A stretch of 64,000 nucleotides of DNA from contig NZ_LR733520.1 in assembly GCF_902506145.1 (NCBI RefSeq), positions 2,277,476 through 2,341,475 of the forward strand, written 5' to 3'. Position numbers and translations under genes: made by a program. This DNA comes from Burkholderia sp. 8Y (GTDB lineage: Bacteria > Pseudomonadota > Gammaproteobacteria > Burkholderiales > Burkholderiaceae). Positions within the stretch are counted from its first letter, which is position 1; the number at the start of each line of letters is the position of its first letter. The notes beneath the pieces are model-generated. The model had not been told where the DNA came from. It saw only the letters and a program-made list of their open reading frames with translations, and ran no database searches. Shown piece after piece: positions 1-64,000 of this stretch.

Positions 1-1557
<1,557 letters not shown>

Positions 1558-1571
1558 GTCTCTCGTCCTCG

Positions 1572-2750
1572 TCAAAGCACTTCGAACAGGCCGGCCGCGC
1601 CTTGTCCGCCGCCGATGCACATCGTCACGACGACGTGCTTCACGCCGCGCCGCCTGCCTTCGATCAGCGCGTGGCCGACGAGCCGCGCACCCGACACGCC
1701 GTAGGGATGCCCCACCGCGATCGCGCCGCCGTTCACGTTCAGCCGCTCCATCGGAATGCCGAGCGTATCCGCGCAGTACAGCACCTGCACGGCGAAAGCT
1801 TCATTCAGCTCCCACAAGCCGATGTCGTCAACTGTCAGACCGGCTTTCTTCAACAGCTTCGGCACCGCGAACACCGGCCCGATGCCCATTTCGTCCGGCT
1901 CGCAGCCCGCCACGGCGAAGCCGCGAAACACGCCGAGCGGCGCGATGCCCCGCGCTGCGGCGACGCGCGCATCCATCACGACACACGCCGACGCGCCATC
2001 GGAAAACTGCGACGCGTTGCCCGCCGAGATGACGCCGCCCGGCAGCGCGCTGCGGATCTTCGCGACGCCTTCGAGCGTCGTGTCGGCGCGAATGCCTTCG
2101 TCGGCGGCGATGGTCACTTCGCGGCTCACGATCTCGCCCGTTGCGCGATCGACGACGCCCGCCGTGACGGTGATTGGCGCGATTTCGTCGTCGAAGCGGC
2201 CCGCCTCGCGCGCCGCCGCCGCGCGCTGTTGGCTGCGCACGCCGTACTCGTCCTGCCGCTCGCGGGAGATGCCATAGCGTCGGGCGACCTGTTCCGCCGT
2301 CTGCAACATGCTCCAGTAAATCTCGGGCTTGTTCTCGGTCAGCCACGGGTCGTTCGCGTACTCCAGATTCATCTGACGCTGCGTCCACGAGATGCTTTCG
2401 ACGCCGCCCGCCGCGTAGATTTCGCCTTCGCCCGCGATCACGCGCTGCGCGGCCATCGCGATACTTTGCAGCCCCGACGAGCAGAAGCGGTTGACGGTCG
2501 CGCCCGGCACCGTCACGGGACAACCCGCACGCAGCGCGATCTGACGCCCGATGTTGCCGCCCGTCGCGCCTTCGGGGTTCGCGCAGCCCATCAGCACGTC
2601 CTCGACTTCGCCCGCGTCGATGCCCGCCCGCGCGATGGCGTGCCGCAGGGCGTGGCCGCCGAGCGTCGCGCCGTGTGTCATGTTGAACGCGCCCTTCCAG
2701 CTCTTGGCCAGCGCGGTGCGCGCGGTCGATACGATCACTGCCTCGTTCAT
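1572..2750 (-). CDS. acetyl-CoA C-acyltransferase (thiolase)
   Basis: Thiolytic cleavage of 3-ketoacyl-CoA to acetyl-CoA and a shortened acyl-CoA. The protein has 392 residues, the normal size for thiolase I/II. It shows the acylation Cys90 in [11 protein letters not shown], the [11 protein letters not shown] His motif and the C-terminal [10 protein letters not shown] with the second catalytic Cys, so all active-site elements are present. The start [14 protein letters not shown] at 2750 is the family's usual N-terminus; longer readings add an unrelated tail. It sits between the FadB-like gene (37 bp gap) and the acyl-CoA dehydrogenase gene, completing a beta-oxidation set. Confidence 0.93.
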
Positions 2751-2787
2751 TGTCTTGATTCCCGATAAGCTCGTTGAGGGCTGGCGT

Positions 2788-4869
2788 CTAGTCGTTGAAG
2801 GTCGCGCTGGCGTCGGCGAGCCGCTGCAGAAGCGGCGCGACTTGCCAGGCGTGACCCTGATAGCCCTTCGCATAGCGGCGGATGGCTTGCGCGACGGCAT
2901 AAAGGCCGGTTTCGTCCGCGTATCGCATCGGCCCGCCGCGAAACTTCGGAAAGCCGTAGCCGTGCAGATAGACCATGTCGATATCCGATGCCTTCGACGC
3001 AATGCCTTCCTGCAAGATCATGGCGCCCTCGTTGACGAGCGCGAACACGAGCCGCTCGACGATTTCCTCGTCGCTGATCTTGCGGCGCGCAATGCCGAGT
3101 TCTTTCGAATGCCGCACGATCATCTCGTCCACGACCGCGCTCGGATACGCCTTGCGGTCGCCCGGCTTGTAGTCGTACCAGCCCGCCTGCACTTTCTGGC
3201 CGAAGCGCCCCATCTCGCACAGCAGATCGCCCGTCTTCGAGTAGTTGAACTCGGGCTGTTCGACGGCGCGGCGCTTGCGGATCGCCCAGCTGATGTCGTT
3301 GCCCGCCATGTCGATCATGCGGAACGGGCCCATCGCGAAACCGAAGCGTTCGATCGCGCGATCCACCTGCTGCGGCAGCGCGCCTTCGTCGAGCAGAAAG
3401 CCGGCTTGACGGCTGTACTGCTCGATCATGCGATTGCCGATGAAGCCGTCGCACACGCCCGACACCACCGCGACCTTGCCGATCTTCTTAGCAAGCTGCA
3501 CGACCGTGGCAAGCACGTCTTTGGCGGTCCGCGCGCCGCGCACGACTTCCAGCAGCTTCATCACGTTCGCGGGGCTGAAGAAGTGCATGCCGATCACGTC
3601 GTGAGGGCGCTTCGTGAACGCCGCGATCATGTCGATGTCGAGCGTCGACGTATTCGACGCGAGGATCGCGCCCGGCTTGGCCACCTCGTCGAGCCGCTGG
3701 AACACGCTCTTTTTCACATCGAGGTCTTCGAACACGGCTTCGATCACGAGATCGGCGTCGCGGATGTCTTCATACGAGAGCGTGGTCGAAAGCCGCGCCA
3801 TGCGCGCGTCCACGTCGTCTTGCGTGAGCTTGCCCTTCTTCGCGGTGTTGTCGTAATTGCGGCGGATCGCGCCGACGCCTCGCTCCAGCGCGTCGGCTTT
3901 CATTTCCAGCATCGTGACCGGCACGCCCGCGTTGAGGAAGTTCATCGCGATGCCGCCGCCCATCGTGCCCGCGCCGATCACGGCGACCTTCGCGATGGCG
4001 CGCGTCGGGGTATCGGCGGGCACGTCGGCAATGCGGCTCGCCGCGCGTTCGCCGAGAAAGGCGTGGCGCAGCGCGCGAGACTCCGGCGTGTTCATCAACG
4101 TCATGAAGCCGTCGCGTTCGGCCTGGATGCCTTCATCGAACGGCTTCAGCGATGCCGCGACAGCCTCCACGCATGCAAGCGGCGCGGGATACGGCCCCGC
4201 GCTTGCCGCGACCGTGCTGCGCGCAAAGCCGAGATACGCTTCTGCGTGGGCGTGCTGGACCGCCGCGTCGCGCAGCGTCGGATGCGGACCGGCGTGCTCG
4301 GCGGCAGTGCGCGCGAATTTCACGGCGGCCGCGACGACATCGTCCGCGACGATTTCGTTGAACAGTCCCGTGCCGGCAAACTTCTCCGCCAGCATGGTCT
4401 TGCCCGACACGATCATGTTGAGCGCGGCTTCCAGGCCGATTGCACGCGGCAGGCGCTGCGTGCCGCCCGCGCCGGGCAAGAGACCGAGATTGACTTCGGG
4501 CAGCGCGATCTTCGCTTGGCGCGTCGCGAGGCGGTAATGACAGCCCAGCGCGAGTTCGAGGCCGCCGCCCATCGCGACCGAGTGAATGGCGGCAACGACC
4601 GGCTTCGCGGACCGCTCGATGGTCTCGATCACGGTCGCGAGGCTCGGCTCCTGAAAGGCGTGCGGTGTCCCGAATTCGCGAATATCCGCGCCGCCCGAGA
4701 ACGCCTTGCCCGCGCCCGTGATGACGATGGCCTTTACCGCTGCGTCGTCGAGCGCGCGGCTCATGCCGTTCATGATGCCGGTCCGGGTTGCATGACCCAG
4801 ACCATTGACCGGAGGATGGTCGAGCGTGATGACGGCCACGCCGTCATGGACCTGGTACATCGCTGTCAT
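2788..4869 (-). CDS. FadB-like bifunctional enoyl-CoA hydratase / 3-hydroxyacyl-CoA dehydrogenase
   Basis: Two-domain enzyme carrying out hydration of enoyl-CoA and NAD-dependent oxidation of 3-hydroxyacyl-CoA. In 693 residues the crotonase domain comes first (about 1-190) with both catalytic glutamates visible: Glu105 in [10 protein letters not shown] and Glu125 in [14 protein letters not shown]. The dehydrogenase NAD fold follows, with [12 protein letters not shown] at about 296-306, then two C-terminal 3HCDH domains to the end. It is slightly shorter than E. coli FadB (729). With the downstream thiolase and acyl-CoA dehydrogenase and the upstream etf genes it gives a nearly complete spiral on one strand. 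Confidence 0.93.
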
Positions 4870-4971
4870 GCTGAATCCTTGAATGTGAACGAAGTGTTAT
4901 GCGGCGCGGTTCCGGCTGCTCGTGTCCGGTAAGTGGTGATGTGGTCTTCTCGCGCGATTCAGTTGCTTCGT

Positions 4972-5411
4972 CTACGCGGCCGCGCCGAGCTCGCTGACGA
5001 GCTCGGGCACTGCCGCGAACAGATCACCGACAAGGCTGTAATCCGCCACACTGAAAATCGGCGCTTCGGCGTCCTTGTTGATCGCGACGATCACCTTGCT
5101 GTCCTTCATGCCGGCCAGATGCTGAATCGCGCCCGAGATACCGACGGCCACATACAACTGCGGCGCGACGATCTTGCCGGTTTGCCCGACTTGATAATCG
5201 TTCGGCACGTATCCCGCATCGACTGCCGCGCGCGATGCGCCCAGCGCGGCGCCCAGCTTGTCGGCGAGCGGTTCGAGCACGTGCGTGTAGTTCTCGCCGC
5301 TGCCCAGACCCCGCCCGCCCGACACGATGATGTTCGCGCTCGTCAGTTCGGGCCGGTCCAGCTCGCTTTGATCGACGCGTTGTCGTGTTCCGCAATTACG
5401 AGTGTCGTCAC
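4972..5411 (-). pseudogene. etfA: broken etfA: internal deletion plus frameshift in ETF alpha subunit
   Basis: Remnant of the electron transfer flavoprotein alpha subunit. Two bases after the etfB stop, a GTG start reads [17 protein letters not shown], the normal EtfA N-terminus, then runs SWTGPN and stops. In the +1 frame the C-terminal FAD domain resumes as [19 protein letters not shown] and continues intact ([37 protein letters not shown]) to the stop at 4972. Intact EtfA is about 310 residues; only about 16 N-terminal and 128 C-terminal residues remain, so roughly 165 codons are missing at the junction near 5360-5366. A 117-residue C-terminal piece could be made from an internal ATG at 5325 but would lack domain I. 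A sequencing or assembly collapse cannot be excluded. Confidence 0.85.
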
Positions 5412-5412
5412 G

Positions 5413-6162
5413 TTAGATCACCTTCGCTTCGGTTTTCAGTTTCTCGACCAGCGTCTTCACGTCGGGCACCGTGACGCCGGCGCTGCGCTTCGGCGGCTCG
5501 GTGACCTTCAGCGTCTTCAGACGCGGCGCGACATCGACGCCGAGATCGGCGGGCGTGACCGTCGTCAGCGGCTTTTTCTTCGCCTTCATGATGTTGGGCA
5601 GCGTCACGTAGCGCGGCTCGTTCAGGCGCAGGTCGGTCGTTACAACGGCGGGCAGTTTGAGCGACAGCGTTTCCGCGCCGCCATCGACTTCACGCGAGAC
5701 GGTGGCGCGGCCATCGGCGATCACGACTTTCGATGCGAACGTCGCCTGCGGCAGACCTGCCAACGCGGCCAGCATCTGGCCGGTCTGATTCGAATCGTCG
5801 TCGATTGCCTGCTTGCCGAGAATCACGAGCTCGGGATTTTCCTGATCGACCAGCGCCTTAAGCAGCTTGGCGACCGCGAGCGGCTGCAAGTCCTCGGCGG
5901 ATTCAACCAGAATCGCGCGATCCGCGCCGATCGCGAGCGCCGTGCGCAGCGTTTCCTGACATTGCGTGACGCCGCACGACACCGCGATCACTTCGGTTGC
6001 GACGCCCGCTTCCTTCAGACGCACCGCTTCTTCCACGGCGATTTCGTCGAACGGGTTCATCGACATCTTCACGTTGGCGACATCGACGCCCGTGTTGTCG
6101 GACTTCACGCCGACCTTCACGTTGGCGTCGGTCACTCTTTTGACTGCAATCAGAACCTTCAC
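5413..6162 (-). CDS. etfB: electron transfer flavoprotein subunit beta
   Basis: Beta subunit of the ETF heterodimer, which accepts electrons from acyl-CoA dehydrogenases and passes them to ETF-ubiquinone oxidoreductase. The 249 residues are full length, starting [17 protein letters not shown] and containing the AMP-binding region near [18 protein letters not shown] and the ETF-beta recognition stretch KKKPLTTV near the C-terminus. The etfA gene that should follow 1 bp downstream is broken here, so this subunit has no local partner; a second etfAB locus is expected elsewhere if the product is functional. Confidence 0.95.
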
Positions 6163-6200
6163 TCGCCTCTCCTTATGCGACGCCTGAAACGCATCGCGTC

Positions 6201-6947
6201 CTAGCGCGTGCCGCAGTCGATATCGACGACGGTCGCGTTCATGTATGCGTTTTCGACCAGATGAACGACGAGCGCCGCGAACTCCTGCGCTCGCCCCATC
6301 CGTCGCGGGAACAGCATCTTCTCGATGAGCCCGTCCGACACCTTCTGCGGCATGCCCGCCGACATGCCCGATTCGAAAAGCCCCGGCGAAATAGCCAGCA
6401 CGCGGATGCCGTGCTCCGCGAGGTCGCGCGCCACGGGAATCGTCATGCCGATCACGCCCGCCTTGCTCGCGCTATACGCGGCCTGCCCCATCTGACCGCC
6501 CTTCGCCGCGCCCGACGCCGTGTTGATGATGACGCCGCGCTCGCCCGTGTCTTCAGGATCGTTCATCGTCATGGCGAGCGCCGCATGGCGCACCACGTTG
6601 AACGTGCCGGTGAGATTGACGCCGATCACGCGGCTCCACAGTTCGCTCGGAAAGAGCTGGCCCTTCGAGATGGTCTTGCACGGGCCGAGCACGCCCGCGC
6701 AGTTCACCGCGATATGCACGCGCCCGTGCATGCCGACGACATCGGCGACCGCTTGCTGGACGCTCGCTTCGTCGGCGACATCGACCGCGAAGAAGGAGAT
6801 GGACGCTCCGAGCGCCTCTCTCAGCTTGTCCGCGTCGAGATCGAAACCGACGACTTTCGCGCCCGCTGCGGCGAGCGCCTTGCAGGTCGCGAGTCCGAGG
6901 CCCGACGCGGCGCCCGTGACGATGGCCACCTTGTTTTCCAGTTTCAT
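6201..6947 (-). CDS. SDR-family 3-hydroxyacyl-CoA dehydrogenase-like oxidoreductase
   Basis: Short-chain dehydrogenase, 248 residues, with the NAD-binding [16 protein letters not shown] near the N-terminus, an Asp at the end of beta-strand 2 (GFDLDAD) favouring NAD(H), an NCAG-type motif (AVNCAGVLG) and the catalytic YSASKAG. Length and the [20 protein letters not shown] stretch resemble the 17-beta-HSD10 / type II 3-hydroxyacyl-CoA dehydrogenase group, which oxidises short branched 3-hydroxyacyl-CoAs. It is 38 bp upstream of etfB on the same strand and probably leads that operon. The exact substrate is inferred from context. Confidence 0.85.
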
Positions 6948-7002
6948 GCGTGTTCCCTGATTCGAGTGATCGAATGAAGCAAAGACGGATGGGCGCGCTC
7001 GC

Positions 7003-8118
7003 TCAGAAGCGGTGCGAGAGGCCCACGCCGACGAGCGTCTGCGAGGTGTCGGGCTTCGTCACCGCGACGCCGGGCCAGCTCATCGTCGCGGTGCCGTGGT
7101 TCTTCATGTACCCCGCGCGGGCATAGACGGTCGTGCGCTTCGACAAGCTGTGATCGACGCCAAGCTGGAAGGCCAGCGTGTTGTTGTCCACGCCGCGCAC
7201 CCTGCGCTCGACGGCGGCGAACTCGACGACGTCCGCATCCGTCGCCTGAATCGTCATGCCGGCCTCCGCGATGCTGTTCGAATTCGCGGCGTTCAGGCGC
7301 GCCGCAAGCGAGCCCGCCGGTGCGGTCTGCGGACGCGAGTAGATGTAGTTGAATTGCAGATTGACGATGCCGAAGCGATACGCGAGCGCGCCCGTGTAAT
7401 GGTCGGTGGACATCATGGCAAGCGGGCCCGGCAGTCCCGGCACGGTTCTCACGCCCTGATGCTCGTTCTGATACGCGATGCCCGCATAGAAGCCGTAGCC
7501 CGAGTACATGGCGGCGACATCGAGCGTGTTGCCGAGCGTGGTCGGCACCGGATACGACGATGTCGCGGCGAGCGCGTACATCGCGTACAACTGCAAGCCG
7601 TTCAGGTTCGGCGACTTGTACAGCACCGAATTGCTGAGACGGCCGGGGCCGGACTGCGTGGCGAGCGTGTCGCGATCAGTGGCGATCGCTGCTGCGGAAA
7701 GCGGCGACAAGACTTCGTTGCCGCGAAACGGATCGCCGTAATACAGCACCCAGAACGTCGGCTGATACTGACGGCCGAACGAGAGCGTGCCGTACCGCTC
7801 GTGCGTCAGGCCGAGCCAGGCCTGCCGGTAGAACATCGCGGTCGGGTCCACGAAGAACCCGCCGTTGTTGGCCGTGTATCCGGTTTCGAGGTCGAAGACA
7901 GCGCGCAAGCCGCCGCCCAGATCTTCGGTTCCCTTCAGGCCGACCTGCGAACCAGCCGTGCCGCCACTCCGCTCCATCACGGATGACGTTCCGCCGTTGT
8001 TGAGGTACTGGCCGAACACATCGACCACGCCGTACAGCGTGACGCTCGATTGCGCCGCCGCGCTGCCGGCCGCTGCGGCCGCTGCCATTGCCAAAATCGT
8101 CTTTCTGATAATGCCCAC
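7003..8118 (-). CDS. Gram-negative porin (Burkholderia trimeric porin family)
   Basis: Outer-membrane diffusion channel. The 371-residue precursor has a signal peptide (MGIIRKTILAMAAAAAAGSA ending in AAAQ), the typical mature start SSVTLYGVVDVFGQYL, repeated amphipathic beta strands, porin hallmarks such as GLKGTEDLGGGLRAVFDLETG, and a terminal Phe (GLSHRF) used as the BAM recognition signal. It lies 55 bp downstream of the SDR gene start on the same strand and has its own upstream region, shared divergently with the racemase gene. Position inside an acyl-CoA cluster suggests a role in uptake of the cluster's substrate, which is inference. Confidence 0.93.
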   Translation of the reverse strand: MGIIRKTILAMAAAAAAGSAAAQSSVTLYGVVDVFGQYLNNGGTSSVMERSGGTAGSQVGLKGTEDLGGGLRAVFDLETGYTANNGGFFVDPTAMFYRQAWLGLTHERYGTLSFGRQYQPTFWVLYYGDPFRGNEVLSPLSAAAIATDRDTLATQSGPGRLSNSVLYKSPNLNGLQLYAMYALAATSSYPVPTTLGNTLDVAAMYSGYGFYAGIAYQNEHQGVRTVPGLPGPLAMMSTDHYTGALAYRFGIVNLQFNYIYSRPQTAPAGSLAARLNAANSNSIAEAGMTIQATDADVVEFAAVERRVRGVDNNTLAFQLGVDHSLSKRTTVYARAGYMKNHGTATMSWPGVAVTKPDTSQTLVGVGLSHRF

Positions 8119-8414
8119 GCCTGTCTCCTGTCTTTTTTTGCCGCATCCGGCCAGGTGCGGTTACAACACATCGCGACTGCGCACTCTCCGGCAGACGCCG
8201 GGCAGCGCCGCCCGCGTTGGAAGCGTGGACGCTCTGCGTCGTCCTCCTTGATTAGTTATGCTTATATGATTGCTCGGTCTTGCCGCGTGCATCGCGACTC
8301 ACGCCTCTTCGCGCTGCGGCGACGCTTCGGTATCAGAGCGAGCTGCGACGGCTCTCTGCACGCCCATCTTGCGAGGCACACGGCAAAGGATATGCGGTAT
8401 CCCGTTTCGCGCCG

Positions 8415-8432
8415 CCCCCTCGTTAAAGGGGG
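8415..8432. repeat. intergenic CCCCT-CGTT-AGGGG hairpin, copy 1
   Basis: Stem CCCCCT (8415-8420) and AGGGGG (8427-8432) with loop CGTTAA. The same CCCCTCGTT...AGGGG pattern recurs at 16185-16202 and 20652-20667, all in gene-free spaces of the acyl-CoA cluster. Function unknown: a short repetitive element or a shared regulatory site. Confidence 0.5.
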
Positions 8433-8607
8433 GGAAGCCGGGCTGCGCAAACCGTCCGTGCGGACGCGGTTCAAGGCGCTTGCAGCCTTGTCTTCGCACG
8501 CTGTTCCGGTCGCGGGACGACCGCGCCCCGACCCTGCCGCCACGGGAAAACGATAAGTGCCGCGCGCTGCCGGGCCGTGCCGCGAGTTCACGGCGCATCG
8601 CCCGCCG

Positions 8608-8630
8608 CGCCCCCTCGCGACGAGGGGGCG
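8608..8630. repeat. intergenic G/C hairpin, copy 2, in the racemase 5' region
   Basis: Perfect 10-bp stem CGCCCCCTCG (8608-8617) / CGAGGGGGCG (8621-8630) with a 3-base loop, 55 bp upstream of the racemase start. It shares the CCCCCTCG core of copy 1 but is longer and lacks the GTT loop. There is no T-tract on either strand, so it is not an obvious intrinsic terminator. Confidence 0.5.
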
Positions 8631-8684
8631 TGTGCGCGCCGGTCGCTCTCTATCATTGGCCGACACGAACATAGGGAGGCAGTC

Positions 8685-9827
8685 ATGACAGCGACGAAGC
8701 GCGGGCCGCTTGCCGGGCTCAAGGTGCTGGAAATCGCGGGCATCGGGCCGGGGCCGTTCTGCGGAATGCTGCTCGCGGACCTGGGCGCGGACGTGGTAGT
8801 AGTCGACCGCATCGAAGCCGCCGCCGACGGGCTCGATCTCGGCGACACGCAAATCGCCAACCGGGGCAAGCGTTCTATCGCGGTCGATCTGAAATCGGCC
8901 GATGGCGTCGGCACCGTGCTCGGCCTTGTCGAGCATTGCGACGTGTTGATCGAAGGCATGCGTCCGGGCGTGATGGAGCGCCTCGGGCTCGCGCCTGACG
9001 TCTGTCTCGCGCGCAATCCGCGGCTCGTCTATGGCCGCATGACCGGCTGGGGACAAACCGGACCGCTCGCGCACGCCGCCGGGCACGATCTGAACTACGT
9101 CGCGCTATCGGGTGCGCTGTGGTATGCCGGTCAGCCGGGAACGGCGCCGTTGCCGCCGCCCAGTCTCGTCGGCGACATCGGCGGCGGCGCGATGTATCTC
9201 GCCGTCGGCATCCTCGCGGGCGTCATGCACGCTCGCGCCACGGGCGAGGGCCAGGTGATCGACGCGGCCATTGTCGACGGCAGCGCGCACATGACGACGC
9301 TGCTGCTCGCGCTCCAGGCATCCGGTCAGATGACGCCCGAGCGAGGCGAAAGCCTGCTGGACGGGCCGCACTGGTACAACACCTATCGTTGCGCGGACGG
9401 CGGCTATATCTCGGTGGGATCGCTGGAGCCGAAGTTCTACGCGCAGTTGCTCGACAAACTCGGCCTGTCCGACGACCCCGCCTTCGCCAAACCCTACGAC
9501 CGCCGTGCGTGGCCCGCGCTGCGCCAGCGCCTCACGGAACGCTTCGCCACGCGCACACGCGAAGAATGGTGTGCGCTGCTCGAAGGAACCGATGTCTGCT
9601 TCGCGCCGGTGCTGAGTCCGGACGAAGCCGCCGCGCATCCGCACATGCGTCAGCGCGAGATCTATACGCGCGAGGACGGCGTGCTTCAGGCGAGTCCTGC
9701 GCCGCGCTTTTCCGCCACGCCGCCCGGCCCGCCCGGCGGCATCCCGCACCGTGGCCAGCACACCGAAGCCGTGTTGCGCGACTGGGCGCGTTCCTCCCAT
9801 CCCGACACTACGAAGGATCCCCGATGA
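8685..9827 (+). CDS. alpha-methylacyl-CoA racemase (CaiB/BaiF family III CoA-transferase fold)
   Basis: Epimerises (2R)/(2S)-methylacyl-CoA so that methyl-branched chains can enter beta-oxidation. The 380-residue protein begins MTATKRGPLAGLKVLEIAGI and strongly resembles the mycobacterial racemase MCR in its N-terminal ELAGIGPGP-type motif, the RMTGWGQTGP stretch, and the catalytic pair His134 (AGHDLNY) and Asp164 (GDIGGG). The true CoA-transferases of the fold use an Asp nucleophile instead, so racemase is preferred. The ATG at 8685 is chosen for its AGGGAGG site; a longer reading has no such signal. Its stop overlaps the next start (ATGA), so the two genes are translationally coupled. Confidence 0.88.
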   Translation: MTATKRGPLAGLKVLEIAGIGPGPFCGMLLADLGADVVVVDRIEAAADGLDLGDTQIANRGKRSIAVDLKSADGVGTVLGLVEHCDVLIEGMRPGVMERLGLAPDVCLARNPRLVYGRMTGWGQTGPLAHAAGHDLNYVALSGALWYAGQPGTAPLPPPSLVGDIGGGAMYLAVGILAGVMHARATGEGQVIDAAIVDGSAHMTTLLLALQASGQMTPERGESLLDGPHWYNTYRCADGGYISVGSLEPKFYAQLLDKLGLSDDPAFAKPYDRRAWPALRQRLTERFATRTREEWCALLEGTDVCFAPVLSPDEAAAHPHMRQREIYTREDGVLQASPAPRFSATPPGPPGGIPHRGQHTEAVLRDWARSSHPDTTKDPR

Positions 9828-10969
9828 CCGACTCGTCTCACCTCTTTCTCACCGAGCAACAAAACCTGATCCGCGATTCGGCGCGCCGCGTGGTCAGTGA
9901 GATCGTCGCGCCGACGGCGGCCCGACGCGATCGCGAGTCGGCGTGGCCGCGCGACGAACTGAAGGCGCTCGCCGAACTCGGTTTTCTCGGCATGCTGATT
10001 CCCGAGGAATACGGCGGCACCGGCGCGGGCGTGCTGGACTTCTGTCTCGCGCAGCATGAAATCGCCGCCGCCGACGCGGGCCTCGCCACGATCAACCATG
10101 TGCATAATTTCACTGCGCTGACCATCGTCGAGAACGGGACGGAGGAACAGAAGCGCCGCTATTTGCCCGCGATGGCGCGCGGCGAGTCCATCGGCGCATT
10201 CCTTCTGACGGAGCCGCATGCGGGCTCGGATACCGCCGCGCTGCGCTCGACCGCGCGCAAGGACGGCGACAGCTATGTCATCAACGGCTCAAAGCAGTTC
10301 ATTTCGAACGGCAGCGAAGCCGGCGTCGGCGTGGTGTATGCCATGACCGACAAGGCCGCCGGCAAGCGCGGCGCGAGCACGTTCATCATCGATCCGCGGC
10401 AGCCCGGCTATCACGTGACGCGCGTGGAGAGCAAGCTCGGCCAGCATACGGCGCACACCGCGCAGATCACGCTCGAAGACTTTCGCGTGCCGGCTGCGAA
10501 CATGCTCGGCGGCGAAGGCGACGGCTATCGCACGGTAATGGGCGGCTTATCGGATGGGCGAATCGGCATTGCGTTCATCGCGGCGGGCGTGGCGCGCGCG
10601 GCGCTGGAAGCGGCGGTCAGCTATGCGAAAGAGCGCGAAGCCTACGGCGCGCCGATCATCCGGCTGCAAGGCGTGGCGTTCGACCTCGCGGACATGGCCG
10701 CGCAAGTGGACGTCGCGTATCAGTACTGCCTGCACGCAGCGCGCTTGCGTGATGCCGGCGTCGCGTGCGTGAAGGAAGCGTCGATTGCGAAGATGTTCGC
10801 GAGCGAGATCGCCGAAAAGGTCTGCTCGGATGCACTGCAGATTCACGGCGGCTATGGCTATCTCACGGATTTCCCCGTCGAGCGATACCTGCGCGACGTG
10901 CGTATCTGCAAGATCTACGAAGGCACCAGCCACATCCAGAAGCTGATCATTGCGCGTAGTCTCGGCTGA
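9824..10969 (+). CDS. acyl-CoA dehydrogenase
   Basis: FAD-dependent dehydrogenase of 381 residues, starting MTDSSHLFLTEQQNLIRDSA. It has the complete family pattern: AFLLTEPHAGSDTAALRSTA near 125-145, YVINGSKQFISNGSEA, QIHGGYGYLTDFPVERYLRD, and the C-terminal KIYEGTSHIQK, whose Glu is the canonical catalytic base. The ATG overlaps the stop of the racemase gene, placing it immediately after epimerisation in a methyl-branched chain pathway. Its 3' end and terminator are duplicated in tandem immediately downstream. Confidence 0.93.
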   Translation: MTDSSHLFLTEQQNLIRDSARRVVSEIVAPTAARRDRESAWPRDELKALAELGFLGMLIPEEYGGTGAGVLDFCLAQHEIAAADAGLATINHVHNFTALTIVENGTEEQKRRYLPAMARGESIGAFLLTEPHAGSDTAALRSTARKDGDSYVINGSKQFISNGSEAGVGVVYAMTDKAAGKRGASTFIIDPRQPGYHVTRVESKLGQHTAHTAQITLEDFRVPAANMLGGEGDGYRTVMGGLSDGRIGIAFIAAGVARAALEAAVSYAKEREAYGAPIIRLQGVAFDLADMAAQVDVAYQYCLHAARLRDAGVACVKEASIAKMFASEIAEKVCSDALQIHGGYGYLTDFPVERYLRDVRICKIYEGTSHIQKLIIARSLG

Positions 10970-10993
10970 ATCGACGGCTGCGTTCCAAACGAC

Positions 10994-11018
10994 AGTGCCC
11001 GGCATGACCGGGCACTTT
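10994..11018 (+). terminator. intrinsic terminator of the racemase/acyl-CoA dehydrogenase operon
   Basis: Stem AGTGCCCGG (10994-11002) / CCGGGCACT (11008-11016), loop CATGA, followed by TTGCTTT. It is 25 bp after the stop codon. With the convergent SDR gene ending at 11149, it may serve both directions. Confidence 0.7.
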
Positions 11019-11100
11019 GCTTTCTACACCGTGACGAAGGCACGAGCCACATCCAGAAGTTGATCATCGCGGCTGAAACGACGGCTGAGCTGTAAACGAC

Positions 11101-11126
11101 AGTGCCCGGCAATAACCGGGCACTTC
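11101..11126 (+). terminator. second, duplicated terminator hairpin
   Basis: Same 9-bp stem AGTGCCCGG (11101-11109) / CCGGGCACT (11116-11124) with a 6-base loop CAATAA, followed by TCGCTCTCT. Paralogous to the hairpin at 10994 by tandem duplication. Confidence 0.65.
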
Positions 11127-11148
11127 GCTCTCTACACCGCGAAAACAG

Positions 11149-12048
11149 TCATGCGCAGACGAGCTTGAGGAACGCGCCGACCTGATGCCCCGACTCCTCG
11201 TACGGCTGCGCGGTGCGCCAGTTCGCGATATCGCCGAAGCGCGCCGCCACGCCTTCCGGCGTCACTTCCGCATCCGGAAGCAGCACGGGCGCGGTTTCGA
11301 CGACCGTCGCCGCAGCGAATGCGCCGCCGCCCGCCGCGATGATCGTCTTCGAAGGCGCATCTTCGCTCGCCAGGAACAGCACGGCAGGCGTCACACGCTC
11401 CGGCTGAATGCGCGCGAGCATGGCTTCGGGCAGAATGTCTTCGGTCATGCGCGTCGCGGCCACCGGCGCAATGGTGTTGACCTTGATGTTGTTCTTCTTG
11501 CCTTCGGTGGTCAGCGCGTTCATCAGGCCGATCACGCCCATCTTCGCCGCGCCGTAGTTGGCCTGGCCGAAGTTGCCGTACATGCCCGACGACGACGTCG
11601 TCATCACGATGCGGCCGTAGCCCTGCTCGCGCATGATGTCCCACACCGCCTTCGAGCAGTTGATCGAGCCCATCAGGTGAACGTCGAGCACGGCCTTGAC
11701 ATCGGCCATCTCGAGCTTCGAGAAGCTCTTGTCGCGCAGAATGCCCGCGTTGTTCACGAGAATGTCCACGCGACCGAATTCGGCGACGGCGCACTTCACC
11801 ATGTCCTGCACCTGCGCGAAGTCCGCGACGTTCGCGCCGTGGGCGATCGCCGTGCCGCCCGCCTTGCGGATTTCATCGACGACGGCGAGCGCGGCGTCCG
11901 ACGAGCCGCCGCTGCCGTCGCGCGCGCCGCCGAAATCATTGACCACGACCTTCGCGCCGCGCTCGGCGAATGCCAGCGCGTGCGCGCGTCCCAGGCCCGC
12001 GCCCGCGCCGGTGACGATCGCGACTTTGCCATCGAAACGAATACTCAT
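11149..12048 (-). CDS. SDR dehydrogenase, HSD17B4/MFE-2-like (3-hydroxyacyl-CoA dehydrogenase)
   Basis: NAD-binding short-chain dehydrogenase of 299 residues. It starts [20 protein letters not shown] and has NDFGGARDGSGGSSDAA, LVNNAGILRDKSF and the catalytic YGAAKMG, a combination typical of the dehydrogenase domain of peroxisomal multifunctional enzyme type 2 (HSD17B4), including the C-terminal tail beyond about residue 245. MFE-2 oxidises (3R)-hydroxyacyl-CoAs from branched and sterol-derived chains. The MaoC-like hydratase, the other MFE-2 activity, is encoded just upstream in the same operon, so the pair likely acts as a split MFE-2. Confidence 0.88.
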   Translation of the reverse strand: MSIRFDGKVAIVTGAGAGLGRAHALAFAERGAKVVVNDFGGARDGSGGSSDAALAVVDEIRKAGGTAIAHGANVADFAQVQDMVKCAVAEFGRVDILVNNAGILRDKSFSKLEMADVKAVLDVHLMGSINCSKAVWDIMREQGYGRIVMTTSSSGMYGNFGQANYGAAKMGVIGLMNALTTEGKKNNIKVNTIAPVAATRMTEDILPEAMLARIQPERVTPAVLFLASEDAPSKTIIAAGGGAFAAATVVETAPVLLPDAEVTPEGVAARFGDIANWRTAQPYEESGHQVGAFLKLVCA

Positions 12049-12084
12049 GCTTGATGCTCCATTCCAGTTGTCGAGAAGTGAGGT

Positions 12085-12540
12085 TCAGGGAAACAGACGC
12101 ATGATCGATTCAGCGACGCACGCGGGTTTGTCCGAGCCTTCGCATTCAACGGTCATTTCCACTTTGACTTGCGCGCCGCCGTGCCCGATCGCATCCCACG
12201 CGAGCAGCCGGAAGTGCCCACGTACTCGCGCGCCCACTTTGACCGGCGCGACGAAGCGCACCTTGTCCAGACCATAGTTGAGGCCGCTTTTCGTTTCCTT
12301 GACCTCGAACGCGGTGGCGAGAAATGCCGGCAGCAGGCTTAACGTGAGAAAGCCGTGCGCGATGGTGGCGCCGAACGGCCCGCTCTTCGCGCGCTCGACA
12401 TCGACGTGAATCCATTGGTGATCGCCCGTTGCGTCCGCGAACAGATTGACGCGCGCCTGGTCGATGGCGAGCCACTCGCTCGTGCCGATGGATTCGCCCA
12501 CGAGCGGCTGCAAGTCCGCGATCTTGTCGAAGCTCTTCAT
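12085..12540 (-). CDS. MaoC-like (R)-specific enoyl-CoA hydratase
   Basis: Hot-dog-fold hydratase of 151 residues adding water to trans-2-enoyl-CoA to give (3R)-hydroxyacyl-CoA. The hydratase-2 motif is clear: FADATGDHQWIHVDVERA, with Asp40 and His45 matching the catalytic Asp/His of PhaJ-type enzymes, followed by TIAHGFLTLSLL. The start MKSFDKIADLQPLVGES at 12540 is preferred over an upstream ATG with a nonconserved tail, because it overlaps the preceding dehydrogenase stop (ATGA). Its product is the substrate for the SDR encoded next. Confidence 0.9.
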   Translation of the reverse strand: MKSFDKIADLQPLVGESIGTSEWLAIDQARVNLFADATGDHQWIHVDVERAKSGPFGATIAHGFLTLSLLPAFLATAFEVKETKSGLNYGLDKVRFVAPVKVGARVRGHFRLLAWDAIGHGGAQVKVEMTVECEGSDKPACVAESIMRLFP

Positions 12541-13691
12541 GCCTGTATGTCCCCTTGAAGCAAGGCGTGTTGCAATTGCGCGGCGCAAGCCGCTTCGTGA
12601 CGGTCGCTGCTGCCGAACAGCACGTCCGCGACGACCGCGCGCTTGTAGTAATGGCCGACCGCATACTCCTCGGTCATGCCGATGCCTCCGTGAAGCTGAA
12701 TCGCCTGCGCGCAGACGAACTTCGCGGCGCGGCCAATCAGCGCCTTTGCTTGCGACACCGTGCGCTGGCGCGCGGCGGCGTCATCGTCGTGCAGGAGAGA
12801 TCCGAGCAGCGCGAACAGCATCGAACGCGCGATTTCCAGTTCCGCCGCCATGTCCGCCATGCGATGCTGCAACGCCTGGAAGCTGCCGATCGGCACGCCG
12901 AACTGCTTGCGCATCTTGAGGTAATCGGCTGCCATTTCGATGGCCTTTTCGATCGCGCCGATCAGTTCCGCGCACAGCGCCGCCGTGCCGTGCGCGAGCC
13001 CGTGTTGCAGCGCCGCGAGTCCGCTTCCCGGTGCGCCCAGCACGGCGTCCTCGCGCACGGTTACGTCTTCGAGGGCGATCTCGGCCGCCCCGGTTCCGTC
13101 GTGCAGGCGCAGCGGCCGGCATATCACGCCGGGCCGCGACGCCGCGACGAGAAAGAGCGTCAGCGGGCCGCTGTCATCCATCACGGCCGAAACGATGTAC
13201 GCGTTCGCGCCCGGCGCCCCCAGGACCAGCGTTTTCGTGCCGCGCAGCGAGTAACCGTCCGCGGTGCGGGTGGCTCGCGTTCGCACCGGCTCCGAAAAGC
13301 CGCGCGATGGCGCTTCGCTGTACGCGAGCGCGAGCCGCAGTGAACCATCGGCGAGTTGCGGCACGATGTGATCGAGCTGCGAAGGCGCGGCGGCAGCCAC
13401 GAGCGTTTGCGCAGCCAGCACGGCGCAGCCGAGATACGGCTCGACGACCAGCGCGCGGCCGAGCTCCTGCGCGATCAGCGCGGTATCTATCACCGAGCCG
13501 CCTAGCCCGCCGTACGCTTCGGGCAGCGCGGCGGCAAGCCAGCCGTTGTCCGCGAACGCCTGCCAGTGCCTGGGTTCGCTGGCGCCGCTCTTGATTAGCG
13601 CGGCGCGCGCCTCGAACCCGCATTCCTTCTCTGCGAAGCGGCGCACGCTGTCCTGCAGCAGTTGCTGCTCGGAATCCAGTTTGAAATTCAT
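12537..13691 (-). CDS. acyl-CoA dehydrogenase, small (beta-like) subunit of a heteromeric pair
   Basis: 384 residues, MNFKLDSEQQLLQDSVRRFA, with ACAD N-terminal and C-terminal domains (GGIGMTEEYAVGHYYKRAV). The mid-domain lacks the usual SEPxxGSD signature (it has YSEAPSRGFSEPV), and at the usual catalytic Glu position the sequence is FGSSDRHEAA. This matches the small subunit of pimeloyl-CoA dehydrogenase (PimD) and of actinobacterial alpha2beta2 steroid ACADs. The larger partner gene is immediately upstream (15 bp gap), so a heterotetramer is likely. Substrate is unknown. Confidence 0.85.
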   Translation of the reverse strand: MNFKLDSEQQLLQDSVRRFAEKECGFEARAALIKSGASEPRHWQAFADNGWLAAALPEAYGGLGGSVIDTALIAQELGRALVVEPYLGCAVLAAQTLVAAAAPSQLDHIVPQLADGSLRLALAYSEAPSRGFSEPVRTRATRTADGYSLRGTKTLVLGAPGANAYIVSAVMDDSGPLTLFLVAASRPGVICRPLRLHDGTGAAEIALEDVTVREDAVLGAPGSGLAALQHGLAHGTAALCAELIGAIEKAIEMAADYLKMRKQFGVPIGSFQALQHRMADMAAELEIARSMLFALLGSLLHDDDAAARQRTVSQAKALIGRAAKFVCAQAIQLHGGIGMTEEYAVGHYYKRAVVADVLFGSSDRHEAACAAQLQHALLQGDIQA

Positions 13692-13706
13692 GTTCGGTCG
13701 GCCCCG

Positions 13707-14906
13707 TCAGAGTTGGAACAGCATTTTCGCGATGATGCCGCGCTGCACTTCGCTCGTTCCGCCATAGATGGTGGATGCGCGCCTGAAGAACATTTCGTTC
13801 GCCTTGCCGCGCCCGGCCTGCTGATGCGGCAGCGGTTCGCCCGCCGCCGCGTCGTGAGGCTCGGGATACGCCACCGCGCCGTAATCGCCGAGCGCCTCGA
13901 CGATGAACTCCGACAGGCGTTGCTGCAACTCCGTCCCGCGCACCTTGAGCATGGAACCCATCGCGTGCGCGGCGGGACTGTGGTCCTCTTCCATCGCGGC
14001 CACGCGCTTGACCATCGTCGCGATGGCGTTCACTTCGGCCTCGAAGCGCGCGAGCTTCTGCGCGAACTCCGGCTGTTCGATCAACCGTCCGCCGCCCGAA
14101 CATTCGCTCATCGCAAGGGACCGAATTTGCGAGAGAAAGCGCCGGAGTATCGGCAGATCCGCCGCTGTCGCGTGCTCGTTGTTGAGCAGGAACTTGGTGA
14201 TCTTCCAGCCCTCGCCCTCTTCGCCCACGCGGTTCGCGACCGGCACGCGCACGTTGTCGAAGAACGTTTCGTTGAGGTGATGGCAGTCGTCGATGCTGCG
14301 GATCGGGCGCACGGTGATGCCCGGCGTCGCCATATCGACGAGCAAGAAACTGATGCCCGCCTGCTTCTTCGCGTCGGCGTTCGTCCGCACGAGCAGAAAG
14401 ATCCAGTCGGATTCGTGCGCGTAGCTCGTCCAGATCTTCTGGCCGTTGACGATGTAGTGATCGCCGTCGCGTTCGGCGCGCGTCGAGAGCGACGCGAGGT
14501 CGGAGCCCGAGCCCGGCTCCGAGAAGCCCTGGCACCACAGGCGTTCGCCGCTCAAGATGAGCGGACGATGCTCGGCCTTCTGCTCAGGCGACCCGAATTC
14601 GTTCAGCACAGGGCCGAAGAGCTTGTGCGCGAAGCCGTCCTGCGTCGGGGCGCCCGCCGCGACGCATTCCTCGTCGAACACGAGCCGTTGCATCACGGAC
14701 CAGCCGGTGCCGTCATGCTGCTTCGCCCAGTACGGCGCGCCCCAGCCGCGTTCGTTCAGAATGCGCTGCCAGCGCACGAGATCGGCGCGCACGGAACGCA
14801 CGCTGCCGACCGGCTTGCCCGCGAGATCGGCCGGCAGACTTTCGCGCAGAAAAGAGCGGACCTCCTTGCGGAATGCATCGAGGCCCGGATCAGGTTGGAA
14901 ATCCAT
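13707..14906 (-). CDS. acyl-CoA dehydrogenase, large (alpha-like) subunit of a heteromeric pair
   Basis: 399 residues, MDFQPDPGLDAFRKEVRSFL, with WCQGFSEPGSGSDLASLSTR (FAD and substrate binding) and HYIVNGQKIWTSYAHESDW. The C-terminal motif is TIYGGTSEVQRGIIAK, in which Gly replaces the canonical catalytic Glu of IYEGT. The DDCHHLNETFFDNVRVP stretch and overall pattern match PimC-type large subunits and mycobacterial cholesterol side-chain ACADs such as FadE28. It is followed by the small-subunit gene. The pair likely dehydrogenates a bulky or dicarboxylic acyl-CoA. Confidence 0.87.
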   Translation of the reverse strand: MDFQPDPGLDAFRKEVRSFLRESLPADLAGKPVGSVRSVRADLVRWQRILNERGWGAPYWAKQHDGTGWSVMQRLVFDEECVAAGAPTQDGFAHKLFGPVLNEFGSPEQKAEHRPLILSGERLWCQGFSEPGSGSDLASLSTRAERDGDHYIVNGQKIWTSYAHESDWIFLLVRTNADAKKQAGISFLLVDMATPGITVRPIRSIDDCHHLNETFFDNVRVPVANRVGEEGEGWKITKFLLNNEHATAADLPILRRFLSQIRSLAMSECSGGGRLIEQPEFAQKLARFEAEVNAIATMVKRVAAMEEDHSPAAHAMGSMLKVRGTELQQRLSEFIVEALGDYGAVAYPEPHDAAAGEPLPHQQAGRGKANEMFFRRASTIYGGTSEVQRGIIAKMLFQL

Positions 14907-14918
14907 CGAACGCTCCGC

Positions 14919-16100
14919 TTAGTTGCGATACATCGTGACGACGCACGCGCCGCCGATTCCGACGTTGTGTTGCAGCGCGACGCGCGCGTTCTCCACCTGC
15001 CGGGCGCCCGCCGTGCCGCGCAACTGCTGAACCAGCTCGGTGCATTGCGCGAGGCCCGTCGCGCCCAGCGGATGCCCTTTCGACAGCAGGCCGCCCGACG
15101 GATTCACCACATGCCGGCCGCCATACGTGTTGTCGCCGTCATCGATGAACTTTGCCGCGCCGCCTTCCGGGCACAGTCCGAGCGCCTCGTAGGTGATGAG
15201 TTCGTTGTGCGCGAAGCAGTCGTGCAGCTCGATCACCTGCACGTCCTTCGGACCGATGCCCGATGCTTCGTACACCTGATTCGCCGCTTCCTGACTCATG
15301 CCGTAGCCCGCGACATAGCGCAGATCATCGCCCGTGAGCGATTCCGTGCGATCCGTCGTCAGCGCCTGCGCGGCGATCCACACGCGCGTGTCTAGCCCGT
15401 GACGCCGGGCGTAGTCCTCGCTGCACAGCACGGCCGCCGCCGCGCCGCAGGTCGGCGGACACGCCATCAGACGCGTCATCACGCCGGGCCACATCACCTG
15501 ATCGGCCAGCACGTCTTCGGCAGTCACGACCTTGCGGAACACCGCGAGCGGGTTGTTCGCCGCGTGACGGCTCGCCTTCGCGCGAATCTTAGCGAACGAT
15601 GCGAGCGGCGTATCGAAACGCTTCATGTGCTCCATGCCCGCGCCGCCGAAAATGCGCAGCGCCGGCGGAATGTCCTGCGGCACGCCGAGCCGCTCGCACT
15701 GCGCGAGAAATAACTCCGAGGGCAGCGGCCGGTCGTTGAAGTAGCTGCCGAGCGCGCCGGGATTCATCTGCTCGAATCCGAGCACCAGCGCCACATCGAT
15801 GGCGCCCGCTTCGATCGCCTGACGCGCGAGGAACAGGCCCGTCGAGCCGGTCGAGCAGTTGTTGTTCACGTTGAAGATCGGCAGGCCCGTCATGCCGACG
15901 TGATAGAGCGCGCGCTGGCCCGCGGTCGAATCGCCATAGACGAAGCATGCGTAGGCCTGCTGGACGGACTCGTACGGCACGCGTGCGTCCGCGAGCGCCG
16001 CGCGCGCGGCCTCCGCGCCCATCAGATCGTACGTTTCGCTCGTACCCGGCTTCTTGAACGGCACCATGCCGACGCCCGCCACCACTACTTTGCGCGTCAT
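14919..16100 (-). CDS. SCP-x-type thiolase / acetyl-CoA acetyltransferase
   Basis: 393 residues, starting MTRKVVVAGVGMVPFKKPGT, with the acylation Cys82 in NNNCSTGSTGLFLA and the GLLSKGHPLGATGLAQ His motif. The sequence belongs to the sterol-carrier-protein-x thiolase group, which cleaves branched or sterol-derived 3-ketoacyl-CoAs (or performs retro-aldol chemistry with a DUF35 partner). No DUF35 gene is adjacent. ATG at 16100 has a strong AAGGAG site; the upstream reading lacks similarity. First gene of a five-gene leftward operon with two ACAD subunits, MaoC and SDR. Confidence 0.88.
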   Translation of the reverse strand: MTRKVVVAGVGMVPFKKPGTSETYDLMGAEAARAALADARVPYESVQQAYACFVYGDSTAGQRALYHVGMTGLPIFNVNNNCSTGSTGLFLARQAIEAGAIDVALVLGFEQMNPGALGSYFNDRPLPSELFLAQCERLGVPQDIPPALRIFGGAGMEHMKRFDTPLASFAKIRAKASRHAANNPLAVFRKVVTAEDVLADQVMWPGVMTRLMACPPTCGAAAAVLCSEDYARRHGLDTRVWIAAQALTTDRTESLTGDDLRYVAGYGMSQEAANQVYEASGIGPKDVQVIELHDCFAHNELITYEALGLCPEGGAAKFIDDGDNTYGGRHVVNPSGGLLSKGHPLGATGLAQCTELVQQLRGTAGARQVENARVALQHNVGIGGACVVTMYRN

Positions 16101-16184
16101 ATGTTCTCCTTGGATTTTTCGTCGTCTCGCGGTTCGACAGAACCGGCACCGGATCATCATAGGCAGCGGGCCGCCCGCGCTACA

Positions 16185-16202
16185 CCCCTCGTTTCAAGGG
16201 GG
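16185..16202. repeat. intergenic CCCCT-CGTT-AGGGG hairpin, copy 3
   Basis: Stem CCCCT (16185-16189) and AGGGG (16197-16201) with loop CGTTTCA, 85 bp upstream of the SCP-x thiolase operon start. On the coding (minus) strand it reads CCCTTGAAACGAGGGGTG, nearly the same as the copy upstream of the crotonase operon. Confidence 0.5.
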
Positions 16203-16231
16203 CGCGCGTTGCAGTCCCGCGCGGCACCCTG

Positions 16232-17305
16232 TCAGGCGCGCATGCGGTACCAGAGTACGCCGTCGTCGTCCGCGTGCGAAGTCGACTCGCCGCTGGCGAG
16301 CAGATAGTTGAGATACGCCAGCGCCTCGCCCGTGGCAAGCGTATACCGGCTGAAGCGTTCTTCCTGCACCGCGCCGGCGAAGAGGGTGCCGAAGACGTCC
16401 ACCGCGCGCCGAGGTTCCCAAAGGCGGTCACGCAGCCTGCCGAGCCCGCGCCGCACGCCGGCATCCAGCCGTTCTATGCGCTCGTGCAGTCCGTGAAACG
16501 GCTCATTGTGCGACGGCAGCACGAGCGCATCGACCGGAAGCGCGCGTGCGAAGCGCGTCAGCGAGGCGAGCCATTCGCCGAGCGGATTGGCGTCCGGTTC
16601 CACCGGATGCACCGACACGTTCGACGAAATGCGCGGCAAGACGTGATCGCCCGAAATCAGCACGTTCAATTCCGGGCAGTAGAGGCAGGCGTGCTCCGGC
16701 GAGTGCCCGAGCCCGACCTTCACGCGCCAGCGCCGCTTGCCGATCTCGATCGTCTGTCCGTCTTCGATCCGCCGAAAGCAGTCAGCCAACGGAAACACCA
16801 TGCCCGCCGCGACGCCGTAGCGCGAGCGGTACTTGTCGAGCATTTCGTGGCGCCATCCGGCGCGGCGATAGAAGTGGACGGCGTCTTCCGGTGCGTCGCG
16901 GCCCTGCTCGGCGACGAACGCGCGGCACGTCAGATACTCGGCCCGCGTCATCCATACCTCGCAGTCGAAGCGCCGGGCCAGCCAGCCCGCCATACCCGCG
17001 TGGTCGGCGTGATGGTGCGTGGCGAAAACGCGCGTGATGCGGCGCGAGCCGAGTGGACCGGCGAGCAACGCCTCCCAACGCGAAGGCGCATCGGGCATGA
17101 AGAGGCCGGTGTCGACAATCGCCCAGCCGTCGCCGTCTTCGAGCGCCCAGACGTTCACATGGTCGAGCGACGCCGGCAACGGCAGGCGCATCCACAGGAC
17201 GCCGGGCGCGACTTCGATTGCGTCGCCGTGAAAGGGAACGGCATCGAACGGGTAATGCAGTCCACCGCTCAACGCCGGGCGGACGGTCGATTCGTCGCTG
17301 TTCAC
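16232..17305 (-). CDS. metallo-beta-lactamase-fold hydrolase
   Basis: 357 residues with the Zn-binding THHHADHAG motif near residue 95, GLGHSPEHACLY and GDHVLPRIS giving the remaining metal ligands, and a C-terminal helical domain (ERLDAGVRRGLGRLRDRLWE) like that of LACTB2/CoA-hydrolase-like MBL proteins. A thioesterase or lactone hydrolase role is plausible given the setting, but is not shown. GTG at 17305 (VNSDESTVRPALSGG) is chosen because a GGAGA sits 8 bases upstream; the longer frame runs into the preceding ACAD gene. It is the last gene of the crotonase-thiolase-ACAD operon. Confidence 0.8.
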   Translation of the reverse strand: MNSDESTVRPALSGGLHYPFDAVPFHGDAIEVAPGVLWMRLPLPASLDHVNVWALEDGDGWAIVDTGLFMPDAPSRWEALLAGPLGSRRITRVFATHHHADHAGMAGWLARRFDCEVWMTRAEYLTCRAFVAEQGRDAPEDAVHFYRRAGWRHEMLDKYRSRYGVAAGMVFPLADCFRRIEDGQTIEIGKRRWRVKVGLGHSPEHACLYCPELNVLISGDHVLPRISSNVSVHPVEPDANPLGEWLASLTRFARALPVDALVLPSHNEPFHGLHERIERLDAGVRRGLGRLRDRLWEPRRAVDVFGTLFAGAVQEERFSRYTLATGEALAYLNYLLASGESTSHADDDGVLWYRMRA

Positions 17306-17367
17306 GCGAGTCTCCGATGATCGGCGGTCTCGGATCGGACCGCTCGCTTCGCACGATAGGCGGCGCG

Positions 17368-18510
17368 TCAGGTGAACGCGGCAACGCCCGTGAGCGCGCG
17401 CGAGATGACGAGTTGCTGAATTTCCGTGGTGCCGTCGGGAATCGGGATGATGATCGCTTCGCGCAGGAGACGCTCGACGTTGAACTCCTTCGTGATGCCG
17501 TTGCCGCCATGAAGCTGCACGGCGTCGCGACACACGCGGACCGCCGACTCGGTGGCGAACGCCTTCGCCATCGACGCCTGCATGTCGCAGCGCACGCCCG
17601 CGTCAATCAGGCCGAACACGCGCTGGCACATGAGGCGCGATGCATCGACGAGAATCGCCATGTTCGCGATCTTCGCCGCGATCAGCTGATGCGAAGCGAG
17701 CACCTTGCCGAACTGCTTGCGCTCCTTCGCATACGCGATGGACTCTTCCAGCGACGCGCGCATGATGCCGACCGACAGTGTGCCGACATGCGCCCGCGCC
17801 GTTTCGAACACCTTCATGGTATTGCGCAGCCCGTGGCCTTCCTCGCCGATCAGGTTCGTGGCCGGCACGCGCGCATCGGTGATGAAGATCTGCGCGGTGG
17901 ACTGCGAGCTCAACGCCATTTTCTCGATATTGCGCGATTCATAGCCGTGTTCCGCGCGGTCGATCAGGATGTGCGAGAGTCCCGTCTCCGTGCGGACCGT
18001 GCAGATGAGCACGTCAGAATAGACGCCGTTGGTGATCCACGTCTTCTCGCCATTGACGATGTAGTGGTCGCCGTCGCGCACCGCGCGCGTCTTGATTTCC
18101 GCGACATTCGAGCCGACGTCCGGCTCGCTGATGCCGATGGAGCCGAAAATCTTGCCCGCCAGCACGCCGGGCATGTAGCGGTCGCGCACTTCGGGGCGCG
18201 CGTTGAGCAGCATCGAGGCGAGCCCCATGTTGAGCATGACCGCGAGCGCCACATCGCACGAGCACGCCACGAGTTCTTCGAACAGCATGCCTTGCATGGT
18301 CATCGACCAGCCCATGCCGCCGTGTTCCGCCGGAACCGTGCAGCCCGGCAGGCCGAATTCGGCGATGCGCTGCGTCAGCTCGCGCATCTTCTCCTTCGGA
18401 ATGAAGCGGTCGCGGTACTCGCGCGCGACGGGTTTGACTTCGGTTTGCAGAAACTTGCGGAAGCTCTCGACCGCGAGGTTCTGGTCTTCGGTGGGCAGTT
18501 GATAAGGCAT
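17368..18510 (-). CDS. acyl-CoA dehydrogenase with Asp at the usual catalytic Glu position
   Basis: 380 residues, MPYQLPTEDQNLAVESFRKF. FAD-binding motifs are intact: IGISEPDVGSNVAEIKTRA, YIVNGEKTWITNG and QLHGGNGITKEFNVERLLRE. The C-terminal motif is IPIPDGTTEIQQ, placing Asp where medium-chain enzymes have Glu, so the base may lie elsewhere or the chemistry differ. The gene is 23 bp downstream of the SCP-x thiolase start side and belongs to the crotonase-led operon. Confidence 0.88.
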   Translation of the reverse strand: MPYQLPTEDQNLAVESFRKFLQTEVKPVAREYRDRFIPKEKMRELTQRIAEFGLPGCTVPAEHGGMGWSMTMQGMLFEELVACSCDVALAVMLNMGLASMLLNARPEVRDRYMPGVLAGKIFGSIGISEPDVGSNVAEIKTRAVRDGDHYIVNGEKTWITNGVYSDVLICTVRTETGLSHILIDRAEHGYESRNIEKMALSSQSTAQIFITDARVPATNLIGEEGHGLRNTMKVFETARAHVGTLSVGIMRASLEESIAYAKERKQFGKVLASHQLIAAKIANMAILVDASRLMCQRVFGLIDAGVRCDMQASMAKAFATESAVRVCRDAVQLHGGNGITKEFNVERLLREAIIIPIPDGTTEIQQLVISRALTGVAAFT

Positions 18511-18533
18511 GGTCTATCTCTTGGTTACTGGTT

Positions 18534-19775
18534 TCACGCGCGGCCGAAAATGCCGATGTGGTCGATGCTTTCTTCGACGCCCCACAAGCCGCCGCCGTTG
18601 CCTTGAATCGCGAAGCGCGCGCCTTCCACTTGTCGCGCGCCGCACTCGCCGCGCAACTGTTCGACGAGCTCGAAAATCTGCCCGAGGCCCGTTGCGCCGA
18701 TCGGATGCCCCTTCGATTCCAGCCCCCCCGACGGATTGATCGGCAAGCGCCCGCCGATGCTCGTCTCGCCGCGCTCGGCCATGGCGCCGCTGTCGCCGGA
18801 GCGGCACAGGCCCAGGTTTTCGCACAGCGCGATTTCACCGATGGACGACGCGTCGTGCAGTTCGGCCACGTTGATGTCTTCGGGTCCGATGCCCGCTTCG
18901 TCGTAGGCCAGCTTCGCCGCATGAACGGTGATGTGGTTGGCGAGATCGTCGCCGTCGCGCGGCGAGGCCGAGCGCACCACCGTCGCGAGCACGCGGACCG
19001 CCCGCTTGCGGTCGAAACCGTAGCGTTCCAGCGCCGACTCCGTGCAGAGAATCGCAGCCGCCGCGCCGTCGGAAATCGGCGAGCACATCGGCAAGGTCAG
19101 CGGATACGTGATGGGCGGCGCCGCGAGAATCTCGTCGATGGTCATCGGCTTGCGATACTGCGACCGCGCGTTGTGAACCGAATGGTTGTGGTTCTTCGAA
19201 GACACCGCCGCGAACTGGCGCTGCGTGATGCCCAAGCGCGACATGAGTTGCCGCCCGATGCCCGCGTACACGTCCATGAACACGCTGTACGGCTTGTCCG
19301 ACGTGGTGCCCGGCGGCGGGGAAATGTTCTTGCCGAGATCGACGATCTGCGCCGCGTTGGCTTCGGCGGTCTCGACGTCCCAGGCGGAATCGAACACCGA
19401 GAACATGCGCGCCTTGTCCGACGAGTACATCTTTTCCGCGCCCACGGCGAGCACGACATCGGCCATGCCGGCGCGCAACTGCGTCACCGCGAGGTGAAAC
19501 GCGCTGCTCGCCGACGCGCACGCGCTCTCGACGTTATGAATGGGAATGCCGCCGAAGCCCGCCGGAATCAGCGCGACCTGGCCGCGAATCATGTGCTGGC
19601 CCTGCATGTGGCCCTGCGTCGTGTTGCCGAAGTACGCCGCCTGCACCCACTTGCGGTCGCAGCCGGAATCCTTGAGCGCATCTTCGACGGCCCACGCCGT
19701 CAGTTGCTTGACCGACTTGTCGAGGTGACGGCCGAACGGCGTCATGCCGACACCGACGATATAGACTTTTTCCAT
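18534..19775 (-). CDS. SCP-x-type thiolase family protein
   Basis: 413 residues, starting MEKVYIVGVGMTPFGRHLDK, with acylation Cys86 in NVESACASASSAFHLA and the PSGGLESKGHPIGATGLGQ His motif. The central YSVFMDVYAGIGRQLMSRLG and AELHDASSIGEIAL segments match the SCP-x/nondecarboxylating sterol thiolase group. It cleaves a 3-ketoacyl-CoA in the same operon as a crotonase and an acyl-CoA dehydrogenase. It is the second such thiolase in 5 kb, implying two rounds of cleavage or two substrates. Confidence 0.88.
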   Translation of the reverse strand: MEKVYIVGVGMTPFGRHLDKSVKQLTAWAVEDALKDSGCDRKWVQAAYFGNTTQGHMQGQHMIRGQVALIPAGFGGIPIHNVESACASASSAFHLAVTQLRAGMADVVLAVGAEKMYSSDKARMFSVFDSAWDVETAEANAAQIVDLGKNISPPPGTTSDKPYSVFMDVYAGIGRQLMSRLGITQRQFAAVSSKNHNHSVHNARSQYRKPMTIDEILAAPPITYPLTLPMCSPISDGAAAAILCTESALERYGFDRKRAVRVLATVVRSASPRDGDDLANHITVHAAKLAYDEAGIGPEDINVAELHDASSIGEIALCENLGLCRSGDSGAMAERGETSIGGRLPINPSGGLESKGHPIGATGLGQIFELVEQLRGECGARQVEGARFAIQGNGGGLWGVEESIDHIGIFGRA

Positions 19776-19802
19776 GTGGATACCTTGATGTTCGAGTGAG
19801 TG

Positions 19803-20573
19803 TCAGCAGCCCTTGAAGACCGGTTCGCGCTTCTCCGCGAAGGCGCGCAGCCCTTCCTTCACATCGTAGGAACGCTGATGATCGCGAAGCTCCAGCAGTT
19901 CGTGACGCAGCGCGTCGGCGGCGGATTTGTCCGGCGCTTCGTTCGCCACGCGCTTCATGCGGGCGAGCACGAGCGGGCTCTTCTTCGCGAGCTTGTCGCC
20001 GAGCGCCTGCGCGCGTGCCGCGAGTTCCGAGGGCGCGAGCACTTCGTTGACGAGACCGTGCGCCTTCAGTTCGGCGGCGCTCATGGCATCGCCCGTGAAA
20101 AGCAGATAGCGCGCGACGTTGACCGGCACCTTGCGCGGCAGAATGGCTGCGCCGCCCGCGCCCGGAAAGACGCCGAAGTTGGAATGCGCGTCGCCCAGCT
20201 TCGCCGACTCGGACGCGAGCACGATGTCGCATGCGAGCACGATTTCGAGGCCGCCCGCGAGCGCGAGCCCGTTCACCGCGGCGATGACCGGCTTCGGAAA
20301 CGCGCGCAGCGTGTCGAAGAACTCGACGATCAGTTCGAGGAAATCGCGCACGCCCTCCGCAGGCGCGGCGGCGGCTTCGATGAGGTCGGCGCCCGCGCAG
20401 AACGCGCGCCCGTTGCCCGTCAGCACGACGGCGCGCACGCTGTCGTCGTTGCGCCATGCCTTGAGTTGCTCGGTCAAGCCGGTGGCCATCTCGCGATTCA
20501 GGCTGTTCATCGCGGCGGGCCGATCCATCGTCAGCCAGCCCACGGAACCCACGAGCGCATGTGAGAAACTCAT
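19803..20573 (-). CDS. enoyl-CoA hydratase/isomerase family (crotonase) protein
   Basis: 256 residues, with oxyanion-hole motifs GRAFCAGADL and GLALAGGLEIVLACD. Glu110 matches the first catalytic glutamate of crotonase, but the second is replaced: the LPE/QPE position reads GDAHSNFGVFPGAGG, with His130. It may therefore be an isomerase, a CoA hydrolase/aldolase-like member or a hydratase with altered chemistry. It has a strong GGAGGAGAG ribosome-binding site and leads a four-gene leftward operon. Confidence 0.85.
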   Translation of the reverse strand: MSFSHALVGSVGWLTMDRPAAMNSLNREMATGLTEQLKAWRNDDSVRAVVLTGNGRAFCAGADLIEAAAAPAEGVRDFLELIVEFFDTLRAFPKPVIAAVNGLALAGGLEIVLACDIVLASESAKLGDAHSNFGVFPGAGGAAILPRKVPVNVARYLLFTGDAMSAAELKAHGLVNEVLAPSELAARAQALGDKLAKKSPLVLARMKRVANEAPDKSAADALRHELLELRDHQRSYDVKEGLRAFAEKREPVFKGC

Positions 20574-20651
20574 CTCTCCTCCACAGTATTAGTAATTGCC
20601 TTCGTTGACGTTCGCGTTCGGGTAAGTTAGTTTCCGGTCATCCGATTCGCA

Positions 20652-20667
20652 CCCCTCGTTCAGGGGG
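20652..20667. repeat. intergenic CCCCT-CGTT-AGGGG hairpin, copy 4
   Basis: CCCCT (20652-20656), loop CGTTC, AGGGG (20662-20666), 79 bp upstream of the crotonase start and about 95 bp upstream of the divergent LuxR-type regulator. On the crotonase coding strand it reads CCCCCTGAACGAGGGGTG, matching copy 3 in both sequence and distance from the start codon. Confidence 0.5.
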
Positions 20668-20758
20668 GGCCATCGCCGGCGGTCGAGCGACCGCCAAGCA
20701 GAGCTTCCCTCGCGCGGCTTTTGCGGCCGCCGCATCACTGCATCGACTAGGTGACGAC

Positions 20759-23461
20759 TTGCCCACGCCTTTCACCAAACACCTGGTTTCCACCAAGTTT
20801 TCGCCGCCGCGCATCGGCGCACGGCACGTCCCTCGCACGAATCTGCTCGCGCAACTGGACCGCGTGCATCAGGCGAAACTCGCGCTCGTGTCCGGCAGTG
20901 CCGGTTACGGCAAGACCGTGCTGCTTGCCCAATGGCGCCAGAACTGCCTGAAGTCCGGCGCGGAAGTCGCATGGCTTTCGCTGAGCGCCGACGACGGCGG
21001 CTACGCGGATTTCTGCACCGAGCTTTTCGCGGCGATGCAGCGGCTCGGCATTTCGGTCGAAACCGACATGCCGCTCGACGACACGAGCGCCGGCGCGATG
21101 GACGCGGCGATCGCGGCCATCGTCGAAGGCGCGGTCGATTTGCCGAAGGACGTGTACCTCATCATCGACGACTATCACCACGTCGAAGCGCCCGCCGCGC
21201 ACAAGTTCGTGCAGAAGCTGCTCGATCACGGGCCGGGCAATCTGCATCTCGTGATTTCATCGCGCGTGACACCGCCGCTCAGCCTGAGCCGGCTGCGCAT
21301 GATGGGTCAGATCGTCGAAGTGGACAGCGCCGAATTGCCTTTCGATCTGCCGGAAACGCGGCATTTTCTCGACGAAAATCTCGGCCCCGGCAAGATCAAC
21401 GCGGACGAGCTGAGCCTGATCCATGAGCTCACGAGCGGCTGGCCGTCGTGTCTGCAACTGATCGTCACGATGCTGCGCAACCGCCCCGAAGCGCGGACCA
21501 TGCTTCAGGATCTCGTGTGGCGCTCCAATGATCTGCAGACCTATCTGAGCGAAGAGATCATCGCGCATCTGCCCGAGCAACTGACTGCGTTTGCCGAAAG
21601 CGTGTCGGTGTTCCGGCGCTTCAACGCGTCGCTGGCGCAGAGCGTCACGGGTCAGGCGAATGCGGCGGACCTGCTCAAGAAGATGGAGGACGACAACCTG
21701 CTGACCATCCGGATCGATTCGGACGACAGAATGATCTGGTATCGCCTGCATCGGCTCTTTGGGGAGTTTCTGGTCACGCGTCTGGAGCGGCGTGGCCGCG
21801 ACGCCGTGAACGAACTGCATCGGCGCGGCGCGCGTTGGTTCGCGGAAAACGGGCTGCTCGCGGAAGCCATGCGCCATGCGAGTCTCGGCAACGATATCGA
21901 ATTCGCCACCGGCATGATCGAGCGCGCCGCGCCCGCGACGTGGAACCTCGACTATCTCAGCCCGACGCTGCATCTGCTGGATCGCGTGCCGGAAGAAGTG
22001 CTGTTCCGTCATCCGCGCCTCCTGTTTCTCGCCTGCCTGACCGTTTCGCTGACGTCGCGTCCTGCGAAGGCGAAGGCGTGGCTCGCGCAATTGCGCAGCG
22101 GCGCGCACCCGGTTCCGCCGGAAATCGAGCGCAGTCTGCCGCTCGTCGAGGCGGCCATCGCGTTCCAGCATGACGACGCCGCGCGCATGATCGAATTGCT
22201 CGAACCTGTGCGCGACGCGGCGGTCGAGAACCCATTCCTGCGCTACATGCTGATCGCGGAACTCGGCGTGGCATACCGCTCGGCGGGCCGCTACGCGGAC
22301 GCGAAGCGCCTCTTCGACACGCATCCGATCCCGCTTGCCGACCGCAACAACGACATGGCGCTCGTCGCCGAAGCGACGCTCGTATCGAATCTCATGTTCG
22401 AAGGCCGCATGCGCGATGCAGAACGTCTGGGCTCGGCGTTGCTCGCGCGATCGGTGAAGGCGGCGGGTCATCATTCGATCAGCGCCAACGTGTGCGCCGG
22501 GCTGCTCGCGGGCGTGTATTACGAACTCGACCGCATCGACGACGCCCGCGAGACGATCGCGAACCGGCGCGGCCTGCTGCACTCGTCCGGACCGGACGTG
22601 ACGATCTGGGCTTCGCTGTGCCGCGCGAGGCTCGATCTTCTGCAGGAAGGCGCCGATGCCGCGCTCGCCTTTCTTCGGCAGCAGATGTCGCATTTGCAAA
22701 GCGTCGGGCAACCGCGCGCCGTGAGCTACATGCTGGCCGAACAGGTGAAAGTCCTGCTGGTGAAGGGTGATCGCACCGGCGCGAGCGAGACCGCCGCGCT
22801 GCTCGACGAACTTGCACGCACAGGCACGCCCGGCCCGCAGATTCGCGACGAAATCGTGGCCAACGCCGCGCTCACGCGTGCGCGCGTGCTGCGCAACGAC
22901 GATCCCGCCGAAGCGTTGCGCGCGCTGGATATCGTCCGCGCGCATGCGGCCGGCTTCAACCGCGGCCGTCTGCTTGCGCTGGTGGATCTGCTCTCCGGCG
23001 CGGTGCTGGCAGACATGAAGCGCAGCGACGACGCGACCGCGTGCCTGCTTCGCGCGGTCCAGGCCGGGCGCGAACTGGGCCTCGTGCGGACTTTCGTCGA
23101 CGAAGCGCAGATCGTCGGCAAGCAACTCGGCGCGCTCTTGCGCGACAAGCGGCTCGACGCATCCAATGTGGGCTATCTGGAGCAACTCGTTGAGAAGCTC
23201 GCCGATCTGGCCCAGGCGGACGATGCCGCCTCCTTGCTGCGACGCGCGAGCACGTCGAAGACGGAAGCGGTTCTCACGCAACGCGAAGTCGAGATTCTCG
23301 GGCTGGTCGCGCAGGCGATGTCGAACAAGCGCATTGCGCTCACGCTGAACATCACGCTCGAAACGGTGAAGTGGAATCTGCGGAACATCTTCGCGAAACT
23401 GGGCGTCTCGAGCCGCTACGACGCGATGGTCTGGGCGCGCAAGCAGGAGTTGATCCGGTAG
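20759..23461 (+). CDS. MalT/LAL-type LuxR-family transcriptional regulator
   Basis: Large ATP-dependent activator of 900 residues. It has an N-terminal STAND-type NTPase with Walker A GSAGYGKTVLLAQW (about 46-59) and Walker B VYLIIDDYHH, a central winged/TPR-like region, and a C-terminal LuxR helix-turn-helix (LTQREVEILGLVAQAMSNKR through TVKWNLRNIFAKLGVSSR). Size and order match MalT. The start is TTG (MPTPFTKHLVSTKFSPP) preceded by AGGTGA; no better start exists. Divergent from the crotonase-led operon across a 185-bp gap, so it is the natural candidate regulator of the acyl-CoA cluster, which is inferred from position. The inducer is unknown. Confidence 0.9.
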   Translation: MPTPFTKHLVSTKFSPPRIGARHVPRTNLLAQLDRVHQAKLALVSGSAGYGKTVLLAQWRQNCLKSGAEVAWLSLSADDGGYADFCTELFAAMQRLGISVETDMPLDDTSAGAMDAAIAAIVEGAVDLPKDVYLIIDDYHHVEAPAAHKFVQKLLDHGPGNLHLVISSRVTPPLSLSRLRMMGQIVEVDSAELPFDLPETRHFLDENLGPGKINADELSLIHELTSGWPSCLQLIVTMLRNRPEARTMLQDLVWRSNDLQTYLSEEIIAHLPEQLTAFAESVSVFRRFNASLAQSVTGQANAADLLKKMEDDNLLTIRIDSDDRMIWYRLHRLFGEFLVTRLERRGRDAVNELHRRGARWFAENGLLAEAMRHASLGNDIEFATGMIERAAPATWNLDYLSPTLHLLDRVPEEVLFRHPRLLFLACLTVSLTSRPAKAKAWLAQLRSGAHPVPPEIERSLPLVEAAIAFQHDDAARMIELLEPVRDAAVENPFLRYMLIAELGVAYRSAGRYADAKRLFDTHPIPLADRNNDMALVAEATLVSNLMFEGRMRDAERLGSALLARSVKAAGHHSISANVCAGLLAGVYYELDRIDDARETIANRRGLLHSSGPDVTIWASLCRARLDLLQEGADAALAFLRQQMSHLQSVGQPRAVSYMLAEQVKVLLVKGDRTGASETAALLDELARTGTPGPQIRDEIVANAALTRARVLRNDDPAEALRALDIVRAHAAGFNRGRLLALVDLLSGAVLADMKRSDDATACLLRAVQAGRELGLVRTFVDEAQIVGKQLGALLRDKRLDASNVGYLEQLVEKLADLAQADDAASLLRRASTSKTEAVLTQREVEILGLVAQAMSNKRIALTLNITLETVKWNLRNIFAKLGVSSRYDAMVWARKQELIR

Positions 23462-23528
23462 CGCTGCGAGCAGCGAAGGGATGGTCCGGGCGGGCCGAGT
23501 TCGAGACACGTCGTGTCCCAATCGTTCC

Positions 23529-23534
23529 TATAAT
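23529..23534 (+). promoter_or_regulatory. candidate -10 box of the WYL/SIR2 operon
   Basis: TATAAT, a perfect consensus -10 hexamer, 29 bp before the WYL regulator start and in the 101-bp gap after the LuxR-type gene. No good -35 is seen at the expected spacing, so an activator may be needed. Confidence 0.45.
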
Positions 23535-23562
23535 GAGGCGATAAAGCCTTCAGGAACGCTCC

Positions 23563-24657
23563 ATGACCTCCAGTCTCGACGAAGCCATCCTCCGCGTACT
23601 GCCCACCGAACGCGACGCGGTCTCGTGGCTCTCGACGCCTGAGGTGCGCCGCCGGCTGGAAGAGCGCGGGCACCGCGTCGGGTACACGAAAAAGGTTCAG
23701 CGCCACCTCACCGCGCTGGAAGCGGACTCGCGCGTGATTTCGACCATCAACGGCCGCGAGCTGCTCTGGCAGCGCAAGCCGTGGCTGCACGGCCTTCAGG
23801 AAGGCGTCGGCCTGATGAGCGCGTCGGAGGCCGTGGCGTTCCATATCCTCCAGCGATTCGCCGGCAACAAGCTGCCCGCAGCGGTGACGAAAGACATCGA
23901 TCCGCTTTTCAAGGCCGCCGAGGCGCGCCTTTCGCAAGAGAAAGCGGACAGCCGCATGTACCGCGCGTGGGCCGACAAGATCGATTCGGTGGATGGCGCG
24001 TTCACGCTGATTCGCCCGAAGCTGCGTCCGGAGATCTTCAACACGGTGGCCACCGCGACGTTCTTCGAGCGCGAATTGCTCGTGCAGTATCGCGCCGCCT
24101 ACCGCAGCGAAAACAAGAACGACGCGCCGAAGACGAAGCGCCTCTGGCCGCTCGCGCTCGTCGAATCGGCGGGCGTCATGTACATGGTCGCGCAGGACCC
24201 GAGCCGCGCGCCGCGCGCCGGCGAAGGCGAGGCCGAATCGGCGCGCGCGCTGTATCGGCTGGATCGCATTCGGTCGGTGACGGAATCCGGCGAATCGTTC
24301 AGTTATCCGGATGATTTCCGCTTGCGCAAGTACATCGAGACGCAGCAGGCGTTCGACTTTCTCCCCGAGCCGGCCGTGAAGCTGGAGCTCGCGTTCGAAG
24401 GCAGCGCGGGCAATCAGTTGCGCGAATCGCCGATGTCGAAGGATCAGGAGATCGGCACGCTGCCCGATGGGCGCATGAAAGTGACCGGCACCGTCACGCC
24501 GAGTCTCAAGTTGCGCTGGTGGCTGCGCGCGCTCGGCGCGGGCGTCGAGATTCTGGCGCCGCAAGCGTTGCGTGATGAATTCGCGCAAGACTATCTGAAG
24601 CTCGCGAACCGCTATCGGCACGCAACGGCAAGCGCGCACGCAGGGGAAGCCGCATGA
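23563..24657 (+). CDS. WYL-domain transcriptional regulator
   Basis: 364 residues. The N-terminal part (about 1-70, ending [12 protein letters not shown]) fits a winged helix-turn-helix of the DeoR type, and the middle carries a WYL ligand-binding domain whose core is [20 protein letters not shown], followed by [16 protein letters not shown]-like C-terminal region ends [23 protein letters not shown] regulators sense nucleotides or nucleic acids and often control DNA-repair or defence genes. Its last bases overlap the SIR2 gene start (ATGA), so the two are co-translated. Confidence 0.85.
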
Positions 24658-25475
24658 GCGACGAAGCGCTCGTCCAAGAGGCCGCAGCCTGGCTCGCCGA
24701 CGCTGACGGCCTGCTTATCACCGCCGGCGCGGGCATGGGCGTCGATTCGGGCCTGCCGGACTTTCGCGGCCCGGAAGGTTTCTGGCGCGCATATCCGGCA
24801 TTGCGGCATCACGGTTTCTCGTTCGAAGAGATGGCCAATCCCGACGGCTTCGTGCGTCATCCGCGTCTTGCGTGGGGCTTTTACGGGCATCGGCTGGCGC
24901 TGTATCGCGCGACGCAGCCGCACGAAGGCTTCGACGTGCTGAGGCGCTGGGGCGCGCGCATGCGTCACGGCGCGTTCGTCTTCACGAGCAATGTGGACGG
25001 CCAGTTCCAGCGCGCGGGTTTCGCCGCCGAGCGCATCGCGCAATGCCACGGCGCGATCCACGCGATGCAGTGCATCGACGCCTGCACGAACGACATCTGG
25101 CCCGCCGACGCGTTCGAGCCGGTCATCGACGAAAGCCGCTGCGAACTCGTCAACGCGCTGCCGCTGTGTCCGCATTGCGGGCGTGTCGCGCGCCCGAACA
25201 TCCTGATGTTTGGCGACTGGAACTGGATCGACACGCAGTCCGCGCAAGAGGAACGGCGGCTCGCGGCGTGGCTTCGCGATGTCGAACGGCTCGTGGTCGT
25301 CGAACTCGGCGCGGGCCGCGCGCTGCCGACCGTGCGGCGCTTCAGCGAACGGCACGGGCCGCGCGTCGTTCGCATCAATCCGCGCGAGCACGGCATTGCG
25401 CCGGGCGTGGGCGTCGGCATCGCGGGCGGCGCGAAGGAAACGCTGCTGCGGCTCGATCGCGCGCTGAACGGCTGA
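24654..25475 (+). CDS. SIR2-family NAD-dependent protein deacetylase
   Basis: 273 residues. NAD-binding motif [15 protein letters not shown] (25-39), TSNVDGQ (111-117), catalytic His132 in QCHGAIH, and four Cys that could bind zinc (Cys140, Cys144, Cys172, Cys175 in CPHCG). These features indicate a sirtuin with a complete active site, closer to deacylases than to the stand-alone SIR2 NADase effectors. The start overlaps the upstream WYL gene. Substrates are unknown; acyl-CoA synthetases are common bacterial sirtuin targets, which would fit the neighbouring cluster but is speculation. Confidence 0.88.
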
Positions 25476-25489
25476 TGGCGCTTCGCGCT

Positions 25490-28400
25490 TCAGCCCATGT
25501 AACGCACGTTGACCTGCGGCCCGAACACCTCGCGCACCATGCCGACGAGATGGTCGTGGTGGCTCAGGAAGATGACCTGCGTGCGCTTCGCGATCTGCGC
25601 GAGCACGCGCAGGCCGGCGCGCGCGCGGCCATCGTCGAAATTGATGAACAGATCGTCCGCGACGAACGGCAGCGCCGATGCCTTCTCGGCGTGCTCCTCC
25701 AGCGCCGCGAGCCGCAGCGCGAGAAAAAGCTGATCGCGCGTGCCCTCGCTCATTCCGGCGATTTCGACATGCGCGCCGCTCGTCGCGCGAACGGCGGCGA
25801 GCGCCATCGGCTGGCGGTCGTAATCGACGACGAGCCGCGAAAACGCGCCGAGCGTCAGTTCCGCGAAGATCGCGCTCGCACGCGAGAGCATCGGACCCTG
25901 GCGGCGCTCGCGATAGCGGTCGATGGCCCACTTCAGCAGCGTCGATGCCGTCTCGACCTTGACGAAACGCTCGGCGGCGTCGGCCATGGCGGCGAGCGCC
26001 TCCTGACGTTTCGCCTCGGCGCGCGCCGCGTCGGCTTCACCCGAGATGGCGTCCAGCTCGCGTTGCGCGGCGTCGAGTTGAGCGGCGAGCGCGGTCGAGA
26101 CGTTCACCGATTCGTTGATCGCGCCGCTCGTCAGCGAGAGTTGCGCCTGCACGCCCGCGATGTCCGCGCCGTCTACTTCTACGATCAGCGCGTCGAGCGG
26201 AAGTCCGTCGCCGCCCTTGATGAATGCGTCGCGCGCCTCGTTGACGGCGGCGGTCAGATCGCGCTTGCGTTGCGACTTCGCGATGCGCGCGGCAAGCAGT
26301 TCCGGCGTGTCCACGCCGGCAAGTTCATAGAGCGGGCGCAAGCTCGCACGCGCTTCGTCGAGGGCGGCTTTCGCGGCGCTCACCTGCTCGTTCGCCGTCG
26401 CGAGTTCACGGCGGATGCGTTGCGCCTCGCCGCGCGCCGCGCACGCGCTCTCCAGCCGCGACGACAATTCCGCCGAAACGCCGCTTGCTTCGAGCGCGGC
26501 GAGCGCGTGGTCGATGTGCGTTGCGAGCCGCGCCGCGTCCGATTCGAACGCCGCGAGGGACGCGCGCATCGGCTCGATCTGTTGCGAGCGGATGGCGTCG
26601 ATCTGCGCAAGCTGATCGCCGACCTTCTTCACGATGCCGATGGCCGTCTCCGCCGCCGCCTGCGAGTCCGCTGCCACCGCGAGGCCCGCACGGCCGACCG
26701 CCGCCGACCACTCGCGCTGCCAGTGCTCGAAGGCTTCGCGCGCGCTCTTCTCGGCGCGTTGGCGCGCGATGCTTTCGGCGCGCGCCACGTCGAGCTGTTC
26801 GCTGACATGGCGCCGCGTCACCGCTGCCTCGTCGATGGCGCTGATATGGCTCTCTGCGATATCGCATAGCGCGTCGAGACCGGCGCGCACATCGGCAGGC
26901 ACGCCCGCTTGCGCGAGTTGCCGCGCGAGTTCGGCGCGGCGCGATTGTGCATCGGCGGATTCGCGTGCGAGTTCGTCCGTGTGGCGGTCGAGCGTCTGCG
27001 ATGCGACAAGCGCCTGATCGCGGCGCGCGAGCCACCACGGCACGTCGTCGAGCGCCATGTCCGTGATCTGCGATTGCGCGGCCAGCGCGCGCCACGCGGC
27101 GTCGAACTGATCGAGCGACGTCGCGGCGTCGCGTGCGGCTTGCTCGCGGCGCGCCACGGTTTCCTGTTCCACTGCCACGCGCCGCTTGAGCGCCATCAGT
27201 TGCGTTGCCTGGCCGACCGAGCCGAGTTGACGATCCGCCAGCCCGTCGGCGGCGTGCATCGCGGTTTCGAAGTGCGGCGCGGCTGTCGCGAGCGGCGTGT
27301 CGCCCGCGCGGATCGCGTGCCACGCGGCGTTGCGCGCGTCGCGGGCGTCGCGCACATCGGCGGCTGTCACCACGTCATGCGTCTGCACGAAGTCGCCCAG
27401 TTCGGTTTGCGTCGCGTGCAGCGCGTCTTGCACTTCCTTCAGCCGGTCGCCGGCCACCGCGATGCGCGACGCCAGCGCCTGCCGCTCGTCGCGCAGCGCA
27501 GCGATGCGCTCGGCGGCGGGCAGCGTCATCGCGCGCAGTTCGGACAGCGGCCGCGTCCACTTGCCGAGCGATGCGAGCGCCGCCTGCAATGCGTGGTCGG
27601 CATCGCGGCGCGCGTCGTCGAGGCGGCGTTGCGTCGCGTCGGTATCGCGCGACTTCTGCGCGGCCCGCAGCGCGGCGCGCAATCCAGGCACGACGTCGCA
27701 ATCGGACAGCGCCGCGAGGCGCGTCTCCAAGGCCGCGATCTGCTCGACGCTTATCTGCGCCGCGCGCTCCGCGTTGCGCGCCGCGAGTTCCAGTTCGCCG
27801 CGATCGAGCATCAGGCTCGACACGACCTGCAACACGAGCGGACCCGGCAGCGACTGCCGGGCGCGCGTCTCGTCCTGCGGCCAGCCGAGTTGCGCGCTGT
27901 CTTGCGCGATCTGCCGCACGCGCACGGCGACCTCCTGTTCCAGCCGCGCGATCTCGTTCGCGTGATTCGCGCACTGATGCCGCGTTGCTTCGAGCGCGCG
28001 AATGTCGGATTCGACGGCGAGCAGCGCCTGATCGACGCGAATCTCGCTCAAGTCCTTCTTCAACTGATCGACCGCGCTCGTGTGCAAGTCGAGCGCGGTG
28101 TGCGCCGAGGCGAGCCGCGTGAGCGCGTTCTGAAGCGTCGCTTCGGCGTTGGCGGGGAGATCCGCGGTATCGCCGAGCGCGTCCAGTTCCGCGGACTTCG
28201 CGCGCCATACGTTGAGATACGGCGCGGCGCGTCGAATGCGCTCCAGCTTCGCGCGCACCGTTTCCAGTTCGGCGCGACGCGCTTCCTGCTCGCGGCTGCG
28301 CTCCTGCGCTTCTTCGACCGCGCCGTGCGCGCGACGCCACTGCGCCGTTCGCACGCTCGCGGCCTTCAGCGCGGCGCTGGCTTCGTCGTATTGCTTTTGC

Positions 28401-28954
28401 GCAACGTAGTACGCGCGCTCGCCCGATTTGCGCTTCGCCCAGAGGCTGTCCGCTTCGTCCGCGAGACGCTGGCGCACTTCGCCCAGACTCGCAATCCCCG
28501 CCGCCGATTGAAACAGCACCTGCCCGACATCGCTCGATGCATCCAGAATGCTTTGACCGCCGCGAATCAGCGCGGTGTGGTCGAGGCAATACATCTGTTC
28601 GAAGAAGCTCTTGTCGGCGGTGCCGAGGAACGGCGCGAGCGCATCGGCGGCGAGCGGGTCGCCATTCGGCGTCGCGAGCGGCGACTTGCGACTCTTCGTG
28701 CGATGAAACGCGAGCGCCGCGCCGTCTTTCTCCAGCTTCGCGCCGAGCCGCAGATCGCTTTGCGGATGCAGAAACGCGAGCGACGAGCTATGCGGCATGC
28801 CGAAGAGCAACTCGGAAATGGCTGTCTTGATCGTGGATTTGCCTGCCTCGTTCGGGCCGACGACGAAATGGAAATCGTGGTCCGCCAGCGGAAACTCGAC
28901 GGCGTGATCCGTGAATTTGCCGAAGCGGATGAGATTGAGTTGACTGACGCGCAT
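25490..28954 (-). CDS. YhaN-like SMC/SbcC-type AAA ATPase
   Basis: 1154 residues. Walker A GPNEAGKST at 33-41 following the N-terminal LNLIRFGKFTDHAVEF, long heptad-rich coiled-coil arms (about 180-1000, rich in Ala, Arg, Glu, Gln), and a C-terminal ABC lobe with the signature-like GMSEGTRDQLFLALRLAALE, Walker B LPFVADDLFINFDD and the H-loop IFLSHHDHLV. These features place it with YhaN/SbcC/Rad50 ATPases, which work with Mre11-type nucleases in DNA end processing. The nuclease partner is encoded 3 bp upstream. Confidence 0.9.
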   Translation of the reverse strand: MRVSQLNLIRFGKFTDHAVEFPLADHDFHFVVGPNEAGKSTIKTAISELLFGMPHSSSLAFLHPQSDLRLGAKLEKDGAALAFHRTKSRKSPLATPNGDPLAADALAPFLGTADKSFFEQMYCLDHTALIRGGQSILDASSDVGQVLFQSAAGIASLGEVRQRLADEADSLWAKRKSGERAYYVAQKQYDEASAALKAASVRTAQWRRAHGAVEEAQERSREQEARRAELETVRAKLERIRRAAPYLNVWRAKSAELDALGDTADLPANAEATLQNALTRLASAHTALDLHTSAVDQLKKDLSEIRVDQALLAVESDIRALEATRHQCANHANEIARLEQEVAVRVRQIAQDSAQLGWPQDETRARQSLPGPLVLQVVSSLMLDRGELELAARNAERAAQISVEQIAALETRLAALSDCDVVPGLRAALRAAQKSRDTDATQRRLDDARRDADHALQAALASLGKWTRPLSELRAMTLPAAERIAALRDERQALASRIAVAGDRLKEVQDALHATQTELGDFVQTHDVVTAADVRDARDARNAAWHAIRAGDTPLATAAPHFETAMHAADGLADRQLGSVGQATQLMALKRRVAVEQETVARREQAARDAATSLDQFDAAWRALAAQSQITDMALDDVPWWLARRDQALVASQTLDRHTDELARESADAQSRRAELARQLAQAGVPADVRAGLDALCDIAESHISAIDEAAVTRRHVSEQLDVARAESIARQRAEKSAREAFEHWQREWSAAVGRAGLAVAADSQAAAETAIGIVKKVGDQLAQIDAIRSQQIEPMRASLAAFESDAARLATHIDHALAALEASGVSAELSSRLESACAARGEAQRIRRELATANEQVSAAKAALDEARASLRPLYELAGVDTPELLAARIAKSQRKRDLTAAVNEARDAFIKGGDGLPLDALIVEVDGADIAGVQAQLSLTSGAINESVNVSTALAAQLDAAQRELDAISGEADAARAEAKRQEALAAMADAAERFVKVETASTLLKWAIDRYRERRQGPMLSRASAIFAELTLGAFSRLVVDYDRQPMALAAVRATSGAHVEIAGMSEGTRDQLFLALRLAALEEHAEKASALPFVADDLFINFDDGRARAGLRVLAQIAKRTQVIFLSHHDHLVGMVREVFGPQVNVRYMG

Positions 28955-28957
28955 GCG

Positions 28958-30223
28958 TTACTCCGCGTCCGCGAGTTGCGCGATCAGGCCGGAGCGTGCG
29001 TCGCTCACGAGCTTCGCCAGATCGCCGTCGCGCACGCATTCGAGTTCGGGCACGGACTTCTGCAATTCGCTCGGCGCTTGCGTCGCAAGCGTGATGAGCC
29101 GGTCTTTCAGCATGGCGAGGAATTCGGGATCGGATTCGGCTTCGATCAAGAGGCCGTGGAGATCGGCGAGCGCGTCGCCGCCATCGGCTGAGCCCGATGC
29201 CGCGCGTTCGCGCGTGATCGGCTGCGTCGCCACTTTCACTTTTTCGAGCCACAAGCGGTCATGGCTGATCGCCGCGATCTGCGCAAGCACTTCGGCGCGC
29301 AGCTGCTTCTCGTTGGCGAAGAGTTCGCCGTGCGCCTTCGTCGCGCCCGTGATGCTCACGCGCACCGCGTGCGGCACGGGCCGCTCGGCCGCGTCGACCA
29401 GCGCCTCGAGCGCACGGCCCGCCGCGCGGGCGACTTCGTCGAGCGTGTCGAGGCCCGCCGCATCGACATTGACGCTTTCCCAGCGCAACACGTCGATAAA
29501 AAGCCGCTCGACGCTGACCTCATCCGCCTCGGACACGGTAACGATCACCGCGCCGCGCCGGCCCGTCTCGCGGATGGTGCGCCCCTGCAAATTGCCCGGA
29601 AACACGATGGTCGATGCTTCCTGCCAGATCGCGAATTCGTGAACGTGACCGAGCGCCCAGTAGTGATATTCGCGCGCGTGCAGTTCCGCGACCGTGCAGG
29701 GTGCGTAGCTCGCGTGCATCGCCGCGCCTTCGAGCGCCGTGTGCAGCACGCCGATGTTGAAATAACCGTCGACGGGCGGCGGATACGCGGTCACGAGATT
29801 CGTCGTCACCGCCTTGTCCTTGAAACTGTGGCCGTGCAGCGCGACTTTCAGCGCGTCGATGCGATACGTCTGCGGCTTTCGGGTCGAGAACGTGTGGACG
29901 TTGTCCGGCAACTGAAGCTGGCTCGTCATTTCGCTTTCGGCGTCGTGATTGCCGTACAGGAGGTAGACGGGAATGCCCGCGCGGCGCAGCTTCCCCATTT
30001 CCTTGCAGAAAAAGATGCCCGTGTTGTGATCGCGCCAGGTGCCGTCGTACAGGTCGCCCGCGATGACCATGAAGTCCACTTGCTCGTCGATGGCCACGGA
30101 GACGAGCTTCGAGAACGCCTCGCGCGTGGCGTTGCGCAGCATGTCGGCGGGCGCGTCGGCGTAGGCGGACAGTCCGTGCAGCGGGCTGTCGAGATGAATA
30201 TCGGCCGCGTGAATGAAGCGCAT
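28958..30223 (-). CDS. SbcD/YhaO-like metallophosphoesterase (DNA repair exonuclease)
   Basis: 421 residues with calcineurin-like phosphoesterase motifs in order: AADIHLDSPLHG (Asp8, His10), VIAGDLYDGTW, LYGNHDAES, and HSFKDK and ALGHVHEF later. This is the Mre11/SbcD active-site set. ATG at 30223 is preceded by AAAGGAGA at good spacing, and the protein begins at the first conserved strand; a longer frame to 30397 adds unconserved sequence. It is followed 3 bp later by the YhaN-like ATPase gene, forming a two-gene nuclease/ATPase operon. Confidence 0.9.
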   Translation of the reverse strand: MRFIHAADIHLDSPLHGLSAYADAPADMLRNATREAFSKLVSVAIDEQVDFMVIAGDLYDGTWRDHNTGIFFCKEMGKLRRAGIPVYLLYGNHDAESEMTSQLQLPDNVHTFSTRKPQTYRIDALKVALHGHSFKDKAVTTNLVTAYPPPVDGYFNIGVLHTALEGAAMHASYAPCTVAELHAREYHYWALGHVHEFAIWQEASTIVFPGNLQGRTIRETGRRGAVIVTVSEADEVSVERLFIDVLRWESVNVDAAGLDTLDEVARAAGRALEALVDAAERPVPHAVRVSITGATKAHGELFANEKQLRAEVLAQIAAISHDRLWLEKVKVATQPITRERAASGSADGGDALADLHGLLIEAESDPEFLAMLKDRLITLATQAPSELQKSVPELECVRDGDLAKLVSDARSGLIAQLADAE

Positions 30224-30401
30224 GGCGCTGTCTCCTTTGAATGGGTGATCGCGCTTCTCTCGTGTTCGAACGACGATCGTTGCAGACATCCGGGACATGT
30301 CGCGTCTCGTTCGGCCAGCGCGACGGCGCCGCTCAAGAGACGCGAAATGTCCCGACGCGCACGCAGAATTCGTGAACGTCAACACGCAGCGAGGCAATCC
30401 G

Positions 30402-30623
30402 ATGACAAGTCCCTACACCGCTCATAACGTCGACGCCGCCATCGTGCATCTGGAGCGCGTCTTGTCGGCTGAAGGCGCGAATTCGCTATTCGGCCAGACG
30501 TACTGGCGCAAGCGCGTGCAGCAGGTCAGCGCGACGCGCGGCTTGCAGCGCGATCAGCGCATCAGGCTGGAACGATTGATGAAGCTGCTCGCCTGTGATG
30601 CGTGCGAAGCGACGTGCCAATGA
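30402..30623 (+). CDS. small protein of unknown function
   Basis: 73 residues, MTSPYTAHNVDAAIVHLERV, with a predicted helical, charged character (YWRKRVQQVSATRGLQRDQR) and three Cys near the C-terminus (LLACDACEATCQ). A GAGG lies 8-10 bases before the ATG at 30402; the longer in-frame reading from 30297 lacks such a site. No domain recognised. The CxxC-like ending could bind metal, but this is only a possibility. It sits between divergent repair genes and the convergent rsmA. Confidence 0.65.
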   Translation: MTSPYTAHNVDAAIVHLERVLSAEGANSLFGQTYWRKRVQQVSATRGLQRDQRIRLERLMKLLACDACEATCQ

Positions 30624-30635
30624 TGAACCGACGAA

Positions 30636-31445
30636 TCAACTGCGCTCAAGCGCCTGCGCCAGCGCGACGAACTCCGCCACCGGCACTTCTTCGGCGCGAC
30701 GCGCGAGATCGAAGCCGAGCGCATCGAAATCGACCTTGTCGCGATATGCCGCGAGATTGTTGCGCAAAACCTTGCGACGCTGCGCGAACGCGGCCTTGAC
30801 GACATCGCTCAGCACCGTTTCATTGACGGCCGGCAGTTCGTGCGGCGCGAACGGAATCATGCGGACGATCGCGGAGTTCACCTTCGGCGGCGGCTGGAAC
30901 GACTCGGGCGGCACGTCGATCAGCTTGTCCATCACGTAGCGATATTGCAGCATGACCGACAAACGCCCGTATTCCTTGCTCGCGGGCTCGGCGATCATGC
31001 GCTCGACCACTTCGTCCTGAAGCATGAAGTGCTGGTCGATCACCTTCGGCGCGAACGCCGTCAGATGAAAAAGGAGCGGACTCGAAATGTTGTACGGCAG
31101 ATTGCCGACGATGCGCAGCGACGGCTTGTCGTGAGCGAGCGCGAGCGTGCCGAAATCGAATTCGAGCGCGTCCGCCGAATGCACGACGAGCCGCTCGCCG
31201 AAGCGTTTTTCCAGCCGCCCGATCAGATCGCGGTCCAGTTCCACCGCGTGCAGCGGCGACTCCGCCGTGGCGAGGCGCTCGATGAGCGGCGCCGTGAGGG
31301 CGGCGAGCCCCGGCCCGATCTCGACCATGCGTTCGCCGCGCTGCGGCGCAATGACGTCGACGATGGAATCGATCACGCCCTGATCGACAAGAAAGTTCTG
31401 GCCGAAGCGTTTGCGCGCCAGATGGCCCTGGTGTCGTGTGGACAT
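30636..31445 (-). CDS. rsmA: 16S rRNA (adenine1518/1519-N6)-dimethyltransferase
   Basis: RsmA/KsgA, 269 residues, dimethylates two adjacent adenines in helix 45 of 16S rRNA during 30S assembly. Motifs: [16 protein letters not shown] at the N-terminus, SAM-binding [11 protein letters not shown], acidic VELDRDL, and catalytic [14 protein letters not shown]. Located at the end of the lptD-surA-pdxA-rsmA operon, the classical proteobacterial order, 19 bp after pdxA. Confidence 0.97.
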
Positions 31446-31464
31446 ACGTTGTCGTTGTATGCAG

Positions 31465-32454
31465 TCAGGCGCTGCGTTTGTGGCGCGCCATGGTGACGGC
31501 GGCGTCGATGGCGGCGATCATGCTGCCGGGGTCCGCGCGGCCCGTGCCCGCGAGATCGAGCGCCGTGCCGTGATCGACGGACGTGCGAATGATCGGCAAG
31601 CCGAGCGTCACGTTGATGCCTTCGCCGAACGTCGCATACTTGAGCACGGGCAGGCCCTGGTCGTGGAACATGGCCAGCACGCAATCAGCGTCTTTCAGAT
31701 AGCGCGGCTGAAACAGCGTGTCGGCGGGATACGGACCGGGCGCGTCGATGCCGAGCGCGCGGGCGCGTTCGAGCGCGGGCGCGATGACGTCGATTTCCTC
31801 GCGGCCCAGATAGCCGTTTTCGCCCGCGTGCGGATTGAGCCCGGTGACGAGAATGCGCGGCGCGGCAAGGCCGAAGTGCGCGCGAAGATCGTGATGGATG
31901 ATGGAAAGCGTCTCGACAATGCCGTCGATGCTGAGCGCAGCCGAGACGTCCTTCAGCGGCAGATGCGTGGTCGCGAGCGCGACGCGCAACGGGCGCTCGC
32001 CCGTGCCCGCGAGCATCATCACCACGCGCGGCGTGTGCGTGCGTTCGGCGAGATATTCGGTGTGGCCGGTGAACGGCACGCCCGCATCGTTGATCGTGCT
32101 CTTTTGGAGCGGCGCGGTGACGATAGCGTCGAAGCGGCCCGCGACCGCGCCGTCGATAGCGGCATCGAGCAGGCCGAGCACGTAGCGCCCGTTCGCCGCG
32201 TTCAGCTTGCCGGCCTCGGCGGGCGCCGCGAGCGCGTGATGCTCGATCTGGATGAGATCGCCGTTCGAAGGCCACTTCGCGCCCGACCGCGCTTCGAGCA
32301 ACGCGCGGTCGCCGAGCACGGTGAAGCGCACCGACGGCCAGCGCGCTTCTGCCTGACCGAGCGCCGCGGCGGTCAGCTCCGGACCGACGCCAGCCGGTTC
32401 GCCCGTCGTGATGGCGACGGAAAGCGGCCGGTCCGGATGCGCGGCGGTGCTCAT
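31465..32454 (-). CDS. pdxA: 4-hydroxythreonine-4-phosphate dehydrogenase
   Basis: PdxA, 329 residues, NAD-dependent oxidation and decarboxylation of 4-phosphohydroxy-L-threonine in pyridoxal phosphate synthesis. It begins [26 protein letters not shown]. Metal-binding His residues are seen in [21 protein letters not shown] and the [15 protein letters not shown] stretch. ATG at 32454 is 5 bp after the surA stop; the longer frame into surA is spurious. Confidence 0.96.
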
Positions 32455-32459
32455 ACGGC

Positions 32460-33815
32460 TTACTGCTGCGCCTCTTGCGCAGCGATGCCCTTGTACTGCA
32501 CGTACGCCGTGTCGCGCAGTTCGCGCAGCCAGTCGGAGTACGCCTGCTCGGCCTTGCGCTGGCCGATGGCCTGACGCGCGATATCGAGCTGCTGCGTGGC
32601 CGACCCTTCGGCGTCGCGGCGGCCGAGCACCTGAATCAGGTGATAGCCGTATTCGCTGCGCACCGGGTCGCTGACCGCGCCGTCCGGCAAGTTGTTCATG
32701 GCGCGCTCGAATTCCGGCACCGTTTCGCCGGGGCTGATCCAGCCGAGATCGCCGCCTTGCGACGCCGAGCCGTCCTGCGAATACGTCCGCGCGAAGTTGG
32801 CGAAATCGCCGCCCGCCGCCACTTGTTGCTTGATATCGACGAGCTTCTGGCGCGCGCTGGCTTCCGACATGCCATCCGACACGCGCAGCAGGATGTGGCG
32901 GACGTGCGTCTGCACGAGCTTCGGCGCATCGGCCGCCGTGCCTTCGCTCGCGCGGCGATCGACCAGCTTCACGATTTCGAAGCCGCCGTCGGTGCGCAGG
33001 AGCGTCGGCACGACCTGGCCCGGACGCAGCCCCGAGACCGCCGAGACGATGCCCGCCGGCAGCGTGGCCGGCGTGCGGAAGCCGAGATCGCCACCTTTGC
33101 TGGCGTCGGTGTCCTGCGAGTTTTGCTTCGCGAGCTTCGAGAAGTCGTCGCCGGCCTGCGCCTGCTTGAGCACGGCGTCGGCCTTCGCCTGCACCGCCGC
33201 GACATCCGATTCCGGCGCATTCGACGGCAGCTTGAACATGATGTGCTGTAGATGCAGGTCGCTTGCGTTGCGCGCGCCCGGTCCGCGCTGGCTGGCGATG
33301 TAGTTCGCCACTTCGCCATCGGACACGGTGATCTTGCTGTCGACTTCCTTCTCGCGCAGCTTCGAGAGCGTGAGTTCGGTGCGCGCGTCGCGCACGAAGG
33401 TGGCCCACGGCACGCCTTGCGCCTCGATGCGCGAGCGATAGACATCGAGCGTCATCTGGTTTTGCTGCGCGAGGCGTTGCAGCGTGCGGTTGACGGCGGC
33501 GTCGTCGATGACGATGCCGTCGTCCTTCGCCTTCTGCAACTGGATGCGCTCGAGCACCATCTGGTCGAGCACCTGCCGGCGCATCTGTTCGATGGGCGGC
33601 ACCGGCGCATTCTGCTGCTTGAGCCGCTGCGCGATCAGTTTCGTGCGCTCTTCCAGCTCGCGCTGGGTGATGACGCCATCGTTCACCACCGCGACGACGG
33701 AATCCGCCACCTGCACATTCGAGTTCGACAACGCCTGCGCACCGGCCGGCGAACTCACCATCAGCGCCGCTGTCAGCGCGCCCGCGGCAATCGCCGTCGA
33801 TCGAAACAGTTTCAT
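32460..33815 (-). CDS. surA: periplasmic peptidyl-prolyl isomerase/chaperone SurA
   Basis: 451-residue precursor. Signal peptide [20 protein letters not shown] ending PAGAQA; SurA N-terminal domain ([18 protein letters not shown]); two parvulin domains (about residues 190-290 and 305-405) with [10 protein letters not shown] and [13 protein letters not shown] as core motifs and GGDLGW/GGDLGF turns. It escorts outer-membrane proteins such as LptD, encoded immediately upstream, to the BAM complex. ATG at 33815 gives a clean signal peptide; an earlier in-frame start overlaps lptD. Confidence 0.95.
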
Positions 33816-33895
33816 GTTTGCCACAGATACTCCATCAAATCCAGACTTGACCCATTCGTGCGCTGCACGCCTTGACGGCGCTGTGTTGCCTCTTG

Positions 33896-36286
33896 TCACT
33901 CGTAGTCGCTGAAGCGAGCGAGCGGCGGAGCGGACGGCGGCGGCGGCTGATAACCCTGCACGCTGGCGCGGAACGCGCTGACGAGACCGTTGTCGACCTT
34001 CGACAAGCCCTTGAAGGTGATCTGCGCAAGCACGCGCGTACCCGACGAAGGCTGGCCGCTCGTGTTCACGCCGTTGGCATAACGCTGCGCGCCGAAGCCG
34101 AGCGCCCAGCAGTCGGCATCGTACTGGAAGCCCACGAGGCCGTCGACGAGCCGGTGGCTCGCGAGATCATAATTGACACGTGCGACGGCATAGAGACGGT
34201 TCGTCAGAGGCCATTCGCCGGAGACCAGCAACTGGTTGATCGGCTCGTTGACCAGCGTGGTCTGATTCGAGCGCGTGTACCGGTAGCCGACGTTGATGAC
34301 CTTGCGGTCGGCCGGACTGAACGAAAAGCCGACGCTCGTACGCACGAGCTGGTTATTGTCGACATTATATTGGAACGCCGTTTCCGAGGCGAAACCAGCG
34401 CCCAGCTTGATTGCCGCGCCGGCGATCAGGTCCGAGTGCTTGGCCTCGTTGATCGGCTGATCCTCGCTGATCGTGACGCGCTGGCTCGTGAAATAGTACT
34501 GCTGCGCGATCACGAAACGCGCGCGCTCGTCGCCCGTCGCGGGATTGATGAAGCGCGTGGTCAGGCCGGCGGTCAGCCGGTTCGCGTCCGCGATACGGTC
34601 GTTGCCGACGAACGTGTTCGGCGTGTAGATCTCGGCGAGCCCGAAGTCGGCTTCGGCGGTATCGAAGATCGGCGCGAAATTCTGATTGCGATACGGCGTG
34701 TAGACGTAATAGAGCCGCGGCTCCAGCGTCTGAATGTAATCCTGCCCGAAGAGCCGCACGGAACGGTCGAACACGAGCCCCGTATCGAGACTGAACGTCG
34801 GGATCGACTCCGTGACGTTCTTCGGCTGCCCGGCGGGCGTGAGCGGCTGTCCCGCGACCGGCCCCGTCGCGATGTGGCTCAGGTCGTACGACGCGAAGTG
34901 CCACTGAATCTTCGGCGTGAAGAAATAGCCCGGCGCGTTGACCCCGTAACTCAGGTACGGGTTGAAGTACATGCGCTGACCGTCGGTCGCGCCTTCCTGC
35001 GTGATCGTGAAGCGCGTGAAGTCCGCTTCCGCGCCGTAATCGAAGCCGCCGACGTTGTACTTGTTGTACTGCACGTTCAACTGCGGCTCGCGTGCGTACG
35101 GCGGAATGGACGGCTGCAGCGTCTGCCAGCGTTGCTCGCGGCCGAGCACGGACCACGGTCCGTTGTTGTACGTCAGCCCGGCTTCCTGCTGATACAGCAA
35201 CTGCGTGCCGTTCAGGAACTGGTTCGACGCGTTGCCGAGGTCTTCCGGATATTGATCGTCCGAAACCTTGTTGTAATTGACGTAGCCGCCAAAACCGCCG
35301 CCGAAATTCTGCCGATGCTGCCAGAAGATCGCATAGCGGTTCGTGTGCGTTTCACGGTCGTTCGGCAGGTAGTCGACCGTCAGCGAGCCCGAATACGTCG
35401 GCGACAGATAGCGGTAGTTCGCTTCGCCGAGCACACCGCGCCGCGACATGATGCGCGGCGTGACGGTCAGATCGCGATTCGGCGCGATATTGAAATAGTA
35501 CGGGATCGTGGCTTCGAAGCCCGTCGTCGAACTCAGCGAAAACGTCGGCGGCAGCAGGCCGCTGCGGCGGTCGCCCGTCAGCGGGAACGAGAGCCACGGG
35601 CTCGCGAACACGGGCACGCCCTGGAAGAACAGCACGCCGTTATGCGCGATGCCCTCTTCCGAGCCGGTATCGAAATCGAACGACGAACCCTTGATGTACC
35701 ACGCCGGATCGGTCTCGCACTGGCATGCCGTGTACGTGCCGTGATCGACGCGCGCGCGCTCGTTGTCGATCAGGTCGATGCGCTCCGCGCTGCCCGAGCC
35801 GCCCGTCAGATTGAAGTAATACTTCGGGTTCGTCATGAACCCTTCGTTCGAATCCACCTTCAGATGCGCTTCCGGGCCGACGAACGACACGCCGTTGTTG
35901 ATCAGCCTGACATGACCGAAAGCGTCGGCCATGTCCGTATCCTGATCGTAATGCAGCGCGTCGGCCTTGATGACCGTGACGGTGCGGCGCACTTCGGCCG
36001 AACCCTTAGCCGCCATGTCCTCGTCCGACGTGCCGGTGGCCTTGTCGCCGAGCAGGAAGGTCGTGGGCTGCTGACCGCTTTTCAGCGGCCGTTCGAGCAA
36101 CTGCGGCGCGAGACGCAGACTGCCGGGGCCGTCGATCGGCTGCGCGTCGGCGGCCTGGCCGGCGAGCTGCGCATGGGCCAGCGCGGGCATCAGGCCGGGC
36201 ACGGAAAGCAGCGCGGCGACGAGCCGCCGCCGGCGTGGCTGAGCGTCGCCTTGATTCTTCGATGCGGGAAACTGTCGTGGCGGCAT
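33896..36286 (-). CDS. lptD: LPS-assembly protein LptD
   Basis: 796-residue outer-membrane beta-barrel that inserts lipopolysaccharide with LptE. Signal region with [20 protein letters not shown] then AHAQ, an OstA-like N-terminal beta-jellyroll ([20 protein letters not shown]), then the LptD barrel with the conserved [20 protein letters not shown] and the C-terminal [13 protein letters not shown]. Only one Cys is present at that C-terminal site and a CQC pair occurs near residue 195, so the disulphide layout differs from the four-Cys E. coli protein. Start at 36286 gives MPPRQF, usual for relatives. LptE is encoded at 51775-52386. Confidence 0.96.
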
Positions 36287-36555
36287 GTATGGGTGGCGGT
36301 TCGATCCCGTTCGCGCCGGACGCTCGATGCCGCCGAGTGAACGGCCGTATGAGCGGCCGATTGAGCCGCCGCGCTTCGCCCGCGTCATTGCCGTGGTCGA
36401 ACCCGGCGGTCCGTCGCTATGCAGGGACGACACTCGATCGAACGATGGCGCGGCACGGTCGTCGGCGCCTGGCGCCAGGCGCGAACAGATAGCTCAAGGA
36501 TCGCTTAAAAAAGTCGTGGGGTATTATATGGCAAGATGTTTTGCCTCTCGAATTT
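36287..36555. promoter_or_regulatory. divergent lptD / amgK control region with candidate extended -10
   Basis: 269-bp space, without a supportable gene, between lptD and amgK. On the plus strand TG-G-CAAGAT at 36529-36537, within a TATTATATGG stretch, could be an extended -10 for amgK with a short leader to the ATG at 36556. No clear -35. Confidence 0.4.
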
Positions 36556-37581
36556 ATGACGCACATTCCCGCCGATACCCGCTTCGAGCAACTCCGTTCC
36601 TGGCTTCAGACTTACGCCGAAACCTATCGGCTGAATCTGGATAGCCTCGCCCCCGCCTCCGCCGATGCCAGTTTCCGCCGCTATTTCCGTCTCGACTGCG
36701 ATTCGGAACACGGCAAGACGCTGATCGCCGTCGACGCTCCGCCGCCCGAAAAATGCCGCGAGTTCGTGCAGGTCGCGGGCCTGCTGGAAGCGGCGAACGT
36801 GCATGTGCCCAAAATCTTGCAAACGGATTTCGACGCGGGTTTCATGCTCGTCACCGATCTCGGCACGACCCCATATATCTCCGTGCTCGATGAAAAGAAC
36901 GCGCGGCCTTTGATGCGCGCGGCCATCGACACCTTGATCCGCTTTCAGCGCACGGCGCGCGAGGGCGTGCTGCCGCCGTTCGACGAGGCATTCCTGCGCC
37001 GCGAGATGGAACTGATGCCGGAGTGGTTCATCGGCCGCCACCTGGGCCGCGACGTGACGGCGGAAGAACGCCAGACACTCGACGACACCTTCTCGCTGCT
37101 CGCACAAAGCGCGCTCGCGCAGCCGCAGACGTTCATGTTGCGCGATTTCATGCCGCGCAATCTGATGGTGAGCGAGCCGAACCCCGGCGTGCTGGACTTT
37201 CAGGACGCGGTGTACGGCCCGATCACGTACGACATGGCTTCGCTCATGCGCGACGCGTTCATCAGTTGGGACGAGGAGTTTCAGCTCGACTGCATCGCGT
37301 ATTACTGGGAGCGCGCGAAGAAGGCCGGACTGGACGTCGACCTGGATTTCGGCGAGTTCTATCGTCAACTGGAATGGATGGGCCTGCAGCGGCACATCAA
37401 GGTGCTCGGGCTTTTCGCACGCATCCATTATCGCGACGGCAAGTCGCATTATCTGGCCGATCTGCCGCGTTTCATCGGCTATGCGCGCAAGGTCGCGGAG
37501 CGTTATGCGCCGCTCTGGCCGTTCGCGCGCCTGCTCGATTCGCTCGAAGGCCGCGCGGTCGAAGTCGGTTATACCTTCTGA
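36556..37581 (+). CDS. amgK: anhydro-sugar/N-acetylmuramate kinase AmgK (aminoglycoside-phosphotransferase fold)
   Basis: 341 residues, MTHIPADTRFEQLRSWLQTY. Phosphorylates MurNAc (and GlcNAc) at C1 in peptidoglycan recycling. The APH-fold parts are recognisable: ASADASFRRYFRL (nucleotide loop), catalytic-loop LRDFMPRNLMV (Asp197, Asn202) and LDFQDAVYGP (Asp214). The usual HxD His is replaced by Leu195. It is followed by a murU-type nucleotidyltransferase 15 bp later, the same pairing as in Pseudomonas, which supports the assignment. A TTG 15 bp upstream is an alternative start. Confidence 0.88.
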   Translation: MTHIPADTRFEQLRSWLQTYAETYRLNLDSLAPASADASFRRYFRLDCDSEHGKTLIAVDAPPPEKCREFVQVAGLLEAANVHVPKILQTDFDAGFMLVTDLGTTPYISVLDEKNARPLMRAAIDTLIRFQRTAREGVLPPFDEAFLRREMELMPEWFIGRHLGRDVTAEERQTLDDTFSLLAQSALAQPQTFMLRDFMPRNLMVSEPNPGVLDFQDAVYGPITYDMASLMRDAFISWDEEFQLDCIAYYWERAKKAGLDVDLDFGEFYRQLEWMGLQRHIKVLGLFARIHYRDGKSHYLADLPRFIGYARKVAERYAPLWPFARLLDSLEGRAVEVGYTF

Positions 37582-37596
37582 TTCCCTGACCCGCGC

Positions 37597-38298
37597 ATGA
37601 CCGAATCTCTCAAGACGGCGATGATCTTCGCCGCCGGCCGCGGCGAGCGCATGCGCCCGCTCACCGACACGTGCCCGAAGCCGCTGCTGGAAGCGGGCGG
37701 CAAGCCGCTCATCGTCTGGCAGATCGAGCGGCTGGCGGCGGCGGGCGTCGAGACGATCGTCATCAACCACGCGTGGCTCGGCGCGCGGATCGAAGCGGCG
37801 CTCGGCGATGGCTCGCGCTGGGGCGTCGAATTGCGCTATTCGCCGGAGCGCGAGGCGCTGGAGACGGCGGGCGGCATCGCAAAGGCGTTGCCGCTGATCG
37901 GGCAAGGCGTGTTCATCGCGGTGAGCGGCGACGTGTTCTGCGACTTCGACTACGCCACGCTGCGGGACCGCGCCGACGTGCTCGCGCGCAGCGAAGAACC
38001 CGGCCTGCACCTCGTGATGACGCCGAATCCGCCGTTCCATCCGAATGGCGATTTCGCGCTGATCGACGGCAAGCTCGCGCTCGATGTCCGTCCGCGCTAC
38101 ACGTTCGGCAACATCGGTCTCTACGACACGCGCATGTTTCGCGATCTCGCGCCCGGCACGCGGCGCGCGCTGACGCCCTACTATCGCGAAACCATCGCGC
38201 AGGGACGCGCGAGTGGCGAACTCTACGAAGGCCGCTGGGAGAACGTCGGCACGCCGGAGCAGCTTCACTTGCTGGACATGGAACTTCGCGCACGCTGA
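37597..38298 (+). CDS. murU: N-acetylmuramate alpha-1-phosphate uridylyltransferase MurU
   Basis: 233 residues. Nucleotidyltransferase motif AMIFAAGRGERMRPLTDTCP, KPLLEAGGKPLIVW, and the metal-binding SGDVFCDFDY. Length fits MurU rather than the longer GlmU or RmlA. Transfers UMP to MurNAc-1-phosphate to give UDP-MurNAc, bypassing de novo synthesis and giving fosfomycin tolerance in Pseudomonas. Directly after amgK. Confidence 0.9.
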   Translation: MTESLKTAMIFAAGRGERMRPLTDTCPKPLLEAGGKPLIVWQIERLAAAGVETIVINHAWLGARIEAALGDGSRWGVELRYSPEREALETAGGIAKALPLIGQGVFIAVSGDVFCDFDYATLRDRADVLARSEEPGLHLVMTPNPPFHPNGDFALIDGKLALDVRPRYTFGNIGLYDTRMFRDLAPGTRRALTPYYRETIAQGRASGELYEGRWENVGTPEQLHLLDMELRAR

Positions 38299-38323
38299 GC
38301 GCCCCGGAATGGGACGCATCCGA

Positions 38324-39775
<1,452 letters not shown>

Positions 39776-39801
39776 CCCCCGCGGCGGCGCAGCAAGAAAC
39801 A

Positions 39802-39837
39802 AAAGCCCCACGCTCGCGAGAGTGTGGGGCTTTCTCT
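39802..39837. terminator. bidirectional intrinsic terminator between purB and gntK
   Basis: Stem AAAGCCCCAC (39802-39811) / GTGGGGCTTT (39824-39833) with a 12-base spacer, followed by CTCTTTG on the plus strand and preceded by A-rich bases serving the minus strand. It separates convergent purB and gntK. Confidence 0.8.
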
Positions 39838-39848
39838 TTGCGGCATCG

Positions 39849-40343
39849 TCAGCGCGTCTTCAGTTTCTCGATCACGTCGTCGACGATCTCCTCCGGCGTC
39901 ATGTCGATGCTCTCGACGATCGCCTCGTCCTCGCCCGGTTCTTCGAGCGTGCTGAGCTGGCTCTCCAGCAGCGACGGATCGAAGAAGTGCCCGGTGCGCG
40001 TTTGCAGACGCTCGCGCAGCGTCTCGAACGTGCCGTGCAGATAGACGAAGCACACGTCCTTGTCGCCGTCGCGCAGAACGTCGCGGTACGAACGCTTCAG
40101 CGACGAGCACGTGAAAACCGCCGTCTCGCCCGCCCGCTGCTTCTCTTCGATCGCGGCACGTATGGTCTGGAGCCAGGGCCAGCGGTCCTCGTCAGTCAGA
40201 GGAATGCCGTGGTGCATCTTTTCCTTGTTGGCTGCGCTGTGAAAGGCGTCGCCGTCCGTGAACGGACATTGCAGGCGCTCCGCCAGCAATTCGCCGATTC
40301 GGGTCTTGCCGGCGCCCGACACGCCCATCGCGATGAGAATCAT
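39849..40343 (-). CDS. gntK: gluconokinase
   Basis: 164 residues, ATP-dependent phosphorylation of gluconate to 6-phosphogluconate. P-loop GVSGAGKTRIGELL at 8-21, GDAFHSAANKEKMHHGIPL (substrate loop), and CSSLKRSYRDVLR. Encoded 10 bp after gntT in one operon; the product feeds Edd/Eda, encoded 6 kb away. Confidence 0.95.
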   Translation of the reverse strand: MILIAMGVSGAGKTRIGELLAERLQCPFTDGDAFHSAANKEKMHHGIPLTDEDRWPWLQTIRAAIEEKQRAGETAVFTCSSLKRSYRDVLRDGDKDVCFVYLHGTFETLRERLQTRTGHFFDPSLLESQLSTLEEPGEDEAIVESIDMTPEEIVDDVIEKLKTR

Positions 40344-40353
40344 CTCAAGCTCC

Positions 40354-41715
40354 TTACACGACCGCCGCGAGCGCGAAGGTCAATCCCAGACCCATCAGGG
40401 AGATGATGGTCTCGCACAGTGACCATGTCTTGAACGTCTGGCCGACCGTCATCCCGAAATACTCTTTGATCAGCCAGAAGCCGCCATCGTTCACGTGCGA
40501 GAAGATGAGCGAGCCTGAGCCCGTCGCCAACACGAGCAACTCCGGGCTGACGTGCCCGCCCGCCGCAGCCGCGACCGGCGCGACGATGCCGCACGCGGTC
40601 GTCATCGCGACGGTGGCCGAACCGGTCGCCAGGCGAATGAGCGCCGCGACGAACCAGCCGAGCAAGAGCGGCGACAGGCTCGCTTGCGACGCGGTCGCGA
40701 CGATCTGCTGCGAAATGCCGCTATCGCGCAAAACCTGGCCGAAACCGCCGCCCGCACCGACGATCAGCGTAATGCCGGCGATCGGCGCCAGGCAGTCGCC
40801 GCAGAACTTCTGAATCTGCTCGCGATTGAAGCCGCGCGCCGCGCCGAACGTCCAGAAGCTGACCAGCACCGCGATCAGCAGCGCGATATCCGACTGGCCG
40901 ACGAATCGCAGCAGGTCGTTCGGCAGCGTCTTCGGCGCGAACACGAGGTCCGCCCAGCTTCCGACCAGCATCAAAATAACCGGCAGCAAGATGGTGAAAA
41001 GCGTGACACCGAAGCTCGGCAGATCGCGCTTCTTGCTCTCACCGTGCGTATCGACGAACTGGTCGGCCAGCGCGTTCGTGTCCGGCAGCTTGATCTGCTT
41101 GTGAATCAGCAGCGCGAAGAGCGGCCCCGCGACGATCGCAGTCGGAATGCCGACGATCAGACCATACGCAATCGTCTTGCCGATATCGGCGTGATACGCC
41201 TGAACCGCAAGCAGCGCGGCCGGGTGCGGCGGGATCAGCCCGTGCACGACGGACAGACCCGCGACCATCGGCAGACCGATCAGCAGCAGCGACTTGCCCG
41301 AGCGACGCGCGACGTTGAACGCGATCGGAATGAGCAGCACGAAGCCGACTTCGAAAAACACCGGCAAGCCGACGATGATGGCGACGCACATCATCGCCCA
41401 GTGAATATTCTTTTCGCCAAAGAGGTGGATCAGCGTATTGGCGATTCGCTCCGCCCCGCCCGATTCGGCCATCATCTTGCCGAGCATCGTGCCGAGGCCG
41501 ACGACCACCGCGATATGCCCGAGCGTGTTGCCGTTGCCGGTTTCGAACGCTTTGACGATCTTGTCCATCGGCATGCCGACCGCGAGGCCGAGCAACAGGG
41601 ACACGATCAGAAGAACGAGAAACGGATACACCTTGAAGCGAGTGATCATCAGGATCAGAACCGCGATCGCGATCACCGCGTAGAGCAGCAGCATGCTCCC
41701 GTGGACGGCCGGCAT
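40354..41715 (-). CDS. gntT: gluconate:H+ symporter (GntP family)
   Basis: 453 residues, about 12 hydrophobic segments, with GntP-family features VVVGLGTMLGKMMAESGGAE, VHGLIPPHPAALLAVQAY, RLATGSATVAMTTACGIVAP and FSHVNDGGFWLIKEYFGMTV. Inner-membrane gluconate uptake, upstream of the kinase gene. The exact paralogue name (GntT/GntP/GntU) is uncertain. Confidence 0.93.
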   Translation of the reverse strand: MPAVHGSMLLLYAVIAIAVLILMITRFKVYPFLVLLIVSLLLGLAVGMPMDKIVKAFETGNGNTLGHIAVVVGLGTMLGKMMAESGGAERIANTLIHLFGEKNIHWAMMCVAIIVGLPVFFEVGFVLLIPIAFNVARRSGKSLLLIGLPMVAGLSVVHGLIPPHPAALLAVQAYHADIGKTIAYGLIVGIPTAIVAGPLFALLIHKQIKLPDTNALADQFVDTHGESKKRDLPSFGVTLFTILLPVILMLVGSWADLVFAPKTLPNDLLRFVGQSDIALLIAVLVSFWTFGAARGFNREQIQKFCGDCLAPIAGITLIVGAGGGFGQVLRDSGISQQIVATASQASLSPLLLGWFVAALIRLATGSATVAMTTACGIVAPVAAAAGGHVSPELLVLATGSGSLIFSHVNDGGFWLIKEYFGMTVGQTFKTWSLCETIISLMGLGLTFALAAVV

Positions 41716-41891
41716 GACGCCTCCTTTGATTTTGTTGAGATTATTCGCGCTGCCCGTGCGTTTGCCGTCGCTGCCCTGCTACGTCGGGCAATGTCCGGCA
41801 AGCGCGCGCACGGCGCGGACGACCCGAATTCTACTGGTAAGCGGGGAAAGCGTCGGTAAACGGCGACGGATGCAATGTTCGCGCCCAAAAG

Positions 41892-41924
41892 CAAAAAACC
41901 GACGCTCGGAAGAACGTCGGTTTT
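41892..41924 (-). terminator. intrinsic terminator after the small lipoprotein gene
   Basis: Stem AAAACCGACG (41895-41904) / CGTCGGTTTT (41915-41924); on the minus strand the hairpin is followed by a run of six T. It ends leftward transcription 20 bp after the lipoprotein stop. Confidence 0.8.
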
Positions 41925-41944
41925 CAGGGCTGATGCTCGTGTGA

Positions 41945-42247
41945 CTAAGCAGCCGGTTTTGCCGATGCGCGCGGCTCTGCGCAGCGGAAAGTCAGCTCGC
42001 GAGGATTGCCGCGGCCGGGAACGCTATCGACGGATTGCGCCGGCACGACTTGCTGTTCCTTGCAGATTTGCGCGGCGGCTGCCATGCAAGCGTTCTGCGA
42101 TTCGAACAGACCGGAGCACGTCACGCGATAAGCGTTCGGCTCCCCGGCGATGTTCACCTTGCGGGCGGTGTAGGTCATGCCCGTGTCGGTCGAACAGGCC
42201 GAGAGGACGCCGACGCATAGGAGAGCGGTGATAAGAAGTTTGGACAT
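41945..42247 (-). CDS. small secreted lipoprotein, unknown function
   Basis: 100 residues, starting MSKLLITALLCVGVLSACST, a type II signal peptide with lipobox LSAC, so probably lipidated at Cys18. The mature part has further Cys residues (YRVTCSGLFESQNACMAAAA, AAQICKEQQ, LTFRCAEP) that could form two disulphides. It lies just downstream of the YadA-anchor remnant and may be an accessory of the former adhesin; homologous lipoproteins near trimeric autotransporters are known, but this link is inferred. The start at 42247 is used; an upstream extension lacks any signal. Confidence 0.8.
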   Translation of the reverse strand: MSKLLITALLCVGVLSACSTDTGMTYTARKVNIAGEPNAYRVTCSGLFESQNACMAAAAQICKEQQVVPAQSVDSVPGRGNPRELTFRCAEPRASAKPAA

Positions 42248-42296
42248 CTCTGTTTCGTCAGTTCGTGCAAGTGGCTGGGTAGCGACGGGGAGCGAC

Positions 42297-42327
42297 CGGG
42301 CGATCGCGCAGCATCCGCGATCGCCCG
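42297..42327 (-). terminator. hairpin downstream of the chimeric autotransporter remnant
   Basis: Perfect 12-bp stem CGGGCGATCGCG (42297-42308) / CGCGATCGCCCG (42316-42327), 7-base loop. No T-tract, so termination would need Rho or be partial; the smaller hairpin at 42333-42350 lies between it and the gene. Confidence 0.5.
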
Positions 42328-42332
42328 GGTCT

Positions 42333-42350
42333 GCCCGAGTTTCCTCGGGC
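42333..42350 (-). terminator. short hairpin after the chimeric ORF
   Basis: Stem GCCCGAG (42333-42339) / CTCGGGC (42344-42350), loop TTTC, 7 bp after the stop codon. Together with the 12-bp hairpin it marks the end of the transcript. Confidence 0.45.
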
Positions 42351-42356
42351 TCCGGC

Positions 42357-42761
42357 TTACCAGCGATACGACGCGTTCGCGCTGTACACCGTGCCGCTGC
42401 GGGTCGTACCAGCACCCGCCTTCAGCACGAGGTTCTGCGTGACGCGCAGGTTCAGCGCGACGGCCGCAGCCGCATAGCCCTGATACGACGCACCACCCAC
42501 GCCGACGGACATGGTCTTGTCCTGGTCGATGTTCGGAACCATCGCCAACGCCGTGGCAGCAGCAATGCCCGAGTAGGCAGTGCGGCCACCCGTGACGAGA
42601 TAGGTAGCTTTCACGCGCGGCGAGCGTTTGAGCAGCATCACCAGGTAAAGGCAATTTTGGAAGATGCCGTTTTCCCAGAGTGACTGCTCGCCTTTGCGGA
42701 TGAAGATCGATACGCCCACATTGAGCCGTTCCGGCATACGGGGATTCGTTTGCTTGTTCAT
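42357..42761 (-). pseudogene. chimeric remnant: DUF2827 N-terminus fused to YadA-type membrane anchor
   Basis: 134 residues. Positions 11-56 (LNVGVSIFIRKGEQSLWENG, then IFQNCLYLVMLLKRSPRV) align without gaps to the N-terminus of the neighbouring DUF2827 protein (RIGISVVTHQGQNIWQNGLG). From about residue 60 it becomes a YadA anchor: TAYSGIAAATALAMVPNIDQ, KTMSVGVGGASYQGYAAAAV, and ends YSANASYRW with a terminal Trp. The body of the glycosyltransferase and the adhesin signal peptide, head and stalk are gone. The fusion is in frame and its ATG overlaps the DUF2827 stop (ATGA), so it may be translated, but it has no signal peptide and should not reach the outer membrane. Confidence 0.82.
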
Positions 42762-43915
42762 ACGCCGAGCTTCGCCTCGCTACCTTTGAACAGGTTCAGT
42801 AACCGGTCGGCAAAGCTGTCCAGGTTCGCTTGATTGAAAGGATTCACCGAGTCGATGACGCGCTGGGCGCGCGCCCGATAATCGCCAAGCGACGCATCAT
42901 GTTCTCTGGCCGCGCGCAGCAGTTGTCGCCCGCCCTCCTGTGAATCGAAGCCGGGGTAGTAATATCCCGCGTCGAGCCAAGGCGAGTTATGGACGAGCGG
43001 ATAGCCGCCGTACAGTACGTCGAGATAAAGATAATTCTGGTCGTTGCCCCATTGATGAGACACGACAGCATCCGAGAATTGCGACATGAATCCTGCGATA
43101 TCGTTGCGTCCGTGAAAGGTCGCTTTGCTGTCTTTAACGAGGTTCAGCGAATTAGCCATTTGCACGAGCGTCGGATGATCCTTCATGTGCAAAGTGTTCA
43201 GCACATGCATGTGCGATACGCTCGAAGGATCGGTTCGATAGGCCTCTTCGCACGCCAGCATCGGAATACTGGACGTTTTGACGACCGAGATGTTCGGCTC
43301 GAAGATCGAAACCCGGAAGCCCTGCCGTTGTGAAGAATCATTCAATGATCCGTCTGTGCGCGGCTGATATCCATAATGCAACCCGTGTTCGCTCACCTCC
43401 GCGATGCGCTGCTCTAAAAACTGCGGATGCCAGATGAAGGGCACGAGATGAACGTCGCAACGGTGAAGCGTGCGCATCATAGGCATGGACAGGCGGTCCT
43501 TCGACATCAACCAGATTTCGTCGTAGCGGTCGGGGCGCATGACGTGCACCGGCTTGTCGAACACCGGCGATTCCACCAGTCCGACGTACGGCTGGCCGCA
43601 GCAGTAATAGACGACTTTCTTGCCGCGGGCACGCATGAGGTCGAGCCATTGCGTGTCCAGTGCGCCGCCCATTTCAAATACGACGTCCACCTGGTCGGCT
43701 GCATCGTGCGTCCGCATGATGCGCATACCTTTCGATGACGCGTCGACCTGCGGCGGCAAGGCGTTTTGATCGCCCACATCGATGAGCGTAATGCCTTCCA
43801 CGAACGGTAGCCGTTGCAAAGCCTCAGCCAGAAAGACGACGTTCTGTCCGAGACCGTTCTGCCAAATGTTCTGCCCTTGATGCGTGACGACAGATATTCC
43901 GATTCGAATAGTCAC
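42758..43915 (-). CDS. DUF2827 family protein, probable glycosyltransferase
   Basis: 385 residues, MTIRIGISVVTHQGQNIWQN. The protein fits the DUF2827 group, with a Rossmann-like N-terminal half (VDVVFEMGGALDTQWLDLMR), VHVMRPDRYDEIWLM, and a C-terminal half containing HQWGNDQNYLYLDVLYGGYP and LVHNSPWLDAGYYYPGFDSQ, reminiscent of GT-B glycosyltransferases that hold a nucleotide-sugar. No signal peptide, so cytoplasmic. Overlap with a second, truncated DUF2827 copy joined to a YadA anchor suggests the pair once glycosylated a trimeric autotransporter; this is inference. Confidence 0.75.
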   Translation of the reverse strand: MTIRIGISVVTHQGQNIWQNGLGQNVVFLAEALQRLPFVEGITLIDVGDQNALPPQVDASSKGMRIMRTHDAADQVDVVFEMGGALDTQWLDLMRARGKKVVYYCCGQPYVGLVESPVFDKPVHVMRPDRYDEIWLMSKDRLSMPMMRTLHRCDVHLVPFIWHPQFLEQRIAEVSEHGLHYGYQPRTDGSLNDSSQRQGFRVSIFEPNISVVKTSSIPMLACEEAYRTDPSSVSHMHVLNTLHMKDHPTLVQMANSLNLVKDSKATFHGRNDIAGFMSQFSDAVVSHQWGNDQNYLYLDVLYGGYPLVHNSPWLDAGYYYPGFDSQEGGRQLLRAAREHDASLGDYRARAQRVIDSVNPFNQANLDSFADRLLNLFKGSEAKLGV

Positions 43916-44679
43916 AATTGATATCTCAGAAATTCGGGATTGCGCCTTTCGAAATAAAGCGCAGAGTTGCTGCTTTACTTTCGCAAAATCCGGGCTACCC
44001 CAGCGCGCGACGTTACAGTCCGATACCTGCCGCGGACGAGCAGAAACAGCAAGAGATCTAGGGACGAACGGGTAGCCAACCTACCCCTTGAATATATAGA
44101 AGATTTTCTAGATTTCCCAGCGATCCGGACATTTATAAGAGTCGTCCTAGTGCTTCAGAATGTGCAACTACGCGGCGCGGCGCTGGACACATATGAGGAA
44201 GAAGACCGGAGGGCAGGCTGCCTGCCGTCTGATAGACGGCGGTCCAGGTAATTGCGTTCATAGCGGTGCTTGCGCGCGGAGACGGCGCTGCACGGGATCG
44301 CGTGCGAAATTGTCGGCTAGCCCGGCTCAACGCAAGCGGCACCGCGCCCCAACAGGCAGATAACGATGCTTATTCTGAACCAGTTGGCAATTAAACTGCC
44401 ATATTACTGCTTCCGATCATGATTTTATGAAGACATTTAGGAACAGTCAGCGTTAATCGAATGCGCGCCAACTGCTAATATGGCGATGAGCATGACGCCT
44501 GGGATTATTGAATTCAAATCAATCGCGACTAGGACTCACCAATCCGTTCTCGTTGTGCTCACTTCGACTGAGGGTCATCTAAGCATTATCTTGATGCATC
44601 TGCAGCGGAGTGGATTTTTTAATGCGAGAAATGTTTCCGCAGAGGCAAAACCAGTTGTATTACTCAGGATTAGAGAGGA
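43916..44679. other. AT-richer gene-poor stretch upstream of the DUF2827 gene
   Basis: 764 bp with no gene that I can support and visibly lower GC than the flanks, for example around 44090-44150 and 44380-44640. It contains a 7-bp hairpin GCCGTCT/AGACGGC at 44224-44240 and several TATA-like runs. It must hold the leftward DUF2827 promoter and the rightward promoter for the small peptide gene. A 67-codon frame at 44480-44683 is considered doubtful. Confidence 0.55.
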
Positions 44680-44685
44680 ATGAAA

Positions 44686-44820
44686 ATGATTAACATCGAT
44701 CGCAGCGCGTTGGCGCAAGCGCAGGTGGCAGGCGGCTCAACGAAGAGCAGTTCCAGCTCAACGTCTTCGACGAACGTCAACATCAATATTTCGCAAGATA
44801 CAACGCCCATCAAGCCGTAA
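44686..44820 (+). CDS. small Ser/Thr-rich peptide with Gly-Gly motif
   Basis: 44 residues. A leader-like MINIDRSALAQAQVAGG is followed by a 27-residue tail with 9 Ser and 5 Thr (STKSSSSSTSST, then NVNINISQDTTPIKP). AGAGAGGA lies 7 bases upstream of the ATG at 44686; an in-frame ATG at 44680 is too close to it. The Gly-Gly after a short leader resembles double-glycine leaders of secreted peptides, but I recognise no family. No transporter or modification gene is adjacent except the DUF2827 gene 0.8 kb away. No signal peptide or membrane segment. Confidence 0.5.
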   Translation: MINIDRSALAQAQVAGGSTKSSSSSTSSTNVNINISQDTTPIKP

Positions 44821-44860
44821 ATTGCATATCTAATTCGGCAGGCGAGCAGCTGCCAACGAC

Positions 44861-44893
44861 GTTGTCCAGTTTGGGCTAACCGAACTGGACAAC
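44861..44893. repeat. 11-bp perfect inverted repeat after the small peptide gene
   Basis: GTTGTCCAGTT (44861-44871) and AACTGGACAAC (44883-44893) with an 11-base loop. No T-tract follows, so it may be a weak terminator or a protein-binding palindrome. It is 41 bp after the peptide stop. Confidence 0.55.
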
Positions 44894-45057
44894 CAGTCCC
44901 GCGCAGCAAAGAAGCTGTCCTCGCAAAGTCATGCTCTAACGAGTTGCGAAATCAAGCTACCGATATGAACAAGGGACAGACCCACATCGAGAGCGCGTCC
45001 AGCCCGAAGGCGATTGCACTGCAGGAAGCTTTGCGAGATCGCCCCGTTTCTTCTCGA

Positions 45058-45690
45058 TTACTTCTGCGGCGCAAGCTCGCTCGCAGCTCGCGCCAACCGC
45101 GTCACTTCCTCCCAATTCTGCGCAGCAATCGCAGCCTTCGGCGTCAGCCACGATCCGCCAACACACACCACATTCGGCTGCGCGAGAAACAGCGACGCCG
45201 TTTCCGCAGTAATGCCGCCAGTCGGACAGAATTTGAGATTCGGAAACGGCCCGTAAAACGCCTGCAACATCGGAACGCCGCCCGCCTGTTGCGCCGGGAA
45301 GAACTTGACGGTTTCATAGCCCAGTTCCATCGCGGTAATGATGTCGCTCGGCGTCATCACGCCCGGCAACAGCGGCAACCCGGCATCCAGCGCGGCCTTG
45401 TGCATGTCCTTCGTCAAACCCGGCGACACGCCGAACTGCGCGCCCGCTTTCTTGGCCTGCTCGCAATGCTCAGGCTTCGTGATCGTCCCGACGCCAACGA
45501 CGATGTCTTCCGCGAGCTGGCTCGCCCGTTCGATCGCGCCAATGCCCGCCGCCGTGCGCAGCGTGATCTCGAGCACCTTCACGCCGCCTGCGTGCAGCGC
45601 GCGCGATACCTGTTCGCCCTGCTCCACTGAATCAAATGCTAGCACCGGAATGACCGGACCCAGACGCACGATTTCGCTTACCGTTTTCAT
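45058..45690 (-). CDS. eda: 2-keto-3-deoxy-6-phosphogluconate aldolase
   Basis: 210 residues, starting MKTVSEIVRLGPVIPVLAFD. Class I aldolase: catalytic Glu in VLEITLRTAAG, Schiff-base Lys in YETVKFFPAQQAGG, and CPTGGITAE phosphate loop. Cleaves KDPG to pyruvate and glyceraldehyde-3-phosphate, the second Entner-Doudoroff step. Directly downstream of edd in one leftward operon. Confidence 0.96.
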   Translation of the reverse strand: MKTVSEIVRLGPVIPVLAFDSVEQGEQVSRALHAGGVKVLEITLRTAAGIGAIERASQLAEDIVVGVGTITKPEHCEQAKKAGAQFGVSPGLTKDMHKAALDAGLPLLPGVMTPSDIITAMELGYETVKFFPAQQAGGVPMLQAFYGPFPNLKFCPTGGITAETASLFLAQPNVVCVGGSWLTPKAAIAAQNWEEVTRLARAASELAPQK

Positions 45691-45750
45691 GTGATGCGAC
45701 TCCTTTTCTATGCGGCGACTCAGTGTCAGGCCGCGGGTTTTTAACCGGCG

Positions 45751-47679
45751 TCAGTGCGTCGCCTGCGTCGAGGCATGAGCGTGAGCCGCTTCCCGATGTG
45801 CGTCGCCGGCATTCGCCGTTGCGCCGCCAGTAGCCGACGCAGCCGTCGCGCCGATCAGCGCCCCGAACACCGACGCGCCCTCCTCGGCTGGCAGCGCCGC
45901 GCTGCGGAACACGCCGAACAGTTCGCGGCCGAAGCCGACTTCGTTTTCCGCCTGATTCGCCGGAGCCTCGACCTCGCGCGACGCCCATTCCTGTGCGTCG
46001 ATGTCGATGTCAAGCACGCCAGCCGGCGCGTCGATCACGAGCATGTCGCCCGAGCGCACCTTGCCGAGCGGCCCATGCAACAGCGCCTCGGGCGACACGT
46101 GAATCACGGCAGGCACTTTGCCCGATGCCCCCGACATGCGGCCGTCGGTGACGAGCGCGACGTGAAAGCCCTGATCCTGCAGCACGCCGAGAAGCGGCGT
46201 CAACCGGTGCAGCTCCGGCATGCCGTTCGCGCGCGCGCCTTGAAAGCGCACGACCGCGACGAAATCGCGCTTCAGTTCGCCCTTATCGAACGCTTCCTGC
46301 ACTTCTTCCTGCGAATTGAACACGATGGCCGGCGCTTTCACCACACGATGCTCCGGCGCCACAGCCGAAATCTTGATGACGCCCCGCCCGAGCTTGCCTT
46401 GCATCAGCCGCAAGCCGCCGTCCGGCTGGAAAGGCTCGCGAATGTCGCGCAGCACCTTCGTGTCGTGACTCTCTGGCGCGCCATCGACCCACTGCAGCTT
46501 GCCGTCGATCAGCTTCGGCTCTTTCGTGTAGTGCGACAAGCCGCGCCCCGCGACCGTCTGAACGTCTTCGTGCAGCAAACCGCCTTCTAGCAAATTGCGC
46601 ACGAGAAACGCCACGCCGCCCGCCGCGTGAAAGTGGTTCACGTCGGCCTTGCCGTTCGGATAAATCTTCGCGAGCAGCGGCACGACCTGTGACAGCTCGT
46701 CGAAGTCGTTCCAGTCGATCACGATGCCCGCCGCCCGCGCGATCGCCACGAGGTGCAGCGTGTGATTGGTCGAACCGCCCGTCGCGAGCAGTGCGACGAT
46801 GCCGTTGACGATCGCCTTCTCATCGACCACATGGCCGATCGGCGTGTAGTTTCCGCGCTCCAGCGTGAGGTCGAGCACGCGGCGCGCGGCCTCTGCGGTG
46901 AGCGCATCGCGCAGCGGCGTGTGCGGATGCACGAACGCCGCGCTCGGCAGATGCAGGCCCATCACTTCCATGAGCATCTGGTTGCTGTTGGCCGTGCCGT
47001 AGAACGTGCAGGTGCCGTGACCGTGATACGCCGCCGCCTCGGCTTCGAGCAACGCATCGCGATTGCACTTGCCGGTCGCGAACTCCTGACGGACCTTTGC
47101 TTTCTCGTCGTTGGTAAGGCCGCTCGTCATCGGGCCTGCCGGGACGAAGATGGTCGGCAGATGGCCGAACTGCAACGCGCCGATGGCGAGCCCCGGCACG
47201 ATCTTGTCGCAGACGCCTAAGCACAGCGCCGCGTCGAACATGTTGTGCGTGAGCGCGACGGCCGTGCTCATGGCAATGACTTCGCGCGAAAACAGCGACA
47301 GCTCCATGCCAGCGTTGCCTTGCGTGATGCCGTCGCACATGGCCGGCACGCCGCCCGCGAATTGCGCGATGCCGCCGTGTTCGCGCGCCGCCTGCTTGAT
47401 GATGTCCGGAAAGCTCTTGTACGGCGCATGCGCGGAAAGCATCTCGTTATATGACGACACGATGCCGACGTTCGGCTCGCGCACGGCCTTGATCGCGAAC
47501 TTCTCCTGACCTTCGAGTCCGGCGAAACCGTGCGCGAGGTTCGCGCAAGACAGCGCGCCGCGCGCCGGGAACTTGCCGTGCGCCGCGTCGATCCGCGCCA
47601 GATACGCCGCCCGAGTGGACTTGCTGCGTTCGACCACGCGGTCGGTGACTTTCTTGAGTTGTGAATGCGGGGAAACCAT
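45751..47679 (-). CDS. edd: 6-phosphogluconate dehydratase
   Basis: 642 residues. Edd/IlvD family [4Fe-4S] enzyme converting 6-phosphogluconate to [24 protein letters not shown] start with AAGGAG upstream. Cluster Cys in [37 protein letters not shown] and [34 protein letters not shown] near the C-terminus. The C-terminal 35 residues (Ala/His rich) extend beyond the usual end. Divergent from hexR across a region with two HexR-like palindromes. Confidence 0.95.
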
Positions 47680-47787
47680 CGAAGCTCCTTGTCTCACTCC
47701 GGCGCGCATGCCGTCGAGTTATGGGTTGGACAATCGCGAAGAACGGCGGCTGCGTCGTTATAGAGTGAATGCCGCTCGGCCTCATAT

Positions 47788-47803
47788 TAGTAGAAAAACT
47801 ACA
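47788..47803. promoter_or_regulatory. candidate HexR operator, edd side
   Basis: TAGTAGAAAAACTACA, a palindrome (reverse complement TGTAGTTTTTCTACTA) resembling the TTGT/TGTA...TACA-type HexR box, 109 bp upstream of the edd start. A leftward -10-like TATAAC lies at 47762-47757, just downstream of it. Confidence 0.55.
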
Positions 47804-47908
47804 CGACGACAACGTGCCGAATGCGCGTTACTGTTCAGCGGACGCCGAACTCGCAGCTAACAAACATCATCGTCTGAGGGAATTCCCTGACGACCACGAC
47901 GCTACGTA

Positions 47909-47944
47909 TGTAGTATTTGTACAAAGCGATTCATCGGCTATAGT
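47909..47944 (+). promoter_or_regulatory. candidate HexR operator overlapping the hexR promoter
   Basis: TGTAGTATTTGTACA at 47909-47923 matches the palindrome upstream of edd. A -35-like TTGTAC (47917-47922) and -10-like TATAGT (47939-47944), 16-bp spacer, overlap it. HexR bound here would block its own promoter, so autoregulation is expected. Confidence 0.5.
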
Positions 47945-47978
47945 CGCAGGCAAATTTCCAGCATAGGCGAGTTTTCCG

Positions 47979-48818
47979 ATGTTGCTGTCCCAAGTCGAAG
48001 CAATGCGCGAGCAGTTGCGCCCGTCCGAGCGCAAGCTTGCCAATTATGTGCTGGAAGCGCCGCGCGAAGTCCTCGACCTGTCGATGACCGACTTCGCCGC
48101 CCGCGCAGGCGTCAGCCAGCCGACCATCGCGCGGTTCTGTCAGGCGCTCGGTTTTTCCGGGTTCCGCGAATTCAAGATCCGGCTCGCGCAAAGCGTCGCG
48201 GCGGATGTGCCCACGGTCTACCGCGACGTCCGCAGCGACGAACCCGCCGCCGGCGTCGCGGCGAAGGTGCTCGACCGCACCATCGGCGCGCTCATCGCGG
48301 TGCGCAATAGCCTGTCGTCGGACAGCGTCGCGGCGGCGATCGCGATTCTTTCGGACGCGCGCCGCATCGAGTTCTACGGCGCGGGCGGCTCGGGGATTGC
48401 GGCGCTCGACATGCAGCACAAGTTTTTCCGGCTCGGCGTGCCATCGGTCGCGTACGCCGATCCGCACACCTACACGACATCCGCCGCGTTGCTCGGACCG
48501 GGCGATGTCGTCGTCGCCATCTCGAACACCGGCCGCACGAAGGACATTCTCGACGCGTGCAAGTCGGCGCTGAACGGCGGGGCGAAGGTCATCGCGATCA
48601 CGCACGGCAATTCGCCGCTCGCGCGGCTGGCGAGCGTCGGCCTGTTCGCGAACGTCGATGAAGACACGGACATTTTTTCGCCGATGACATCGCGCGTCTC
48701 GCATCTCGCGATCGGCGACATTCTGGCGGTCGGGCTGGCGCTGGCGCGCGGCCCGCAACTGGCGGAGAAGCTCGCCGAGGCGAAGGACGTGCTGGAAGGA
48801 CGCCGGGTGGGAATGTGA
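47979..48818 (+). CDS. hexR: HexR-type (RpiR family) transcriptional regulator
   Basis: 279 residues: N-terminal helix-turn-helix (LRPSERKLANYVLEAPREVL, ARAGVSQPTIARFCQALGFS) followed by a C-terminal SIS domain (RRIEFYGAGGSGIAALDMQH, VVVAISNTGRTKDILDAC) that binds KDPG in known HexR proteins. Divergent from edd-eda, with two matching palindromes between them. Probably represses Entner-Doudoroff genes and releases on KDPG. Confidence 0.9.
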   Translation: MLLSQVEAMREQLRPSERKLANYVLEAPREVLDLSMTDFAARAGVSQPTIARFCQALGFSGFREFKIRLAQSVAADVPTVYRDVRSDEPAAGVAAKVLDRTIGALIAVRNSLSSDSVAAAIAILSDARRIEFYGAGGSGIAALDMQHKFFRLGVPSVAYADPHTYTTSAALLGPGDVVVAISNTGRTKDILDACKSALNGGAKVIAITHGNSPLARLASVGLFANVDEDTDIFSPMTSRVSHLAIGDILAVGLALARGPQLAEKLAEAKDVLEGRRVGM

Positions 48819-48845
48819 GCCGAGCGCCGGCACCCGAAGCGGATA

Positions 48846-49262
48846 TCAGAAGGGTTTGATGACGACGAGCAGCGTCGCGCCGAGCAAACCGAGCACCGGC
48901 AACTCGTTGTACATGCGGTACCACTTGTCCGAGCGCGTGTTCTCGCCGCGCTGAAACGTGCGCAGCAGAATGCCGCAATACGCGTGATAGGCAACCAACA
49001 ATACGACGATGCCGAGCTTCGCGTGCAACCAACCCTGTCCGCGCCCGATGCCGACATCCAGCCATAGCCACAGCCCGCACGCGAGCGCCGGCACGGCGAT
49101 GAACGTCATGAAGCGAAAGAGCTTGCGCGCCATCAGCAAAAGACGCGCGGTGGCTGCCGAGTCCTTCTCCATCGCGAGATTCACGTAGATGCGTGGCAGG
49201 TAGAACAGCCCAGCGAACCACGAGGCGACCAGCACGATATGTAGCGATTTGATCCAGAGCAT
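48846..49262 (-). CDS. hemJ: HemJ-type protoporphyrinogen oxidase / CopD-like membrane protein
   Basis: 138 residues, four hydrophobic segments. MLWIKSLHIVLVASWFAGLF with the conserved His8, LPRIYVNL, an RLLLMARKLFRFMTFIAVPA stretch, HAKLGIVVLLVAYHAYCGIL and terminal WYRMYNELPVLGLLGATLLV. The pattern fits HemJ (UPF0093), which oxidises protoporphyrinogen IX in heme synthesis in bacteria without HemG or HemY. Downstream of proA on the same strand, 22 bp gap. Confidence 0.83.
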   Translation of the reverse strand: MLWIKSLHIVLVASWFAGLFYLPRIYVNLAMEKDSAATARLLLMARKLFRFMTFIAVPALACGLWLWLDVGIGRGQGWLHAKLGIVVLLVAYHAYCGILLRTFQRGENTRSDKWYRMYNELPVLGLLGATLLVVIKPF

Positions 49263-49284
49263 CGTTTTTCGTATTCGGCGGTTT

Positions 49285-50556
49285 TTATTGACGCACTTCG
49301 CCGCGACCGAGCACGACGTATTTCAGCGATGTCAGCCCTTCCAGTCCCACCGGCCCGCGCGCGTGCAACTTGTCGTTCGAAATGCCGATCTCCGCGCCCA
49401 GCCCGAACTCGAAGCCATCCGCGAAGCGCGTCGATGCGTTGACCATCACGCTCGCCGAATCGACTTCGCGCAGGAAACGCATGGCGCGGTCGTGGTCCTC
49501 GGTGACGATCGCGTCCGTGTGATGCGAGCCGTAGCTGTTGATATGGTCGATCGCTTCATCCAGTCCGTCGACGATCTTGACCGCCAGAATCGGCGCAAGG
49601 TATTCGGTGCTCCAGTCTTCCTCGGTCGCATCCACGAGCGCGCCGATGTGCGCAGCTTCCAGCACCTTGCGCGCCGCCGCATCGACGCGCAGTTCGACGT
49701 CTTTCGCCTGAAACGCGCGCGCGAGCATCGGCAACGCAGCGTCGGCGACCGTGCGGGCGATCAGCAGCGTTTCCATCGTGTTGCAGGTGCCGTAGCGGTG
49801 CGTCTTCGCGTTGTCGCAGATCGCCGCCGCTTTTTCGAGATCCGCGCGGTCATCCACGTACACGTGGCAGATGCCGTCGAGATGCTTGATCATCGGCACG
49901 CGCGATTCTTCCATCAGCCGCGCAATCAGGCTCTTGCCGCCGCGCGGCACGATCACGTCGACGAACTCAGTCATGGTGATGAGCTTGCCGACCGCCGCGC
50001 GATCCGCCGTCGCCACCACCTGCACCGCGTCCTGCGGCAGCCCCGCCGCTTGCAGTCCCTCGCCGATCAGCGTGGCAAGCGCGGTGTTGCAATCGAGCGC
50101 CTCCGAGCCGCCGCGCAAAATCGTCGCGTTGCCGGATTTGAGGCAGAGCGCGGCGGCGTCGATGGTCACGTTCGGCCGCGATTCATAGATGATGCCGATC
50201 ACGCCGAGCGGCACGCGCATCTGCCCGACCTGAATGCCCGTTGGACGAAACTTGAGCCCGCTGATCTCGCCGATCGGATCAGCCAGCGACGCCACTTGCC
50301 GCAAGCCTTCGACCATGGTGGCTAGCGCCTTGTCGGAGAGCGTCAGACGGTCGATGAACGCCGCGTCGTAGCCCTTCTCGCGCGCTCTCGCCAGATCGCG
50401 CGCGTTTGCAGCCTTGAGCGCGTCGCGTTCCCGTTCGATCGCATCCGCCACCGCGACGAGCGCCGCGTTTTTCGCCGCCGTCGACGCCCGCGCCATCGCG
50501 CGTGACGCCGCGCGAGCGCGGCGTCCGAGGTCGGTCATGTACTGGTCGATGTTCAT
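49285..50556 (-). CDS. proA: gamma-glutamyl phosphate reductase (glutamate-5-semialdehyde dehydrogenase)
   Basis: 423 residues from [25 protein letters not shown]-dependent second step of proline synthesis. Motifs: [48 protein letters not shown], and catalytic Cys in [15 protein letters not shown]. Start at 50556 is preferred to the in-frame ATG three codons upstream because the shorter form matches the family start and has room for a ribosome-binding site. The gene is 111 bp downstream of holA. Confidence 0.94.
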
Positions 50557-50667
50557 CTGGATCATTCCGTCATGCCGTTGGAGAGCGCGGCATCAGTGAG
50601 CAGTGGATTCGCGTGCGGTTGCATGGATGCCGGGACGCAAAGAATCATTCTAAGCCGTGACGCGTCT

Positions 50668-51753
50668 TCAGCGACGCGGTCGCGGCGCCGTCGAGTCGCC
50701 CTGCGCGACGGCCATCGCCAGTTCGAACATGCCCGCCCACGGATCGGGTGGCGGCTCGCTGCCGCGCGCACCCGTGCTGCCGGAACTACCCGAGAGCCCT
50801 TTGACCTGCCGGTCGAGCCGTGCGGCGAGCGAGAGCGCGCCTTCGAGCGCGCCTTCGGTCACGCGGGAAAGCGCCGGGCCGATCAACCGCTCGCGCGGTC
50901 CCCACACGCGGTTTTCCCGCAGCAGCGTGGCGAGCGGCTTGCCCGACGCCACCCCGCGCTTGATGCGCAAGAGCGTGCGGACTTCGTCGACGAGCGCCCA
51001 AAGCACGAGCACCGCCGCTTCGCCTTCGCCTTTGAGACCGTCGAGCATGCGTGAAAGACGGCCGACGTCGCCGGTCAGCATCGCCTCGTTCAGCTTGAAC
51101 ACGTCGTAACGCGCCACGTTCAGCACGGCGTCATGAATCTGCTCGAACGTGAGCACGCCCTGCGGATAAAGCAGGCCGAGCTTCTGAATTTCCTGATGCG
51201 CGGCAAGCAGATTGCCCTCGACGCGCTCCGCGATGAAGACGAGCGCGCGCCGCCCTTCCTCGCCCGGCGCGACGCGCTGGCCCTGCTGCGCGAGCCGTTG
51301 GCCGACCCACATTGGCAATTGCGCGCGGTCGACCGGATCGACCTTCAGCGCCACGCCCGCGCCGATGAGCGCCGTGAACCACGCGGATTTCTGCGTTGCC
51401 GAATCGAGGCGCGGCAGCGTGACCAGCGTGACGACATCGGGATTGCCGGCGGCGGCAAGCGTCTTCAGCGCCTCGCCGCCCTCCTTGCCGGGCTTGCCCG
51501 TGGGAATACGCAGCTCGATCAGCTGACGGTCGCCGAAGAGCGACATCGACTGCGTCGCACCGATGAGCGCGCTCCAGTCGAAGCCGCGCTCGACCGTGAA
51601 AACGGTGCGATCCGTGAAGCCGCCCGCCCGCGCGGCGGCCCGGATGCGGTCGCACGCTTCCTGCACGAGCAGATGTTCGTCGCCATAGACGACGTACAGC
51701 GCCTTCGGGCCTTTCGCGAGGTGCGCTTCAAGCGCGTCGAGCTTCAGTTGCAT
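50668..51753 (-). CDS. holA: DNA polymerase III subunit delta
   Basis: 361 residues. Clamp-loader delta subunit that opens the beta clamp. MQLKLDALEAHLAKGPKALY start, QSMSLFGDRQLIELRIPTGK in domain I, and the conserved VEGNLLAAHQEIQKLGLLYP and RYDVFKLNEAMLTGD stretches. The C-terminal SGSSGSTGARGSEPPPDP tract is a low-complexity loop. Follows lptE by 21 bp. Confidence 0.94.
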   Translation of the reverse strand: MQLKLDALEAHLAKGPKALYVVYGDEHLLVQEACDRIRAAARAGGFTDRTVFTVERGFDWSALIGATQSMSLFGDRQLIELRIPTGKPGKEGGEALKTLAAAGNPDVVTLVTLPRLDSATQKSAWFTALIGAGVALKVDPVDRAQLPMWVGQRLAQQGQRVAPGEEGRRALVFIAERVEGNLLAAHQEIQKLGLLYPQGVLTFEQIHDAVLNVARYDVFKLNEAMLTGDVGRLSRMLDGLKGEGEAAVLVLWALVDEVRTLLRIKRGVASGKPLATLLRENRVWGPRERLIGPALSRVTEGALEGALSLAARLDRQVKGLSGSSGSTGARGSEPPPDPWAGMFELAMAVAQGDSTAPRPRR

Positions 51754-51774
51754 GGTGAACGGTCGCGCGGCGCG

Positions 51775-52385
51775 TTACAGCGGCGGCGTGGGCAGCGGCG
51801 CCCGCGGCGCGATGCCCGGCGCCTGTTCGCCCGGCGTCGGATGCAGCGAACGGACGACCGCGAGCCGGCGCGTCAGTTGATCCACCGCGTCGTTGCGCAT
51901 GTCGTTATAGAGCAGCGTGGCTTCCTGCGCCTTCGCGAGCGTGTACTGGTTGCTATAGGTCATCGCGCGATTGAGCGCGATGGCGCTAGGCGGAATCAGC
52001 ACCGTCCCGTCCGCGCCGACGAGCGTGTAGCTCAGGTTGTAGACGAGCTCGTACTCCTGGATCACGCCCTGCGAATTGAGGCTGAGGGTGGTCAGACCCT
52101 GCCCTTCCGTGAGAAAGAGCGTCGCGTCCGGCTTCTCCGAGGGCTTCACGATGACCGTATCGCTTCCGCCCTGCACCAGGCGTTCGAGCCGCCCGACCAT
52201 CTGCGGCGCGCCGCCGCTGATGGCGAGACGCTTGAACGCGTAGTCCTGCTCGCCGCGCAGCTGGAAGCCGCACGCGGACAGCGCGAGCGCGCCGCCCAGC
52301 AGCGCGAGAAACGAACGCCGGCTCACGCTTGCCGCGCGCTTTTCGACGGCTTTTACGCTCACATCGAATCCCCAGGTTCTGGCCA

Positions 52386-52386
<1 letters not shown>
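51775..52386 (-). CDS. lptE: LPS-assembly lipoprotein LptE
   Basis: 203 residues. LptE plugs the LptD barrel. Lipoprotein signal RRSFLALLGGALALSACGFQ with lipobox LSAC, then LRGEQDYAFKRLAISGGAPQ, the LptE pattern. The start MARTWGFDVSV at 52386 overlaps the leuS stop (TGATG); a shorter start at an internal GTG (VSRRSF) would give a more typical signal peptide, so the exact N-terminus is uncertain. Low-complexity Pro-rich C-terminus. Confidence 0.9.
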
Positions 52387-55296
<2,910 letters not shown>

Positions 55297-55734
55297 TTAG
55301 TGTGCAGGCGCGGGCTTCGCCGCCACCGGCTGCGTCACGAAGCCGATCCGTTCGATTCCCGCCTGCTGCGCCGCGCCCATCACCTGCGCGACGATTTCAT
55401 AGCGCGTGGCGCTCGACGCCCTCAGATGCAACTCCGGCTTCTCCGCCGCCTTGCCCGCCGCGGCGAAGCGCGCACGCATCTCACCGGCGCTGATCGGCGC
55501 GTCGTTCCAGTAGAGCTTGCCGGCGTCGTCGATGGAAAGCGTGATGGTCTGCGGCGTCTCGCGCGCCGGCTGCGAGGACACCTTCGGCAGATCGAGCCGG
55601 ACGGCGTGCGTGAACAGCGGCGCGGTGATGATGAAGATCACTAGCAACACGAGCATGACGTCGATGAGCGGCGTCATATTGATGTCCGCCATCGGCTGGC
55701 CGTTGGGCTTGTTGTCGAGTCCGCCGAACGCCAT
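55297..55734 (-). CDS. exbD: ExbD/TolR biopolymer transport protein
   Basis: 145 residues, one N-terminal transmembrane helix (INMTPLIDVMLVLLVIFIIT) carrying the proton-relay Asp (LIDVMLVLL), then a periplasmic domain with LHLRASSATRYEIVAQVM. Works with ExbB and a TonB to energise outer-membrane receptors. No tonB or tolA nearby. Start 9 bp after exbB. Confidence 0.93.
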   Translation of the reverse strand: MAFGGLDNKPNGQPMADINMTPLIDVMLVLLVIFIITAPLFTHAVRLDLPKVSSQPARETPQTITLSIDDAGKLYWNDAPISAGEMRARFAAAGKAAEKPELHLRASSATRYEIVAQVMGAAQQAGIERIGFVTQPVAAKPAPAH

Positions 55735-55743
55735 CGCGCGCCC

Positions 55744-56409
55744 CTATTGCTTCTCGCCGCAAACGAACGCGTGCAGATCGTGCGCGAAGCCGTCGAGTTC
55801 CTCGGAAATCTGCCGCACGTAGCGGCCGAGCACGTTGTACGCCAGCACGGCCGGAATCGCGACGACAAGACCGAACGCAGTCATGATGAGCGCCTCGCCC
55901 ACCGGGGCCGCGACGTTTTCGATCATTGCCTGTCCGCTCGCCGCGATGCTGCCGAGCGCGTGATAGATGCCCCACACCGTGCCGAGCAAGCCGACGAACG
56001 GCGCCGTGCTGCCCACCGACGCGAGCAGAACCTGTCCGAATTCGAGCCTGCGTTGCGAGTGCAGCAACGCCTGCCGCAGCGCGCGCAACACACGCTCGTT
56101 GCGCTCGACCCGAGCGAGCAGCGCGCCGGGCACTTCCGCTTCGGATGCACGCCACGCCGCTTCGGCGAGCGGCAGATAGACGCGCTCGCGATCGGCGCTG
56201 CGCAACGCGCCGATGCCGTCTTTCAGCGTCGACGCCTGCCAGAAACGTTGCAGCGCGTGCGGCCCCTGCCATTTGGCGCGCGCCAGCACCCACGCTTTCA
56301 CGAGCAAGAAGCACCAGCTCGCGAGCGACATTGCGAGCAGCACGCCCGCAACCGCATGCGTGACGGCATCGCCGCTTTGCAGATAGTGGATAACGCCCGT
56401 TGCCGCCAT
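55744..56409 (-). CDS. exbB: ExbB/TolQ/MotA proton-channel protein
   Basis: 221 residues with three predicted membrane segments. The conserved core VGSTAPFVGLLGTVWGIYHA and NVAAPVGEALIMTAFGLVVA is present. Channel partner of ExbD. In one operon with dapB (14 bp upstream). Confidence 0.93.
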   Translation of the reverse strand: MAATGVIHYLQSGDAVTHAVAGVLLAMSLASWCFLLVKAWVLARAKWQGPHALQRFWQASTLKDGIGALRSADRERVYLPLAEAAWRASEAEVPGALLARVERNERVLRALRQALLHSQRRLEFGQVLLASVGSTAPFVGLLGTVWGIYHALGSIAASGQAMIENVAAPVGEALIMTAFGLVVAIPAVLAYNVLGRYVRQISEELDGFAHDLHAFVCGEKQ

Positions 56410-56423
56410 CGCCAGTGAACGCC

Positions 56424-57221
56424 TCAGCGCAGGCCGAGCACGTCTTGCATGTCGAAGAAGCCCTTTTCGTGCGCGGCGAGAAAGCGCACGGCCCGCAGCG
56501 CGCCTTGCGCGTACGAAAGACGGCTCGCGGACTTGTGCGTGATCTCGATACGCTCGCCGATGCCCGCGAACAGCACCGTGTGATCGCCGACGATATCGCC
56601 GCCGCGTATCGCCGAAAAGCCGATGGTCGACGGATCGCGCTCGCGGGTCACGCCTTCGCGCGCATAGACGGCGCAGTCGTCGAGGTCGCGGCCGAGCGCG
56701 CGGGCCACGACTTCGCCCATGGCGAGCGCGGTGCCGGACGGCGCATCCACCTTATGCCGGTGATGCGCCTCGATGATCTCAATGTCGTAACCCTGCGCGA
56801 ACTGCTTCGCGGCGAATTCGAGCAGCTTGAGCGTCACGTTCACGCCGACGCTCATGTTCGGCGCGAACACCACACCGATCTTCTCGCCCGCCTGCTTCAA
56901 CCGCGCCTTCTGCTCATCGGAAAAGCCGGTCGTGCCGATTACCATCTTCACGTTGTGGCGCAGCGCCGCTTCCAGATGCGCGAGCGTGCCTTCGGGGCGC
57001 GTGAAGTCGATGAGATAGTCGGCGTCGGCGAATACGCGCTCGATGTCGTCGGTGAGCATGACGCCGGTCGTCTTGCCGAGGAAAGCGCCCGCGTCCTGCC
57101 CGAGTTGCGGCACGCCCGGACGGTCGAGCGCGCCGACGAGTTGCGCATCGGGGTCGTTGAGAACGGTTTCGATCAGCATCCGGCCCATGCGGCCCGACGC
57201 CCCGGCGATGGCGATCTTCAT
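56424..57221 (-). CDS. dapB: 4-hydroxy-tetrahydrodipicolinate reductase
   Basis: 265 residues; NAD(P)H-dependent step of lysine and meso-diaminopimelate synthesis. [20 protein letters not shown] (GxxGxMG), [18 protein letters not shown], and the catalytic [20 protein letters not shown]. Full length. Confidence 0.97.
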
Positions 57222-57349
57222 GGCTGTCTCGTGTTGACCGCGCGGCGAGCGCGGCGGATTGATGCGGCGTCACGCGACAACGCCCGTGACGCCGGTCTGT
57301 CCGGCAAGGCGCGCACCGCGCGCCTTGCCGACAAAGCTGCTTCGCCGCG

Positions 57350-58144
57350 TTACTGCGGCATGCTGAACTGCGCTTGTCCGCCCGCGTTGGCCGGGGTCGG
57401 CGATGTGCTGGCGGGACCGACGGCGCTGCTGTCTGGAATCGTGATCGTCTGCGGCTTGCGCTGCAACTGGATCTGCGAATTGCCGCCCACGCTGGCCGCG
57501 CCGGGCGCCGCGCCCGCGCTTTGCGGAACGTTCGGGCGCACGGACGACTGCGTTCGGCCAGTCGGCATTTCGACCTGTGCCGTGGCGCGATTGGCGGCCT
57601 GCGCGGCTTGCTGATTCGCGTCGCCGGCAAAAGCCGACGCCGTGTTCGGCTGCGTGGACGGTTCGCCGGCCGGCGCCGTCACGGTCGATGCCGACGCCGC
57701 CCCCGATGCCGCCGCGACCGCTGCGGGCGCCGCTGCCTTCGCGACCTTCACGCCCTTGTCGCCGTCGATTTCAGCGAGCAGTTCGAGATTGGATGGCAGA
57801 TTCTCGCCGCCCGACCAGCTCACGACGCGATCGCTCGCGAAGTTCACGATGAAATCGCGCTGCTGCACGACGGCGGTGGAACCGCGCTTGAAGTAGAACA
57901 CGTAGTCCCAGCGGTCCGCGTGGAACATGTCGGTAAGCAGCGGCGTGCCGAGCAGTTGCTTCACCTGATCGCGCGACATGCCGACCTGCATCTGGCTTGC
58001 CGCTTCCTGGGAAACGAAGTTGCCTTGCACGACCGTGATGCGATAGGGCGTGATGCTCTGCGCGATTCTCTGCGTGACGCTGTCGTACGTCGAGCAACCC
58101 GCGAGCAACGCGGCGAGGGTTGCTGCGATGATGGTTCCCCGCAT
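57350..58144 (-). CDS. bamE: outer membrane protein assembly factor BamE with long low-complexity tail
   Basis: 264 residues. Lipobox in IIAATLAALLAGCSTYDSVT; SmpA/OmlA domain to about residue 120 with VSQEAASQMQVGMSRDQVKQ, LLGTPLLTDMFHADRWDYVF, and RDFIVNFASDRVVSW. The rest is Ala/Thr/Pro/Gln-rich and probably disordered; E. coli BamE is 113 residues. ATG at 58144 has GGGAGAG upstream. Divergent from fur, a classic proteobacterial arrangement. Confidence 0.93.
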   Translation of the reverse strand: MRGTIIAATLAALLAGCSTYDSVTQRIAQSITPYRITVVQGNFVSQEAASQMQVGMSRDQVKQLLGTPLLTDMFHADRWDYVFYFKRGSTAVVQQRDFIVNFASDRVVSWSGGENLPSNLELLAEIDGDKGVKVAKAAAPAAVAAASGAASASTVTAPAGEPSTQPNTASAFAGDANQQAAQAANRATAQVEMPTGRTQSSVRPNVPQSAGAAPGAASVGGNSQIQLQRKPQTITIPDSSAVGPASTSPTPANAGGQAQFSMPQ

Positions 58145-58372
58145 GCGACGGCTCTCCCTGCAATTCGATAAAAATTTTGAGATCATTTCACCTTTCGCGC
58201 ACAGCGCCGGTAACACTGATAACGCCGCGCTCCTCGTCCCGTTCTCAGTCCGTCCCGCGCGGCTTCCGCGTGGGTTGCGCGCGGTTTCAGCGTGCTTTCC
58301 GTATGAGATGTCAGGATTCGGAAAAACGCATTACTATGAGAACCTTGAATTGTACTCTAGGGATGCCTAGCC

Positions 58373-58801
58373 ATGACCAATCCCTCCGATCTGAAAAATA
58401 TCGGGCTCAAGGCGACCCTGCCCCGCCTCAAGATTCTGGAAATCTTTCAGCACAGTCCGGTGCGCCATCTGACCGCTGAAGACGTGTATCGCAATCTGCT
58501 CAACGAGGAGCTCGACATCGGGCTCGCTACCGTGTATCGCGTGCTCACGCAGTTCGAGCAAGCCGGCCTCTTGTCGCGAAGCAATTTCGAGTCGGGCAAG
58601 GCGGTGTTCGAGCTGAACGAAGGCTCGCACCACGACCATCTGGTTTGTATCGACTGCGGCCGTGTCGAAGAATTCTTCGATGCCGAGATCGAGCGCCGTC
58701 AGCAGTCCATCGCGAAGGAACGCGGCTTCAAGCTGCACGAGCACGCGCTCGCGCTCTACGGCGCCTGCACGAAGGAAAACTGCCCGCACCGCAAGCATTG
58801 A
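58373..58801 (+). CDS. fur: ferric uptake regulator Fur
   Basis: 142 residues, winged helix N-terminus ([35 protein letters not shown]) and metal-binding C-terminus with [16 protein letters not shown] and [11 protein letters not shown] (Cys and His ligands). Fe(II)-responsive repressor. Its promoter lies in the 228-bp divergent region shared with bamE; a Fur-box-like palindrome was not clear. Confidence 0.97.
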
Positions 58802-58833
58802 GCGGCATGCGCCCGGTCGGGCGCGACGTGCGA

Positions 58834-58871
58834 AAACCGCCGTCCATCGGCTTCGATGGGCGGCGGTTTCG
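58834..58871 (+). terminator. intrinsic terminator after fur
   Basis: 16-bp stem (58834-58849 pairing with 58854-58869, one G-U wobble), loop GCTT, flanked by AAAA before and TTTCGTTTCG after. 33 bp downstream of the fur stop. Confidence 0.75.
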
Positions 58872-59042
58872 TTTCGTCCGTATGCGGCGCAATCGGCGAT
58901 TGCTGTTCATCGCGTCGCGAGCCCGGCACTTCCTGCGACCGCCGATGTCATAGGAACGGCCGCGAGCGATCGATAGCCCTTCATGGCTTCAATCTGCTTT
59001 CCGCGGACCTGCACATCGCGAACGTCAAAAGGAGTAACGTCA

Positions 59043-59432
59043 ATGGACGTGCAACAACTCGTATCGGAATTCCTGTCCTCGTCGCACGGGGCGCAAGCCA
59101 CGCAGGCGCTGACCGATCAGGGCTTCAGCCAGGAAGATAGTCAGCAAATGCTTAGTACGGCTGCGGAAACGGCGCACGCGCACGCCGAAGAACAAAGCCA
59201 GGGTTTGTTGGGCGACCATCCCGGCAAAAGCTTCTTCGCCGCGTTCGCCGCGGGGCTCGTGCGCGGCGACGGCTTCTTCAAGTCGCTCGAAGACGGTGGC
59301 GAAGGCGTGCTGACCGGACGCATCGCCGAATCGATCGGCGCGCGCATGGGCCTCGATCCGGGCACGGCGTCGACGGTTGCGGCGGCCGCCACGCCTTATG
59401 TCATATCGTTCCTGCGCCAGCGGTTCGCATAA
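59043..59432 (+). CDS. small protein of unknown function
   Basis: 129 residues, MDVQQLVSEFLSSSHGAQAT, with GFSQEDSQQMLSTAAETAHA and GARMGLDPGTASTVAAAATP. An AAGGAG site precedes the ATG at 59043. Alpha-helical, Ala-rich, no signal peptide; resembles small DUF937/YidB-like proteins in its GLDPGTAS-type repeat pattern, but this is a weak impression. Followed by a bidirectional terminator shared with gap. Confidence 0.75.
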   Translation: MDVQQLVSEFLSSSHGAQATQALTDQGFSQEDSQQMLSTAAETAHAHAEEQSQGLLGDHPGKSFFAAFAAGLVRGDGFFKSLEDGGEGVLTGRIAESIGARMGLDPGTASTVAAAATPYVISFLRQRFA

Positions 59433-59445
59433 AAGCGCGCAAAAA

Positions 59446-59476
59446 ACAAAGCCGCTCCGAGGAGCGGCTTTGTCGT
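59446..59476. terminator. bidirectional intrinsic terminator between the small gene and gap
   Basis: 13-bp perfect stem ACAAAGCCGCTCC (59446-59458) / GGAGCGGCTTTGT (59461-59473), A-run before and CGTTT after. Separates convergent genes. Confidence 0.8.
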
Positions 59477-59492
59477 TTCAGCGGGCTAGAAC

Positions 59493-60503
59493 TTACTTCG
59501 CGTTCGCGAGCGCCACAGCCGTATCCAGCATGCGGTTCGAGAAGCCCCACTCGTTGTCGTACCAGCTCGACACCTTCACGAGACGGCCCGACACCTTGGT
59601 GAGCGTTGCATCGAACGTGGACGAAGCCGGGTTATGGTTGAAGTCGATCGAAACCAGCGGCGCGTCGTTGTAGCCGAGAATGCCCTTCAACTCGCCTTCC
59701 GACGCTTCCCTCATGATCTTGTTCACTTCCTCGACCGTCGTGTCGCGCGCCGCGATGAACGACAGATCCACCACCGACACGTTGATGGTCGGAACGCGGA
59801 TCGCGTAGCCGTCCAGCTTGCCGTTCAGCTCCGGCAGCACGAGACCGACCGCCGACGCCGCGCCCGTCTTTGTCGGAATCTGGCTGTGCGTGGCCGAGCG
59901 CGCGCGGCGCAGGTCTTCGTGATACACGTCGGTCAGCACCTGATCGTTCGTGTACGCGTGGATCGTGGTCATCAGCCCGTTGACGAGTCCGATCTTGTCG
60001 TTCAGCGGCTTGACGAGCGGCGCGAGGCAGTTCGTCGTGCACGAAGCGTTCGAGATGACCGTGTCCGATGCCTTCAGCACGTTGTGGTTCACGCCGTACA
60101 CCACGGTCGCGTCCACGTCCTTGCCGCCCGGCGCGGAAATGATGACCTTCTTCGCGCCGCCCTTGATGTGCGCGCTCGCCTTTTCCTTCGTCGTGAAGAA
60201 GCCGGTGCACTCCATCACCACGTCTACATTCAGCTCGCCCCACGGCAGTTCGGCCGGGTTGCGGATCGCCAGCACACGAATCTTGTCGCCGTTGACGACG
60301 AGGTAATCGCCGTCCACCGACACGTCGCCCGGGAACTTGCCGTGCGCGGTGTCGTACTGCGTGAGGTGCGCGTTCGTCTTGGCGTCGCCGAGATCGTTGA
60401 TGGCGACGATCTCGATATCGTGCTTCTTGCCGTTCTCGTAGAAGGCGCGCAACGTGTTGCGGCCGATCCGGCCGTAGCCGTTGATTGCAACGCGAATCGT
60501 CAT
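59493..60503 (-). CDS. gap: glyceraldehyde-3-phosphate dehydrogenase, type I
   Basis: 336 residues. [20 protein letters not shown] (NAD-binding), catalytic Cys in [19 protein letters not shown], and [17 protein letters not shown] at the C-terminus. Central glycolysis and gluconeogenesis; downstream of tkt in one operon (48-bp gap), as usual in Burkholderia. Confidence 0.97.
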
Positions 60504-60551
60504 GATCTATCTCCTTGGCTTAAAAAACCTTGCTTCGCTGCACGCGGATGC

Positions 60552-62603
60552 TTACGCCGCCAGAACGGCCTTCGCCGTTTCGACCACGTGCTCCACCGTG
60601 AAGCCGAAGTGCTTGAAGAGCGCCCCGGCCGGCGCGGACTCGCCGAACGTGTCGATGCCGACCACGCCGCCTTCGAGGCCCACGTACTTGCGCCAGAAAT
60701 CCGTCACGCCCGCTTCGATCGCTACGCGCGCCACGCCCTTCGGCAGCACGCGCTCGCGGTACTCGGCATCCTGCTTGTCGAAGAGATTCGTGCAGGGCAT
60801 CGACACGACGCGCGCGCCGATGCCTTCCTTCGCGAGCGCCTCGACGGCCTGCATCGCGAGCTGCACTTCCGAACCCGTCGCGATCAGGATGATTTTGCGC
60901 GCGGGAATGTCGTCGTTCCAGTCGACGAGCACGTAGCCGCCCTTCGCGATATTCGCGATCTGAATGTCGTTGCGCGGCGAGAATTGAAGATTCTGGCGGC
61001 TGAAAATCAGCGTCGACGGCCCTTCGTGTTCGATGGCATGCGTCCACGCGACGGCCGTTTCCACCGTATCCGCCGGGCGCCACGTCTGCAACTGCGGAAT
61101 CAGGCGCAGGCTGGAGACGTGCTCGATCGACTGGTGCGTCGGACCGTCTTCGCCGAGACCGATGGAGTCGTGCGTGAAGACGAAAATCGAGCGCGATTTC
61201 ATCAGCGCGGCGACGCGCAGCGCGTTGCGGCTGTAGTCCGAGAACGTCAGGAACGTGCCGCCGAACGGACGGAAGCCGCCATGCAGCGCGATGCCGTTGA
61301 TGGCCGCGCTCATGCCGAACTCGCGCACGCCGTAATTGATGTGGTTGCCCCACTGGATGCCCGCGTGGCCCGCGTTGGCGTTCTCCGCGTCGCCGGCCGC
61401 GCGCACCGCTTTCGACGCCTTCCAGTTCGTGAGGTTGGAGCCGGTCAGGTCGGCCGAACCGCCGAGCAGTTCCGGCAGCGCGGCAGCGAGCCCTTCGATG
61501 GCCTGTTGCGATGCCTTGCGCGTCGCGACGGTTTCCGCGCGCTGGTTCGCGTCCTCGATGATCTTCGCCGCGCTCGCTTTCCAGTCGGCGGGCAGCTCGC
61601 CCTTCATGCGGCGCGTGAACTCGGCGGCTTGCTCGGCGTACTTCGCGCGATAGGCGTCGAACGCCTTGTTCCATTCGCCTTCGACGCGTGCGCCCTGCTC
61701 CTTGCCGTCCCATGCCGCATAGACTTCCTGCGGAATCGTGAACGGCTCGTACTGCCAGCCGATCGCCGCGCGCGTCGCCGCGATTTCGTCGCCGCCGAGC
61801 GGCGCGCCGTGCGCGTCGTGACCGCCCGCCTTCGTCGGCGCGCCCTTGCCGATGACCGTGCGGCAGCAGATGAGCGTGGGCTTGTCGGATTGCTTCGCGG
61901 CGGCGATGGCGGCGTCCACGGCGTTCACATCGTGGCCGTCCACGCCGCGAATCACGTTCCAGCCGTACGCTTCGAAGCGTTTGGGCGTGTCGTCGTGGAA
62001 CCAGTGTTCGACGTGACCGTCGATGGAAATGCCGTTGTCGTCGTAGAGCGCGATCAGCTTGTTCAGCTTCAGCGTGCCGGCGAGCGAACAGGCTTCGTGC
62101 GAGATGCCTTCCATCAGGCAGCCATCGCCCAGGAACACGTACGTGTAGTGATCGACGATCTTCGCGTCCGCCTTGTTGAACTCGGCGGCGAGCAGGGCTT
62201 CGGCGAGCGCCATGCCGACCGCATTGCCGACGCCCTGACCGAGCGGGCCCGTGGTCGTCTCGACGCCCGGCGTGATGCCCACTTCGGGATGGCCCGGCGT
62301 CTTCGAATGCAACTGGCGGAAGTTTTTGATCTCGCTCATCGGCAGGTCGTAGCCGGTGAGGTGCAGGAGCGCGTACAGCAGCATGGAGCCGTGACCGTTC
62401 GACAAGACGAAACGATCGCGGTCGAACCAGTGCGGATTCGACGGATTGTGCTTCAGATGGCGCGACCACAGCGCGACGCCAATCTCGGCCATGCCCATGG
62501 GCATGCCGGGATGACCGGAGTTGGCTTGTTGCACGGCATCCATGGCGAGCGCGCGGATCGCGTTGGCCATGAGGGCGGTCGGGCTGGAAGTCGGGATCGT
62601 CAT
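60552..62603 (-). CDS. tkt: transketolase
   Basis: 683 residues, thiamine-diphosphate enzyme of the pentose-phosphate pathway. N-terminal [20 protein letters not shown], ThDP-binding [20 protein letters not shown] ending near NDDGIS-type residues, [20 protein letters not shown]. Full length. Upstream region 62604-63015 carries a candidate promoter. Confidence 0.97.
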
Positions 62604-63015
62604 GTCGGGTGTCGGCGGCTACGGAAGCGTGAGGCAGTGCTTTGAAGCAGTGCTGAAATGATCCACGGTGCTTCTTGCCGCTGCCTGTAGCCGGTGCTGG
62701 CACCGGACGCCGGACCCGCGGCACACCGCGTTTTCAGTACCGGAACGACGAGAAACGACGAGGATCGGGAGGCGGTCATTCTAACAGACCGGTCCGATTG
62801 ACAGGCGTGCGACACGGCGCCGAACGTGCGGCTCCCGGCGTTCGCGGGCATCTTCCGTGCAGCCGCGCGTGTCCGGCGGCGCCGTGTGAAGCCGCACATT
62901 CGGCGGCACATCGGCCGCCGGTGCGCGCAAATGCGGCCCCGCGCCGCGGCCCGTCCGCGCGTCATGGCAAAATGCCCTCACTGCCACGAGCAAAAGGCTT
63001 CAAGGAGTGCTTTCG
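62604..63015. other. divergent tkt / VOC-protein intergenic region
   Basis: 412 bp with no supportable gene. Contains the candidate leftward tkt promoter and, on the plus strand, TG-G-CAAAAT at 62965-62973 as a possible extended -10 for the VOC gene. Overlapping shadow frames exist on both strands. Confidence 0.5.
62778..62786 (-). promoter_or_regulatory. candidate extended -10 promoter of the tkt-gap operon
   Basis: Minus strand TG-T-TAGAAT at 62786-62778, 175 bp upstream of the tkt start. A CTGTCAAT run further upstream could be a partial -35. Confidence 0.4.
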
Positions 63016-63429
63016 ATGACCGACCCTCGCCCCGCCGACGTCCCCTGGCTGACGCCCTATCTGACCGTGCGCGATGCGCGCGTGAGCATTGCGTTTTACG
63101 AAAAGGCGCTCGGCTTTGCGGTACGTGACAGCGTGAATGACGACGGCACCATCATCCATGTGGAGATGACGTATCGCGGGCAACTGATCCTGATGTTCGC
63201 GCCGGAGGGCGCGTACGGATCGCAGGCGCGCACGCCGAAGAGCGCGGGGCACATGGCGCCGCAGTCCTTCTATCTGTATGTCGACGATGTCGACGCCACC
63301 TTCGCGCATGCGCTCGCCGTTGGCGCAAAGGCGCTCATCGAGCCGCAGGACCAGTTCTGGGGCGACCGCTTCGCGCAGATCGAAGATCCGGACGGCTATC
63401 GCTGGGCGATTGCGCGCCATCTTCGTTGA
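63016..63429 (+). CDS. VOC-family (glyoxalase/bleomycin-resistance fold) protein
   Basis: 137 residues, MTDPRPADVPWLTPYLTVRD. Beta-alpha-beta-beta-beta repeats with VSIAFYEKALGFAVRDSVND, HVEMTYRGQLILMFAPEG, and DQFWGDRFAQIEDPDGYRWA, the PhnB-like pattern. ATG at 63016 has AAGGAG 8 bases upstream; a GTG three codons earlier overlaps that site. Substrate unknown. Confidence 0.85.
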   Translation: MTDPRPADVPWLTPYLTVRDARVSIAFYEKALGFAVRDSVNDDGTIIHVEMTYRGQLILMFAPEGAYGSQARTPKSAGHMAPQSFYLYVDDVDATFAHALAVGAKALIEPQDQFWGDRFAQIEDPDGYRWAIARHLR

Positions 63430-63493
63430 ACTTGCCGCAAGGCGCTATCCGCGGACCGTGCGTCCGTGATCGACCTGTCCGTGATCGCCCTCC

Positions 63494-64000
63494 ATGCCAC
63501 GTTTTTTCGTTGACGGCCCGCTCGCGGCGGGCGCGACCCTTTCTCTTCCCGACGAAGTCGTTCGCCACGTGCACGTGCTGCGCCTTCAGATCGGCGACGC
63601 GATCACGCTCTTCGACGGAAGCGGCGGCGAGTATCACGGCGCGCTCGTCGAGATCGGCAAACGCGCGGCGCTCGCGCGCATCGACGCGCACAGCGAACGC
63701 GAAGCGGAGCCGCCGTATCGCGTGACGCTCGCGCAGGGCGTCGCGGGCGGCGACAAGATGGACTGGCTGATCGAGAAGACCGTGGAACTGGGCGTCGCGC
63801 AGATCGTGCCGCTCACGGCGGAGCGCGGCGTCGTGCGGCTGGCGGGCGAGCGCGCGCTGCGGCGTCAGGCGCACTGGCAGGCGCTCGTGCGCGCGGCATG
63901 CGAGCAATGCGGACGCAATCGCGTGCCGGAAGTGGCCGCGCCGCGCGATGTCGCCGCATGGCTCGCGGCATTGCCGGACGCAGCCGATGGCGAATTGCGG
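63494..64000 (+). CDS. rsmE: 16S rRNA (uracil1498-N3)-methyltransferase RsmE, cut by window edge
   Basis: 169 codons present, open to the right edge; full RsmE is about 245. Starts MPRFFVDGPLAAGATLSLPD, contains HVHVLRLQIGDAITLFDG and the SPOUT-associated KMDWLIEKTVELGVAQIVPL and RAACEQCGRNRVPEV. Methylates U1498 of 16S rRNA. The SAM-binding knot is in the missing part. Confidence 0.93.
   Translation, partial: MPRFFVDGPLAAGATLSLPDEVVRHVHVLRLQIGDAITLFDGSGGEYHGALVEIGKRAALARIDAHSEREAEPPYRVTLAQGVAGGDKMDWLIEKTVELGVAQIVPLTAERGVVRLAGERALRRQAHWQALVRAACEQCGRNRVPEVAAPRDVAAWLAALPDAADGELR

Follow-up and report, generated by a model that had tools for sequence, protein, structure and literature searches.

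An open reading frame of 134 amino acids in Burkholderia sp. 8Y (labelled G000 here; an assembly of 37 contigs and 6.28 Mb) joins the start of a DUF2827 gene to the end of a gene for a trimeric autotransporter adhesin (TAA). We consider it likely that this chimera is a young deletion scar and that the DUF2827 proteins are enzymes that glycosylate serine and threonine residues of SLST-repeat TAAs in the cytoplasm. The chimera matters as the scar that revealed a partnership between DUF2827 and TAAs, and as one case of the repeated loss of adhesins in Caballeronia. Table 1 gives its coordinates and those of its neighbours in the window (the whole stretch of 64,000 nucleotides that we analysed).

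Table 1. The chimeric frame, its parts and its neighbours in the window.
Feature	Position	Strand	Basis
Chimeric open frame, deletion scar, 134 aa	42357-42761	-	ORF call; two Pfam domains in one frame
Start of second DUF2827 gene (b)	42588-42761	-	ORF, Pfam and alignment to relatives; clade b via the L009 orthologue
TAA C-terminal end	42360-42584	-	Pfam; homology to TAA genes of relatives
Complete YadA anchor within the TAA end	42360-42536	-	Pfam
Deletion junction	42582-42588		DNA alignment to G074 and G012, in which GGC is common to both parental sites
Gene a, an intact DUF2827 gene (385 aa; predicted GT-B glycosyltransferase)	42758-43915	-	Pfam; fold prediction
Small putative lipoprotein gene, 100 aa	41945-42247	-	Lipobox by eye; G074 and G012 also have it 3' of the TAA end

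The deletion and the ancestral locus

The frame is uninterrupted from ATG to stop. Residues 15-64 match the DUF2827 family (PF10933) at positions 1-50 alone of its 362-position profile (E = 3.9e-14), which is far from the full-length domain. Residues 76-134 match YadA_anchor over the entire profile (1-60 of 60, E = 5.4e-15), up to the last residue. Because of these two E values, neither half is a chance match, and the initial annotation was right to describe an in-frame chimera of the two families. The anchor is the only TAA domain that is present: Pfam found no ESPR, stalk, or head match in the chimera. Gene a has a full-length DUF2827 domain (profile positions 1-362, 430.7 bits vs. a cut-off of 25, E = 5e-129). 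The best-scoring named matches of the chimera are from Caballeronia, and we accordingly treat G000 as a member of this genus. (We rejected BimA as an identity for the chimera: two NCBIfam models for BimA match the anchor part alone, with 61.2 and 59 bits against cut-offs of 600 and 800.)

The two halves of the chimera correspond, in relatives, to two different genes of one locus. The related locus in Caballeronia typically has three DUF2827 genes before the TAA, and in the fullest layout, DUF2827 genes a, b, and c are followed by a TAA on the same strand, with open frames of 3295 aa (G005) or 3658 aa (G029). Pfam recognizes ESPR, stalk, and anchor domains in the TAA of G005. What is missing from G000 is most of b, gene c, and the TAA except for its end. 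The alignment to relatives bears out the earlier proposal of a deletion that joined a second DUF2827 gene to the YadA anchor and took away the passenger and the signal peptide. The ancestral locus had been pictured as two DUF2827 genes and a TAA; DUF2827 genes did stand beside the TAA, but there were three of them (a-b-c), and the third was lost as well.

The stub had also been likened to the neighbouring DUF2827 protein. It is the start of gene b and not a copy of the neighbour: identity over residues 1-62 to gene b of G012 is 90%, against 35% over residues 13-62 to its own gene a. (Its place in clade b was judged from the L009 orthologue, which was in our tree in place of the stub.)

The deletion ends had been placed near 42580-42595, and DNA alignments put the junction in that interval. 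In G074, one of the two closest relatives, the upstream match runs to 42582 and the downstream match starts at 42588; in G012, the other, these positions are 42585 and 42587. For most other relatives, the match ends within about 20 bases of these positions; the outliers are G022, whose upstream match ends at 42616, and G062, whose downstream match begins at 42530. At the GGC of the junction, relatives other than G074 and G012 differ by at least one base. The distance between the parental sites is 3.2 kb in G074 and in G011, 4.0 kb in G021, 4.5 kb in G012, 12.1 kb in G005, 13.2 kb in G029, and 13.9 kb in G072.

In the ancestral operon, a large TAA with SLST-type Ser/Thr repeats would have followed DUF2827 genes a, b, and c. 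Illegitimate recombination between sites that share about three bases would then have removed all the DNA from about codon 59 of b to just before the TAA anchor. The remnant would be a frame of 134 amino acids with neither signal peptide nor passenger, whose product is very unlikely to reach the outer membrane.

By the searches that we made, G000 has no intact TAA, because the only other YadA anchor found in its assembly (C2:389328-389495; L008:6341-6499) is a stub too, in a frame of 74 amino acids. By eye, this second anchor is flanked by a sensor kinase-like gene and a DegP-like protease gene, and its relative in G078 stands in a frame of 985 amino acids.

Linkage of DUF2827 genes to adhesins, and adhesin composition

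The initial annotation had linked DUF2827 to adhesins, and this link is supported well beyond this genome. We searched for DUF2827 in a sample of the order (399 genomes, 7 over the cut-off including G000) and in a sample of the phylum (397 genomes, 8 over the cut-off including G000). The samples overlap, and without G000 they have a union of nine genomes, which were drawn regardless of adhesins. (G343 was below the cut-off and was left out.) Eight of the nine have a YadA anchor on the same strand as a DUF2827 gene and 96-2307 bp upstream of it. With anchors scattered randomly through each genome, 0.105 genomes would be expected to have one within 3 kb (P = 5e-16); this statistic, like those for composition below, ignores kinship, and genomes of the same genus are not independent. 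The exception is G043, with three DUF2827 genes and no YadA anchor within its 20-kb region. (The anchor positions in G168 and G316 are from our own anchor profile, and one anchor in each was confirmed by a separate search. Our profile missed the G733 anchor in L166, so the Pfam position was used there.)

The two families also occur together. In the phylum sample without G000, a YadA anchor (E ≤ 0.001) was found in 7/7 genomes with DUF2827 vs. at least 61/389 genomes without it (P = 3.4e-6), where the YadA-positive count is perhaps low, as no more than 15 candidates were scored per genome. In a wider set, 43/43 genomes with DUF2827 have a YadA anchor, which is partly selection because 34 of these genomes were reached via loci chosen by their likeness to the chimera. 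We found YadA in none of 20 genomes of the order that lack DUF2827 and were hand-picked among those listed; the count that we rely on is that from the phylum sample.

A tree of 86 DUF2827 proteins has three deep clades, one for each of a, b, and c, and both Alphaproteobacteria and Betaproteobacteria are found in every clade. In the loci that we read outside Caballeronia, the TAA is usually first and is followed by a, b, and c; in Caballeronia, the TAA is last. The a-b-c order is usual and not fixed (L034 has b-a-c, and L035 has c on the other strand). Other genes occur at these loci as well. In Paraburkholderia terricola, the TAA and the first DUF2827 gene are separated by an OmpA-family gene (L042:5917-6717). 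Cupriavidus sp. BIS7 has a frame with no Pfam match (L053:9098-9721) between its second and third DUF2827 genes, and there are similar gaps in other loci.

We then compared the composition of the passengers, using TAAs that were hand-picked among the matches listed and were mostly long open frames. The median Ser+Thr fraction was 0.447 in 20 linked TAAs vs. 0.216 in 20 unlinked TAAs (p = 1.6e-6), where "unlinked" means not beside a DUF2827 match among those listed (G819 and G821 each have one further match outside them) and 15 of the 20 unlinked TAAs are from genomes that also gave a linked TAA. Within Caballeronia, the 10 TAAs of the DUF2827 locus had Ser+Thr of 0.450. The value was 0.330 for 15 further TAAs from genomes with DUF2827 (16 regions were taken, and L278 was empty and was dropped) and 0.205 for 40 TAAs from genomes without it. 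The 10 locus TAAs comprise six in place and four (L260-L263) with an orthologous anchor on other contigs; Ser+Thr was at least 0.35 in 5/6 and 4/4 of these, respectively. Outside the genus, Ser+Thr was 0.190 in 20 TAAs of DUF2827-negative genomes, a set from which some groups were left out.

Overall, Ser+Thr was at least 0.35 in 28/30 TAAs that are linked or from the locus, 8/35 other TAAs in DUF2827-positive genomes, and 0/60 TAAs in DUF2827-negative genomes. SLST occurs at least five times in 28/30, 15/35, and 1/60 of the same groups. (That 15 of the 35 TAAs that are not beside DUF2827 also have SLST repeats speaks against the enzyme role.) In the 20 linked TAAs from outside Caballeronia, SLST is the commonest tetrapeptide, with 1438 occurrences vs. 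50 expected from composition. NX(S/T) sequons are not enriched in linked TAAs (2.11 vs. 2.17 per 100 residues in unlinked TAAs, p = 0.2).

Two genomes fit action at a distance. In G043, the DUF2827 genes stand alone, and a TAA with 89 SLST is elsewhere in the genome. G077 has a stand-alone DUF2827 pair only, and a TAA with 43 SLST on another contig. There are also three exceptions. The linked TAA of G733 has no SLST and Ser+Thr of 0.344. The linked TAA of G021, in a frame of 565 amino acids, has four SLST and Ser+Thr of 0.267. And in G081 (L244), where no DUF2827 was detected, there is a TAA with nine SLST; either the enzymes were lost, or there is an assembly gap, or this is an exception to the rule.

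A predicted glycosyltransferase family

DUF2827 had been called a glycosyltransferase family. Pfam and NCBIfam gave no basis for that label, but a predicted structure of the gene a protein has a GT-B fold, which supports it. NCBIfam has no family for gene a. Searching the sequences of solved structures gave no matches with the single protein and one chain with a profile (E = 0.26).

EX7E is a motif of GT4-type (retaining) glycosyltransferases, and it is not conserved in DUF2827. At the position of the first Glu (8 before a conserved Glu/Asp), 73 of the 86 members have Asn, so they differ from BshA and other GT4 enzymes. The second position is Glu in 45 members and Asp in 41. Residues E206, N208, and K213 are invariant.

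Several known systems are similar in part. In the portions available to us, a 2021 review (PMC8151025) divides the cytoplasmic glycosyltransferases of type V secretion into two classes, the N-glycosyltransferases (NGT) and the bacterial autotransporter heptosyltransferases (BAHT). HMW1C-type NGTs are, like the proposed DUF2827 enzymes, dedicated glycosyltransferases of surface adhesins: as far as the available portions of the sources go, the HMW1C and EtpC genes are co-transcribed with their adhesin genes (PMC8151025, PMC8498110), and homologues of HMW1C act on the trimeric autotransporters Knh and EmaA (PMC8498110). But NGTs modify NX(S/T), whereas the DUF2827-linked TAAs are enriched in Ser/Thr and not in sequons. 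Also, besides DUF2827, Pfam scans of the 86 DUF2827 members gave only scattered weak matches (18 families, each in at most three members, with E = 0.019 or worse).

Like the enzymes proposed here, BAHT enzymes are dedicated to autotransporters, whose Ser/Thr they modify in the cytoplasm before export, but the substrates named in the available part of the review (TibA, AIDA-I, and Ag43; PMC8151025) are classical autotransporters, and the partners of DUF2827 are trimeric. None of the 86 DUF2827 members has a Pfam match to a BAHT-type family. The serine-rich repeat adhesins of Gram-positive bacteria, in the accounts available to us, share Ser-rich repeats and glycosylation that is encoded by a gene cluster, but they are exported by accessory Sec, whereas the partners of DUF2827 are type Vc. 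(Both of the DUF2827-linked TAAs that we scanned have an ESPR signal and YadA domains.) BCAM2418 of Burkholderia cenocepacia is a TAA with SLST-signature repeats, for which its authors suggested putative O-linked glycosylation (PMC7142374, available portions). The main text of that paper, as available to us, does not contain the word "glycosyltransferase."

Gene a of G000 would be a surviving member of a family with a GT-B fold whose triads stand beside SLST-repeat TAAs in several groups of Proteobacteria. These enzymes would act in the cytoplasm, as the HMW1C-type and BAHT enzymes do; the modelled fold of the gene a protein, which begins at residue 3, is consistent with this site. With nucleotide sugars as donors, they would modify Ser/Thr of the SLST repeats ahead of TAA export. 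The presence of three orthologous paralogues suggests stepwise building of the glycan, in which one paralogue might start the glycan and the others extend it.

It is possible, although we think it unlikely, that the chimera is ordinary decay, that the DUF2827-TAA neighbourhood is a shared mobile or adhesin island, and that the enzymes decorate lipid, capsule, or another surface glycan. A GT-B fold alone is silent on the acceptor. Intact DUF2827 genes persist in G000, G074, and G078 despite a linked TAA that is lost or broken, which also counts against the role on adhesins, and G000 has a stand-alone pair of DUF2827 genes (C2:1410381-1412638; L007) by ABC-transporter genes. Given such broken or lost TAAs and the second pair, either loss happened recently or some of the DUF2827 proteins act on a different substrate. 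However, an island would leave unexplained why passenger composition and SLST track the presence of DUF2827, in non-adjacent TAAs too, and why the strand and side are conserved. (Four neighbours of the stand-alone pair were scanned; these include ABC transporter and 3-hydroxyacyl-CoA dehydrogenase genes and no adhesin. DUF2827 pairs without a nearby TAA are also found in G012, G073, G074, G077, and G078.)

Returning to glycosylation of the adhesins, we lean towards DUF2827 triads being a third class of glycosyltransferases for type V secretion, in which three GT-B paralogues would build an O-glycan on the SLST repeats of giant TAAs. The class would be found in Alphaproteobacteria, in Burkholderiales (including Snodgrassella, from the bee gut), and in a further order, and would supply the missing enzymes for SLST-repeat TAAs like that of B. 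cenocepacia. If so, a Pfam family without a function would gain one, the Ser/Thr repeats of many giant adhesins would be explained, and the two known cytoplasmic classes would be joined by a third with a predicted acceptor motif, SLST. Among the papers listed in our searches, none links DUF2827 to TAAs by title or abstract, with subscription papers and preprints outside the scope of the search, so a prior description is possible. The mention of DUF2827 that we did find is a table row, "Uronic acid pathway."

The scar and other lesions of the locus in Caballeronia

Both parts of the chimera still look like coding sequence. Relative to G074, 18 differences are synonymous and 2 non-synonymous over the 57 codons of the stub, and 13 are synonymous and 1 non-synonymous over the 75 codons of the anchor. 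Because of these ratios, the scar is probably young or, less likely, still constrained. This conservation, and the overlap of the start codon with the stop codon of gene a (ATGA), would suit a functional small protein under selection, but a recent deletion gives the same conservation, and the chimera has no signal peptide or passenger. The initial annotation had raised the possibility that the same fusion is conserved across species as a gene design. We rejected this, as the fused protein was absent from the other 60 of the 61 genomes compared and residues 1-134 were matched by G000 alone. A similar fusion in G063 differs and has its anchor out of frame. A selected function for the chimera is very improbable.

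Misassembly is unlikely, and there is very little chance that a giant repeat gene was collapsed: in G004, G006, and G009 the locus does run into a contig end on the TAA side, but the junction in G000 is inside a contig of 3.1 Mb, and the DNA that is missing takes in non-repetitive genes (most of b and all of c) and the TAA N-terminus, for which a 300-aa piece from G005 has no match in G000 (it matches G012, G074, G078, and G005 itself). Apart from gene a and the stub, G000 has DUF2827 genes only as the separate second pair, which is present in G012, G074, and G078 in addition to the triad.

Among the 58 Caballeronia genomes, 23 have DUF2827 (including G000), and the deletion is one of several lesions of this locus. 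In G012, the frame of gene b is broken and the TAA is split over two frames. The TAA of G074 is short and is also split over two frames. G078 retains the start of the TAA and has no anchor within the locus. The DUF2827 genes themselves are broken or partial in G011, G017, G007, and G062. The closest parallel to the chimera is in G063, where a 67-aa stub of gene c continues in frame into an SLST-type passenger, with the anchor in another frame. This DUF2827::TAA fusion is an independent event of the same kind.

Finally, the putative lipoprotein gene (Table 1) lies directly downstream of the anchor in G000, and it might encode an accessory protein of the TAA.
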